Assembly: GCF_051622035.1 (NCBI RefSeq)
Contig: NC_135361.1
Location: forward strand, 27,955,205-28,019,204
Direction: 5' to 3'
DNA from: Arctopsyche grandis
Taxonomy: Eukaryota; Arthropoda; Insecta; Trichoptera; Hydropsychidae
DNA length: 64,000 nucleotides
Both the position numbers and the translations under genes were made by a program. The stretch's first letter is position 1. Every line of letters begins with the position of its first letter. The notes below the pieces were generated by a model that worked only from the letters and a program-made list of their open reading frames with translations, searched no databases and was not told where the DNA came from. Positions 1-64,000 of this stretch are shown here, piece by piece.

Positions 1-46
1 CACCTCATACCTCACACCTCACACCCCACACCCCACACCCCACACC

Positions 47-77
<31 letters not shown>

Positions 78-560
78 CACCTGGCCGTCTCTCATCATCA
101 GCGCTTGTTTACCGACGAGCGCGAATTTGCCGCCATATTCGATCGACGTGATCAATCGGTAGGGCAGCCAACCGGCAAAACATAACTACCACTTTTATTA
201 GACGCGATCAATTATAGCTGTTGGCCGTAAGTTGAGCAATAACAACCCCGTGACACTGGTGATGTTTACGTACACAGTCATACATTAGCCAGTAATCGCT
301 GCGTTTTAACCATTTACATACATACATCTAATATATCATTTGGAAAGAGACTTTGTTAGCATGTACGTACATATGTAATGTTGGCTGGTAACATCGAAAA
401 CAAATCAAAGTATCTATAAAGACGATTCTTGTTCCTCTTTTATCCTGCTCGCGCATATTAAGTGTTACGGGGACAAGTAGGAGATGGTGTAGAATATTAT
501 AGTCATAGATTTTGTCAAATGATTATATTCTTTAATTAGCAGTAAATATAAACGAGATTA
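1..560. other. No gene seen; simple repeats at the left edge
   Basis: The first 80 bases are low complexity: a CACACCCC-type run followed by a CTT trinucleotide run. Bases 85-180 are richer in CpG than the surroundings and could be the edge of a promoter or exon outside the window, but no open frame or splice pattern supports this. The rest is A+T-rich with scattered TACATA-type motifs. Confidence 0.5.
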
Positions 561-810
561 ATGTTCAAGTTTGTATTACAAGTTACTAGTCTCGAAGTGC
601 TAGTTAGGCAGTTTAATCACAAGTGCCTTGTGAGACTGTTTGATCGCAAGTAACTATGTAGTAATCATAAGTTACTAGTAAGGCAGTTTAATCACAAGAC
701 TGTTTTATCGCAAGTGATCAGTTAGAGTGTTTGATCGCAAGTAACTATGTAGTAACACAGTTAAATCACAAGTTACTAGTAAGGCAGTTTAATCGCAAGT
801 GAGGTTCAAT
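560..810. repeat. Degenerate tandem repeat
   Basis: A phrase of about 30-60 bases containing GGCAGTTTAATCACAAG and AAGTTACTAGT recurs several times with drift. A related block lies at 2735-2845, followed by the same 'ATAGAACTAACAGGAGCATTTATAC'-like region that follows the first block. The two stretches are therefore copies of one longer repeat. Confidence 0.6.
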
Positions 811-1798
811 AGATCTAACATGAGCATTTATACACAAAAGAATGATAAGTTTTAACCAATCACAGAATGTTGGTAAATAACAAAGTGATTAAGATACAGA
901 GCAACATCCGTGTGTAAGACAGTTTTAATATTTGATTTATGTATCCTTTGAGAGTATCGAGACATTGTTGAGTAGAAACACAATTTATCATAGAGATAAA
1001 TAGTGATAATAATATTTTAGGGTTTACAGGTATCGTGGGACAAAATGCAGCTATAGCAATAAAGATTATTAAAAGTAATACTTTGGCTTTCAACAGGTCA
1101 TTAACTGTGTCGTCTTATATAACATTTTTATATAACTTTTATCTTAAATAGATAAAAGTTAAGTAGATAGGATTGAACAGAATAGTTGATTGTACAGTAT
1201 GGAAGCAATAAAGATATTGAAAGTCTCATAAATAATGAGGGATAACTTTAAGAGATAACATCATAAGTAGTTAAAAATGAAACAGATGTTCAAACTTAAG
1301 GTTAAAGGGTATTATACATAAGTATATACATAGGTTGTAAGATCCTACCACATAACATAAGTAAGGCTGTACGACAAAAAGAGAGAGAATTTTACAAGTA
1401 TGTATGTATCTTTGGTTAAGACTTCGTAAACAAGTCAAATTTTTTTTCGATTCAAATAAATTTAATAAAAAAACAAATGAATATTTACTATTAGGTTCGC
1501 CATGTTTACGCTGTTTATATTACAAATACTGATCGAAGCCGGGTAAAACAACTAGTAATATATCATTTCGAAAGAGACTTTGTATGTAAGTATTATTGGG
1601 TGGGAGCTTCGTAAACAATACAAAGTTTCTGTGACGACAATTAAATTGGTTGAATATTATATTTTCTTCGATTCAAATAACTTTAATAAAAAAACAAATG
1701 AATATTTATTATTAGATTCGCCATGTTTAAGCTGTTTATATTACGAATACTGAGCGAAGCCGGGTAAAGCAACTAGTATGTACATAAACGTACAATTA

Positions 1799-2469
1799 CA
1801 GTACATAGAACCTCGATTATCCGGATTGTTAAAAACAAACACAAATTTTACGATGTGGCTGCTTTGAAATGCATACCATAAAAATTCGAAAATAAGACGT
1901 AGAAATGAGTCAGTTGTTTTCGAAATTCAATACTCAAAGGACGTTTGTTTCTTGAAAATTTGATGGCGATTTAAATATTTATTTTTAATATTACCAATAT
2001 GGAAAAGAAAACATTTTGTATGCTTCTATAAAGCGGTGTCTTAGGACGTTTTTTGTTAAATAACTATGGTGTTTGTACGTCAACGATCTCGGATATAAAT
2101 AAGAAGAGGTTTGTAAAAAACAAGGTGAAAAAATTATGAAGTTTACTGATTCTGTAATGTTAGAAGATGGAAGCTTAGACTCTTAGAGCGTAAGGTTTTG
2201 ACAAAATCAGGATATGAACAAGTCGAAGAGTGTATTTCTGTGTTTCATTCAAAGACGATCGTCTGGACATCCAATATCTGGTCCATTATTATTGTATGAA
2301 AAGTATTCGCGATTTGGCAGCTTCAAAAAGAACAGCTAACTTTAAGCAAAAATCCATCATTGAACTTCTTAATTAAGTACACACACGGCTTTCCCAGTCA
2401 ATTGTGATTTTTTTTGATTATCCGGACTACCTTCATCCCCAATTAGTCCGGATAATTGAGGTTTTACTG
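1799..2469 (+). mobile_element. Decayed pogo/Tigger-like (Tc1/mariner superfamily) element
   Basis: The ends match as inverted repeats: the left end reads CAGTA...ACCTCGATTATCCGGA and the right end is the complement of CAGTAAAACCTCAATTATCCGGA. A TA dinucleotide lies directly outside each end, as expected for this superfamily. Inside, interrupted frames resemble the DNA-binding half of pogo/Tigger transposases (a stretch like 'VCTSTISDI', then 'ISGPLL'-like residues), broken by stops and frameshifts. At 671 bp it has lost the catalytic half. It is a dead copy. Confidence 0.72.
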
Positions 2470-5400
2470 TATGTAGTTCTACAACAAATATCTAACCCAC
2501 ATTAGAATAATTTAATGGATTTAAATTAAAAAGCAGTCACAGCTTGCGTGCTATTTACTAAAGTTTGCTAACATTATTCTTACAAATATGTATGTACGAC
2601 CCACGTCAATTAATAATTAACTTACGAGAAGTTATGACTTACATACTTTCTGTCTGTTAGGGGGACAATTAAGAAATGGTAAAATTATGAACATAATTCT
2701 CAAATGCTTAAGATACATACAAGGTAGAAGTCTCGAACACAAACTACTAGTTATAATTACAAATTACTAGTTACTAGTCAAGCAGTTCAATCGCGAGTTC
2801 TACTAGTCATAATTATAAGTTAGACAGTTCAATCACAAGTGGAGTTGAATAGAACTAACAGGAGCATTTATACAATCAAAATTATAATTTAACCAAGCAT
2901 ACAATTTTGGTTAAACAACAAATTACCGAAAAAAGTTACGTATTTAGCAACCATGTACATATATGTCACAGTGAAATTATATTTCGAGTGAAAATATATT
3001 TTCACTGGCGTTTCAGTGAAATCATAACCAGTTATTACGCCTCTCGTATAAACACAGATTATCTAAACACAATCTGCTTTAGGTCATCGACTTTAGAGAG
3101 TATTTAATTAATATTACATATTATATGTACATATTATGATATTTATAAGAATTGTAAATAGGTTTTTGAGCTATTTTTCCTATTATATATAATTAAACAT
3201 TAAAATAATATAATACTATGATTACTAACAAAATTAAATTAAAGTTGTAAAATAGAAAATGATCAGTAGATCAGTAGCTATTAATATAGATATAAGATGC
3301 ATTGTGAACATAATTTCGTAATAATAAAAATCATTTAAAAATCAAATAACCAGTCACATCTTCAGGCTTGGTTTTATTCATTTAAGATTAGATTGTTAAG
3401 GTTGGTATTATTTAAGACTTAGGATACGTTAGGTTAAGTAAGGGTTGGCCCTATTCATTTAAGATTGGGTTGTTAAGGTTAAATTTATAGGGTTAAACGT
3501 TATAAATTCATTGTTTGATACATTTTCACTCCTTGAATTGGTATATATAAAATATATTTTTACTAGTGAAAATATATATACACATTGTACGGGTAACAGT
3601 TAATTAACGGAAAAGGGCTCTTTTCTCTTTATCTGCTATGTAATCAACTGCAACCCTTTCGAAGTTGTAACCGTTGGAAACAATTTTCAAGATTTGTATA
3701 ATTTTTGACAAAAATTATATGAATTTTTAGCTTTCTAACTACTTTCCACCGCGATATTATCGATCAAAAGTGTTATACACATTATTGAGGCTGTAATAGT
3801 ATTCGTTTACTTATTTACTCACTGTTCCACGCCACTTGTTTAGTTCTGTTGACTGAAATCGCTTCAGGTGGGTATTGACACTCTTCTATACTTAGGGCAA
3901 CGAGTTAAACGTTGTAAATTTATTGTTTGATGAATTTTCACTGCTTGAATTGGTGAAAATATATTTTCACTGTAACATATATATTATATGCTATTTGAAG
4001 AAACTTTTAATTGGCTTATGTTGAACTATTTATTTTATTATCTTTGTTTTAACTGTGGAAGGATTAATATAGAAGGATGGCTGTGATGATTTAACAGAAA
4101 GAGTAACATCTTGAAGCGATGTTTGTGGTCAATACACTTTTCGAATTTGCGAATCCTCGAGGACGAACGAAGGCTCCTCCTGGTTTTGGCGAGAATTTCT
4201 CCTTGTCGACGGCGAGGGGCAGATGAGTCACGTGTCGAGGAGACAAACCAGTCCGGTGGGCCGTGTGGCCAGACGTCGTGCTCTTTCGGTAGCCATATCT
4301 GTGGGAAAACCTCGCCGACCACCGGTCCATATGGCCGAAAGGCGCTTGCTTGCTTGCCCAACGCCGTCACGTCTTGACCATATGTGGCTGCAAAGAACAT
4401 CTTGACCAAACGCGATAAATTACCATCGGCGAACATGCGCGTTTTTCACCCACAAGCGAGTCGGCAAAGTTGCCTCTTTCGCATAGAATTGCATCAGACT
4501 TTTTCACAGCCGAGACTTACAACGTAGAATGACGTCTATTCGTGCTTCTACAAGTTGGCGGTAATACATACATATGTTGGACACGTCGAGAAATTTCCAA
4601 TGTGAAGAAGATCCCTCGCGCCAAAGGGGGTCGACCGGGTGTGCAGTTATGCACATATAGAAAAAAAGGCAATTTCCACTGGATCAGAGTGCACGTGTTC
4701 TAATCAGAGTGCTAATATGCAGTGGTGTCACCCTAATGGTTTCCACGGGTTTCCGGAAACCCGTTATTTAATTAAAAATTCATATAATTTTTGTCAAAAA
4801 CTATAAAAATCTTGAAAATTTAATGAACTTTCATGCAATAGTGCCTTGGACGAAAAAAAATCTACAATATATTTATATTTTCAAAATAACTTTTTTGAAA
4901 AAAATGTTGGAAAGCCGTTGTTCCATACTGTCATCCCCATATCTGTACAGTCGAGTTTTTCGACGTCTACTACCAACTACCATAGTTAGTCTGCAGTTTA
5001 TCTCTCACAATATTTGCATATGTCACTGAATGGAGTAAGAACGACGCTTATAAGCAACAGCTTCGATATTTACTATGCGAAAAATGTATGTTATTCCGTA
5101 AATTGACGTAGTTAAAGAAATAATTAAAAAAAAAAAAAAACGCACTAAACCAGACAACGGCAACCAATGACCTGCGGGTCACCAACTGATTTATTTGACA
5201 ATTAACAGGTAAAATTATAATTATTTTCGTATAATTGGTACCAATTATAATTAGCATTGCATAAAGAATATTGATTTCCAAAAGCATCTACATTGAGGGT
5301 GTGGAAGAGGATGAAAGAGGGGGGGGAAGAGGATCAGGAAGGAATGAAAAAGATTATTAAAATCGTAAACAAAATAGTAGCACGATCTGCATAGAATACA

Positions 5401-6534
5401 AGCGTTTCAAAGCTTTTTTGAAAGAAATTGAAGCTAAATATGAAGAATTGCTGTTTCAAGCTGAAATAAGATGGTTAAATCGACGCAAAGTTGTAGCAAT
5501 AGATCTGTAGAATTCTTTAATGACGAATATTTCTTAACGAAATCGATATAAATGATCACCAGCTCAATGATACTAGTTTTCAAAACTTTTGTTCTTAATA
5601 GACATAATGAACCACAATAATAACTTTAACGAAAGACTCCAAGCAAATAACTACCCAATTTTACTCGTTAAAATTTATCTTATTATTCACTAAAAAAACT
5701 GTTAAAATGAAAATACCCACTGACTCAAAATATCTTCTTAATTATCAGATTTTGGTTGATTTTGACCAGCAGCCAAAAAAGGCAATGGTGACAAATTAAA
5801 TTAATCTTTGTAAAATAGCATCTCTGGTATTTTCTTTTCTACGTTTATTTGTACATAACGAGAGAATCCGCTTAAATCCCGGTAATTGTTCTTAATTTAA
5901 ATATATTGCATTGGGGTTATCTCTTGTTAAACTCTTCACTGTAGGCGGCAACGTCCTATAGTTCGCACAAGAAAGCGGCAGGTAGTTAGTTCTGTTGGAA
6001 AAAATGCCAATACATACATCAGACGAGACAAGTGGTTGAAGTCTCGCGCATTGTTCTTCGAAGCAGAGCAAATGTACATACATAGGACCTATACGTCCTA
6101 AAAGGAATCGCACAAACAAAAAAAAGGAGACCGAAAGAAGATAAGAAATTGTGAACGAGCATGCATGCACTTGCAAGTTTCCGAATGCATACTCCCGACT
6201 ACGGCACTAATAAATCAAACGAAACAATGACTCCAAGTATCGAAACTGAGTGGGATAAACTGTGAGCAGATCGTTCTGGAGATCTGGTCCTGAGTCGAGC
6301 GACTGGTACAAATTGCACGAGGCGCCACGAGAACAAGTCGAACCGTTTAATTGGCTCAAGTGAGCTCGTAATCGCAGCACACATCGCGCACATCTGGTTT
6401 AAATTGCACACTCGGCATCGGAGGAATAAGCAAATCACTCCCCTGCCCCACACTACCCCTTGGAATTGGAATACTGTCAACCGACTAACTAAAAAAAATC
6501 AACACACATTTTGGATCTCGAATCCTATTAGGGC
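2470..6534. other. Intergenic; short direct repeats, no supported gene
   Basis: A palindromic phrase GTGAAAATATATTTTCAC occurs near 2985, 3545 and 3952. A region with the phrase GTTAAACGTT.TAAATT.ATTG is present twice (about 3492 and 3905). A GC-richer patch at 4100-4450 gives overlapping open frames in several phases but none resembles a known protein. Near 4720 a CAGTGGTGT phrase with a GGTTTCCGGAAACC palindrome recurs around 60.6 kb and looks like transposon-end DNA. 5290-6480 shows nothing I can name. Confidence 0.45.
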
Positions 6535-6775
6535 GAAAACACACGGCGATGAACGTGGCACATGGTTTTTTAGATAGTTTTAAACTATGCCGTGCCATGA
6601 ATTCCAACACGCACCGTCTCAAAATTACCCCCTAGAGTGTTTTCGCTGAAATTATATCCTCGTATGTATCCTTGCTTGACAGTGATCAATAACGGTGTAT
6701 CCCATATTTGAAGAAATATAGGAGAATTTGTCGACGTTCCACATTCCACTTTCCTTGCTGTGTGTTTTCGCCCTT
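6534..6775. mobile_element. MITE with terminal repeat AGGGCGAAAACACAC
   Basis: The left end AGGGCGAAAACACAC is mirrored exactly by GTGTGTTTTCGCCCT at the right end, about 240 bp apart, with no coding capacity. The phrase ATAACGGTGTATCCCATAT near the right half recurs around 54.81 kb, and another AGGGCGAAAACACA end lies at 54.14 kb, so the family has at least one more, rearranged copy. The target duplication is unclear (at most TT or TTA), so I do not assign a superfamily. Confidence 0.75.
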
Positions 6776-6844
6776 TATCGGCGAAACCTCTGGCATTCAG
6801 AACATTTTAAACTAAAAAGAATAGGAATTTCTGGAATACCACGA

Positions 6845-7161
6845 AGGCCTAACAGGTAACCCAAATGCGCCCTCCTAATCCAGAAACATAAATAAATATC
6901 AATTAATATCCACCAAGATATATATGGTCAAATTTGTAAATTTGCAACATTTTATACATTTCAGCAAAATTCGAGATTGCTGAAAACTAGAGATTTGCGA
7001 GAAAACGGGTAAGGTTGCCAATTTGTTGGAACCGTTTCAATGAAATTCAGATAAATTGGCAAACTCTGTTAGGAAACAATCCAAGATCTGGCCAGCAGAA
7101 GCCAGTGGGATTTGAACTGGTGATTACTCGGTTATGCTAACCACTAGTCTATTCTGCTGGT
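6845..7161 (-). mobile_element. tRNA-derived SINE, copy 1
   Basis: Read on the minus strand it starts with ACCAGCAGAATAGACTAGTGG followed by TTAGCAT, which fits a Pol III A box. About 30 bases on, AGTTCAAATCCC fits a B box. The body then carries phrases shared with the other copies (GGCCAGATCTTGG, a GAAACGGTTCCAACAA phrase, TTTTCTCGCAAATCTC) and the 3' end has GGGTTACCTGTTAGGCCT. Family members lie near 22.4, 24.4, 25.05, 51.0 and 54.5 kb. Confidence 0.8.
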
Positions 7162-10100
7162 TATTATGTATGTGTATATTTAGGAACAGTGTGATACGGC
7201 GAGGAAGATTGCTAACCCTATTAGAATAGCCGGTAAGTAGTCATAATTGTGGCTGATCTAAAAGAGGACTAACCACATTGTTGACCACCATGTGATAACG
7301 AGATGTTGGCATATGTGGTCGAAAATAGATATGTATGATAAAAAATACCCAACAAAGAAAAATAAGGTCTTGAATGAAGAAGAAGAGCTGCAGAAGAATT
7401 TAAGCTAATTTGACACGTTACACAACTTATGACTGGTTTTTGGTTAGGTCAATTGTTTTTTCGAAAGATGACATTAATTAATTTATTAAAGATAACCATA
7501 TTATAAAACTAGCACGCATTGAAATGTCTACCCAATACTGATAGGTAGTAAGGAATTGGTACAAAAGTTTGGTTTTCTTTTTGTGTACCTCGTTTACATT
7601 AGAATAAATTTGATCATCTTAACGATTTTCTTTTTTAAGAACGATGTTTTCATACTAAACTAGAGTACACCGGCGACAGGTGCTCCAGCAGTCATATTCA
7701 TTAAAACCGTTTGAGGGTCAACCGCATTACCAGAACCTGCTCGGCGCTACTGGATTCGAAATAACGAGACACATTTCCGCCACGCGTTGACGCCTCTCTT
7801 TGAAAATCTTCGAAGACCTCCACATAGTAACACAAAACTTCAAAACAAATACAAAAAAAAGTGCAACTAACCACTAAGGTGGATATTGACCCAGAGATTC
7901 ATCTGCAGACAAGTCTTTGGGTACGATATTTATTGCAGCTAGGGACGCCGAGTAACGTGAAAGACAGCAGATATGACTAGGATTACCCAAGAGATTGTAT
8001 TGAGTTCTGAAAAAAGCCTTATCTGTTGTTGTCGTTGAGGAACAGTTACTGGCAAACTGCTTGTTTACTGATTTGTCTGCAGAAAAATCTCTACGTCAAG
8101 CCCACCTCATGTTCAGTATATCCACCTCAAGAAGACGCGATAAACAAAGGAGTACCAGATGTGTGCAGCTTCGACGGTCGTAGGCCAACCGAGACACATA
8201 TGTAAAGTAACAAGAGTTTAATACCGCGTGTGTGTGTAAACGTTCAACAGTTAACATCCTGTCGTACAAGAGCAGAGTGGCCCCTCTTTGAAGTACGACA
8301 ACGCAATTTGATGTTCGAGTCAGTGCAACGATGTCGGAACTTCAAAGTGGAAACTTAAAATATTTTGAATTCGAAATCTGCCATTTGGTCGACCGAAGAT
8401 GCTGCAGGATGCGCAGTAGAGGAAGTCGAGGGCCAATTCTGCGAAGTCGCATCCCAGAAGTTGTGACGTGTAAAATTAACGACCCACCCCATATAAAACA
8501 AAGATAAGACGAGAAAAAAAGGTTGCTTTAAATTACAATACCTTACAAAACAAATGTATTTCAAGTCCTATTCACGTGTTCGTCAGAAGTTTCTCATTGT
8601 ACTCTTGACGTAGGAGAAACATTACAGATGTTGGCCAATGTACAGTCATTTCAATGCAAGCTTCTATGTATATTGAATACTTTAAAGCAATTCGACAATG
8701 TCAATTTATGGAAAAAGATATTTTGCTTTCAATAAGAGCACCATCCTGATACAACATATTTTGTACCGGCCCACAATTGCTATTTTTTACTATTTAATTT
8801 TAGCATATTGTGTTATTTAGTGACTTCATAAGCATAACCAATCCCAAAGCATCACTATGACCATTTTATGTACTATCTACATACATACCCAGGTACATAT
8901 GTAGATCGTGAAGTTAAAAATTGTCTTATATCCAACAATTTAAGCATCATTCACAGAACCGTACCAAGGCATTGATCACAGGATATACATATGTCAGGGG
9001 CACAAAAATCTGAAGGGCGATCGGAGCATAAAACAAAACTTTCTTACGACAGAAAAATATAATACATTTATTAAATGTTTTATTTTAAGCTTAGACTTAA
9101 AAAAGGACCGTTAGTTAGTGGATAACATTTCATAACTAAAAGATAACCCAAAACCCGACGATAGTGATTTCAGTAAATTATACCTACGTTTTAAGAGGGA
9201 TAATTTGAATACGATGTTTGTATACCGTAATTTCAATACAATAAATTATTTTCATAATATGATTTCTTTAATCATGATTTTATCATTTAACTATTAAAAA
9301 AAAAATGATATTTGTCAAGTGCACCAAAATCATTTCACGGATCTGAGCATACATCATACATATATGATGACTCATAATCATATATGTATGATGTATTTAT
9401 GAGGAACCAGTAATGACTGGAGACTTCTTTCTCAAGACATACATAAGACATAACATCACATCTGTAATGTGTTCCAAATGTTGTCTGCAAGTTTACATCC
9501 CACATTAATATGGTCTGGCCATTCGCGACGAATACTGCCAGAGTTTAGATAGACGATTGTTATAATGCTATAAAGCTTTCATGGATTCAACCTGGATAAG
9601 AATAAATTCTCACACCTAATTGTCAAGAGATACAATTGTTAGCGTCAATATGAGTTAACGAAATATGCAAAATTGTAAACATTTTTTTTTTTTGAAAATA
9701 GCGCCAATAGCAAACGACGCGTAACCGACAATTTCCACGGTTAGACTTAACATGAGAAAAAATTAAAACCGGATGGCATTGTGTAATTTCAGACCCGCGA
9801 TTACATTATAAGAATTCTTCGCAGATTTCGCAAATAGTGTCATCTCTATTTTTTACCACAGTTTGTATGCGTCCAATATGACGTACTGGCAGATTATTAT
9901 CATATGGAATCAATCAACGATCAATTAGGCACACAATTATTTAAATTTGTATACATTTTTTGCGACTAAAATAACAATGATTCGATCGGAACGATGTGAA
10001 TTTAGCGAATCGTTAAAACGGAGGTTTTTTACGGTTTGGATTTTAAAGTTAGCCAGGTGTTCGCAAGGTACGAAGCCTTGAGAATATATGGAAGATATAA

Positions 10101-11095
10101 AGATAGTGTACAACAAATGTGGACTTATTTATGACATTCTCTCATGGGGATAATAATCTTGATTCCAGGGTAAACTACGTAGGTATTCATATTATAGTAT
10201 GTACTCGTCTACATATTAGTGATACCTATGTATGGTGCGTCTTGTGTGCAAGAATAGGTGTACAAGTGGATTCGACGGTTGATTACATTAATAAATAAAA
10301 TTTGATGGTAGCATTTATGAAAAATATTATGATAAATGATAAGAAATTTGTAATATTTTTTTGTATATGTACATATGTGGGTTCCAATTTATATTGTTGT
10401 GGATGATAAATCGCATGGTTATTTAGACATGTTTTCGATAGAGACGTAGTTATTAGTCATTGTTATAGTTATTCGCAAATTGAATTATAAACAATACGAG
10501 TCTATTGACTGCGAAATAATTTATTGCTAGTGGCGAATAAAAACATCACCGAGAGTACAAAAGGTTTTCATTAATTTTTAACTTTAAAATTCAATCGATT
10601 AGGTGTACAGTAGTGGTCAACATTTGCAGCGTTTCCCAGTAATATTCAGATAAATTATTCAAAATGAGAACAAGGCGTATAAAATTACATAGTTACAAAC
10701 TAGAACACAAGTCGGTAATTTGGATTTTCAAACCTTCTACTAACAACAGTTTTGTCATAAATTTCTAATTCAATGACGGTGGAATAGTTTGCTTCATTAA
10801 TTTTCAAAATATAATAAAATGGTAGCTTTTTAAATGTTTGTTTTTTATTTTGAAATTAACAGAGGTAGATAAGATTTAGAATAAATTTCTATACGTCATC
10901 AATATTTGAAATCGGTTTTGACAATATTCAAAATAATTGAATCAATTAATTAATTAATTAATAAAAGCTCATTCGTTTGTTTCACATTCAAACAATCGAA
11001 CGTCACTATTTAAAGTTTCAGTATCGCGGTTGATTCGCTGCGAACAACACGTACGTAGTTGAAGATACAATTAAGGAGTAAAACAGATTAAAAAA
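7162..11095. other. Intergenic; nothing coding recognised
   Basis: A+T-rich DNA with scattered ATACATATGTA-type motifs. A short palindrome around CATACATATATGATGACTC lies at 9344-9400. The minus-strand open frame at 8355-8564 resembles nothing I know. No RNA gene or transposon ends were recognised. Confidence 0.4.
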
Positions 11096-11099
11096 AAAA

Positions 11100-11780
11100 A
11101 GAAAAACAATAACCTGGTGACGCCATCCCGGGGCGCAGCACCCTTTTGCCTCTACAGTCCCACTGCACGCACATCCAGTCGTCTCACATTCGTCGAAAGT
11201 CCACTGGCAGATCACAAAGTGAAAAAGTCCAACCGAAAACAAAAGCTGAAGCCAGAAGTCAGAAGCGCGAACACACCGAACACGAAAACAATAGACGATC
11301 GGCGATAAACAACCGGCAGCGCGGGAAAGCAAAGTGTCGAACGTTTGAAAGTACTACGAGTCGAGTTGGTAGGCGTGACGTGAGTGACGCGTTCGAAGCT
11401 CGCGCTACGTGCTACTCGCTCCGAATCCACACACTATGTGAGCGAGTGACAGCTCGTTCGCCGTTCGCCGTTCTCCGTTCGTCGTTCGTCGTTCGCCGTT
11501 CGTCGTTATGGCCGTTCGCCGTTCGCCGTTCGCCGTTCGCCGTTCGCAGTTCGGCGCCGGCCGGCCGCTAGCACGCAGGGAGGGGGAGGGGAAGGTGGGG
11601 CAGAGGGTGAGGGGCAGGGGCGAGGGGAAGGGAGGGGAGGGGGGGGGAGGAGCCGGCAGGCGCCAGCCGCTGTCGCCAGCCGCCGACTGTGGACCTGCCG
11701 CTGCCGCAGTACATCTCACCTCATCACCATACACCTCACTCTCCACATTATACTACGGACAGCGTTCAAATCGTTCAGCG
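11100..11780. promoter_or_regulatory. CpG-rich promoter-like block with GTTCGCC hexamer repeats
   Basis: This is one of the few G+C-rich, CpG-dense blocks in the window. Around 11457-11550 the hexamer CGTTCG/CCGTTC repeats many times, followed by a purine-rich GGGGAGGG stretch (11578-11655) and a TATG run. Open frames in several phases are only translations of these repeats. A block like this usually marks a promoter and 5' exon, but I cannot join it to any coding exon. A similar block at 47.3-47.95 kb can be tied to a candidate gene. Confidence 0.4.
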
Positions 11781-12036
11781 TATGTATGTATGTATGTACG
11801 TATGTACTCGCGTCTACTAACGCTGAGGTTATTGAACTGTGATTTTTCGGTGTTGTACACTTTATGATAATAAAATATATTTTTTTGTTTATTTGAGTTT
11901 AAGTTTGAACCATTGTGGCATTACGGGAGTCCCTGATGCGCCACAATGGTCGAAGAAATACATAGAGATGAGAACAATAAAAATGTATACATATATATAT
12001 ATATATAGGTATACTCCGACAAAAAATATATTTAAA

Positions 12037-12723
<687 letters not shown>

Positions 12724-12892
12724 TATATATAAATGAATGTCTGTGTGTGTGTCTCGAATAGGCTCCTAAGCCACTGAACCGATTACGATGGAACTTTCTG
12801 GATTTGTTGTATGCATGTCCGGGAAGATTACTTTGAAAAAAAAACGGGAACGGAAACGGGACAAACGGGAATGAGTCTCATTGCAATCACTA

Positions 12893-13875
12893 ATATATAA
12901 GAAATAAAATTTCAATCAATAGTCAAAATATTGTAACATTTTTGTTTATATGAATTACTAGTGTTTTTACCCAGCTTCACTCAGTGTTTGTAATATAAAC
13001 CGCTTAAACATGGCGAATCTTATATTCGTAATGTAGAGGTCGAGGGTATAGGGAGAGATAATCAAAGACGATGTTGGTCCATCAATGTACGTTTATTGTA
13101 CATTAAGTATACACACGTGCGCGTACGCACCTGCCGGTGGCCGTCCGGTCAGCGGCTCGACTACTAACTGTCAGTTGGCGTCACACTTCTGCCAACTCAC
13201 AAACAGTGTACACTCATGTGTAACACTGTTTGTACATCACTCCTCAACATTACTCATTACATAATTCACTCACACACATAAAATCCCACATTAATTACGA
13301 TTTTACCGACGCGAATGTATGAAGCGCCATTGTGTAGTCAAGGAAATGTGTTTGTTGGTAGCCATGTTAAGAGATCTGGACCCCAACGCCTTGTCCATAC
13401 AAACGTATTAGACTTCTCCCTTCCTCAATTATGGCACTATATGGTATATTTATTGATTTTTTGATTTATGATTTATTTGATTTTTTGATTAATCAAAAAA
13501 ATAAAAATAAATTGAAACATGCCTATGGTGGATATAAATAGCATATTAAAAAATAATTTCTCTAGTGCCGTAATTGAGGATGGGAGAAGTCTTATACGTT
13601 TGTATGGACAAGGCGTTGGGGTCCAGCCCTCTTAACGTGGTTACCAACAAACACATTTCCTTGACTACACAATGGCACTCCATACTTTCGCGTCGGTAAA
13701 ATCGTAATTACGAATATTATTATTATTACTAAGAGGTTTTTACTATTAGATTAGCCATGTTTAAGCGGTTTATATTACAAACACTGAGTGAAGCTGGGTA
13801 AAACCACTAGTAATTCATATAAACAAAATGTTACAATATTTTGAATATTGATTGAAATTTTATTTCTTATATACT
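12893..13875. repeat. Large imperfect palindrome with ACTAGT/ACCCGGCTTCGCT-type ends
   Basis: Sequence at 12893-13020 returns inverted at 13745-13875, including TTTCAATCAATA, the ACTAGT motif and the CCAGCTTCACTCAGT phrase. A second nested pair (13295-13440 against 13560-13710) includes GGACCCCAACGCCTTGTCC and GCCATTGTGTAGTCAAGG. The phrase ACCCGGCTTCGCTCAG next to ACTAGT also occurs near 1540, 1755, 13880, 20885 and 58195, so the palindrome is built from a dispersed repeat family. The asymmetrical part 13033-13249 looks like a separate insertion. Confidence 0.8.
13033..13249 (-). mobile_element. Possible solo LTR inside the palindrome
   Basis: This stretch has no partner in the opposite arm of the palindrome. 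On the minus strand it starts TGTTGAGGAGTG, ends CTCTACA and contains AATAAACGTACATTG, giving the TG...CA ends and polyA signal of a short LTR. I see no clear target duplication, so the call is tentative. Confidence 0.35.
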
Positions 13876-14082
13876 AGTGATTTCACCCGGCTTCGCTCAG
13901 TGTTTGTAATATAAACCGCTTAAACTAATGGCTAATCTAATAGTAAACATTCATTTATTTTTTTTTATTAAATTTATTTGAATCGAAAAAAATAATATTC
14001 AACAATATGAATACCGTTGGCATAGAAACTTTGATTCGTTTGATGACGTCACGGATTCTAAGAACCAAACAAACATACAAAG

Positions 14083-14256
14083 TAGACACCGGATAGTCAC
14101 TGTGCTTTTTCTAGGAATCGGGGCGGTTTAGTTATATTTACAAAGCTAGAGTCCAAAAAAAAAACGTTCGGCGAACCTTTAACAATGCAATGAACACTAC
14201 ACAGCACCCTCTGGGTCCGTTTTTTTCAAGACGGCACCTTGGTTATCCGGCCTTTA
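14083..14256. mobile_element. hAT-type MITE, TSD ATACAAAG
   Basis: The element starts TAGACACCGGATAGTCAC and ends GGTTATCCGGCCTTTA, related inverted ends. It is flanked on both sides by the exact 8-bp duplication ATACAAAG (14075-14082 and 14257-14264). The inside carries CGTTCGGCGAACC and TTTAACAATGCAATGAAC, shared with the copies at 18.59 and 18.78 kb and at 14.97 kb. An 8-bp duplication is characteristic of hAT transposition. No coding capacity. Confidence 0.88.
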
Positions 14257-14967
14257 ATACAAAGTCTTTTTCGAAATTATATATTAGATATGTTTAAGTA
14301 GGTAGGTCTAGGTAGATTATTTTTGAATGTATGGCATTCATAAATCATAACATAAGTGTCGATTCCACTGAAAGCGGTAGACCGAAGTGGTAGAACGAAA
14401 ACGAAGTGACGTTTCGTCTGACGTGGATAGTTGGACAGCAGCGGCAACATTCTGTGAGAGAAAAACCTCGGCATCCTCTTGTGTCCAGTAAACAAGTGCA
14501 GCGCGACCAGATGGCGACCTGACTCGGCCTGCGGGGACTACACTATACTAGTCAGTCACTACGAGAACGAGAACGAGAACGAGAAGCCCGACCACAAGTC
14601 GTTCACAACCTTTTACATGATTACAGTGCTTACTATTTATGATTTTCCATATCTTGGAAAGTCGGAAATGTCATTTAGAGGGTGGAAGGCAGGGAAGGGC
14701 ATTTGCCCCCTCCAGATCTTCCAGACAAGGAACTTTGATGAAATACTATGAATCTTAATCAAATCTATTATTCGTTAATCGTTACTAAAAGCTTAGGTTA
14801 GCAAAAACTGCAACAAGTTTAAACATGTCGATCAGAAGCTTTTTCAAAAAGTAAATAATCTTATAAAATACAAACTCAAACTCCCACCCCCCCCCCCTCT
14901 CCCCCTGAAAAAATCTGAAATGACTTCCTGTGAACAGGGCACTTTTTCTTTCTCGTAACGTAAGGAG

Positions 14968-15111
14968 TAGAGGTCGGATACTGAAGGGGCCGGAAACGTG
15001 CCGCCTATTGTTCCATTGTTGTAAATCCTTTGTAAAAAAGGTTCGGCAAACCTTTAACAATGCACTTACAATCTTTGAACAATAAACAGCCGCTTCAGAT
15101 TCCGGTCTCTA
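14968..15111. mobile_element. hAT-type MITE, TSD GTAAGGAG
   Basis: It starts TAGAGGTCGGATACTG, ends ATTCCGGTCTCTA, and has the exact 8-bp duplication GTAAGGAG on both sides (14960-14967 and 15112-15119). The inside has AAAAAAGGTTCGGCAAACC and CCTTTAACAATGCA, shared with the 133-bp copy at 18776-18908. Confidence 0.9.
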
Positions 15112-18100
15112 GTAAGGAGTCAAAGATTTTAGTTGGTATTTGGTGATATCAGTGACTTGGTCCTGCAGCTACACCTTAAATATATTAAATTAAAACTAGT
15201 TGCCTGTGTGCACATAATTGTGCACTCGGTAAAATATCGCAATTCGGATCAACGGAATTAATAATTTAAAATTGAATTAAATTTTTTGAAAAAAAATATA
15301 TATATCACAAGCAAAGCCCATAATGACGATTAACGAACCTTGGTTTAGAAACCGTGCATACGTAAGTTTTCTATAATTAAAAGGTAATACTAAAAAAAAT
15401 CTAACTGCCCGGTTTAGAGACGCTTTCAAGTTTAGGAAACACTGCTTGCGTAATATTTTATGGAACCCAGCGAGAAAATCATAATGATTATCAAATAAAT
15501 TTATTTACATTTTATGAAATTATTATGTCCGACAATTTCAATAGAGTAATTATGCTTGAAGACCCATTTAATAAAACATTTTGAAAAAAATGATTTTGCG
15601 CTGAATTATCCGTGCGCTGAGTTGTCCGTGCGCCTTTTTACATAGATACCTCTTATACAGTTCACATGGTTTTCGTTTATTATGAACGATTTATTTCGTC
15701 TTTTTTAATGAATTGAAAAATCCCAAACCCGTTCCTAACTTTTTATTTCGTGGAGTCTTTCAATAAAATGAGCTCATACCAAAAAAATAAACCAGATCGG
15801 GAGAATTCAGAGTCGTTTGTGTCGAATGAATACAATCGAAGAACAAATCGAAATCCAATGAATACCAGAATGACATAACATGACCCGCGTGCCATCGGTT
15901 GAGATGGCGCGGTCGTGATTCATCGGTGTCAGTGGCGGAGCGCCATGTGCGCACGGCCTTGCACTTCACGCAATTACTGCCGTTACTTTTTATACGGCGA
16001 ATGCCGACTGACATTTCTTCAAGGGGGCGGGGAGTAGGTGCGGGGTGTCGGAAAGAGGGGGGAGGGATACTCATCATCCGATGACATTGGGGTGCTTTCT
16101 TTTCTGACGCCGGAAGTGTCAGTTTCGGCCACCCGAGGAGATTGGCTCGTTATCTGGTGACGATATGCTCTTGAAGCCCCTGTTGGGGGGTCTTGCCATT
16201 TCGACATTTCGAGTGTGTAGGAAAATGACGTTGCCAACATGCAATGTGCACTTGACGATTGAATGATTTGGCCAAAGTACTAGTAGTAGTACAAACGTTA
16301 TATCAACATTTATATTATTCGCTAATTCATATTCTATTGATAATATGATTAAATTTGATATCCATGTTGACTGGTCGATCTTAAATAGTTAAAAATAATT
16401 TGAAAAATAAAAATAGGCAAGGGACCCTCGCAACCGCCCCTTTGCCGATGCATTGCTACGGCACTGCCTCTAAGTGTTAAATCATTTAAGTTAACTTAGC
16501 ACGTTTACTACTGGTCGAATATGATATTCTGATTAATAACATTTATATCTACATACTAAAGGTTCATAGCAAAGCTCGCTTTACAACAATAATCGTGACT
16601 ATTACCAAGAAAACTGTTATTTTAAATTTTCCTCCTATCCAGACGTATAAAAAATCTTGATGTTTTTTTTGATAAAGAAGCTCTAAAGAATGTCTACAGT
16701 AACTACATAAAGTTGAACCATTCTTAGTTATTTATTACAATTTTCACAATGAAGCATTTTGAAAATGAAAGTCAAATTAAGGATACATATTATTTTTACA
16801 TACATACCTCCTTTACGTTTCACTTACGATTACAATCCAGGAAAAAGTTTGCCTCTTATCCGATCGTTTTCATACTTTGCCATATTGCTCATTTTGGTCA
16901 TCAATGTAAGTAAATGGATCCTCCGCCATTACGATGGTGCAAAAATATCGTGTAAGGCGCGTTTTAAATCTGCCCGGCGAGATAGTCGTTGACGTCTATC
17001 CACCGTTTTTTTATTGTTTTTAAACATAGATGGCGGTAGTAAAATAAAATAATGGTATTTTTATTCAAAATAATATTTTTTTTCTTTATCTATGTATGTA
17101 CGTAGTAACAATAGATGAAGTTTTGTGATCATGCGAAAATTCGAACTAGAGATTTTGACTGATTCGAACTCAGAATCGATTACTGATCATTGATTACTGA
17201 TATTGTACAAATCCTACAATTTTTTATTCGATTCTTGTAGCCCAAAGGTAGTACCTAAAATCAAAGATTTATTTTTGCCTCCGACTTTTTAGTCTTTTTT
17301 CAACATTTCGTATTGTTTGCAACTTTGAACCTTTTTTATTGTTACTATCTCGTGCGGTCAATCTCACGCTTTTTTAAAACCCCGAAATATACATACAATG
17401 CGGCAGACAAACAACGTGTTTACATTAACACGTTCTGGAGCAGAAAAAAATCACTATGTATAGCCGGTCGCTTTTAATGGCATTGTTTCCATTCCCAAAA
17501 TCTTATCTAGCACGCTGACAACATTTGGGAGGCTCATATACACAATGCCATCGTATATTAATACATATAATAGTCGGACATGTGTACTCGGACGACAATG
17601 AAAATAAAAAAAAAGAGATTATTGTGTCTGGATGAAAATATCGCGCGAGCACATTTGGAAGGCTGCCTGGTTTATTTAAAACTTAACCACCTTGTTTGAA
17701 AAAGAAAGCGAAACATTGTGATAAAGTATGTAATGCTAGTTTATAACCATAGTTATAGTTAATCCTCTAAAAATAAGAAGTTGAGTGATTTTTTTTTATT
17801 AAATTAAAGATTTTAAATTTAACACCCACATTTTAACTAGTCAAGCACGATGCAATTAGTATAGATATTTTATTTTATTTTCCAAGAGTACATAACATGT
17901 CACGTATTTGATAAATGTATTTGTAAAAGAATTACATATAATGTAAATATATTCATTATATGTATGTAATTCCAATAATGATTACACCTACGTTCAATTA
18001 TGCAATTTTTATGTTATGTTTTTTTATCTTTCTTTGTTCAGCAGAAATGATCCAAGCAACTTCAATAAGAACGTCTGCTATGTGATTAATTTCAATAATA

Positions 18101-18474
18101 TGAGTTTATGAGCTTTCATAGTAGTGATGTTACATTACCTGGTATTGAATACCATATATGTACGTATTTAAGTAAAGTTAATTCAATGCTATTTACACTC
18201 AAACATGATTAAAAAATGGTACGTACAAATTCTTCTACATGTTTTAAAATTACTTGTAAATTACTATTCAATCTAAATTCACAAACATTTTTCACAGATT
18301 TCATCAAATTTCCATCTGAACAGTAATTTAAACCACATGTCCACATCAATAATATAAACGTATAAATCTATGACATTGGTTAGTACAAATATTCATAGAG
18401 AAACTAACAAATAGAATCATAAAACGATTTTTTTATGATTCTATAATCTTGAGGTATTCAGTCATTGGATAGTA
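15112..18474. other. Intergenic; dispersed repeats, no supported gene
   Basis: The stretch 16798-16975 is closely repeated at 57861-58015 (both contain GGATCCTCCGCCATTACGATGG), with a third, diverged inverted piece near 57480. The stretch 17080-17190 is repeated at 55965-56070 (both contain CAATAGATGAAGTTTTGTG). Open frames in these repeats are not supported as genes. The region around 15900-16230 is G+C richer but unrecognised. Confidence 0.5.
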
Positions 18475-18590
18475 CAGCGGCTTCCAATCATTTTTGACTC
18501 GCGTACCACTTGGTAGTACATAACGCTAAATTGTACCACCATATAAAAATGATTGTATTTCATGAAATTTGTTTTTGAAATTGTAATTAG

Positions 18591-18767
18591 TCTAAAGTCC
18601 GGAAAACCAAGGTGCCGTCTTGGAGAAAAACGGGCCCAGAGGGTGCTGTGTATTGTTCATTGCATTGTTAAAGGTTCGCCGAACGTTTTTTTTTTGGACT
18701 CCAGCTTTGTAAATAGAACTAAACCGCCCCGATTCCTAGAAAAAGCACTGTGACTATCCTGTGTGTA
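18591..18767. mobile_element. hAT-type MITE nested in the 18.5-19.2 kb element
   Basis: It is an inverted relative of the 14083-14256 element, sharing CCAAGGTGCCGTCTT, GGTTCGCCGAACG and CCGCCCCGATTCCTAG. Its left flank GTAATTAG resembles the GTAATTAC on its right with one mismatch. It abuts the next MITE, whose left target copy is the same GTAATTAC. Confidence 0.75.
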
Positions 18768-18775
18768 GTAATTAC

Positions 18776-18908
18776 TAGAGGCCGGATAGCCAAGGGGCCG
18801 CTCATTGTTCCATTGTTGTAAATCCTTTGTAAAAAAGGTTCGGCAAACCTTTAACAATGCATTTACAACATTTGAACAATACGCGGCCCCTTGGCTATCC
18901 GGCCTCTA
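18776..18908. mobile_element. hAT-type MITE, TSD GTAATTAC
   Basis: A 133-bp element with near-perfect inverted ends (TAGAGGCCGGATAGCCAAGG and its complement). It is flanked by the exact 8-bp duplication GTAATTAC (18768-18775 and 18909-18916). It has the same internal AAAAAAGGTTCGGCAAACC segment as the copy at 14968-15111. It is among the best defined elements in the window. Confidence 0.93.
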
Positions 18909-19188
18909 GTAATTACATATATAGTATTTGCATGGTAAGGAATGTGAAGACAGAATAGATGCAATAGATCTGTTTTGGTAAATAAAAAAAATGTGGAAAA
19001 CAGTTATTTTCGGAGTCACAATTATAATATGCTCAAACTTTGATATATTTATCTACTATTTAGTCATACTTCAATTTGATTGTAATTCATTCATTCCTGC
19101 ATGTCCGCCATTACTGATTTTATTTTCGCGTACCGCCAACCATCAACCGGTTGGGTTGATGATTGGTACCACAGGTTGGGAACCGCTG

Positions 19189-20467
19189 GGACAGTATATT
19201 TTTAACGACAGAATTTGAATCATATTTGTGTGAGTTATTATATTAGTTATTGTTTCTCAACAATAACTAATATAAAAACTAAGAAACCCTTTCAAACGAA
19301 AACAAAAAATAATGTGGCCATAATACTATCTCAATAAACATGTTTCAATAGAAAAAACTCAATATAAAATAGTATAAACAGTGGGAAAAAATCCCAAGTG
19401 AAAATACGTACTTTTGAATTTTGATTTGAACTGGACGACTACTTGGAGAAATTTAAAATCTGAAAAGTACTACAAATGAAAGATAAAATACCCGACTATA
19501 GATTCCAATATTCATTTTGAACAGGAAATTGACAGATTTTGAGACATCGACCGAACACCAAGTTATAGAAAAATCACGCGATTTAAAAACACAACATATG
19601 ACGGGCTGGTACAAGTGACATTTAAAAAAAAATCTGGTTTAAGTGCTAAAATAATAGCGTATATGAAATGCTATTTAGAGGGCTATACACCTGAAATCTT
19701 AATTTTGTTGCCGTTCCTTTCTTCGATATATATATTGAATGAATGTACATATATATTGAGTGAATGCGACAATATATATTGAATGAATGCGACAGTATAT
19801 ATATATTGAGTGAATGCGACAGTTGCGCTTCCACCAGATAATACGTATTTTGAATCGACAAAATCGAGGTTTCGTATTCTCCTATTTTATCCTCCAAAAC
19901 TGGACCAATTTAAAAAAAAAAATCATCATTGTTATGAGAAAGATATTTTCTGTGCAACTATCGGCGTATTTTTTTTTAAATCGACCGTTAAATAAGCACG
20001 CTGGACTCTTTTCGTGGGTGTAAAAAAGAGGCGATTTTATAGATGTTTGGCGGCTCCTAGCTCCTATAAAAAATAAAACGATAGATGCACCCCAATGGTG
20101 GATATCCATAGCATATTAAAAATAATTTCTCTGGTGGCATAATTGAGGAAGGGATAAGTATAGTACGTTTGTATGGACGAGGCTCTGGTGTCCAACCCTC
20201 TTAATGAAAGCCAGCTATTTTTAAAAATGTCACTAGTACCAGTCTGGTTTTCAGCCCGTCATAAATCTCCGAATCTAGAGCCAATCAACATTTTTTAGTA
20301 CCAGATTCGTGTTCACTGGACATCTATGCCCAGTGTACAAGAAGCTACTTGCTATATTGGGTACAGTAGCAAGTACCCAGTAGCAAGCTGCTTCCATCTC
20401 GATTCCGACTCACATTCATTCTATGTGTGTATGTAGAACTTCATTAGAAGTTATATGATTTGTTTAG
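19189..20467. other. Intergenic; small tandem repeat
   Basis: At 19725-19825 a unit of about 30 bases containing TATATATTGAATGAATGCGAC repeats three to four times. At 20090-20210 the sequence resembles the centre of the 13.3-13.7 kb palindrome (GTATGGACGAGGC and TAATTGAGGAAGGG phrases). No gene recognised. Confidence 0.5.
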
Positions 20468-20632
20468 GGGTCGGGACAGCGCGTACGCAGTCCCGGCTAT
20501 CAAAAATTACGCGTCCGAGTTACCCGCATTAGGGGTAATCGCAAAGGTCAGCTCAACCGAAGTGCAATGGAAGAGCCTCGCCCTGGGGGAACCGCCTTTG
20601 TGATCACGGTGTCCCCTACGCCAGGTAAGTAT
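20468..20632 (-). ncRNA. U1: U1 spliceosomal snRNA locus (functional status uncertain)
   Basis: Read on the minus strand from 20632, the sequence starts ATACTTACCTGGCGTAG, the U1 5' end that pairs with 5' splice sites. It continues through a stem-loop I region (GATCACAAAGG), TTCCCCCAGGGCGAGGC, a loop II with CCATTGCACTTCGG that fits the U1A site, and an Sm-like site GTAATTTTTGATAG. It ends in a GC-rich 3' stem near GCGCTGTCCCGACC. The length of about 165 matches U1. Known U1 has GAUCANGAAG in the U1-70K loop; here the G is replaced by A, which could mean a variant or a pseudogene. I did not find a clear insect PSEA element upstream, although TATATAG lies about 35 bases before the start. Confidence 0.88.
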
Positions 20633-21153
20633 GCTTAGGGCTCACACTCATAAAACTATATACCAAACACTACTAATACCGCTTGGATAGCGCGGAGGCA
20701 TTTAATGCCATCTATTAGCACGCTATAACACTACTACATACATTCCAAACCAGGGACTTGACGCGAACCGGAACCGAACCGAAAACCAGAATAACCGCTA
20801 TTTTTGCTGGAATGATAACCGAAACCGAAGTGATATTTTTTTCGGTTCGGTAAATTTTATATATACATATATATTATACTAGTTGTTTTACCCGGCTTCC
20901 CTCAGTATTTGTAATATAAACAGCGTAAACATGGCGAATCTAATAGTAAATATTCATTTGTTTTTTTATTAAATTTATTTTGACTTGTTTAAAAAATTCC
21001 CAATCAACAAAACTTACATACATACAAAGTCATGAGCTAAAAAAATATATTTTGTCTACATTTTAGCTACATAAAAATCCGCCCTCTATTTCGCAGTGAG
21101 CCAGCGGCAAGCTGCACAGGCTAGGAAATATTGTCCTTTGACATTTTAATTAT

Positions 21154-21357
21154 GGTAATTGGACTATTCGTCACATCGGGGTGGTCACAAAGACAATTTT
21201 TGCCATGAAAATCGCGAATACACAATATTTGGCACTCAAGTTCTCGTTACTATGATAGTTATCGTTAGTATGATGGACTTTTCGGCTGCCAGATGTTCCG
21301 TTATAGAGATTTTAGTGACTTTGTGACGAGTAATTTGTGACCAGTAATCACCGAACC
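21154..21357. mobile_element. 204-bp MITE with 9-bp TSD (TTTAATTAT)
   Basis: It starts GGTAATTGGACTATTCGTCAC and ends GTGACCAGTAATCACCGAACC. The ends are imperfect inverted repeats sharing GTCAC. Exact 9-bp duplications TTTAATTAT lie at 21145-21153 and 21358-21366. The copy at 44636-44839 has the same length and I find only one difference (ATCGG versus ATTGG). It has no coding capacity. Confidence 0.92.
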
Positions 21358-22410
21358 TTTAATTATGTATATGATCACAATAAGTAATAGCGAAAAGCCA
21401 TATAATGAGAGGTGTGGTGTATTACAATAACTTGCTAATATTTAAATACAAGAGAACAGAAAACCGGAACTGAATCAATATTTTTTTTTACCGAACGGGA
21501 ACGAAAACCGGAAGGATTTTTTTTTATATACATAATTATGTATAATCATATCACAGTCAGACTATCACTATCGACTGCTGGATTAATACCGGTTCCGCTT
21601 AGTGACAAATGTACTTTTTTTTTTAAATAAATATCTATCCACAAAAATATTTTTTTGAAAGGTTTATTTTATTATATAAAATTTTTAGGGTAAACTCTCA
21701 GGTGTCAGTTTCGTCACTTCTATTTTGATAGCTTCGCATCAAAGGTGCGAAGGGATGTTATGTAAATATTGTGGCAATGCATTGGCGCCATCCAATAAAT
21801 ACATACAATGCGACTATTTTACAAGATTTTTTTTTAACAAATTGCAGTATTCAGATTTTTTTGTAATATGCCTAGTACAAATTGTTTCTTGAATTTTTAA
21901 TAAAAATAAATAGTAAATGACTTGATAAATATGCAGTGACAAGGATCAAGTTGTGTGTAATCTGTAAACCAGTTCCATGGGAATTTTCGAGTGTGAAATG
22001 TGACTATTTGTTCAGCTATCTACATTTTTTTGTTGAGAGTGGCACTTCTGACTTCACACTTTGCCTTTTTTGGAATCGTCGATCTTTTCAAAGTCGCTAA
22101 AGAGGGTTTGTTTATTTTTGTAGGTAAACTTTCGCTGGAAATATTTTCGTTCCCACTATCATTAGTATGCGTACGTATTTACCTAGTTATGAGCAACAAA
22201 ATAATGAAAAAAATGGTTTAAATTAAAATAAAATTTTAATTATTTAATTAATATTTTGATTTTGTTAATAGATGTCTCTAGTTCATGTTAATCAAAAAAA
22301 AAAAACTTTCATAAATTTTCTGCGAAATTAATTAAATAACCTATTTTCACTTAAATGCAAACAATAGATTAATTATAAAATATCTTAAGAACCTGAAAAA
22401 CAAATATAAA

Positions 22411-23120
22411 ACCAGCAGAATAGACTAGTGATTAGCATATATGCTTTCGAACATAGTATTCACGGGTTAAAATCACACTGTTTTCTGTTGGCCAGACTTT
22501 GGATTTGTGACTCCAGGTCGATCGTATCATACCAGAGTTTGCGAATTTATGTGATTTTCATTGAAACGGTTCCAAAAAATTGGCAACCTTACGCATTTTC
22601 TCGCAAAATCTTGAGTTTTCAGCATTCTCGAATTTCGCTGAATTGTATAAAATGCTGCAAATTTACATATTTGACTATAAATGTTAATGTTAATTGATAT
22701 TTATTTACTGAATTGTTTAAAATGGTGCAAATTTGACCATAGTTGTCTCTATGGATACTAATTGTATGATATTAGGTAAACGGACTATTAGTCAAATGTG
22801 AACCGGTCGCTCTAGATCGGTCACACGTGATCACCCGTCATACTAAAACTAGTCACAAGGAAACTGGTCAAACCCGAAAATTGGTCACGAAAAAACTGGT
22901 CACACCCAAAAATTCGACCAATATTTAATTTTTGGGTGTGACCAGTTTTAGGGTGTGATGGGTGATCACGTGTGACCGATCTAGAGCGACCGGTTGTCCT
23001 GTGACCGGTTCACATTTGATAGGTAATCACCGAACCATGATATTAATAATATTTGTATCAAATGTAAAATGTTTCTGGCCAGGAAGGCACATTGGGGTTA
23101 CCTATTAAGTCTTCCTGGTA
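22411..23120 (+). mobile_element. tRNA-derived SINE, copy 2, split by a MITE
   Basis: The head ACCAGCAGAATAGACTAGTG and the body phrases TTTGTGACTCCAGGTCGATCG and CATTGAAACGGTTCCAA match the SINE family. The body breaks at 22775 and resumes at 23037 after a 262-bp MITE, then ends with GGCCAGGAAGGCACATTGGGG and CTTCCTGGTATAAATTAAAA. The B box is degraded (GGGTTAAAATCAC), so this copy is unlikely to be transcribed. Confidence 0.82.
22775..23036. mobile_element. 262-bp palindromic MITE with 9-bp TSD (ATGATATTA)
   Basis: Exact 9-bp duplications ATGATATTA flank it (22766-22774 and 23037-23045). The ends GGTAAACGGACTATTAG and TAGGTAATCACCGAACC place it in the same family as the 21.15 and 44.64 kb elements. 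The inside is a long palindrome with arms sharing TCAAATGTGAACCGGTC, GATCACGTGTGACCGATC and TTTTGGGTGTGACCAGTTTT-like phrases. Confidence 0.92.
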
Positions 23121-23265
23121 TAAATTAAAAGATAAAAATAAAATAAAAATGAATCTCTCTTTTGTTACATGGCCGATTCCTAAGATTTTACGGCCAAGTC
23201 GTAGCTGTCATCGGAAGCTTTGCGCGCATTTCGTCGATATTTGTCTTTGATTATCATTTAAAATC

Positions 23266-23553
23266 ATGGCTGACGACGGAGAAAACGTAAACGAACTTTT
23301 TATTCGTATTGATTATAATATTTCGCTAACACTTATTATGATTGAATCGTCAAAAACTATCGAGTAATCGAACATAACCTCATTTGCCGGCAAACACTGC
23401 CCAACCCACGTAAAAACTGAAGATGTGTCTTTATAAATTTCAAGGTTCCCATAATGACAGTGAAGGAGCCTTTGGATCTGATTCGATTGAGTTTAGACGA
23501 GCGGATCTATGTCAAAATGCGCAATGAAAGAGAACTACGAGGCAGATTACACG

Positions 23554-23632
<79 letters not shown>

Positions 23633-23876
23633 GCAGTTCATTACCACATTATACATGCATAACTATGAATAAACTAAGATTCATTCACATTTCCAGGCAT
23701 ACGATCAACATTTGAACATGGTACTCGGCGATGCCGAAGAGACGGTCACAACAATCGAAATCGACGAAGAGACCTACGAAGAAGTATACCGCACAACTAA
23801 AAGAAATATCCCAATGCTCTTTGTCAGAGGCGACGGAGTAATACTTGTATCACCTCCGACGAGAGTCGGAGGCTGA
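23266..23876 (+). CDS. LSM3: U6 snRNA-associated Sm-like protein LSM3, complete, 3 exons
   Basis: LSM3 is one of seven LSm proteins that form the LSm1-7 ring (5'-3' mRNA decay, cytoplasm) and the LSm2-8 ring (binding the U6 snRNA 3' end, nucleus). Exons are 23266-23286, 23445-23552 and 23697-23876, all joined in phase 0 with GT-AG introns, giving 102 aa, the usual family length. The Sm1 motif is seen in residues 13-56 ([13 protein letters not shown]-type start, then [12 protein letters not shown] and AYDQHLN) and Sm2 near the C-terminus ([13 protein letters not shown]). The ATG begins MADDGEN, very like the animal N-terminus, which supports the start. The second intron contains an AT microsatellite (about 23557-23630). 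An AATAAA at 24017-24022 is a plausible polyA signal. Confidence 0.97.
23557..23630. repeat. AT microsatellite in LSM3 intron 2
   Basis: An uninterrupted AT dinucleotide run starting four bases after the 5' splice site of LSM3 intron 2 and filling about half of that intron. Confidence 0.95.
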
Positions 23877-24434
23877 AAAAAAAAAATAGAAACATTTTAA
23901 TTTAAATATCCAACAAGCGGAGATTTCAAACTCAGAATGTTTTACAACACCACATTCTCATTTCCTTAAAGAAAACCGATATTTTTACAACATGTATTTG
24001 TAACTTATTTTTTTTAAATAAATATTTGTTAATACTAATAATGAGTTCCACAATACTTACGAATGTTTTTTAATACTGGATACCCTTCATCTTCCTTAAT
24101 ATCAACTATTAATCTGCGAAAGCTAACTTACAGAAAAATGGCTGTACATGAATTTCTCAGTTGAGTTATTAATAAATTCGTGTGGGAGTGTAGACTTAAA
24201 ATATCAATATCTTCATGTAAAAGTGAGATGACTATAAAGAGGAAAGATTTGTTCACGCCTTATTCACTGAATAGAGTACAGCAGTTTCTGCAAAACCAAA
24301 AGTCTGCTGCAATAGAGCTTTATTTAGTTAAAGGATACATAGCTAAGCTTGTATATACATTAAGTCTTCACAATGAAGGATAATTTTTTATTAAAAAAGC
24401 CTTCTTCTATATTTTTTAAGATAAAGAGTTCTTA

Positions 24435-24830
24435 ACCAGCAGAATTGTCTAGTGGTTAGCATATAATGCTTTGAACAAAGCAATTACGGGTTCAAATTAC
24501 ACTGGTTTCTGCTGGCCAGACCTTGGATTTGTGACTTCAGGTCGATCGTTTCATGCCAGAGTTTGCGAATTTATCTGATTTTCATTGAAACGGTTCCAAC
24601 AACTTGGCAACCTTACCAATTTTCTCGCAAATCTCGAGTTTTCAAGTCTCAAATTTCACTGAATTGTATAAAATGCTGGAAATTTACAAATATCTTTGTG
24701 GATGTTATTGGTATGTATTTACTTTGTAAAATACTAATAATACTTGTATCAAATGTAGAATGTTTCTGGCCAGGAAGGCGCATTGGGGTTACCTGTTAGG
24801 CCTTCCTGATATAAATTAAAAATAAATAAA
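24435..24830 (+). mobile_element. tRNA-derived SINE, copy 3 (full length)
   Basis: This is the most complete copy. The head is ACCAGCAGAATTGTCTAGTGG followed by TTAGCAT (A box), then GGGTTCAAATTAC (B box), GCTGGCCAGACCTTGG, TGACTTCAGGTCGATCG and CATTGAAACGGTTCCAAC. The tail is GGCCAGGAAGGCGC... GTTAGGCCTTCCTG, ending in AAATTAAAAATAAATAAA. The tail halves CCAGGAAGGC and GCCTTCC can pair as a hairpin, and the same hairpin is kept in copies 2 and 4. The A-rich end fits reverse transcription by a LINE partner. Confidence 0.87.
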
Positions 24831-25050
24831 TTTGCAGTCAATTGCTGCCGAAGTCAAGAATAAGGATTGGCATTGATGGATTTTATTTGTCTTGTTTATC
24901 AGCAAACAAAATATTTTTATCTTAGCTGCTCTCTGATCTAAAAAGATTGAAACCACTGCCTTATATTATACTATAATTTATAGTTCATGATTCAGATAGA
25001 AGGAAGTACAAGTATAAGATATTTGACGATGCCTATATTTATATATATAT

Positions 25051-26155
25051 AATCAGCAGCATAGATTACTAGTTAGCGTGTAATGTTTTCAACAGAGTGG
25101 TTTTGGTTTCATTCCCTGGCTCGGTGCTGCTTGCCAGACCTCGGATATGTGACTCCAGTTTCGTTCGTTTGATAATTGAGCCGTTATATTTGAAAGTGGC
25201 AAAAGATCACTTTTCAGCATTTCGAGATATACTTCGCAAAACATTAATATTTTACGTATAACAATATTTAAAAATACTGTGGCCTATAATACGTTTATTC
25301 AGCTATTCATAGATTCTGAACATATCGAATTAATAGAAGTGATAGCAATTTGAAAAAATTAAGTCAAACAGAAAGAGTGTTTTTGGAACTGAAAATTGGA
25401 CTTCCGCCACTTTCAAATACATATAACAGCTCAATTTATCCGACTTCATTGAAACAGTTCCAACAAATGTGCAACCTTGACTATCTCCAGCAAAAATTCA
25501 AATTTATAGCATCTCGAATTTGCACATATATAAAATGCTTGTCAAATCCGCCCATAGATGTCACTGATACTCTGCTTAAAAGCCGTTCATCGATGTTTGG
25601 CCAGGAAGGCACATGAGCATTGAAGTAGAATGGGTAGAAGCGCTCTCAGCTTCCAAAAATGTTGCTACAAAAACTCCATGCAGACGTAGATTTCGGCTGT
25701 TTTTCTCAGTTGTTTGTTAAGCTCTGTAGCAGTAGGATCTCTTTGAAATAGACTCTACTAGTGAAATTGTGTGGTAGTATTAGTTGGACAAAGTCTGAAC
25801 ATCTGTATGTGCACGTGCTAGATGTTCGGACCAGCCTCACTCATTGAAAAACAGGGCCGTACACCGTATTCTTTTTAAAAACTATTTATTACTTTATCTA
25901 TATTGAAGTAGTATGCATAGAATTGCTCTCAGCCCCTAAAAATGTTGCCACAAAAAATCCGTGTGCCCGGAGATGTCAGCTGTTTTGTTCAGTTGTTGTA
26001 AGGGACGATCACTTCCACGAATTTTTTTTCCTCACTCTTTTGTCTCTCTTCTGACTTTCCGTCTCTCTCTTCGATGGCTCGCTTTTAAGCGATACTTTTG
26101 TTAGGAATGACTTCAATGCACATGAGGGTTAACCTGTTAGGCCTTCCTGGTTGGT
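25051..26155 (+). mobile_element. tRNA-derived SINE, copy 4, diverged and interrupted
   Basis: The head (AATCAGCAGCATAGATTACTAG) and B box are eroded. TGCCAGACCTCGG, GTGACTCCAG and the end of the body with GGCCAGGAAGGCACATGAG are recognisable up to 25617. A MITE occupies 25618-26118, after which the SINE tail resumes with CACATGAGGGTTAACCTG and TTAGGCCTTCCTGG. Confidence 0.7.
25618..26118. mobile_element. hAT-type MITE in SINE copy 4, TSD CACATGAG
   Basis: Exact 8-bp duplications CACATGAG flank it (25610-25617 and 26119-26126), and both lie inside SINE sequence. Its ends are CATTGAAGTAGAATG and GACTTCAATG. The inside holds two partial copies of one unit (GCTCTCAGC.(T)CCAAAAATGTTGC), so the element carries an internal duplication. 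The 204-bp relative at 34252-34455 has a single unit. Confidence 0.88.
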
Positions 26156-27141
26156 ATATATATATAAAAAAAAAATGGGATGGCAATAATATTGAATACA
26201 CTGTTTCTGATAGCAATAAATATATTCTTTATTAAAGTACAAGTGTTAAAAGAAACAAAAGTCCAACTTTTTATCATTTTAATAATTAAATATATATAGC
26301 GTGTTCACTATAATTGATTGAAATTTGTCAAATTTGTTTTATTTTTTCTATATTTTCTGGAATTCTATATAAAATTCGATACTAATCGTACGTACATAAA
26401 TACATACACATATATATCTCGCGAAATTATCATTTGACGAACAAATTAATTATTGTTGCGTAACATTAAACGTTAATCTTTCCAATCAAAAAAAAAAAAT
26501 CACATTAAAAACATATGTACTTTGCAACCAACCCAAAGTTTAAATTCTACCATACAATACTTGTTCGTGTTACGTATTATATATTGTAAGAATCGTATTC
26601 ATTCACAACGAATATATAACTTTAATATTTGATGAAGACAGTAGAACTGTGTCTGTTTACCGTATATATAATAAATATAAATACGTGATTGATCTTCCTG
26701 GTGGTGTGTACGAGAACAACCTCACTCGAGACAAATTAACAAAAAATATGTCAGTTCAAACTTATTTAATTACACATTAAAATAAACGTTTTTATATTCA
26801 TATATAAAATAACAACTTGCTTTCTATAACGTAGCATTCTGCAAATAAAAAAATACACTTGTCATTATAACCGAAAGTTAAATCGTAATAATTTGCATCA
26901 TGTATAGAAAAGAATATTTTTTTACAACATCTGCTACATGTCAATTCTACAACCGTAAACACTAGTAAAATCCGATATACTTTTTTATTTTATTTTTGTA
27001 TACAACGTTATGAGAACATTTACGTTATTGTTGTTTGTTTTGTTGTTGTTTTTTTTTTGTACACGGTTACAGTTGCAAGCGATGATCGCAAGCATTCGTT
27101 AAACAAAATAATTATCCACATTTAAACAGGTTTTATTTTCC
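26119..27141 (-). other. fl(2)d 3' flank / probable 3' UTR
   Basis: A+T-rich DNA downstream of the fl(2)d stop codon. An AATAAA on the minus strand begins only a few bases after the stop (27132-27137), and several more occur further down, for example near 26215-26225. The length of the 3' UTR cannot be decided from sequence alone. Nothing else recognised. Confidence 0.45.
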
Positions 27142-30100
27142 CTAATCAACTTCACCATTAGGAGTAGTCAATGCCTCATCTTCATGATACTCTAAGGATA
27201 ACACAGACGCGCGGCGTTGCTTTTTGGCTTGTCCACTCGAGCTGCACTCACTTGAATCACTCTCGTAACAGCGTTTCTTTTCTATTCCGGTTTCACTATT
27301 AGTTCTATTGTCCGATTTATTGTCTTCTACTCCGTTTAAGCCATAACATTTGTCGTTAACACTATCTACGTGTGTTCGCCTATTGGCAGTACTATCTCTA
27401 CTGTCTTCATCATTACACAACTTTATGCGTTCTGACACTTTGAGTATTAGATCAGGTTCGGAATCATACTCGTCGGCTGCCGCACCATTCGTCAGCGATG
27501 CATGGTTCGTGTCCGTGGTCCCCCGTGAGCGCAACACGGCCACCTCTTTCGTCAGCACGGCGTTCCTTTCGTGAGCGACCCGCAACTCTTGCTGTAAGAA
27601 GTATATAGTGCTTTGCATACCTTCGACGTCTTCGTCCAACTCTTGGAGGAATTCGTCCAGTTCTGAAACACCAACGACACAACAATCTCAATGTAAAATT
27701 AAACATCCACAAAACTAAACAATACGCCGTCTCATGAGTCATCAATTACTTAACATTTTACCAATGGCCAATTTAATTTGCTCTGGTATTTTATATACCC
27801 CCCTGCACAGCACATAAAATATGATAAAGCTTCATAAAAAAAAAAAAAACAACTTTGTATTAACAATCTATTCAGTAAAGATCACACAAAGGTGGAAGAT
27901 TTTTACCGTCATTCGTGAACCAAATAATTGGTACTAATTGGTTATACCGGCGCATCCGAGCATTAAGTATGCACACTTAAACATACAAAAACAAGGCAAG
28001 GCAAAACAAGGTGTATGACTTCTAGGTGTCGCAAACAGTTTTAGTATAATTACGATAAAACATTGTGGTACGGCTGTGTTGGTGAAATTGTATATACTTT
28101 ATGCTTGGACGTGCCTGTATAAACTATAAGTACCAAATATATAAGTTGGTTATCATATGAAGGCGAAAACCACGCTTAATGCATTTTCGGAAATGCGTAC
28201 GTGCGCGCATAAATCATTGTCTGCGATATTTTGAGAAAACAGTAAGCATAACGTTATTTGCACACCAAATTCAAAGTGGGGACGTTGAAACTCATGCTAT
28301 AAATATGTTCTGGCCGATAAGTGCAAATATGAACATAACACATGTTGTAAAGATATATGCAAGAGTATATTACTATATAATGGACTACATATAGTCCTAC
28401 TATGTATTTAATCAGCAAAAGCAGTCGAGTATACAGTAATTGATCACCCATAAGACTATCCGATGTATGATACGAACCTGCTTGAGACTTTTTGGCTTCT
28501 TCGCTGAAGTTCTTTTGCAACGCCAAGTCACCTTCCAATTTAGCGATACGTCCGCTGGTCGTCATCTTACCGAGATCCTCATTCTCCTGATGCAGCAGCC
28601 GACACTTTGCCATGAGTTTTTTGCCCGTGTTGGAGTCGGGCGTAAACTTCCACGCCGAAAACTCGCTCTGCGTCTCCTCGAGGCGATTCCTCGTCGTGAT
28701 GAGCTCCTGTTTCATCCTCATCACCAGCACGTTGACGGCCGGGTCCAGCATGCACGTGCGAGCGTTGCCGACGACGCCCGCCGAGCCGACCTGCGCCGAC
28801 TTCAACTCTGCAATCTGCGCCTGAAAGAAGCACCCGCAAACCCACATCAGTACGGAACGAATGTTCGAAAATCAACACCGACGAACGTCATCAAAGTGAA
28901 CATACAACATAGTCTTGAACTTCCTGCTCCTTGGCAGCGAGCCGTCTCATCAAAACCCGCTCCCGGTGCTGCGAATCGGCGAATCGTTGCTTCAATCTCT
29001 CCTCTTGTTCTTTCATCCTTTCAATAATCGCTTAAATGATAAAACAAAATTTGAGTAAAGAATTGAAATCGTCAGTTTTATAATTTATTCATATATTTTA
29101 TTATATATTATACAAACGTCGCTTATGAGTCGGTCGGAAATATTTAGCATTTCAAATATTTACATGTTATGTCTCAAGTGTTAGAAAATTTAATCGAGTT
29201 TAGCGTTACAAAACTACAATTTGATTCAACAAAAAACGTCAATTCACTTAATAAAATATTTATTGGCATCAATTCGAGTACATGTTCAGAGTTGTAATAT
29301 ATAAATAAATTTATAAGAAAGCGTAAAAAATTCAATATAAAATCTAATTAGCCTACAATATGTTTACGATGGAATGAAAAGTGTCATACAAAAAAATATG
29401 CCACGAATTCGAAAATATCACAAAACGCAAAACAACAAAGTTCAATATATACAACAACAACACGGGGAGGAAACAAATATTATTTTGAAAATGAACTTTA
29501 ATTGAAAAGCAAACTATACGAAACCAAATTACGTAGTGTAGAATTATAATAATGTCACTCGGGTGTGAAATTTTTCATCTTTTTCCTCGGCATAATCTTT
29601 AGAATTGGTTGAATTTTCCTTAGGATGTAATCGAGCTACTTTTGAAAGAAACCACATGTTGATACGTCTCAGAAACATTTCAGACGGCTCGTATGAAATA
29701 TTATGATATATGCCGTCGGAAGCGAATCAATCCAAAGATTATACCGAAGATCTAAGAAAGAGTGACATCGTCTGCGGCATAACAATAATTAATTCACTTT
29801 TCAATTCAAGTCACGAGTTGTTTACACCCCACCCCGTACAACAATATATACACTCGTATAATATATAATTGAAACCATCGGTACACAATTTTGTGACCGC
29901 CACCATAGGTAGCGTAGGGACGGTAAACTTCACACACTATGAACTCCGATTATGCATTTTCGCATACGAGATAAGCGTCGACGATAGATTCGCCGTACGT
30001 CGGTCGACATGGAAACTATCGCAGGCAAAAAAAAGCACAAATCGTCGCCGTATATATTCACCACTTTTAGCACGGTGTACTATAATAATACACACAACTG

Positions 30101-30515
30101 ATGTAATTTTCGAGCACACAAGTATTTAGTCACTCACATACACACGCCGTACAATCGATGCCCACTTGACGGACGCCGGGCAATGGCAAGAAGGCATGTA
30201 TAGATATGAGTAGGACTCGACGAGCACTGATATATATATATTGTATTGAGAGTGTCGAAAGATAGATGTATAGATAGAAAGGACGGAGAGAGAGTGCACG
30301 TGCGAGTCGTTTGACGTTTGTGCGAGGAGCGAAGAGTCGTGGCCGTCAGCGTGACAGTTGAGGTGGGCGTGGTGTTCAGCGCGCGACAGAGATTGAGTTG
30401 AGTTGAGGTGAGGTGAGGTGATGGCGATGGTGATGGTGACGATACCTTCTGGCGGGGGAAGATGGTCGGCGTGGGGCAGACGCCAGGCGGCGGGGGGCAG
30501 CGCGCCCTCGGCCAT
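27142..30515 (-). CDS. fl(2)d: WTAP / female-lethal(2)d homologue, m6A methyltransferase regulatory subunit
   Basis: WTAP/Fl(2)d is the nuclear adaptor that joins the METTL3-METTL14 writer to its accessory complex and affects splicing. Exons on the minus strand: 28906-29030 (starts IIERMKEQEERLKQRF), 28478-28820 (AQIAELKSAQ ... the conserved SAWKFTPDSNTGKKLMAKCR) and 27142-27662 (ELDEFLQELDEDVEGMQST, the family signature, then a Ser/Asp-rich tail ending EALTTPNGEVD). Phases are consistent with GT-AG splice sites. A 70-base first exon (30446-30515, MAEGALPPAAWRLP) joins in the correct phase 1 and would give 352 aa, but it does not resemble the usual WTAP N-terminus. That exon is tentative and an N-terminal exon may have been missed in 29031-30445. 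Most of the protein is predicted coiled coil. Confidence 0.93.
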
Positions 30516-30730
30516 ACACGCGCTCCTCACAGGGGTATCGAGAGGTCGAGAGGCTGCGGGGCGGCGGGGGGGAGCGGGGGGGCGTCCGAGTGAGGGGCGG
30601 CGGCTGCGGGGGGCGCGCGGCAGCCGGCTGCCTCCGCCCGCGCCTCTGCCATTTGCTGCGAGCGATCGCACTAACCGCCTGCACGCCACCTGCTTGCACT
30701 GCTCCTGCACTCCGTTGATACGAAATTCGA
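30290..30730 (-). promoter_or_regulatory. CpG-rich 5' region of fl(2)d
   Basis: G+C-rich, CpG-dense sequence at the 5' end of the minus-strand gene, including a GGTGAGGTGAGGTGATGG simple repeat (30395-30430) and proline/arginine-coding low-complexity DNA. It holds the proposed first coding exon. Long open frames on both strands here are side effects of base composition. Confidence 0.5.
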
Positions 30731-30774
30731 ATTATACTTCCATTATTAGACGGTATCACGGTAAAGGTCTGATG

Positions 30775-31205
30775 TAACGCGACGTTCTCCCGAGTGTCCC
30801 TTCAGTTGGTAGCGGTAGTAATCTTTAGGTTGGGACCAGTTACTGTACCGCGCCAAACACCATACCCCTCTCGGGAAGTATCGAGACGCGCTCTCTCGAC
30901 AGCCAGCCACCATCCGGGACGGATCTACCTTCAGCATCTCCGCCGAGCGTCTTCACAGACGCCCAGAGATCGCCATATTGTGTCCACACGAGGCAGTACG
31001 GAGTTTGTCTCCTGCCTCCCCCCTCCCGCTGCTGTGACCCGACCGCAGAGCCAGCTTCCGGAGCCAGGAAGCTGTTATCAACGCAGACGACTTGCAGTCA
31101 GGAACCTCCCCGACTATATACACATATATAACTATCCCAAGGTTAGTCCACGTTTCCACCTAACTCGACTCTTGGAAGAATAACGACGTATCACGCCCTC
31201 TGCAT
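30775..31205 (+). mobile_element. LTR-like repeat, copy 1
   Basis: It begins TGTAACGCGACGTTCTCCC, closely like TGTAACGTGACGTTCTCCC at 39519. Both copies then run into G+C-rich sequence and share a later part (CTTGGAAGAATAACGACG here, CCTGGAAGAACGAACAAACG at 40530, each followed by CGCGTAAAT). The TG start, G+C-rich body and several-hundred-bp size suggest LTRs, but I could not fix the 3' end or a target duplication. Confidence 0.45.
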
Positions 31206-31234
31206 AAAGACGCGCGTAAATCCGTTCATTATAC

Positions 31235-31490
31235 TGTTCAATATTCAATACGACGTAAGCAATATTGCGCCGTATCGTCATGGCCTGTAATGTTTAAGTA
31301 AGCCGATTTTGCCTTGCACTCGGCCAAAGTGGTGTAAGCGTGACGTGACCGCGACGTGTACGTAGATATGAATAGAAATGTAATAAAATGACATATTTGA
31401 AACGGAGTCGTGCAGTGCTGTTAAGTATGAACAGACCTTAATACGACAACCGAACGATCCTTCACTTCACAACAGTACGCGACCAAATAT
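31235..31490 (+). mobile_element. Harbinger-related fragment (inverted copy of 46.15-46.69 kb sequence)
   Basis: The stretch ATTGCGCCGTATCGTCATGG, GTGACGTGACCGCGACGTG, CGGAGTCGTGCAGTGCTG is present inverted at about 46500-46690. CGACAACCGAACGATCC also appears at 46151. A further fragment at 32205-32345 matches 46425-46530 inverted. These are pieces of the element described at 46135-47302. Confidence 0.65.
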
Positions 31491-31846
31491 TGACATATTT
31501 GACATAAAATGACATATTTGTTCAGACTATGTCTGATGATCGGGTTTCGTGGCCTTACGACCCACGATTTGGCCGATACATTTTTGTGCTGGCCACCCTG
31601 ACAGCCAACACAAATTGACAGTTGTCGATAGCGGTTTGGCGCGTAAACACCCCGGTGTTTACGGGGCCCACCTCGCCACCGAAATCACCAGCTAGAGGCT
31701 GGTGAGGGTTGTGACGATACTTGGTGCACCAGAGGAAGCTTGGTCTGTCTTCGTCCAGAAGGCAGACAACTGAGCTACGCGTGGCTAACCTCAAAAGGCA
31801 CGCGTGGTTAATTTTTTACTCCCCCCCCTGTCCCCCCTGCTTGATC

Positions 31847-31953
<107 letters not shown>

Positions 31954-32394
31954 CAGTCACCATACAAACAGAATTACAACCTGTTTTCATTATTATACAA
32001 TTTCCTCCCTTTTTCCACATCACGCATCCCACGCACATTACGAAGGAGAAAGGGACAGAGCAGAGCAGCCGACATCAGCAGGGACCAGACCACCGACGAC
32101 GAAGGAAGGCACCTTGAGGAAACCAGCCCCGCCCAAGCTTACCACTAGCTATCTCACAAAACCGACTTCGGGGGTGCTCTCGAGTTGAACATCCCTGGAG
32201 TCTGTACAATATTTGAAACGGAGTCGGGCAGTGCTGAAGCCGTGCAGTGCTGTTAAGTATGAACAGACCTCTATACGACAACCGAACAATCCGACACTCC
32301 ACAACAGTGTGCGACAATATTAGGTAAACCGCACTTGAACGACAGATTATATCTGGACAATCTTCATATTGTTATGGTCGCTCCCCACCAGATA

Positions 32395-33025
32395 TTTAGT
32401 ATAAATGTATAAATAAAGGGCTACCGACGGTGCACTGTATTCATTAAGAGTAGTATTAATTTAACATTCGATAGGTGATGTGCCAATCACCACACACCAG
32501 CCGGCAGTCCCTCTTCTCTTCTTCAATAAAGGAAAGTAAAGCAACAGAAAGGAGTTGTAGGCATATAGTACAACTGAAATGATCTCATCAGGTCACTGCG
32601 ACACATATTCAGGAAAATCATTAACGCATAGCACACGCTCGCCTCGTAAAAAGGTCGACACGTGTTTCTATACACGTGTCTTGGAAACAAAGGAAGAACA
32701 CACTGAACCCATAAAAACCACGAACTACGTCCAGGCGTATGAACCCATAAAACCACGCTCGCAGCATAACTAGGTCAGCGCTAGTACCAAGAACAAAGGA
32801 TAGTGCACACGACACACTCCAACTCAAAACGTTTATAAACCAACCCAGCAACCTCCACTGGCAGAGTGAGCCTCTGGAGTTCATACAGATCACTTCTCCG
32901 AAGAAACCTCTTCGTACATACAATAACCATTGTACCAATTGAACGAAAATAAACGATCCTCTTTCAAACTCAACTGAATTTCCATAGGCCGGGAAACGGT
33001 CGAAACCTTTCACTCGTCCTATAAC
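32395..33025 (+). mobile_element. Solo-LTR-like repeat, copy A
   Basis: It shares with 34694-36382 and the reverse of 39917-40478 the phrases GAACCTCTGGAGTTCA, ACTTCTCCGAAG, CCTCTTCGTACATA, AATAAACGATCCTCTTTC and ATAGGCCGGGAAACGGTCG. The order TATA-like sequence, then AATAAA, then a short end region is LTR-like. The end segment (AGGCCGGGAAACGG) is repeated inverted at 33098-33155, and a related, more diverged copy starts at about 33509. Confidence 0.5.
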
Positions 33026-33909
33026 CGGTGACCACCGACCACCTGTCCTATAAACGTAATTCTCGTTTTCTCGAATGATACATTTATAGGGAGGTTGAAG
33101 GTTTTGGACCGTTTCCCGGCCTATGGAAATTCAGTTGAATTTTGAAGAGGATCTTTATTACTCGATTAATACAGGTGTATTTGTATGTAGGGCGAAGTAG
33201 GTAAAGGATTCACTGGAACGAGCTCCATTCACGCATGCGCATTTACGCATTCGTGCGCGTTCATATAGAATGTACTAAATAATACTGTCCGTACTTGCAG
33301 GATTCGGGTCGTGCTGGATAGGTATGAAGAGACCTTAATTTGTTATTAGAGATACAATATCTGGAACACTTCAGCTTTAAAATTAACTCCCAATTGCTAC
33401 TAATGATACCGTAATGGTAAAATTATCTTTAGCAGACCAAAATGTAGCCAGAGAGCATATGTTCTACAGGGCGGGTTAAAATCACGTTGGGGTCATCAGT
33501 TATAGGGTGGGTTTAAAGATTTGGACCGTTTCCTTGCCTATGGAAATTCTATGGAATCTTTATTTGCTCGATTAATACAGGTGTATTTGTATGTACAGCG
33601 AAGTAGGTAGGGGATTCGCTGGAACGAGCCAGGTCGAGTTCCTGAAGCTCACTGGCATCTGGGGACGATGCACTGGTTTATAAAGGTGTCGATGTGTCGA
33701 TGTCTTCCTTTGTTTGTTTGATGCGTAGTTGCGTAGCTCCTTGGGATTTCCCGTTTACTCGTGATTGCGTATCTGGAGCGAGTCGAATCGCCTTTATGGG
33801 TAAGCTGGACGAAGTATTTCGGCCACGGCTAACTTTCGTGTACGAGAAGAGGACGCGATGATGTCATTTGTACAGATTAAGTTCGATGAGGGAAATAGGT
33901 GATATCACA

Positions 33910-34150
33910 AGTCGTGCTATATCTCTACACATCGCAGATCAGATGACGAGTAACCTTCCGATGTGCACAAATGCAATTATTAAAATTGAGTTGGATCTTT
34001 CTGGCGAGTTTAATAAGGCAAGATTCGGAACTTATCGAATCTTGCCTTATTAAACTCGCCTGAAAGATCGAACTCAATTTGAATAATTACCATTTTAATA
34101 ATTGCATGTGTGCACATCGAAAGGTTACCCGTCTTCTGATGTGCAATCTA
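33910..34150. repeat. Near-spacerless foldback
   Basis: Arms of about 110 bases meet at about 34030 with almost no spacer. GCAAGATTCGGAACTTATCG sits at the turn. The arms share GGCGAGTTTAATAAGGCAAG, CAATTATTAAAATTGAGTT and GATGTGCAC. The short open frame at 33868-34053 covers one arm and is not a gene. Confidence 0.8.
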
Positions 34151-34251
34151 TCATTCGAGAAGACGAGAATTGCATTTAAAGCAGCCGTCCGTTAATCTGT
34201 CGTTCAATTTGTCTGGCGATTTTAGAGCGGATGCACTGCATTCCCTATCAC

Positions 34252-34455
34252 CATAGAAGTAGAATGCTTAGAATCGCTCTCAGCCTCCAAAAATGTTGGT
34301 ACAATAACTCTGCGCGGCAGAGATTGTTCATTGTTTGCTAAACTTCGTCTCTCTCTCTCTTGTCTCTCTTTTGACTTTCCGTCTCGCTCTTCGATGACTC
34401 GCTTTTAGACGATACTAATGGTAACGATGACCATTCTATGCATTCTACTTCTATG
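34252..34455. mobile_element. hAT-type MITE, TSD CCTATCAC
   Basis: Ends CATAGAAGTAGAATGCTTAG and its near complement CATTCTACTTCTATG are flanked by the exact 8-bp duplication CCTATCAC (34244-34251 and 34456-34463). It is the same family as the element at 25618-26118. Inside it has a CTCTCT run and TGACTTTCCGTCTCGCTCTTCGA. Confidence 0.92.
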
Positions 34456-34693
34456 CCTATCACATTTGAGCCGCGCCTACCATGGGTTTACCTCACGGGA
34501 CCGAAAGTGAAAAGCCCAAAAAAAGCAAATATCGGAAGGCAAAGATCGAAAATCGAAAGATCTTAAGTCAAAAGATAAAAAAAAGTGATCATCGGGATTC
34601 AAAGGCTTATGAGTCGTTGAATCTTTAAAGCCTTAATAGATAATGATGTCTCGTTACCAATAGATATAGAGGCAAACTAGAGAGAGGGTGGTG

Positions 34694-36382
34694 TAGTAAT
34701 ATAGCACTACTTGTGCTATTACGAATCAAAACCAGTGATCTCATCATCGATCCTGTACAAACATGCATAACTCAATGGCAACGTCTCCTTTAACCATTCC
34801 AGAAGAAAGAGTTCATCGCTTGATCGTAAAACGATCGAAACCCAACAGTGATGTCATCAGGCAAACGCGGCACATGTTCTGAAAAAGTCATTTACGCGTG
34901 GCACGCTGACCCCATAGCTATAAACCACACGTGTACCGAGCACGTGCCTCGAAAATAGGTCAACACGTGTCCTGGAAACGAAGACGAAGCATCTGCACGT
35001 GGCACGTTTTAAGCCAGAACGTATTATGGAGGATGAACGAATGAGACGACTGGCATGTTAATGCACGTGTTTATTATATGACAGCTGAAGACAGAGTGAG
35101 TAGCAGCTGTCCGAACCCAGCCGGGTTGGTCCCCACTCGCAGGAAGGCAACCAAACTCGACCATGTCGTATAAGCGAGCCGCCACATCACTCCCCCCCCA
35201 GCATCAGCGATACCAAAATTACAAAGAAAGAAATTTTACAAAAGAAAAAAAGTTATTGTTACACAAAAAGCAAAAAAATTATTGAGTGGGGAGAAAAAAA
35301 TTGTTGACGTGGGTCATCCCACGTCAACAATTTTTGTTGACGTGGGTCAGGTTGTGTACGTGGGTCATTGTTGACGTGGGTCAGGTTGTGTACATAGGTG
35401 TACCGCCCTGAATGGTCGGTAGATTCGAGGGCGGTGACGTCGCGAGCAGGACGGTGGCTGGTCCGATGGTCGCGCCGATGCGATGCGATGCTGTGGCGGC
35501 GCCGCTCTTCCGAGGCTGATGTCGGTTGGTGGGGCGGCGGGGGCGGCAGGGGCATCGATGTGGTTGATGATACTCCGAGCTGGACTGTGAGTCGTTGTGG
35601 CTCGTGGAGGTGTTGTAGCGCTACCGCCCGTCTCGGCGTGACGACGCTCGTGGGGACGGACGGGGCCTTGATGATGATGATGATGATGGTGCTGAGGTGG
35701 TGTATGTCTTGTGGTGCTGGATGACCGTTCTATGTGTAGTGGATCGCGCATGACTCCACATCCAGCTGTCAAGATCGTCTTCTCATTCGCTCCCTCATTT
35801 TTTTAAAGCACCTGTCGTCGACGTTGTGGCTAGACTCCAGGTAGGTAGGTAGGTAGGTAGCCGTGTCTGCTCGTTTATTGTCACCCGCGGGCCGCGACGC
35901 GTGTTGTGTTGATGGCGATGGGGGCGCGGCGGGTAGCTGGTAGCGGGTAGCCTGGCTCGGCGAGGCAGGGATGAGCGGCATGTTGAAATTGATCGAGGCT
36001 GCGTGGCTCGATGTCGGGGGTCACCAGTATGGGGGATGAACGAATGAGACGACTGGCATGTTGAAGCACGTGTTTATTATATGACAGCTGAAGACAGAGT
36101 GAGTAGCAGCTGTCCGAACCCAGCCGGGTTGGTCCCCACTCGCAGGAAGGCAACCAAACTCGACCATGTCGTATAAGCGAGCCGCCACAGTATATAAAGC
36201 GACGCACCAGCTCCCAACACCAGAGTGAACCTCTGGAGTTCAACCAGCTTACTTCTCCGAAGCTCAACCTCTTCGTACATATAATAATCATTGTAACAAT
36301 TGAACAAAAATAAACGATCCTCTTTCAAACTCAACTGAGTTTCCATAGGCCGGGAAACGGTCGAAACCTTTAACCCGTCCTA
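34694..36382 (+). mobile_element. Solo-LTR-like repeat, copy B, split by a short LTR retroelement
   Basis: 34694-35024 and 36190-36382 together match the reverse of 39917-40478: GCACGACTTGTG region, CGAATCAAAACCAGTGATC, CCCAACAGTGATGTCATCAGG, CACACGTGTACCGA, GTATATAAAGCGACGCACC, AATAAACGATCCTCTTTC and GGCCGGGAAACGG. The TATA-like GTATATAAAG and AATAAA sit about where an LTR would have them. The gap is exactly the 1165-bp element at 35025-36189. Confidence 0.6.
35025..36189 (-). mobile_element. Short non-autonomous LTR retrotransposon (TRIM-like)
   Basis: Two 162-bp direct repeats (35025-35186 and 36028-36189) differ at three positions, flank 841 bp, and lie between 4-bp duplications GTAT (35021-35024, 36190-36193). 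On the minus strand the 5' LTR is followed after one base by TGGTGACCCCCGAC, a primer-binding-site motif of many insect LTR elements. The 3' LTR is preceded by a GGGGGGGAGTGA polypurine tract. A short Pro/Ser-rich frame starting MPLIPASPSQ (35981 downward) looks like a remnant of a gag start. There is no protease, polymerase or integrase. The few LTR differences suggest recent insertion. Confidence 0.85.
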
Positions 36383-36939
36383 TAAATAGATCTAGAGGTA
36401 AACTAGAGAGAGGGTAGTAAGAGGGGACAGATGCTCCAAAACAGGGAGTACGCCAAAATGAGAATTTAAATTTTTCGACATAATTAAATTTAACTCACAT
36501 TAATAAAAATTACAGAGGTAGCTCAATTACTACTACTACTGGGATTCTTCCTCTGTTTTTTTTTTATTTTAGTAACATTTTTTATATTGTACCTGATCGT
36601 AAATATCGGTTTTATGACATATCGTTTACATAGAAAAAGCTGAAATATAGTGGGTGGTATCTCGGATGACAGCAGACAAATGTCATAGTTCACGAATTGA
36701 TGAGGAGATATACTGGCTCTCGCCGATCGATTTATCGGTATTACAGATAATATTTTTCAATTTTCTACTTAAATATTCATAGTTGAAAAGAGGGGTTAAA
36801 AAGAAAACGTTCCATTTTTCGACGATGATGTAAAATTCGTAGGTTAGTTTTTGATCGGTCCGACTGTTTGTTTGCAGCAATAAATGACATCAAGTCTCAC
36901 TATTATTCATCATTTGATAACACTTCGCAATTTCAAAAT
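36383..36939. other. Spacer upstream of LAMTOR3; probable promoter
   Basis: The flank at 36383-36415 (AGGTAAACTAGAGAGAGGGT) is nearly repeated at 34668-34692, on the other side of the LTR-like repeat. This could be a long imperfect target duplication or an older repeat. The rest is A+T-rich and presumably contains the LAMTOR3 promoter, but I see no defined core element. Confidence 0.4.
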
Positions 36940-37456
36940 ATGGCTGAAGAATTGAGAAAATACCTCACTCAGTTATTAGAGAAGTATACTTCTTTTGCCT
37001 ACGATATTATTCGATAGTGGAGGCAGTGTATTTTATGCATGTTATTTGTTTCCAGGGTTAACGGACTATACTGTATAGTGATAACGGACAGAGACGGTGT
37101 TCCTTTGGTAAGGGTGGCCACCGAACGAGCTCCTCAACTCGCTCTCAGATCTACATTCATTTCAACCTTCGGCATGGCAACTGATCAAGGAAGTAAACTT
37201 GGACTAGGCAAAAACAAATCTGTTATTTGCATGTATTCAAATTATCAGGCAAGTATAAAAGTCCACAAACACATATAATTTTTTATTTAACGATCAATTA
37301 ATCAATTTTGGCTTTCAGGTGATTCAAATAAATAAACTACCACTTATAATAACGTTTATTGGCAGTGATAATTGCAACACTGGGCACATCTTATCATTAG
37401 AAACGCTTATTGAGCCGCTCTTGAAAGATTTGAAAATGGCTGTAACTGAATCATGA
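36940..37456 (+). CDS. LAMTOR3: LAMTOR3 (MP1), Ragulator scaffold subunit, complete, 3 exons
   Basis: LAMTOR3 is a roadblock-fold protein that pairs with LAMTOR2 in the lysosomal Ragulator complex, which anchors Rag GTPases and mTORC1 and scaffolds MEK-ERK. Exons are 36940-36983, 37056-37248 and 37319-37456, giving 124 aa, the same length as the human protein. Landmarks are MAEELRKYL at the N-terminus, VITDRDGVPLV, ALRSTFISTFGMATDQGSKL and KNKSVICMYSNYQVIQ. The first junction splits the codon AA|G. The second intron starts with GC (CAG|GCAAGT) and ends TTTCAG, so it is a GC-AG intron; the frame only works with this join. An AATAAA lies at 37553-37558. Confidence 0.97.
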
Positions 37457-37667
37457 GAATCGCACTTTTCTTAACATAACGTTATGCTGTATTTATATTG
37501 TCTAAGTATATTTTAATAATGTATATTGAAAAAAAAGTGTATGTATCAGTAAAATAAATATATAACTCTTACAAATAAAAATGTTTATTACAAAAAAAAA
37601 ACTTTAAATTTACTACTGATTGAAAACAACACATGTGTATATGATTTGATTTTTAAAATTTTAAATG
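37457..37667. terminator. Shared convergent 3' region of LAMTOR3 and GRHPR
   Basis: Only 211 bases separate the two stop codons. The plus-strand AATAAA for LAMTOR3 is at 37553-37558, and a minus-strand AATAAA for GRHPR is at 37584-37589. Each signal points towards the other, so cleavage 10-30 bases beyond them would make the two mRNA 3' ends meet or overlap. Confidence 0.7.
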
Positions 37668-39281
37668 TTAAAATACGGGAGTTAGAGGATTTTGTCCTTG
37701 AAGTCCCAAAATTAGGTTTAGAGCTGATAGTTGAGCCATGTCATATCTAGTTTGACGTGTGGCACTTCCCAAATGTGGTGTTATAACTGAAAATATAATA
37801 TTATGTGATTATCTTACATAAAATTGGTAAATTTTTGGCATTCATCTTTTAAAACTTACAACAATTGGATAACGAGTTTAACGGGTGTTCTTTGGGCAAC
37901 GGTTCCGGGGTCGTAACGTCCAGACCTGCTGCATAGATTTGTTTGGTATTCAACGCATTGTATAATGCTTCTTGATCGATAACACCTGAAGTTAAAACAT
38001 GTTCAAACAGTTATTCATATTTAAATATTCATTTCAATAGCCGACATGTAATACCTCCTCTGCTGACGTTAATTAGAATAGCCGTCTTTTGCATTTTGGA
38101 AAAAGCATTAGCATCCATCAAATTTGTTGAAGTTTCATTCAAAGAACAACATATGAAAATAAAATCGCTTCTAGTCAGCAAATCGTCAAACGGCACAAAC
38201 TCGGCTCCGAGTTCAGCAGCTTTAAACATATTATGATTAACAATTTTAAATTAAAACTATATATGAATACTATATATTTATGTAAAACACATACCTTCAG
38301 GCTTTTCCTTGTGGCCACAGTAGAGAATTGTTTTCAATTCAAAACCTTTCAGACGATTCACTATCATTTGTCCGATTCCGCCAAGACCGACGATACCTAC
38401 TGTGCTGCCTTTAATATCCAGACCCAACATCCGTTGTGGACCAATCTCCCAATTTCCACTGAAATGATTTAAATGATAATAATAAAATTAAACTTAAAGA
38501 ATGAAAACTTTAACACACAAACATATTGACGTACGATTTCACTTCTTCGATTCTTTCGGGCAGTCTGCGAGCTGTTCCAACCATCAGAAGGATTGCGACA
38601 TCAGCTACAGCCGCATTTAGGACATCTGGAGTGTTAGTGAGGATAATATTACGAGCTTTAAGTTCATCCTTGTCGATATGATCAACACCAGCCGACATGG
38701 ACGCAACCACTTTGAGTTGACTCCCTGTTTTAAGAATTTTTTCTGATCTGTTAAAAGCACTGAATACAGAAACCAATTAAATAAGTTTAATCAAAATAAC
38801 ATACCAGCCTTATTAATCAAATCACTGTCCAATCTCACGGAAGAGCTCCATATGATTCCTTCGACTCCGGCTATTAATTTTTCTATTTCCTCGCGAGTTT
38901 TAACCTTGTCTTCGAATCCATTAGTAGATATTTGAATAATTTCACATCTAAAACAAAACAAATTTATAAAGTAAATTTGTTTTTCGGAATTTTATTTTGA
39001 TAGTTGAGGTTTTTTTACTTATTGCGGAGGATTTCCATTCCTACATCAGGATACTCCGTACTCGTGACGAGTACTTTGGGTAACTTTTGATCAGTCATTT
39101 TCCACGAACACGATGACTGTCTCTCGTTGACTGCCTATTAAATTAACACATTGATTTTAGTAGTACAATACCGCACTTTATCTAATTTAGATAAGGAACT
39201 TACAGTGTGTTCACGGAAAACTTTATTATGTACAGACGCTAGAATTGAAATAAAATTATTGTGACTTTTTTGAAATAGCAT
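37668..39281 (-). CDS. GRHPR: Glyoxylate/hydroxypyruvate reductase, 8 exons, with possible mitochondrial leader
   Basis: This NAD(P)H-dependent D-2-hydroxyacid dehydrogenase reduces glyoxylate to glycolate and hydroxypyruvate to D-glycerate. Exons (minus): 39204-39281, 39019-39134, 38805-38947, 38535-38724, 38295-38458, 38055-38219, 37860-37985 and 37668-37786, all phase-consistent with GT-AG introns. From the ATG at 39098 ([11 protein letters not shown]) the protein is 328 aa, the same length as human GRHPR. From the ATG at 39281 it gains an in-frame 38-aa leader. Visible motifs: [10 protein letters not shown], the Rossmann loop GLGGIGQ (commonly GLGRIG), NVSRG (catalytic Arg), TTPEP (Glu) and TPHLGSA (His). 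The leader ([14 protein letters not shown]...) is basic and lacks acidic residues near its start, like a mitochondrial presequence. Confidence 0.96.
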
Positions 39282-39518
39282 TACGCTACGGTATTTTTGT
39301 CTCACGGAGGCATATTGAACTAGTTTTATTGGGCAGGTTTTAAATGTACATATACTGATAAAATACGTATTTCAAAACTGATAGTGACTAATAAATCTTA
39401 TATATAGAGGTACAATAAAATATACATTTTTCTATAAAAGAAAATATACACCTCTTATGGGTGCTAGTGACGAGTAAAAATATTGTAATTCCTTGTTAAT
39501 CTTAAAATTTAAATTTGT

Positions 39519-40625
39519 AACGTGACGTTCTCCCAGCCGTCCCATCAAGGCAACGTTGACCCTTATTTCGGGTGGCCACACTCGGTGCCATCCTGCCGCG
39601 GGAAAGAAGACGAGACCCAACTCTCGTTCATTCGCATTTCGGTCGTCCACGGGTACAGACGTGCCCCCTCCCTCGATCTCTCCCAAGCCGTCTCCAGAGA
39701 AGACGGGCCCAGAGATCCGCCATCTTGTTGAAGAACCACGAGACGGTTGAGTGTATCATCACTCCCTCCCCCGAGTTCCAACAGTTCGTCACCTGTATCT
39801 CCACGCAGCTTCTTATAGAAGCATCAGCCGCTGGAAGACCGACCAGGTGACCCAAGAGCCAGCTTCACGACGGCTGCGCGGCAGCTATAGACGAGACGAG
39901 GATTATAATCATGAATGTAAGGCAGGGAAGGTATGTTGACTGTATCCCGGCCTAACGAAACACATGTTGTGTAGTTTGTAAGAGGATCGTTTATTTTTGT
40001 TCAATTGTTACATTGGTTATTGTATGTACGAAGAGGTTGAGCTTCGGAGAAGTGAGCTGGTTGAACTCCAGAGGTTCACTCTGGTGTTGGGAACTGGTGC
40101 GTCGCTTTATATACGTTCTGGCTTGAAACGTGCCGTGTGCAGATACTTTGTCTTCGTTTCCAGGACACGTGTTTTATGGTCACGTGTTGACCTGTTTTCA
40201 AGGCACGTGTCTTCGGTACACGTGTGGCTTATATCTATGGGGTCAACGCCACGCGTAAATGACTTTTCAGACATGTGTTACGGTTGCCTGATGACATCAC
40301 TGTTGGGTTTCGTTCGTTTTACGATCAAGCGATGAACTCTTTCTCCTGGAATGGTCGAAGGGGACGTTGCCCTTGAGTTATGCATGTTTGTACAGGATCG
40401 ATGATGTGATCACTGGTTTTGATTCGTAAAAACACAAGTCGTGCTAGATTCCTACAGGAACTTCACGACTACTACAAAACATCCTAGGTTAGTCATTCTG
40501 TTCCCTTTGACCCCCACCCCGGAACGAACGCACCTGGAAGAACGAACAAACGTATCCCTGTAACGTAGCCAGTAACACTCCCCGCGAGAGAGTTGTATTC
40601 CCGCGTAAATACGTTCTGTCACAAA
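39519..40625 (+). mobile_element. LTR-like repeat, copy 2, interrupted
   Basis: It starts TGTAACGTGACGTTCTCCC like the repeat at 30775 and resumes after about 40480 with CTAGGTTAGTC, CCTGGAAGAACGAAC and CGCGTAAATACG, which parallel 31138-31215. The middle (39917-40478) is a different repeat inserted into it. Open frames on both strands of 39522-39939 follow the base composition and match nothing I know. Confidence 0.5.
39917..40478 (-). mobile_element. Solo-LTR-like repeat, copy C
   Basis: On the minus strand it starts TGTAGTAGTCGTG and ends CCTGCCTTACA, with TATA-like GTATATAAAG and AATAAACGATCC in the LTR order. It is the intact counterpart of copy B (34694-36382), and comparing the two defines the TRIM insertion there. 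I found no matching target duplication, so the exact ends may be off by a few bases. Confidence 0.58.
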
Positions 40626-43600
40626 TTTGAATACAAATTGATTAATTAATCAATTTAATGTTTATTTAAGGCGGTCGGTGGAGTAGTTCCATCCATCGAA
40701 CATACAATGAAGAGTGCAAACGAGAAGACGCGGTAGCAAGCAGACAATTAGATGAAAAAAAACACGAAGACGTAGAGAGACCGCTCTCATCCTGAGAATG
40801 GCCTCAGAGTAATGTTCGTGGCCCTCCACGAATATTTGCGACGCGCTACAACCCATTGGCAGCCTGAAGAGATCACGGTAGCAGTTGTCATATTGAACCT
40901 TTATCTTCTTCATTGTTTCCCGCTTGTATCTGGTCCAAAGTTTCCAAAAAAGGACATAAATAATTGTCTCTTAACTTCTACACTGGAGTGGTAAAACCGT
41001 CTTGCCAGCATATTTGTTTTTTGTTTATATTTATTCACTTCAAATTCTCTCGACTTTTCTGAATAGTAAGTAGAAAAATCTCTCGACGTTTTGAAATTGT
41101 TTTCATTTTATAAAAAGTTTTACTTACATAAACTTACAATCATGATATAGATAGCATTATATTTATTATCTATACACTCTATTGAAGGAAAATCCATAAT
41201 GTACATATGTATATATTAATCATTACAGCATAGAAAATAGATAAACCTGTTAAGTTTCAATATACGATTCAAGTATATCATTTAAAAACGATATTATTCA
41301 TTGACGATATAATCAAATAAAAATTTATTATGTAACTAACACTAACCAGTACTTTGCAATCTTTATTCGAATATTGCAGTATAACAGTGTCATTTGAAGT
41401 ATAACAAATTTTGTGGATTTTTTGAACACCGTTCGTAATATCAAACTGAAACTTAGTATCGATGACTGAAATTCTTATCGATATGAGGTTAATTTTTTTC
41501 AATTTTTTTAGTTAACCGGAAATGGTACCTCCCGTTATACATATGTAGGTGTCTTCCTTTTTTTATTTCAATTATCTCCCAAACCGCTAACCCGATGACT
41601 TTTTTTTACATGTAATACAAATTATAAATGTTATACCCTAATATTTTTACCTCAAACGGAAGTAGTACTTTTACTCTAGAGAATCGAGGTATTTTATGTT
41701 TTTCTCAGAAACCTTTTGGTTTATTGAACTGAAATTTCATAAAATTTGATATTTACGTTGACTGGAAATGGTTATCCCCAGAGAGATGTAATAAGAATAG
41801 AGGGGCCCTTACGAATAAATAATTGTTGTCAATTTTACGCGGTACGTCTTTATAAATACGCTACATCGTACGGAATACAATCGGATCAATTTACTTATAA
41901 AAATGTATCCCATGTTGTTTTTTGTGTGTTTTTGAATGTATTGTGCAATTTTTACCGATACTTGCCCATCTTACGAGTAATATAAACAAACAGAGAAGTT
42001 TTTATCGGACATACGTCGAGCACCAAGCGTCAGATACGACTGATGCTAAAATTATTTAGATCTGTCCGTGGACAGAATGTCACTTGACAACAAAAGAACA
42101 CCTTAAGCCACTTGTATTAATATTACATTTCTCTGCTTGTATATATGTATGTAAGTTCTATGATAAGTGTGTATGTATTTCTTTTTTAGTTAGTTTAGAG
42201 TATTTTTTTCAAATGAAATTTTATATACATATAAATAATTTAATTGTTATTTTTTTTACTAAAATAAACATTTATAATCTCACAATACGCCAGCCGAGAA
42301 CGAGTGAGTTATATACACATTTTTCAGATTTACGTACAAAGATAATATAATGTATATTTTTTATTAGTGTTTTCAAATGTCTGAAAGAGATTAATGTACA
42401 TACATATATAATAATAAAACGCAATTTTTTTTTCATTTAATATTAAAAATAGATTCAGAAATTTTATACTGTATTTTTATATGGCGCATTTGATAAAATA
42501 TAACCAGGTTAAAAAAGATCATAATAATTCACTCACTCTGGAGTGGACAAGGACAAGGCTGGGTGTGATAAAAATTACATACAGAAGCACAACCAGGATT
42601 GAATAGTTAAATGGAAACAATTTTTTGTATTTCCTGCACAATGTTCATATTATTGTTGCCACAAACAGTGTTCAACAATATTAAAATTTTATCTATATAT
42701 ATTATTATAGGTATACGAATTATATATATGGGTTATATGAATATTTATTTAACAATATTTCTAAAAATGAATTTAATATCTGCCGTCAATTAACATTTTG
42801 CTCAAATCAAGAGATGTACAAGTGCACCTTTGTACCTAAAGAATTATGTATTCTCATACGTTTATGCAGCAATATACATAAATATATAGTTAATGCCATA
42901 TAGTGAGATATTTTAATGCCATAGGAAAATCTACCATTTTTGAACTTTTGGTATTTCATAAAATTATAAATAGCAATTTTCCAAGCTTAAAAGTATAACT
43001 ATTATTATGGCGCTGATACATCCATTATCCCAACCTTGGTTATCTGGATTATATTATGTAAGATAAAAAAAAGCGGATTTTAGTAATTATAAAAACATTG
43101 CGAAATGATCAGATTGTATTTTCATGTGATTCATTCAAAAGCGATAATACGGGTAGTCAATATTGTATGAAAAAACGGTATTTTCTATTTCTTCTTCCCT
43201 CAATTTGTTAGATTATATTAATCCTCATTTAGTCTAAGCAGCTGAGGTACTACTGTATTAGAAAAAATGTACGCTATAATTAATGGAACATAATATATGT
43301 ATATGTACCTACATGTTGTAAATATAATGACAATAACTCTTTTGGAGAATGGTCAAATTGAGAACTATCTTTTTCAGAATATCTGAAAGGGTTTTTTTTT
43401 ATAATCTAATAGCAATTATACAATAAGTTTATGCGAAAGCTACATTTAATTGGTCAATTACAAGTCGCAGTCAGTAAGTTCATATATTTAGGTTATATTA
43501 ATTCTCCAGAATAACGTAGTATTTTTAAAGTCGAATTTTCAGGATAAAAATTCTTAAAAACCAGATTTTCAAAAAAAATATTATGTGTGATATTCTACAA

Positions 43601-43900
43601 AATTAAAAGTTTTAAATTTCACCAATGAATTGTAATAAACCAAAAAAATGTATTGGCTGATTCACATTCCTTTCAGCAACTCTAAAAGGTATCATGAAGT
43701 TCTGAAAATAGTCTAGTATGTTCGAAAATATATGCAATGGTCTAAGTATAATAAAAAAAATTATAACTATACTAAAGAAAATTCTGAAATACTCTTGGGG
43801 AATAATCTCGACTTCTTCATAATAATGTAAGATCAAAATATGTATCTCTATAAGTGTAGTAAAAAAATTGAATTGTAGAAATGAAATAAAAAGCCTTCTA
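40626..43900. other. Intergenic; decayed repeats
   Basis: The stretch 41410-41760 is related to 56095-56470 (both contain GAAATTCTTATCGA, ACCGGAAATGGTACCTCCC and CTCTAGAGAATCGAGG), an old dispersed repeat. Around 43020-43262 the ends and some inner phrases (TTATCTGGATTA, GATTCATTCAAAAGCG, TGAGGTACTACTGTA) suggest a second, heavily decayed pogo-like copy. No open frame here looks like a protein gene. Confidence 0.45.
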
Positions 43901-43995
43901 AATTAAATAATTATTATATTTATAGAATTAAAAACAAATTTGCTCAATGTACATGATTCAATGACTACTGATTTTGAATAGTAACGAAAATTCAT

Positions 43996-44169
43996 TCAAG
44001 GCCAAGTCGGTTGTTCGCCTTCTTTGACATTGCCGCCATATAGGGCGCTCTTGTCACGGAAGCGAATCATTCTCTCGGTTTCCTTAACATCTAAGAAATG
44101 ACCAAATCCAAAGCCGATAAAGGGGATGATCATCACCCAGGCTTCTCTAGTGATACCGAAGATGGCCAT
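43996..44169 (-). CDS. NDUFB1: NADH dehydrogenase subunit NDUFB1 (MNLL), 57 aa
   Basis: NDUFB1 is a small single-pass accessory subunit of mitochondrial respiratory complex I. The frame reads MAIFGITREAWVMIIPFIGF, continues GFGHFLDVKETERM and IRFRDKSALYGG, and ends EQPTWP before TGA. The pattern of one N-terminal membrane span, then GxxLDxKxxERxxxFRxKS and a C-terminal Trp matches animal NDUFB1 in order and length (human 58 aa). The ATG is one base after the stop of another short frame in the same exon, so translation would need leaky scanning, reinitiation or an alternative 5' end. No clear canonical AATAAA was seen downstream. Confidence 0.9.
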   Translation of the reverse strand: MAIFGITREAWVMIIPFIGFGFGHFLDVKETERMIRFRDKSALYGGNVKEGEQPTWP

Positions 44170-44170
44170 T

Positions 44171-44305
44171 CTATTGAATATTCGCTATCTGCTTTTGCCT
44201 CTTCCACTTCTGAGTATTCGAATAGTCGGAGTAGATCGATGAAATCGCAATCGTAGGAAATATCACGACTATTGCGTATCGCTTTATTATATTGGTAATT
44301 CCCAT
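44171..44305 (-). CDS. Unrecognised 44-aa single-pass microprotein, first ORF of the NDUFB1 exon
   Basis: The frame starts MGITNIIKRYAIVVIFPTIA, continues ISSIYSDYSNTQKWKRQKQI and stops TAG, followed by a single base and then the NDUFB1 ATG. A hydrophobic segment at residues 10-24 is preceded by Lys-Arg and followed by a polar, strongly basic tail. This resembles small inner-membrane proteins of mitochondria. A consensus 3' splice site (TTTGTTTCTCCACAG) ends at 44310, four bases before the ATG, so the ORF begins right at the start of the exon. I do not recognise the family. Its placement argues it is real rather than a chance frame, but homologues in other insects are needed to prove that. 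Confidence 0.6.
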   Translation of the reverse strand: MGITNIIKRYAIVVIFPTIAISSIYSDYSNTQKWKRQKQIANIQ

Positions 44306-44311
44306 GAGTCT

Positions 44312-44635
44312 GTGGAGAAACAAAAAATAATGATTATGCATTGTTGTTTTCAGGTTATGAATGAATATGTCACGGACGTATCGAGTATGGAATGGCTATT
44401 TGTTGACGTTTCGACCAATTTCTAGATATGAATGCAATACGGTGCAACTGACAAATAATATATTCAAGGAGTTGGAGACGTCAGATGATGCAGAGAGGGG
44501 TGGAAGGGGGCAGAGGACTTCCTCACTTGTTAGATAACAGCGGCGGACCTCACTCCACCACTCCAGCAAATGTGATCGAAATTTCGAGATCTTAATACTG
44601 GATACTACGGCCATGGATTACGATATATTTGACAA
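44312..44635 (-). other. Intron and possible 5' exon of the NDUFB1 transcript
   Basis: Upstream of the NDUFB1 exon on the minus strand, a candidate donor ACAA|GTGAGG lies near 44526-44535. An open frame (44396-44614, starting MAVVSSIKIS) crosses it. Joining that frame to the NDUFB1 exon gives an early stop, so it is more likely 5' UTR or unrelated. The region ends where the 204-bp MITE is inserted. Confidence 0.3.
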
Positions 44636-44839
44636 GGTAATTGGACTATTCGTCACATTGGGGTGGTCACAAAGACAATTTTTGCCATGAAAATCGCGAA
44701 TACACAATATTTGGCACTCAAGTTCTCGTTACTATGATAGTTATCGTTAGTATGATGGACTTTTCGGCTGCCAGATGTTCCGTTATAGAGATTTTAGTGA
44801 CTTTGTGACGAGTAATTTGTGACCAGTAATCACCGAACC
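44636..44839. mobile_element. 204-bp MITE with 9-bp TSD (ATTTGACAA)
   Basis: Almost identical to the element at 21154-21357, same length. Exact 9-bp duplications ATTTGACAA lie at 44627-44635 and 44840-44848. Near identity of the two copies points to recent movement. Confidence 0.93.
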
Positions 44840-44848
44840 ATTTGACAA

Positions 44849-45019
44849 GGTTCGGTGATTATTCCGCAAAAAGCGGTCTCGCGCACGTCACGAAAATCTC
44901 AATCACGGTACATCTGGCACCCAAAAACTCACGAAATATTGTACTAACGAGATCTCGAGTGCCAGATATTTCGTATTCGCGATTTTCTTGGTAACGATTT
45001 GCGCAATAATCCTTTTACC
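44849..45019. mobile_element. 171-bp MITE of the same 9-bp-TSD family, adjacent copy
   Basis: It starts GGTTCGGTGATTATTCCGC and ends GCAATAATCCTTTTACC, the same terminal GGT...ACC and GATTATT signature. Its left flank is ATTTGACAA (shared with the neighbour) and its right flank is GTTTGAAAA, matching in seven of nine positions. This fits an older insertion whose duplication has drifted, with the 204-bp element landing beside it later. The body has a CTCACGAAATATT/AGTGCCAGATATTTCGT palindrome. Confidence 0.75.
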
Positions 45020-45600
45020 GTTTGAAAATAGTACATATTTCATTTGGGTCTACCTCGTTCCACCAACTTGCAATTTTTCAACCGTTTCGGTGTGTTTCAT
45101 CGCCGAGTTTGTATGTATACAAAAAACATATACGATAATGTTTTACATAGTGACATACTTATTTGACGAAATAAACATTAACTTTCAAAAAAATATAGTA
45201 GAGATTGGTTTTCAAACGTTTTTTTAAAGGTAATGTTTAAAAGTAAATAAATCTATGAATGATCACAATATGTCTAAAGTATTACATACATGTATACAAA
45301 AAATCCAGTTTCTATTTCATAAATTAGATTATTTATTACTATTTCATAAAATTCATCTTGATTTGATAAGTCATCCCAAGAAAATTTTAAAATAAATGGT
45401 TCGACACTCTTTGTCACGTACTGAAGTGTGACTAAGCTGCAGAAAATTCGCGCGAGTTCATCTGACGCATTTTATTTTGTGACAATCACGTTGCTGGTAG
45501 AGGCCAGTTGCATATTTTTATGTCGTATTTAAAACTGTATGTTCTATTTTTGCGACTAAGTGATTGCGGGACAAAAAAATCGCATGTGCGTTTGAGGCTT
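45020..45600. other. Intergenic; nothing recognised
   Basis: A+T-rich sequence without repeat ends or coding signal that I can support. The plus-strand open frame at 44988-45227 starts inside a transposon end and resembles nothing known. Confidence 0.4.
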
Positions 45601-45603
45601 TAA

Positions 45604-46131
45604 AGGCCAGACCGCACTATGCAACCGCGACGCGACACGATAGTGCGCGGCCAAATATTGTTTGTATGAAATTGCATGAGATAGAACGCACTACGAGTCA
45701 CGCGACACCGCGCGACAGAGTTGCCTTTTGTATTATGGGGGCGTATGGAGTGAAATGACGGATATGTTAAGGCACGACTGTTTAATCTGATGGGTGGAAA
45801 GAAAGTAAAGGCCGGGCCGCACCGTGCAACTTTGTCGGCTGACTAGTTGCGCGACACGAAAAAATGTATGGAAATGTGTGCGACAAACAAGTTGACGGGT
45901 GTGGCATGTCCCATCTACCTGCATGCATTGGTCTGGTCACCCTCAACCAAGTCGCTCGCAAGTCGCACGGTGCGGTCTGGCCCTAAAGTAGCAACAGACA
46001 ACTTGGCCGAGTTGGTCCCAATTCGCAGGATGGTGACCGAAACTCGACCATGTCGTATAGCCGCACGGCATCAACTTTGCCGTGTCCTGTGGCGTCGCAG
46101 TAGTGCAATGTCGCCTAGTGCGTTCGGACCT
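45604..46131. mobile_element. Harbinger-type MITE with another nested inside
   Basis: Ends AGGCCAGACCGCACTATGC and the complement of AGGTCCGAACGCACTAGGC are flanked by 3-bp TAA on both sides (45601-45603, 46132-46134), the TWA target typical of PIF/Harbinger. A second element sits inside at 45809-45983 (ends AGGCCGGGCCGCACCGTGC and GCACGGTGCGGTCTGGCC), also between TAA triplets. No coding capacity. Confidence 0.8.
45809..45983. mobile_element. Nested Harbinger-type MITE
   Basis: Inverted ends with the CGCACCGTGC core, flanked by TAA at 45806-45808 and 45984-45986, inside the 45604-46131 element. The boundary is uncertain by about one base. Confidence 0.7.
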
Positions 46132-46134
46132 TAA

Positions 46135-47302
46135 AGGTCTGACCGCACTATACGACAACCGAACGATCCTTCACTTCACAACAGTACGCGACAGTCGCAT
46201 GGCGTAGAACGACGCCTTGCGTCAAAGTTGACTTTTCGACCAACTTTGACGCAAGGTGTCGTTATTCTCCTTCTTCATATCGTGACTTTGAAATAGCATG
46301 TAGCCATAATCTTTTGTGTTTTCTCGATTGTTCTTCCTCGCATATCAAATATACTATAATAGCGTCTGTTGCGTCCATTTTGCTCCGAGGTATCGAACGA
46401 ATGATTGACATAATCTGCCGTTCAAGTGCGGTTTACCTAATATTGTCGCACACTGTTGTGGAGTGTCGGATTGTTCGGTTGTCGTATAGAGGTCTGTTCA
46501 TACTTAACAGCACTGCACGACTCCGTTTCAAATATGTCATTTTATTACATTTCTATTCATATCTACCTACACGTCGCGGTCACGTCACGCTTACAGCACT
46601 TTGGCCGAGTGCAAGGCAAAATCGGCTTACTTATACATTACAGGCCATGACGATACGGCGCAATATTGGTTACGTCGTATTGTCGAGTACTTACAATATG
46701 AATGCATACACGTGCATTCGTAGCTACGCGTCAGAATACAAGTCAGCAAAAATGTTTCGGCGTTTATCGAACGAAAAATTATGTATAATCGCGTTGTTGT
46801 TGGAAGAAGAAGCTCAAGAAGGCAATAAAAAAGCACGGAGGCTATTTGATGTGCATCCCATGTTAAAAAATAGAAAAACCGAAGGAGAGTTTTGGACACT
46901 GTATATGGAGCTTGTGGATGATGGACAAAAATATTTCCGTAAAAAAATAATTTTTTTTTTAAATATTGGCGCCAAAACCATGTTGAAAGATTGAACAGCT
47001 GTCAACTGTCACTATTGATAATTGGTCCAAAACATCAAAGCGGCAGACTCATGGCACGTAATTTGCGTGTATATATCTCCACGATGGCCAAAAAGACGGA
47101 TACAATACGTTGACGGATGTTGCTGTAAGGTATGAACAGGAAATGTCGGGTACTGCTGTAAGCCTGCCGTGGCGTAAACGTGACGGTTGAAATGAACATA
47201 CCCATACAAAATGTACCAAATAATACTTTTCGTACGGCCGGATACCTGCTGAAGTCGGTTCGTGCCGACTAGGTATGAACAGACCTTAGTGCGGTCAGAT
47301 TT
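46135..47302 (+). mobile_element. Harbinger-type element with a transposase N-terminal remnant
   Basis: It directly abuts the previous element and shares its TAA. The left end AGGTCTGACCGCACTATACG matches the complement of the right end (AAATCTGACCGCACTAAGG), with TAA again at 47303-47305. A frame at 46752-46994 reads MFRRLSNEKLCIIALLLEEE, then VHPMLKNRKTEGEFWTLYMEL and VDDGQKYFRK. This resembles the N-terminal region of PIF/Harbinger transposases and stops before the DDE domain. It is an internally deleted copy; fragments of the same element lie at 31.24 and 32.2 kb. Confidence 0.8.
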
Positions 47303-47960
47303 TAAAAGTGGTAAGCGGTGACAGACGGCTGGTTGGGTTGGTAGGGCCGAGTGTGTAGATGTAGTCGTCAGTGTGGCGCACGTCGCCGCGGGGGCAGGAC
47401 GCGCGGCGTTCGCCGGCCGCCGCCGCCCGCTCATTCCGAATCGTCTCTTCCGCCGCTTCGGACTCGCCGTTCTTCGCTCATCGCTCGTCGCTCGCGCTCG
47501 CAATACGTCTCGCGACCGGCGACCGGCCACAAGCGGCCGCAATCGCGACCGCGACCGCACACATGGATTCCGGAACGCAGGTGAGCGACACAACAAACAC
47601 CACTCTCTGACACCCCCGTTCCCAGTTCGCCGTTCCCACTTCCCACTTTCCGCTTCCCATTTCCCAGTTGACGGTTCTTTGATGGCGTTCGCGTTCGCAA
47701 CGAGGAACGCGCCGCGACTCTTCGTCAGTCTCGCGTGACCCGATTCGGGTCGCATCCGGGATCGCAGTCGGATGTGCGCGGTCGCCGTGGCCGTCTCGGT
47801 CGCGCGTATCGCCGTCTCGCTCTGGCGCGCGCGATTCCACTCGAGAGAGAGCGAGACGGCGCCACGTGTCGAAGCCTGTCTCGTCTCAACATATGGTCGG
47901 TCGGCGTGTGACGGAGCGAGCGCCCGCTGCGCCCCGACTATTATTATTATTGTCAATATG
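47303..47960 (+). promoter_or_regulatory. CpG-rich promoter-like block, candidate for the Regnase-type gene
   Basis: Dense CpG sequence begins right after the Harbinger element. An insect-type initiator TCAGT lies at 47368-47372. From about 47475 there are CGCTCGTCGCTCG and CCCACTTCCC-type runs. A short frame ending in a good splice donor (CGCAG|GTGAGC) follows at 47563-47580. Long overlapping frames on both strands are composition effects. Confidence 0.5.
47563..47580 (+). CDS. Candidate first coding exon of the Regnase-type RNase
   Basis: ATG followed by five codons (MDSGTQ) and a consensus donor CAG|GTGAGC, in phase 0. The next exon of the NYN RNase gene at 62803 also begins in phase 0 with SDVDAFSA and has no ATG of its own near its start. 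Joining the two needs an intron of about 15.2 kb. The join is inference only; an exon elsewhere, for example near 58.9 kb, could be the true first exon. Confidence 0.35.
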
Positions 47961-48115
47961 TACCTACTAGTGTTGGACCCGTTGATTTCAACGGGTGGTT
48001 TCGAAAAGGAATTGAAACTCGAATAAAAATAAAGTTAAAGATATTGAATCGACTGGTTTCGGAAAGAAATTGATGCACGAATTACGAAGTGATTACGAAT
48101 TACGAACTACGTTTT

Positions 48116-48512
48116 GTGCATCGCCGACCTCCTGACGCCTTTGCCCCCGATGCCTCCGTCGCTCCGGGGCCTTCGGCCCCAGCGCCGCCGACGCCTCCGG
48201 CGCCCCCGACGCCTTCGGCACCCCGGGGGCTTCGCCCCCAGCGCCGCCGACGCCTCCGGCGCCCCCAGCACCCCCGATGCCTTCGGCACCCCGGGGGCTT
48301 CGCCCCCAGCGTCCCCGATGCCTTCGGCATCCCGTCGCCCCCAGCCCCCCCGATGCCTTCGGCACCCCGGGGGCTTCGCCCCCAGCGTCCCCGATGCCTT
48401 CGGCATCCCGTGGGCTTCGCCCCCAGCGCCGCCGACGCCTCCGGCGCCCCCAGCGCCCCGATGCCTTTGGCACCCCGGGGGCTTCGCCCCCAGCGCCGCC
48501 AGCGCCCCCGGC
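48116..48512. repeat. GC-rich minisatellite of TTCG-capped hairpins
   Basis: Units combine short perfect palindromes around TTCG: GGGGGCTTCGCCCCC, GATGCCTTCGGCATC, GGGGCCTTCGGCCCC, with GACGCCTCCGGCG-type variants, repeated in mixed order. Every unit can fold as a stem with a C(TTCG)G-type loop. Open frames on both strands across it are Pro/Ala/Gly repeats, not proteins. A similar motif cluster lies at 57719-57800. Confidence 0.88.
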
Positions 48513-48860
48513 AATGAAAAAACTGAAAAAATGAAAAAAATGAAAAAAATGAAAAACTGAAAAAATGAAAAAAATGAAAAAACTGAAAAAATGAAAAAAC
48601 TGAAAAAATGAAAAAACTGAAAAAATGAAAAAAATGAAAAAACTGAAAAAATGAAAAAAATGAAAAAACTGAAAAAATGAAAAAAATGAAAAAACTGAAA
48701 AAATGAAAAAAATGAAAAAACTGAAAAAATGAAAAAAATGAAAAAAATGAAAAAACTGAAAAAATGAAAAAAATGAAAAAACTGAAAAAATGAAAAAAAT
48801 GAAAAAACTGAAAAAATGAAAAAAATTAAAAAACTGAAAAATATGAAAAAAAAAAAAAAT
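48513..48860. repeat. Poly-purine array of TGAAAAAA/CTGAAAAAA units
   Basis: About 340 bases of the units TGAAAAAA and CTGAAAAAA in higher-order patterns, purine-rich on the plus strand. The minus-strand reading gives long Phe-rich frames that are repeat translations. It directly abuts the GC-rich hairpin array. Confidence 0.95.
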
Positions 48861-48896
48861 TTGTTCCCCATACTGGTTGATGGTTGATCGTCCGTC

Positions 48897-48960
48897 ACAT
48901 ACAAATATACAAATATACAAATATACAAATATACAAATATACAAATATACAAATATATTT
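48897..48960. repeat. ATACAAAT microsatellite
   Basis: An 8-10 base unit ATACAAATAT repeated about seven times. Confidence 0.93.
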
Positions 48961-49173
48961 AGCGACAGTCCGTTTTTATATATATTATGCTCGCGTTTTC
49001 TCGTCTCTTTTGGCCGTTTTCGCCCAGGTCGCGTTCGCATCCGGTTTCGTTGACGTTTTCTCCCGGAACGGACGAATGCACGCTGCCAACTTGACTATTG
49101 TTTTTTATTGTTCGAAGCCGAGTTGGCTACCCTGTTCTCCGCTTCGAAAATACTCTCTTTTTTTTCACGGCAG

Positions 49174-49283
49174 GTGATTCTCAACTGTGTGTTGCGATCC
49201 TAAATGAAATGACTAAAGAAGGCGAATTGTCGGCAAAATTGACCAAACTCACTTTTGCCGTTCACCACTTGTGCAAAATATAA
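49174..49283 (+). other. Coding-looking 3'-terminal segment, unrecognised
   Basis: After a splice-acceptor-like TTTTTTTTCACGGCAG, a frame reads DSQLCVAILNEMTKEGELSA, then KLTKLTFAVHHLCKI and TAA. The amino acid mix looks protein-like rather than random, and it could be a terminal exon or an exon remnant. I do not recognise it and see no convincing upstream exon. Chance remains possible. Confidence 0.25.
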
Positions 49284-49285
49284 AT

Positions 49286-49545
49286 ATTGTTGCGTAGGGG
49301 TGGGTGGAGGATCCAAGTCAAAGGCCAACAGTCGTTTCACAGCATTTATTGATGATTAAGGAGATACACGCACTGTCAGTGTTAAGTCCAGAATGACATG
49401 ATATCGCCTACGTACCGCCTTATAAAGGGTAGATCTCTCAGGACGCCTAATCTGTTTACCTGTTGTATAGTCACGTATTCGGATATGTATTTCCACGACA
49501 TTGGGTCTCCCCGTACCGATTCTGAGAAATAACTAATAACGGTCA
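49286..49545 (-). mobile_element. Possible solo LTR
   Basis: On the minus strand a TATA-like CTTTATAAGG is followed about 90 bases later by AATAAATGCTGTG, and the segment ends CCCACCCCTACGCAACA. This is the layout of a short LTR. The 5' end and target duplication were not found. Confidence 0.35.
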
Positions 49546-49967
49546 TTGTTTAGCCTAAATGCACTTAGAGTCCAGATATAATCCTTGGAAGTAAGTGCAA
49601 GCACTTGGTCAATCCGATAACAGATATCCGTTGGTCTAAGTGCAATTCGCTCAATCCGCGGCGTACGTAAAAATATCATTTCAGTACTAAATGGTGCATC
49701 TGCCAAAATGCACAATTATAGTCGCCTATTGCAAAATGTAAAATCAATTGGGTAGTTTCGTAATATAATTTAGCAATGATTTTTAAAATGTAATATCTAA
49801 AACGTCTTTTCTGTTGAAAGCCCGCCACGCTGAAAATTTCGCCAACATTTCCAACTAGAATCATTTTAAAATCCAGTTGATAGCGGGTATAAAAATTGTA
49901 GCTAATCCAAACAAACCCTAGATAACTACCGTCGAAGATTTCGAGTTTTGTAAAGGTGTGCTTAGAC

Positions 49968-50662
49968 CAGAGGTTGCCAAAGTGGTCCGTACGGACCCCC
50001 GGGGGTCCGTGACAGGAAGAAAAAAAAATGGGGGTTCACGAGATGTAAATGGGGGTCCACGGACCGGAATCAAATTTAATCAAAATAATGTGGGTTTAAA
50101 TAGGTCAAAGTAAACTATCTCTTAAATTTATGTGAGTTTAGAATTTTTCCAGAAGTACTGGCTGCAGAAAGATATCCCTGTTGCTTATCCTGTATTGTGG
50201 GCTACCGCAAGAAAGTTTTAGTTGATAGCAATTCCTTCTTCGTACCTCGTGGAAAGAGGTTTTAGTGCAGTTACCAATTTTCTTACGAAAAAAAGAAATC
50301 GGTTGCAAATCACTGAACGTGGAGATTTACGACTGTACCTTACGAATTTGAACTCAAATATTGACTAATTGATATCGGAGCATCGGGTTCATCCCTCTCA
50401 TTAACAGAATTTATTATTTTATGTAAGAATTTTATTGTGTTTTGATTTGTTCATTTTCATTAAAAAAAAATAAGATAAGAATAAAAAATATATATATATT
50501 TTTTTACAATTGTCCACTATACAAAAAAACTTATCACAGTGTATTCATATTTGTATTTAAAAAAATTAGAAAATTTCACTATTAGGCATCCTGGGGGAGG
50601 GGGTTCACAAAGGATAATACTGGGCTAGGGGTCCACGGGGAAAATAAGTTTGGGAACCTATG
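49968..50662 (+). mobile_element. Deleted hAT transposon with transposase C-terminal remnant, TSD GCTTAGAC
   Basis: Ends CAGAGGTTGCCAAAGTGG and the complement of CATAGGTTCCCAAACTT are typical hAT ends, flanked by the exact 8-bp duplication GCTTAGAC (49960-49967, 50663-50670). Inside, a frame ending at 50368 reads SSYLVERGFSAVTNFL, then TKKRNRLQITERGDLRL and YLTNLNSNID, the hAT C-terminal dimerisation region. The rest of the transposase is missing or interrupted by a stop. The host sequence on both sides is a repeat that is uninterrupted at 56605-56740. Confidence 0.9.
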
Positions 50663-50994
50663 GCTTAGACTCTCTAATAATATAAAATAAACAAAAGAAG
50701 TCTATTAATGAATGTATTTTTCCAAAAACAGTTCCATCTTCATTGTTGTTAAAATGTAATGCTCACAATCTAAATTCCAAGTCACAATCTAAAATACTCG
50801 GCAGTTCCATCGGGTAATTCAGCTATGGTTATAAATTGAGAAATTCCAGTAAACCAGTCTTTATAAACGTTGCCAAATGAATGACACCTGGAAAGGCTTA
50901 GCGGGTAGTATTCTTGTTTACTTTGTACATGCTCAAAATATAACGCCTATCGGAGTTTTTCAAACCCCCAGGACTTACTTAAAGGGTTAACCAG

Positions 50995-51370
50995 CGGTGT
51001 GGACTAGTGGTTAGCATATTATGATTTCTAGCAGAGTGATCTCGGGTTCGAGTCCCACTTATGTTCCGTTGCTGGCCACAAGTCGATCGTTTCTTATCAG
51101 TTTGTCAATTTTTCTGATTTTCTTTGAAACGGTTCATACAAAATTTGTATCTCCTTTCCTATCTCTCTTACTAATCTCGAATTATTTAGCGTCTTGAGAT
51201 TCGCCAATTTGATTATAAAATGCTTCAATAATTTCTCCATATATGTCACTTTGAATGTTCGCATTGCATAAAATGCTTATGTATATTGATTGTACTGTAT
51301 CTGTTTAAGTGCACTCTTGCTTTGGAGCGATCTGTAAAGGCGAGTGTTAATAAACCAAAATAATATGATT
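50995..51370 (+). mobile_element. tRNA-derived SINE, copy 5 (best tRNA-like head)
   Basis: ACCAGCGGTGTGGACTAGTGG then TTAGCAT (A box) and GGGTTCGAGTCCCAC (B box, a near-perfect Pol III consensus). The body has GTCGATCGTTTCTTATCAG and TTTCTTTGAAACGGTTC. The 3' part differs from copies 1-4 (ATATGTCACTTTGAATGTTCG), and the same 3' part occurs inverted at 54520-54740, so there are at least two subfamilies with different tails. Confidence 0.82.
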
Positions 51371-54300
51371 AAAATTGAACAAGGATATCTTATGTATGTA
51401 TGGTATGGTAATATGTTGAGTGTAGCCACGAATGTAAGTTTCTCAGGCATTTCTATAGCTGGAAGTGATTTTGCATAGTGTGGCTCTTCGAACTTGCCAT
51501 TTTCCGTTTCTTATTAGCTTCCAACAAGAATATCTGGTATTTTACTCGAGCGACGACATAGTCTGTTTCACGCAAAGATAATTGTACAACAAACGTATAC
51601 ATGCATACATGCAAAGTATCTGTACACGAGACGAGTCATACTCGATAAGAATCGGCCGAAATCTTACTATTGCTCACTTTCTCTTTTTATCTGTGTACGC
51701 CTGTGACATCTCGAGTATCATTGAGAAGATTTGGCGATAAGCAGACAGACATTCGTTATTATATCAATTTTCGATTCTCGATCATCATCGTCAACATCTT
51801 GTTCAGCGATTGGTGTTTAATTAAGGAAAAATTTGAAAGTTTATCGTAATACTGCTCGACGTGTTGATATCGGTTGATTCCAGAATTAATTTCGGTTATT
51901 AGCGGTTGTTATCTGGCAGATTAACCATATCGTCGCTTTTGTCCTAATTCCTAATGAGTTTTAGTAGCCCGTATCTACATATGTACGTGTTGTGCTTCAT
52001 TGTACAGATCCTACCCGTTTCCATAGATGTTCTGGGTTGCGTTTGAACTGTTTTGTAATTAATTCCGATTGAAAATCAACGTCTGCGTTCCTAACAATCG
52101 AATCACGCTTTTTAGATGATTTGTGTACTTTTTTTTTATTCGTTTGTAAAATGTTTCGTGGGCAATTAGCTGAAGTTAACTTCGTCCCACGCACACGAGC
52201 GTCCGTGTGAAATCTGCTAAATTGGCATTTGCTTATTTTTGGGTGCAAGCTTCACTTCGCAATAACGCAAGTCATACCAAATGGAAATAGAAGATATGTA
52301 CAATCCAAAATGCTCGATGTGGTCGGAATTTCATTGTGATCTTTTTGCGGAGCAGTCTGCGTTTCAATTCCAGCATCCCACTCGATTCTCTTCATTACTA
52401 CGATGATCTTCTTTGGATACAACATTTTGATATCACTTTCCCATTACCATGTAAAATATTATACATTTCAAAGATTTCTAGTAAATCTCTTTCCGTTTAT
52501 CTTAACCTTTTTCCAATTAGGTTATTTTGACATAAATGAATACATAGAGGGAACCGTTCCATGCAACGCTTGGCAGAAGATGCGAAAGTAAATCTATAAT
52601 CAGAAAGGAAGGCGGCGAAGCCGATAGACCCACGGGGTTTGACTTAATAAATGACAAAATAAAAACAAATACATTCATTATAATAATAAGAAGAAAAAAA
52701 GTAAACAAGAAAAAATACGAAATAATACCAAAAAAAGAAAAATAAAATATCTGGAACGGTGACATAAAAAAAACAAAAGTATAGAAAAGATATTGAATAA
52801 CAAGAATTACAAAATTCCTTTTAAATTTAAGAAAGAAATCTAGTTTATTTTTAAAAATATTAAGGTTTTCAGAATTTAGTACATACATATTGGGAAGACT
52901 ATTCCAAAACTGTAACCACTCTGTGAAAAGAAGGAATCTCTGATCAATTTTTGGAGTCTGAAAGTATGACCTCTAATATTTTTGTTCGGCATTATTATTA
53001 TTTTTTATTACAAGCCTCTTCTAAGGTTTACTTCGCAATCGATTCAGTATTATCCTACAGTCTTCCGGTCGTTTTGAAGGAGATTTAAATCGATTCTGAT
53101 AGTGAAAAATAATCGTAATAGACTACAATTTTGGTCATCTTCACGTTTTTCGGTTACCCCCCCACGTACCCCTGAGATACTGTATCCCAGATAAATATTC
53201 TCTTATATACTGATATTTGATATGATACTTTCCAACTCAGGTCTTTTTGATGAGTCTTCCACTCAGCCACTCAAGACCGATAATGTAGTTTTAGCTTCTA
53301 AATGAACCAGTTGAATCTTGATAACCTTCTCGAAGCAGGATGCTACAGAGGTTGGGGTCGTCTACCACACCGCTCGAAGGTTACACATACGTCTATTCTG
53401 GGCTAACGATAAGGGTGCGGTAAAGCGAATGAAAATTTTCACTCTCTTTACTTCGAGGGGGCTGAGGAATGTGTATATTTATTTCAATATATGCCACATA
53501 TATATAAAAGATAATACATATATTTTTAAAGAGTTGAAATCCGCGAGCCACGGTCGAAAGTGAGTTCAGCCTGTGTGCAGTGGCGGCGCATCCGCCTCCA
53601 CAAGGACGCCCTCCACTTCCATCTCCGAAATGTTTAACTTCTATTATGGCCGAACGTGTGTTGTCTCGTGTCAATATTTTCCCGCCGAACGAGCGAACAA
53701 ACACCGCAAAGCGAAGGCCGATTCACACACTGCGTCACAACGCGACCGTTCCGCCTCGGTTGCGCAACTTTCGAAACACTCGAAACAATGCACGGGCGGG
53801 CCTGGATGCTGGCGTCCCGTAGTCTGGTCTGGCTGCGGTCGCTTTTGCACCGGTCAAATTGACCCTAAGTGCCAAACTGTACGAGGAAAAATATGGTCGC
53901 AGTGCTAAATATCCTCCGGGAACGCTAGATGATGTGTGTCGTACACGAAAACGCGTGTCGGGCGAAAAGGCGTTGGAAAGCTAAATCAGCATGAAATTCA
54001 AAATGGCGGCAATTTGAGGGTAATTCTTTTTAACCAGGGCTGTGGAGTCGGAGCATTTCAAGTGGAGTTGGATTCGGAGTCGTAAAAAATCAACCGACTC
54101 GTCCTTTTTTTATTATTATTTTTAATTAATAATATTACTTAGGGCGAAAACACATTTAAATGAACGGCACGACGCGTCTTCGTGGCTTTCCGTCAAGAAA
54201 GGGTATCCCCAGTTCATTATTAATTCGTACGATCTTATTATTTCGACTAAGTTTCTCCTGCATTTTTATTATCAAATATGGAATTAGTCGTTTTCAATCA

Positions 54301-54519
54301 CTGTCAAGCTTATATCAATACAAGGACAAAATAAATCCGAAAACACTCCAGGGTGTGACTTTTGGGACTGCGTGCCTCAGGGAAAGCTAGTCGGGTTCAG
54401 CTAGTTCATATATAAAAAATAAGAGAAGCTTATTAAAAGTTTATAAATGCAAAACATTATAAAATGGTAATGATTTATACTAGCTCACTTTACATTTTAT
54501 TTTATTTTATTTCGCAGAA
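51371..54519. other. Intergenic; no supported gene
   Basis: A minus-strand open frame at 51997-52248 (MHPKISKCQFSRFHTDARV..., Lys/Arg-rich, 83 aa) has a protein-like composition but no recognisable family; it may be a decayed retroelement piece. A G+C-richer, CpG-containing patch at 53555-53930 gives frames in three phases and resembles promoter or MITE DNA. At 54138-54400 a piece of the AGGGCGAAAACACA MITE is present. Confidence 0.4.
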
Positions 54520-54745
54520 TATGAACGCTCGCCTTTACACAATGCGAATTCATAGACATCCACAGTGACATCTATGGAGAAATTTTTGCAGTTATTTTAT
54601 AATCAAATTGGCGAACCTCAAGACGCTGAATAACTTGAGATTAGCAAGAGAGGTAGGAAAGGAGATGCTAATTTTGCACGAACTGTTTCCAATGAAAATC
54701 AGTAAAATTGGCAAACTCTGATAAGAATCGATAGGCAAATGGATC
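54520..54745 (-). mobile_element. SINE fragment, second subfamily
   Basis: The minus strand repeats the 3' half of the 51.0 kb copy: CAGAGTTTGCCAATTTTACTG, then AAACAGTTCGTGC, CTCTCTTGCTAATCTC and CGTCTTGAGGTTCGCCAATTTG. The tRNA-like head is missing. Confidence 0.65.
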
Positions 54746-57700
54746 ATTGCGCAATTTGCGATCGCACGCACGACAATCGTTGCCACAGAAATCGATAGTG
54801 ATCGATAACGGTGTATCCCATATTCGTTATCGATCACTGTCAAGCTAGGATAAATATTACCATACAATTTCAACGCCAAAGGTCGAATGTGTCGTTTTGA
54901 AAGGACTATCCCATGAACGCCACATTATTTCTATATGTTTAAAACTATCTAAAAAAAAAAAACCACGTGTCACATTCACCGCTGTCTGATTTCGTCCCAT
55001 TGTTTGGTGGAATTACGACTGGAAATGTTGTTACACTTTGTATAGGAAAAAAATGATATGAAATTTAAAAATCGGAGTCCGAGTCCCTTTTATTTAACGA
55101 CCCCACAGCACAGTGGATTGATAGAATAAAAGCACTCGCAAAATTGGAAGGCTCGAACATAGAGGCATAGGTAGGCAATGATAATTCCGGTCGCCAACCG
55201 GTTGCCCAATTGGACCGCGGTCGAATCCGGCTGCCGTCACCAGTTCGGTTTCACTGGAGTGTGTGACCCACACGACAAGCGGAACCAGCTAATATTCTCG
55301 ACCAGCTGGTCTCGTACACGGCAAGCACGCTATGTAGGATACACCAATGTCGACCAGTCACCGCCGAATTAGAAGCGGTTCTACGTAGATTATGATATAT
55401 ATATGTACTTGCATATGTAGATACGTGTGTATGTATGGTGTTACGTCTCGGTGTCTCAACCCCGACCGGATCCGCTCTGGCCGCTTTCTACGACCGCGAC
55501 GAGCACTTCCGGCTGGCGACCTCTCTCGCCGGTTGACCCACATCCGTGGCCGCCCAAATTGCACAACCGACAGCTTCTAATCCGATGCGAAACGCGTGTA
55601 TGTTGTATTATGCACGGTGACACTGTTGCAATAGGTCGCCGATCGCCAGGATGCGTCTCAGGTTGCAAAAGGTCGCTACCCAGAAGATTTTGTGGGTGAG
55701 TTCTGAGTGACGTAGTTGGTTATAGTTGTTGGCCGCGTCGATCGAAATTGTACCATCTTCTTTGACTTGGTAATGTACCACTATCGGTTAGTAGGGGACG
55801 CGAGCACCGTGGAGGGCGCAAAAGGTGCCCACAGATCTCAATGTGGTCAGCGATTAGTTGTGTGTATGGCGGGCGTTTTGTTCATGTCTTATCTCTCATC
55901 TTTGTATGACTTACATATTTACCATTTAGTAGTTTCACATCCATGTATTTGTATATATGTTTTTTACTTTATCTATGTACGTAGTAACAATAGATGAAGT
56001 TTTGTGATCATGCCAAAATTAGAACTCGAGATTTTGACTGATTCGAACTCAGAATCGATTACTGATCACGTTTTCATGATCTAGAAAAAATGTGTATTTT
56101 GGGGATTTTTTGAACACCGTTAGTCCTGTCGAACCAAAACTTAGTATCGGTTACTGAAATTCTTATCGACACGACGTAATTTTTTTTCAAATTTTTAAGT
56201 TGACCGGAAATGGTACCTCCCCTTATAGGTGTCCTCTTTTTTTAAGTTTTTGAATTCAATTGTCTCCCAAACCGCCAACTGAATTGGATTAATTTTTTTT
56301 ACATGTAATAGAAATAATAGTATCTATAACCTGATATATTTTTTAAATATTTTTACCGGAACCGGAAGTAGTAGTTTTACTCTAGAGAATCGAGGTTTTT
56401 TTTATGTTTTTCTCAAAAACCTTTTGGTTTATTGTACTGAAATTTCATATCTAGAAGTTTAAGCGTAATAGCAAGTCATGGAAAAAAATTTGGTAAGCAT
56501 ACCTCAACCGGAAGTGGCAGTTTACTCTTGTTTTATTTAGTATTTAAATTGTTAAATAATTGAAATTTATATGAATCGTATATAATAAAAATCCAATAGA
56601 AAACAGTTATAAAAATTGTAGCTAATCCAAACAAACCCTAGATTACCCTACCGCCGAGGATTTCGAGTTTTGTAAAGGTGTGTTTAGACTCTCTAATTTA
56701 TCTTGCAACAATATAAAATAAACAAAATAAGTCTATTAAATTAATGTATTTTTCCAAAACTAGTTACCATTTTCTTCGTTGTTGTTAAAATGTAATGCTC
56801 ACAATCTAAATGCCAAGCCACAATCTAAAATACTCGGAAGTTAGGGATTTCCATCGGGAAAATTTGCTATGGCTATAAATTCAGAAATTCCGGTGTAAAC
56901 CAGTATTTATAAACATTGACACGGATTATACGACCCATGTTCGATGCTACCTGGAAAGGCTTAGCAGGTAGTATTCTACGATAGAGTAATGTATAGAGAA
57001 GGCTCACACCAAATTTCAAGTAAATTGGTTCAGTAGAACTTGAGGTATCATGTCAACCGTCTCGAAAAAAGTAGTTTCGAGAAAAACGCGTTTAAAGTTT
57101 CGGGCAAAGTTACGCGCCGGTTAGATGCCACGTCACTAATGCAGCTATATCTCTGAAAATAATTTGAATTTTGAAAAATCCTCTTAAGCATTTGAAAAAT
57201 CCTCTTAACAATCGATTTTTTCAAATTTCTGGACGAGAATACCCCCTTAAGCTTCCTTCGTTCAACGCTGGATGACGGACCTTCAAACACGCTTCCATTC
57301 GTCTCTATTTTGAGCAACCCTCGTACATCCAGCCCCACATATTTTTCTAATTTCATCCACCCATCTTCCTTGTTGCACCCTTTTATCTTTACTTAATAGA
57401 TGGGGCAATGTAGATAATAGACGTCACCGAGAACGATAACGAGTATTTTCAAACGTGTCTATTACGATAATTTTTCACCGTCGTAATGGCGGATTTGATT
57501 TCCACATTGATGACCAAACCGAGAAAAATGGCAAAGTTTGAAAACGTTCGGATAATAACCCAAATTTCGTCAGACGAAAAAATCGAAAGCGAAGTAAGAA
57601 GAAGCTAGTAATAATAACTAGTAAAAATAGTAAATCTAATATATAATTTCGAAAGAGACTTTGTATATATGTATTGTTGGTTCTTAACTTTGTAAAAAAG

Positions 57701-58460
57701 TCTAAATTTCCATGACGACGTGGGGACGGGGGACGGGCCTTCGCCCCCGGGGCGCCCCAGGGGCGAATGCCCGGGGGGATGCCGGGGGCGAATCCGTGAC
57801 GTTAAATTTAATAAAACAAACCTATTAAAATAAATTGTTTACTATGAGATTGGCCATTCTTACAAACCTCCTTTACGTTTCACAATTCAGGAAAAAATTT
57901 GTCTCTTATCCGATCGTTTTCATACTTTGCCATATTGCTCATTGTGGTCATCAATATAAGTAAATGGATCCTCCGCCATTACGATGGTGCAAAAATATCG
58001 TGTAAGACGCGTTTGAAATTTGAATTTCTGAAAAGTGCCTGACATTATCCAATTTTTAGTTTTAAACATAGATGGCGGTAGTAAAATAAATTTATTGGTA
58101 TTTTTATTCTCAAAATAATAATTTTATATACAAATTATAGAAGAGGTATGTTTTTAAAAAACTTTTTTTCTAAGCGGTTTATATATACAAAGCCGGGTAA
58201 AACCACTAGTTACTAATAAAATAAAAACTGTATAGAAATCGTTAACCTGAAATTCGCCTATCGGCGAATTTCAGGCTCATGGACGTGTTGGAAATAGGCC
58301 GATCGACGTTGGTCAGCATTCAAAGGGTTAAATCTAAGAACTTTTAATACTTATTCAGTAGTACTTAGGCATGTCGATTGCAATATAAAATTGAATACAC
58401 ACACACACCCATTCAGTCACAAGAATAGAACGAAACCAATATATATATAGATATATATGT
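54746..58460. other. Intergenic; patchwork of dispersed repeats
   Basis: It contains 54793-54990 (relative of the 6.53 kb MITE), 55965-56070 (copy of 17080-17190), 56095-56470 (copy of 41410-41760) and 56605-56960 (copy of 49891-49967 plus 50671-50950). It also holds a CG-rich hairpin cluster at 57719-57800 and 57861-58110 (copy of 16798-17050). Open frames at 55358-55700 and 57048-57356 are not supported as genes. Confidence 0.55.
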
Positions 58461-58469
58461 ATGTATAGT

Positions 58470-58914
58470 AGGTATATCCGGGAGGGCGAACATCTCCGTA
58501 TATTTTATGGTAATCGAAACCAACTGAATTTTTCAGTTCGACGGTCGATTCTAACAGGATTCCGGCAAGAATCGGATCGGATTCGAGGCGAACGTTACGT
58601 CGAACGAGTCCGCGTCCTCGACGTTGAGCCGACCTGGCCAACCCGGATCTGCCTGGGACGAAAGGTCATCCGCAACTCCTCATTTCCATGCGGCCCGTTG
58701 CATTTCGGCCATCACCACCACCATTATCATCATCATCATCATCATCATCAACGTCGTCGTCGTCGTTGTCGAATTTTAGAAATCCGGCAGCGCTCTCCGA
58801 GAGTGCGCTAATCCTTGACATTTTGTCGAACCAAAACAAACATCCGTCTCGCGCTTTTCACGCGATGTTGTAATCGCCCTCGCGCGAACCCGAATCGGTC
58901 TGTACGATCTCTGT
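58470..58914 (+). promoter_or_regulatory. Possible untranslated first exon or promoter
   Basis: A moderately G+C-rich, CpG-containing stretch that includes a CAT/ATC trinucleotide run (58705-58750) and a CGTCGTCGTCGTCG run. It ends in a strong splice donor TCTGTAC|GTAAGTAATG at 58913-58914. It lies 3.9 kb upstream of the Regnase-type exon at 62803 and could be an alternative 5' exon, though no initiator ATG joins in frame that I can support. Confidence 0.3.
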
Positions 58915-59170
58915 ACGTAAGTAATGTTTGATTTGTCGTCGGTTCGACGATTAATAGTCGGATGCTTAGTCGCTTGTCGTAGTCGGTATCGATCACCTGG
59001 ACTGCGAAACTCGGCCGCGAGAAAGCCGGACCCGGAGACACCCTCGTTCGACTTTGTGCGCTTTGATCGATTGTGTGACACTGTTCGACTGGTGTGGGCG
59101 AAATCTTGCCTACTGCTGGGTTATACCTTGGAACAACCAATTTTATAATAATTACATATACATATTCAGT

Positions 59171-60104
59171 GCCGTAGCGAGGCTTTGGCAAATGGGCGAG
59201 TGCCAAGGGCGCTCGATGCGAGGGGGGGGGGGGGGGCGCCAAAGGCTCCCCTCGCCTATTTTATTTTATTTTTTAATAAATACTCATAAATATAAAAATA
59301 ACATTCGGATACGAGATAGTGTTCAAATCAGTATGAGGACATATGTACACACATATGTACTTTTAGTTTTAAACATTATAAAATACGATCATAATTTTGA
59401 TAATTCACATTCATTTGCATGTATAATTATAATTTTCTTGAATTTTTAAATCTGTGGAATCTCATACATATGTACTTGATAAATGGAATAAGGTTGAAAT
59501 TGCACTTCAGCGGAAAGGATAGGATTTTTTTTAGAGATCATCGTTATTAAATCAGGGGCTCGATAATGATTTTAGGAATTTTCGAGAAAATAGTTTATGT
59601 AAAAGTTACTGAAAATTGCACTAAATTGAATTGTAAAAAATATCTACGTACAATATTATAAAAATAGAAATTGAATTAGCAAGTAATATAAATTTTCATA
59701 ATAGAATAACAGACTTTGCTAACGCCAAATTCACGGAAAATTCGTCTTTATTTTCTTGTATCTTTTATTATTTTGTATCAAGACAGTTATATGGTTTTAG
59801 ATGAAGAAAAATTTATTTGAAACAACCATTTATAAAAATTAAAATAAATGATAAACAAACGACAAAAAAATAAAAATCGCGAAATTTTAAGTGCACTGAT
59901 TCCTTTTATAATATGATATTTATTGCGAAATTGTCAATGTGGGACATTTATAATATAAATAATAACTGTTTTTTATTTGTAATTTTATTAAAAAAATGTA
60001 TGATTTAAACATTTCAATGTATATTTTTAAATGTAATGAAAAAATATTAAAGGGGCGCCAAATTTGATATTTGCCAAGGTCGCCAAAAATATCGCTACGC
60101 CTCT
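59171..60104. mobile_element. Probable non-autonomous DNA transposon (CAGTGCCGTAGCG ends)
   Basis: The left end CAGTGCCGTAGCGAGGC is mirrored by TCGCTACGCCTCTG at the right end. The interior repeats the theme GGGGCGCCAAA at both subterminal positions and includes a G14 run. Flanks are TATACATAT-like on both sides but no exact duplication can be fixed. The A+T-rich middle is non-coding. Confidence 0.6.
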
Positions 60105-60959
60105 GTATACATATATTAACGGAATAATAATAATATTATATATACTATCGGAATTTAAAGTCTTGAATTTTATATAAAATTTAAATCCAAGTCTAAATGT
60201 ATAACTTTTAATATATTTAAATCACAATAAAGCCTAGCAATCGATTAAGACCGAAATAAATACAAAATACGTCCGTTTTGAATCGATGCTAATATGCTAA
60301 ACTGTGAGATGCAGTTTGCGAGTTTGAAAAAACTATTTGGTTTGCTTCCTTTGGGTATTTTCAGTTCTATGCAATTAAGTTTATGACTTTTTATCCAGAA
60401 GAAAATCGAGTGTAGCCGTGCAGTTCCCATTGAATTCAGCTAATTTTGCTAGTGCATAACGGAAAAGAAGGTCCTTCTTCATACCTGCTATGTATTCGAC
60501 TACGAATAAAACAATATTTTCGAAGTCGTTTGATCATTTGTATAATTTTTAACAAAAATGATATGAATTTTTGATTTTAAACGATGGGTTTCCGGAAACT
60601 TTTGATTTTGAATAAGAGGTTTCCGGAAACCAGTAGAATTACACTACTGGTTATAATACATCCAATTGATTTTTTATGTGAGTAATGGAATCTAATGAGC
60701 GACTTTTGTAAATTTTTTTTAAATAACTTTTTTATATTTATACAGTGGTGTGTTCAAAGCCGGTTCTCCCGTTTCTCGAGAGCCGGTTTGTTAAAAATGG
60801 AATTTCTTTGTCAAAATTCTTCAGATTTGCAAAAATTACCGAGGGTGGTATAGGGTTTTTGTTACGAGTATAATTTTCTCATAGCAGTTAAAGTTTGACA
60901 AAACAAAACCGGTTGATAAAATGGCATTTTTACAAATAGAAGGCCTGTATACATGGAGG

Positions 60960-60988
60960 GCCTTATTAGCGGGGGGGGGGGGGGGGGG
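60960..60988. repeat. Poly-G run
   Basis: About 19 G in a row after GGCCTTATTAGC. Such a run could pile up sequencing errors, so nearby base calls deserve caution. Confidence 0.9.
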
Positions 60989-61126
60989 TTTTAAATATTT
61001 TTTCTGAGAAAATATTTAAAAATATTATATAAATAGAAATATGTATATTATTTTTGTAATATGTATATATTTTTTTCTCTTTTTTCTTTCCCCAAGGTTT
61101 TAAAGTTGTAAATATTGGTTGCCTAG

Positions 61127-61652
61127 CAGCGGTTCTCAACCTTTTTTGACTCGCGTACCACTTGGTAGAACATTTCGCTAAATTGTACCACCATATAAAA
61201 TTTATTGTATTCCATGAAATTTGTTACTGCAAGTGTAATTATATAGTATTTGCATAGTAAGAAATGTGAAGACAGGCTAGACCCAATTGATCTTTTTTTG
61301 TTAAAAACTTTTGTGGAAAAAAAGTTATTTTTGAAGTCCCAATTATAATATGCTCAACTTTTAATATGTTTATATAATATTTCGTCAAACTTCTATGACT
61401 TATATATAAATGGTTTTAATAAAAACACAAATTTACCAAAATACATATAATAAATTTCCTTTCATAATTAAATCTCCTTACAAAATAAATTTAACGAGAT
61501 GTAATGAATTCATCGATACGTCGACTATGATTAATTATGATAATGTTTTTTAATTATATAAAAAATATTTCTATTTACGACCGTAACTCATTCATTCCTG
61601 CATGTCCGCCATTGCTGATTTTTTTTCGCGTACCACAGGTTGGGAACCGCTG
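61127..61652. mobile_element. hAT-type element, uninterrupted relative of 18475-19188
   Basis: Ends CAGCGGTTCTCAACC and GGTTGGGAACCGCTG, with GCCTAG directly outside both ends (61121-61126, 61653-61658). It shares CGCGTACCACTTGGTAG, AAATTGTACCACCATATAAAA and CATTCATTCCTGCATGTCCG with the 18.5 kb copy. The duplication appears as 6 bp rather than 8. No transposase coding remains. Confidence 0.8.
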
Positions 61653-62802
61653 GCCTAGAGCCTCACATTTTCTTTGAGAGGTCCCGAATACCATTTGACT
61701 AAAACTAATTATAGTTGGTAGTCCTCCCTGTTTATATAGTAAAAGTTGAGCGAATTCATATAACATGAAAAAATATCATTAGTTATATTTAGGCTAAAAA
61801 AGACAATTTTTTTTTTTTGTAGTTATTTACAATTTCGAGAAAACGTGTAATTTTTAGTTAATAAAATAATTCTGACGCAATTAAAAATACTTTCGAAAAA
61901 TGAACAAAAACTTTTTTAATAAAAAAACTAAAAAACCTATTTCAAATAAATATTTTTAACTAATAATTTGTTTTTGAAAAGCATTAGTGTTTAAATAAAA
62001 TAAAATTACATACATATGTACAATAAATATTTTATCAAAGAAATATTCAAATTAATTGGTTTCAATAACTCGAAATAATTTAAAAAAAAACATATCACTT
62101 ACAAATGTCGAGACCGCATTTATCACCAAAATACACAGATATTTTTTAAAAACCATGAAAGCGCGATCAGTGATCGATACCGGGTACAAATCATAATTTT
62201 TTTTCTGGAAAATTTTATTTATAAAAAAAGGAAAGATTGACTGAATACATTACGTCTGTATTTTAAGCCTCCAATGGTAGTTCCGGTTCACATATGTATG
62301 TTTTATCAAACTTTTAATCGTTTGCTCAAAACAGTCGATGGTGAGATTGCCAAATTCTTACAAGAGGATGATTGAATGTAATAAATATTAATATATAATA
62401 AGTTGCATACGAATTACAAATTAACGTTGTAAAATTATATAGACGTTTGTTTGCTTGTTTTGTGTTTTACGTCATAGGTCTGCTCAAACTGGTACGCGTG
62501 CGTTTTATGTTAATGTGTGTGTATTGCGAGTTAATTTGTTTGAGTTTGATTCGGAATGTGTTTGGTCAATGTTACCATGTGTGCGTTTGTTTGGAAATGT
62601 GTAGGTATCGATTGTTCTAATTGTAAACAGATCTGCAAAGCAGACCCAACCTACACAGACGTAGGAGAAGGATTTTGGAAGGGTTCGGAGCCCATGTTCA
62701 ATTTTTTTTAACTTTCATCTACTCGAGTAACGCCGGGCGATTCGGCAAGTGCACAATATATAATATATACATGTATTAATTTGACTATTTTTGTCATTAC
62801 AG
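61653..62802. other. Intron / upstream sequence of the Regnase-type gene
   Basis: A+T-rich sequence with no transposon ends recognised. It runs into the polypyrimidine tract and acceptor TTTTTGTCATTACAG just before the exon at 62803. Confidence 0.5.
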
Positions 62803-64000
62803 AGTGATGTCGACGCCTTCAGCGCAGCAATTATCAACAAATCGAAAGGTGCTATGGCCCTAGAGACCAATGAGGATTCTAGTTATGATTCCGACTTCGA
62901 GACGGACGAGACAAACACGTCGCATGCGGACATTTCACGTACGCCGAGCAACACGATTTCGCATCCGAACGCCTCCAGATGCTCCTCCACCGGCCTCTCG
63001 TCCATGCATCACGATGTGTCTCGCACCGTGAGCGACACCCTCGGCGAGGAGTTCGCCGAGTACGTCAACACCGATGCCGCTAGTCTGGCCCAAAATGACG
63101 TCGACAAGGTCACACTGCACTCGACGTGCAAGTCTGCCGACGACGACACCATCTTGTCGTCCAAATCTTCGAACTACTCGTCCAGAGTCGAGTTCGGTCT
63201 CAAGTTGGGATATTCCGAGCGACTCGTCCAGACGGCTCTGCAGAAGCTGGGACCGAATCCAAGTCAGAACGAATTACTTGGTGAACTGATCAAGTTGGGA
63301 GCGCAAACATCTAGATCTATAGAAGCCGTCACTACCACGGCCATCAACGATGTCGCATCATCTAGTCATCTCTCCAATCAAGAAAACTCTCCAGTACAAT
63401 TAAGGAACATCATTATAGATGGCAGTAATGTAGCAATGAGGTAATTACATTGATTTGAATATATATATATAGAGTCACAGACTTTAAAATTATACTATAA
63501 GACTGGCAAATTACTATGTTCTTTTCCGTAGCTGATTTATATTATTGATTTATTTTCTGTTTTGTAGCCATGGCAATAAAGAAATATTTTCATGTCGAGG
63601 GATCAAAATATGCGTCGATTGGTTTTTGTCTCGGGGACATAAAGAAATTATTGTATTTGTACCAAAATGGAGGAAAGAATCTAGCAGGTATTGTTCTTAT
63701 GATTTTGTGCTATTTTTTCAACTATATTTTTCGGTTTGATAATGTGTTTGTATTGGATTTCAGACCTGATCATCCTATATCAGAACAAGAAATTTTATAC
63801 GAATTGGAAAGGGAGAGATTATTAGTATTTACGCCGAGTAGATTAGTCGGAGGGAAACGTCTGGTTTGTTACGACGATCGTTATGTATTGAAACTGGCCG
63901 CTGAAACTGAAGGGATCGTCGTATCGAACGACAATTATAGAGATTTAGTTCAAGAGAGTTCAGATTTCCGAAAAGTTGTCGAGGAAAGAATCCTGATGTA
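62803..64000 (+). CDS. ZC3H12A-like: Regnase-type (ZC3H12/MCPIP) endoribonuclease, 3' part beyond the window
   Basis: Regnase/MCPIP proteins cut stem-loops in mRNA 3' UTRs and control transcript decay. Exons seen are 62803-63440, 63568-63687 and 63764-64000 (continues past the edge), joined through split codons AG|C and AG|A. Order: an acidic, Ser/Thr-rich N-terminal stretch ([12 protein letters not shown]...); a UBA-like domain ([16 protein letters not shown]..., [11 protein letters not shown]) typical of the family; then the NYN/PIN nuclease domain starting [16 protein letters not shown], with [19 protein letters not shown] and CYDDRYV. The acidic catalytic residues in IDGS, YDDR and SND are all present. 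The CCCH zinc finger would lie beyond 64000. Which of the ZC3H12A-D paralogues this represents cannot be told; insects usually have one. Confidence 0.93.

Follow-up and report, generated by a model that had tools for sequence, protein, structure and literature searches.

A small membrane-peptide reading frame one base upstream of NDUFB1 in Arctopsyche grandis, a probable local version of a known arthropod arrangement

Layout of the NDUFB1 exon

The window, a stretch of 64,000 nucleotides of Arctopsyche grandis DNA analysed here as a whole, carries on its minus strand a short exon in which two small reading frames directly follow each other (Table 1). The downstream frame, ORF2, is NDUFB1. It matches the Pfam family of the MNLL subunit with an E-value of 1.4e-17 and 63.5 bits, against a curated cut-off of 27, and the match spans positions 5-58 of the 58 positions of the profile. 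Among solved chains, its closest relative is 8ba0_f (E 3.5e-14), which we take to be the fly complex I chain, followed by chain 5lnk_y (E 2.7e-10), presumably the sheep one. A search of the viral and genome contig collections, prokaryotic or viral in content, gave no confirmed relative of NDUFB1, as expected there.

Table 1. Features of the two-frame exon and its 5' border, in window positions
Feature	Positions	Strand	Description
Splice-acceptor-like site	44310..44333	-	Pyrimidine tract ending CAG, directly 5' of the exon; from sequence
ORF1	44171..44305	-	44-residue single-pass membrane peptide MGITNIIKRYAIVVIFPTIAISSIYSDYSNTQKWKRQKQIANIQ (predicted); from sequence and single-sequence model
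Spacer, one base (A)	44170..44170	-	Between the ORF1 stop and the NDUFB1 start
ORF2 = NDUFB1 (complex I MNLL subunit)	43996..44169	-	57 residues; PF08040

The acceptor region, ttattttttgtttctccacag, holds 14 pyrimidines in the 16 positions of its scored stretch and has its AG at 44311-44310, the exon running from 44309. ORF1 opens with the ATG at 44305-44303, continues for 44 sense codons and stops with the TAG at 44173-44171, while NDUFB1 extends from the ATG at 44169-44167 to the TGA at 43998-43996 in a different reading frame. These coordinates, together with the PF08040 match, confirm what the original prediction had described, namely a 44-codon frame placed after an acceptor and followed by TAG, A and the ATG of NDUFB1. 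In an unspliced reading, the ORF1 frame reaches an ATG at 44341 and encodes 56 residues, the 12 added residues being the translation of the pyrimidine tract. From the genomic DNA, we infer that both frames lie in one exon and are carried by one mRNA. Six donor-like sites are found upstream, and they do not single out a 5' exon. The sequence TTAYRTAA, which we take to be the motif of insect nuclear respiratory genes, occurs 16 times in the window against 14.3 expected and has zero matches between 43062 and 50418; the promoter was not located by this motif.

Several other features occur in the window. A fold-back element (44670-45000) stands some 360 bases upstream of the exon. Its halves match in reverse with 72% identity over 327 bases, and for one of them a 99.4% identical copy of 173 bases exists at 21188-21360, pointing to a small inverted-repeat transposon that was active recently. 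The gene for WTAP / fl(2)d, a component of the RNA-methylation complex, lies on the minus strand at 27142-28871, with PF17098 matched at 5.3e-42 on 28254-28871; the part at 27142-27687 was assigned to it by eye, Pfam giving there a sub-threshold DUF1389. On the plus strand, a Zc3h12a/Regnase-like RNase gene (62785-63998; UBA_6 1.2e-19, RNase_Zc3h12a 4.2e-29) continues past the window edge, and a stop-free frame of 283 codons without Pfam match occupies 46143-46994, a region that also holds a 46-base inverted repeat (46148-46193 and 46444-46489). Finally, the long open frames of low complexity seen on the minus strand at 48513-48860 come from a long array of AATGAAAAA-type repeats, which is, in our view, not a gene.

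The ORF1 peptide and its candidate relatives

The ORF1 product has one hydrophobic stretch after Lys8-Arg9 and a basic tail, with a net charge of +5, which bears out the earlier description of a hydrophobic segment following Lys-Arg and ending in basic residues. Its structure, modelled from the single sequence, is predicted as one helix over residues 3-43 with a mean pLDDT of 80. A search of the genome (475.7 Mb, 189 contigs) with ORF1 gives one match at E <= 0.001, which is ORF1 itself. No Pfam family matches it at E up to 10 with the HMMER filters on, and the matches in NCBIfam all stay far under the curated cut-offs. Among the solved chains of the PDB, ORF1 finds nothing at E up to 10, whereas NDUFB1 readily finds the fly chain. 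The ORF1 region gave no confirmed relative in the genome and viral contig collections (bacteria, archaea and viral contigs), a miss that was expected and has little weight. The peptide is predicted to be single-pass and is probably translated, mitochondrial and co-expressed with NDUFB1.

The length of ORF1 by itself is not significant. Indeed, 6% of random 44-codon stretches are free of stops over the whole window and 10% in the local flank. Its position is more telling: among the 2170 ATGs of the window, 36 are preceded, at 0-10 nt, by the end of an ATG-started frame of at least 40 codons, a count made on unspliced frames and including the NDUFB1 locus. The G+C content of ORF1 reaches 0.51 at third codon positions, against 0.29 at first and 0.33 at second positions, and among 129 ATG-started frames with lengths of 38-60 codons, 5 show an excess as large, real genes being left in this comparison set. 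A codon-usage score trained on the exons of the window brings no support, since ORF1 is equalled or surpassed by 69 of the same 129 frames; the score of NDUFB1 itself is about zero.

ORF1 was compared with ten small human mitochondrial or membrane proteins, PET100, SMIM12, COX14, SMIM20, PIGBOS1, mitoregulin, STMP1, UQCC5, UQCC6 and NDUFC1, with one sequence for each, all of which fell in the expected Pfam families. UQCC5 and UQCC6 are presumably the proteins also called SMIM4 and C12orf73/Brawnin. None of the ten reaches the 5% level against local shuffles. The top raw scores are those of SMIM12 (30) and PET100 (28), and the shuffle ranks are led by SMIM12 (7-8%) and PIGBOS1 (13-15%), with PET100 at 26-28%. 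The score with COX14 is 25, reached by 31% of local shuffles, and the corresponding Pfam family (PF14880) does not match ORF1.

Two of these candidates bear a likeness to ORF1. PET100 (PF09803) shares with it a short N-terminal helix and an I-x-R ... F-P pattern, and the genome's own PET100, an 82-residue frame, gives with ORF1 a score of 31 that is reached by 102 of 2000 local shuffles. In SMIM12 (UPF0767, PF15990), the segment VVRTYAPYVTFP of the human protein resembles IIKRYAIVVIFP of ORF1, at the shuffle rank given above. However, ORF1 is not the orthologue of either protein, because the genome has a separate gene for each. PET100 lies at G000:C6:12497409-12497618 (E 2.1e-19), and the genome search with PF09803 gave 7 matches at E up to 10, one of them above the cut-off and none of them ORF1. 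SMIM12 lies in two pieces at G000:C6:18866985-18867303 (best E 1.5e-17), and the search with PF15990 gave 2 matches at E up to 10, again with one above the cut-off and ORF1 not among them.

A separate likeness was seen between human SMIM12 and human NDUFB1. Their first helices align ungapped over 18 residues with a score of 39, which is reached by 0.5% of 1000 local shuffles, many pairs having been tried, and human SMIM12 scores 7.3 bits against the mammalian NDUFB1 profile. No such match was seen with the NDUFB1 of the window or of the fly. The first-helix likeness is a weak hint that the two human proteins may have a common origin.

A published counterpart in the fly and the translation of both frames

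An upstream frame of NDUFB1 was already catalogued in the fly. Hayden and Bosco (2008) searched fly transcripts and ESTs for upstream ORFs encoding conserved peptides, a set which they framed as putatively regulatory (PMC2276209). The first row of their Table 1 is CG18624, the MNLL subunit, with a Ka/Ks of 0.11 for the upstream ORF and 0.06 for the main ORF, both at p<0.0001; the upstream ORF has 54 residues in their Table 2, and the most distant EST carrying the pair, CV448373, comes from the tick Boophilus microplus. The fly upstream frame belongs to transcript FBtr0071140. To our knowledge, no function has been assigned to the CG18624 upstream peptide. CG18624 is absent from the main texts of the FlyBase paper on dicistronic and exceptional gene models (PMC4528330), of the sloth1/sloth2 paper (PMC9681215) and of the fly embryo Poly-Ribo-Seq paper (PMC7260771). 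Within the open-licence literature, PMC2276209 is the sole report of the pair known to us, to which other papers and supplements may add.

In both the fly and Arctopsyche, NDUFB1 is preceded on its own strand by a small separate frame, of 54 and 44 residues, respectively. The two pairs differ in that the fly pair was drawn from transcripts and ESTs, whereas that of Arctopsyche comes from genomic DNA alone. Judging from its position, ORF1 would be orthologous to the CG18624 upstream peptide, and the difference in size leaves room for a longer N-terminus encoded in an upstream exon as well as for a real difference. The association of a small upstream frame with NDUFB1 seems to be ancient in arthropods. 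The description of the peptide as an undescribed partner of NDUFB1 was therefore too strong: the layout was reported in 2008 and is not new.

The two start codons of the exon are of unequal quality. The context of the ORF1 start, ACTC-ATG-G, is weak, with C at -3 although G stands at +4, and that of NDUFB1, TAGA-ATG-G, is strong, with A at -3 and G at +4. The exon contains zero ATGs in any frame between 44305 and 44169, a feature that is weak alone as its probability by chance over 134 nt is 0.12 in this window. Comparable arrangements have been studied elsewhere. In the fly, the sloth1 start (ACACATG) and the sloth2 start (CAAAATG) belong to frames 5 nt apart, and reporters yield more of the second product when the first start is impaired and less when it is strengthened (PMC9681215). 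Algal bicistrons likewise combine weak first starts with scarce intervening start codons, and leaky scanning is supported there by mutation; the same source notes the fly genes stoned and Snapin, with AUG-poor upstream ORFs and leaky scanning (PMC11892635).

The sloth1/sloth2 pair resembles the present one in several respects, as it consists of two small proteins encoded a few bases apart on one mRNA (presumed as such in Arctopsyche), with a weak first and a strong second start and a link to a respiratory complex. It also provides the precedent for animal dicistrons encoding small mitochondrial proteins that the original prediction had invoked. The genes are nevertheless others, for complex III assembly factors, the spacing is 5 nt, and translation and function are experimentally supported for that pair, whereas ORF1 and NDUFB1 are known from DNA. 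Sloth1 and sloth2 are orthologues of human SMIM4 and C12orf73/Brawnin (PMC9681215), and ORF1 has no resemblance to these human proteins, with scores reached by 93% and 67% of local shuffles.

Because the fly CG18624 peptide is conserved under purifying selection, the pair occurs in a tick EST and sloth1/sloth2 offer a precedent, it is very likely that a small membrane peptide and NDUFB1 form a dicistron here. This part of the earlier claim stands, the sharing of one mRNA being deduced from the genomic layout.

Alternative explanations and possible roles of the peptide

The NDUFB1 mRNA would have a conserved two-frame structure, of which the exon would be the Arctopsyche version. ORF1 would encode a 44-residue single-helix membrane peptide, probably mitochondrial; ribosomes skipping its weak ATG by leaky scanning would meet no other ATG before the strong start of NDUFB1; and the peptide may help in assembly or regulation without being a fixed subunit of complex I. 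To the reading made of the conserved two-frame mRNA, the mitochondrial ORF1 peptide and leaky scanning, we give a probability of about 0.78.

The one-base spacing had led to the proposal that NDUFB1 is translated by reinitiation or by stop-start coupling across TAG-A-ATG. Leaky scanning would fit better because the first start is weak, the second is strong and no ATG intervenes, and the sloth1/sloth2 pair, with a spacing of 5 nt, behaved as a leaky-scanning pair in reporters (PMC9681215); reinitiation or coupling is thus unlikely. That ORF1 is an untranslated 5' leader, open by chance, would agree with the 6-10% of random stretches that stay open over 44 codons and with a codon usage that does not speak for coding. 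This is, however, very unlikely in view of the conserved peptide published upstream of the same gene (fly CG18624, PMC2276209) and of the placement, third-position G+C and start contexts of ORF1. Another explanation is a mainly cis-acting upstream ORF that adjusts how much NDUFB1 is made, for instance through ribosome capture, and whose released peptide has no function. An upstream frame with a weak start suits such a role, as does the putatively regulatory frame in which PMC2276209 presents its conserved upstream ORFs, but the strong purifying selection on the fly peptide (the Ka/Ks of 0.11 in PMC2276209) and the design of a transmembrane segment with a basic tail over 44 residues suit a working protein better than a pure ribosome trap. 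We regard the mainly cis-acting explanation as rather improbable.

A further explanation derives ORF1 from NDUFB1 itself: it would be a tandem duplicate that has diverged but stayed on the shared mRNA, an origin of the kind proposed for sloth1/sloth2. The best of 14 pairwise scores, 34, is indeed obtained with sheep NDUFB1 and is reached by 0.8% of 1000 local shuffles; the alignment starts near the first Met, runs for 31 residues without a gap and pairs Pro with Pro and Tyr-x-Asp with Tyr-x-Asp. Human NDUFB1 scores 30 (1.7% of local shuffles), and an insect-only profile, built from the window and fly sequences, places ORF1 above all ten controls, although 104 of 3000 local shuffles reach its score. 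Fly NDUFB1, in contrast, gives nothing (81% of shuffles), and the score with the window's own NDUFB1 is reached by 6.3% of shuffles. With a five-sequence NDUFB1 profile, ORF1 obtains 1.7 bits, a score that 147 of 3000 local shuffles attain and that STMP1 and NDUFC1 exceed, and a mammal-only profile gives a score reached by 125 of 3000, with SMIM12, STMP1, MTLN, PET100 and UQCC5 higher. In addition, the Pfam MNLL family does not match ORF1, which does not carry the conserved NDUFB1 tail. The resemblance is a lead, not a result, and the tandem origin seems quite unlikely. The more far-reaching version would make ORF1 an assembly helper dedicated, throughout arthropods, to the NDUFB1-containing part of complex I, produced in a tuned ratio from the shared mRNA and descended from a tandem NDUFB1 copy that lost the conserved tail; it is equally unlikely. 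If true, it would parallel sloth1/sloth2 and could explain why the peptide, though conserved, is not found in the finished enzyme.

Under the preferred reading, that of a conserved two-frame mRNA translated by leaky scanning, the peptide may have a functional link to the respiratory chain. The possibility that it serves as a stoichiometric subunit of complex I, one form of the functionally linked partner proposed at the outset, is disfavoured because a fly complex I structure paper describes no accessory subunit found in the fly enzyme alone. Another paper lists 29 supernumerary subunits, which all have mammalian counterparts, NDUFC1 and NDUFA2 being absent (PMC9977279), and the solved chains searched with ORF1 gave no match. 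Such a role is thus unlikely if ORF1 is the orthologue of the fly peptide, and ORF1 may rather encode an assembly factor, a regulator or a protein functioning outside complex I.

The discovery value of the locus is modest because the fly pair was catalogued in 2008. It nevertheless adds a probable further insect to the arrangement, in which the 1-nt spacing and the disposition of the starts make leaky scanning directly testable. The upstream peptide, carried by the NDUFB1 mRNA in flies, in a tick and apparently also in Arctopsyche, offers a direct way towards either a respiratory-chain factor that has been overlooked or a control of complex I at the level of translation.
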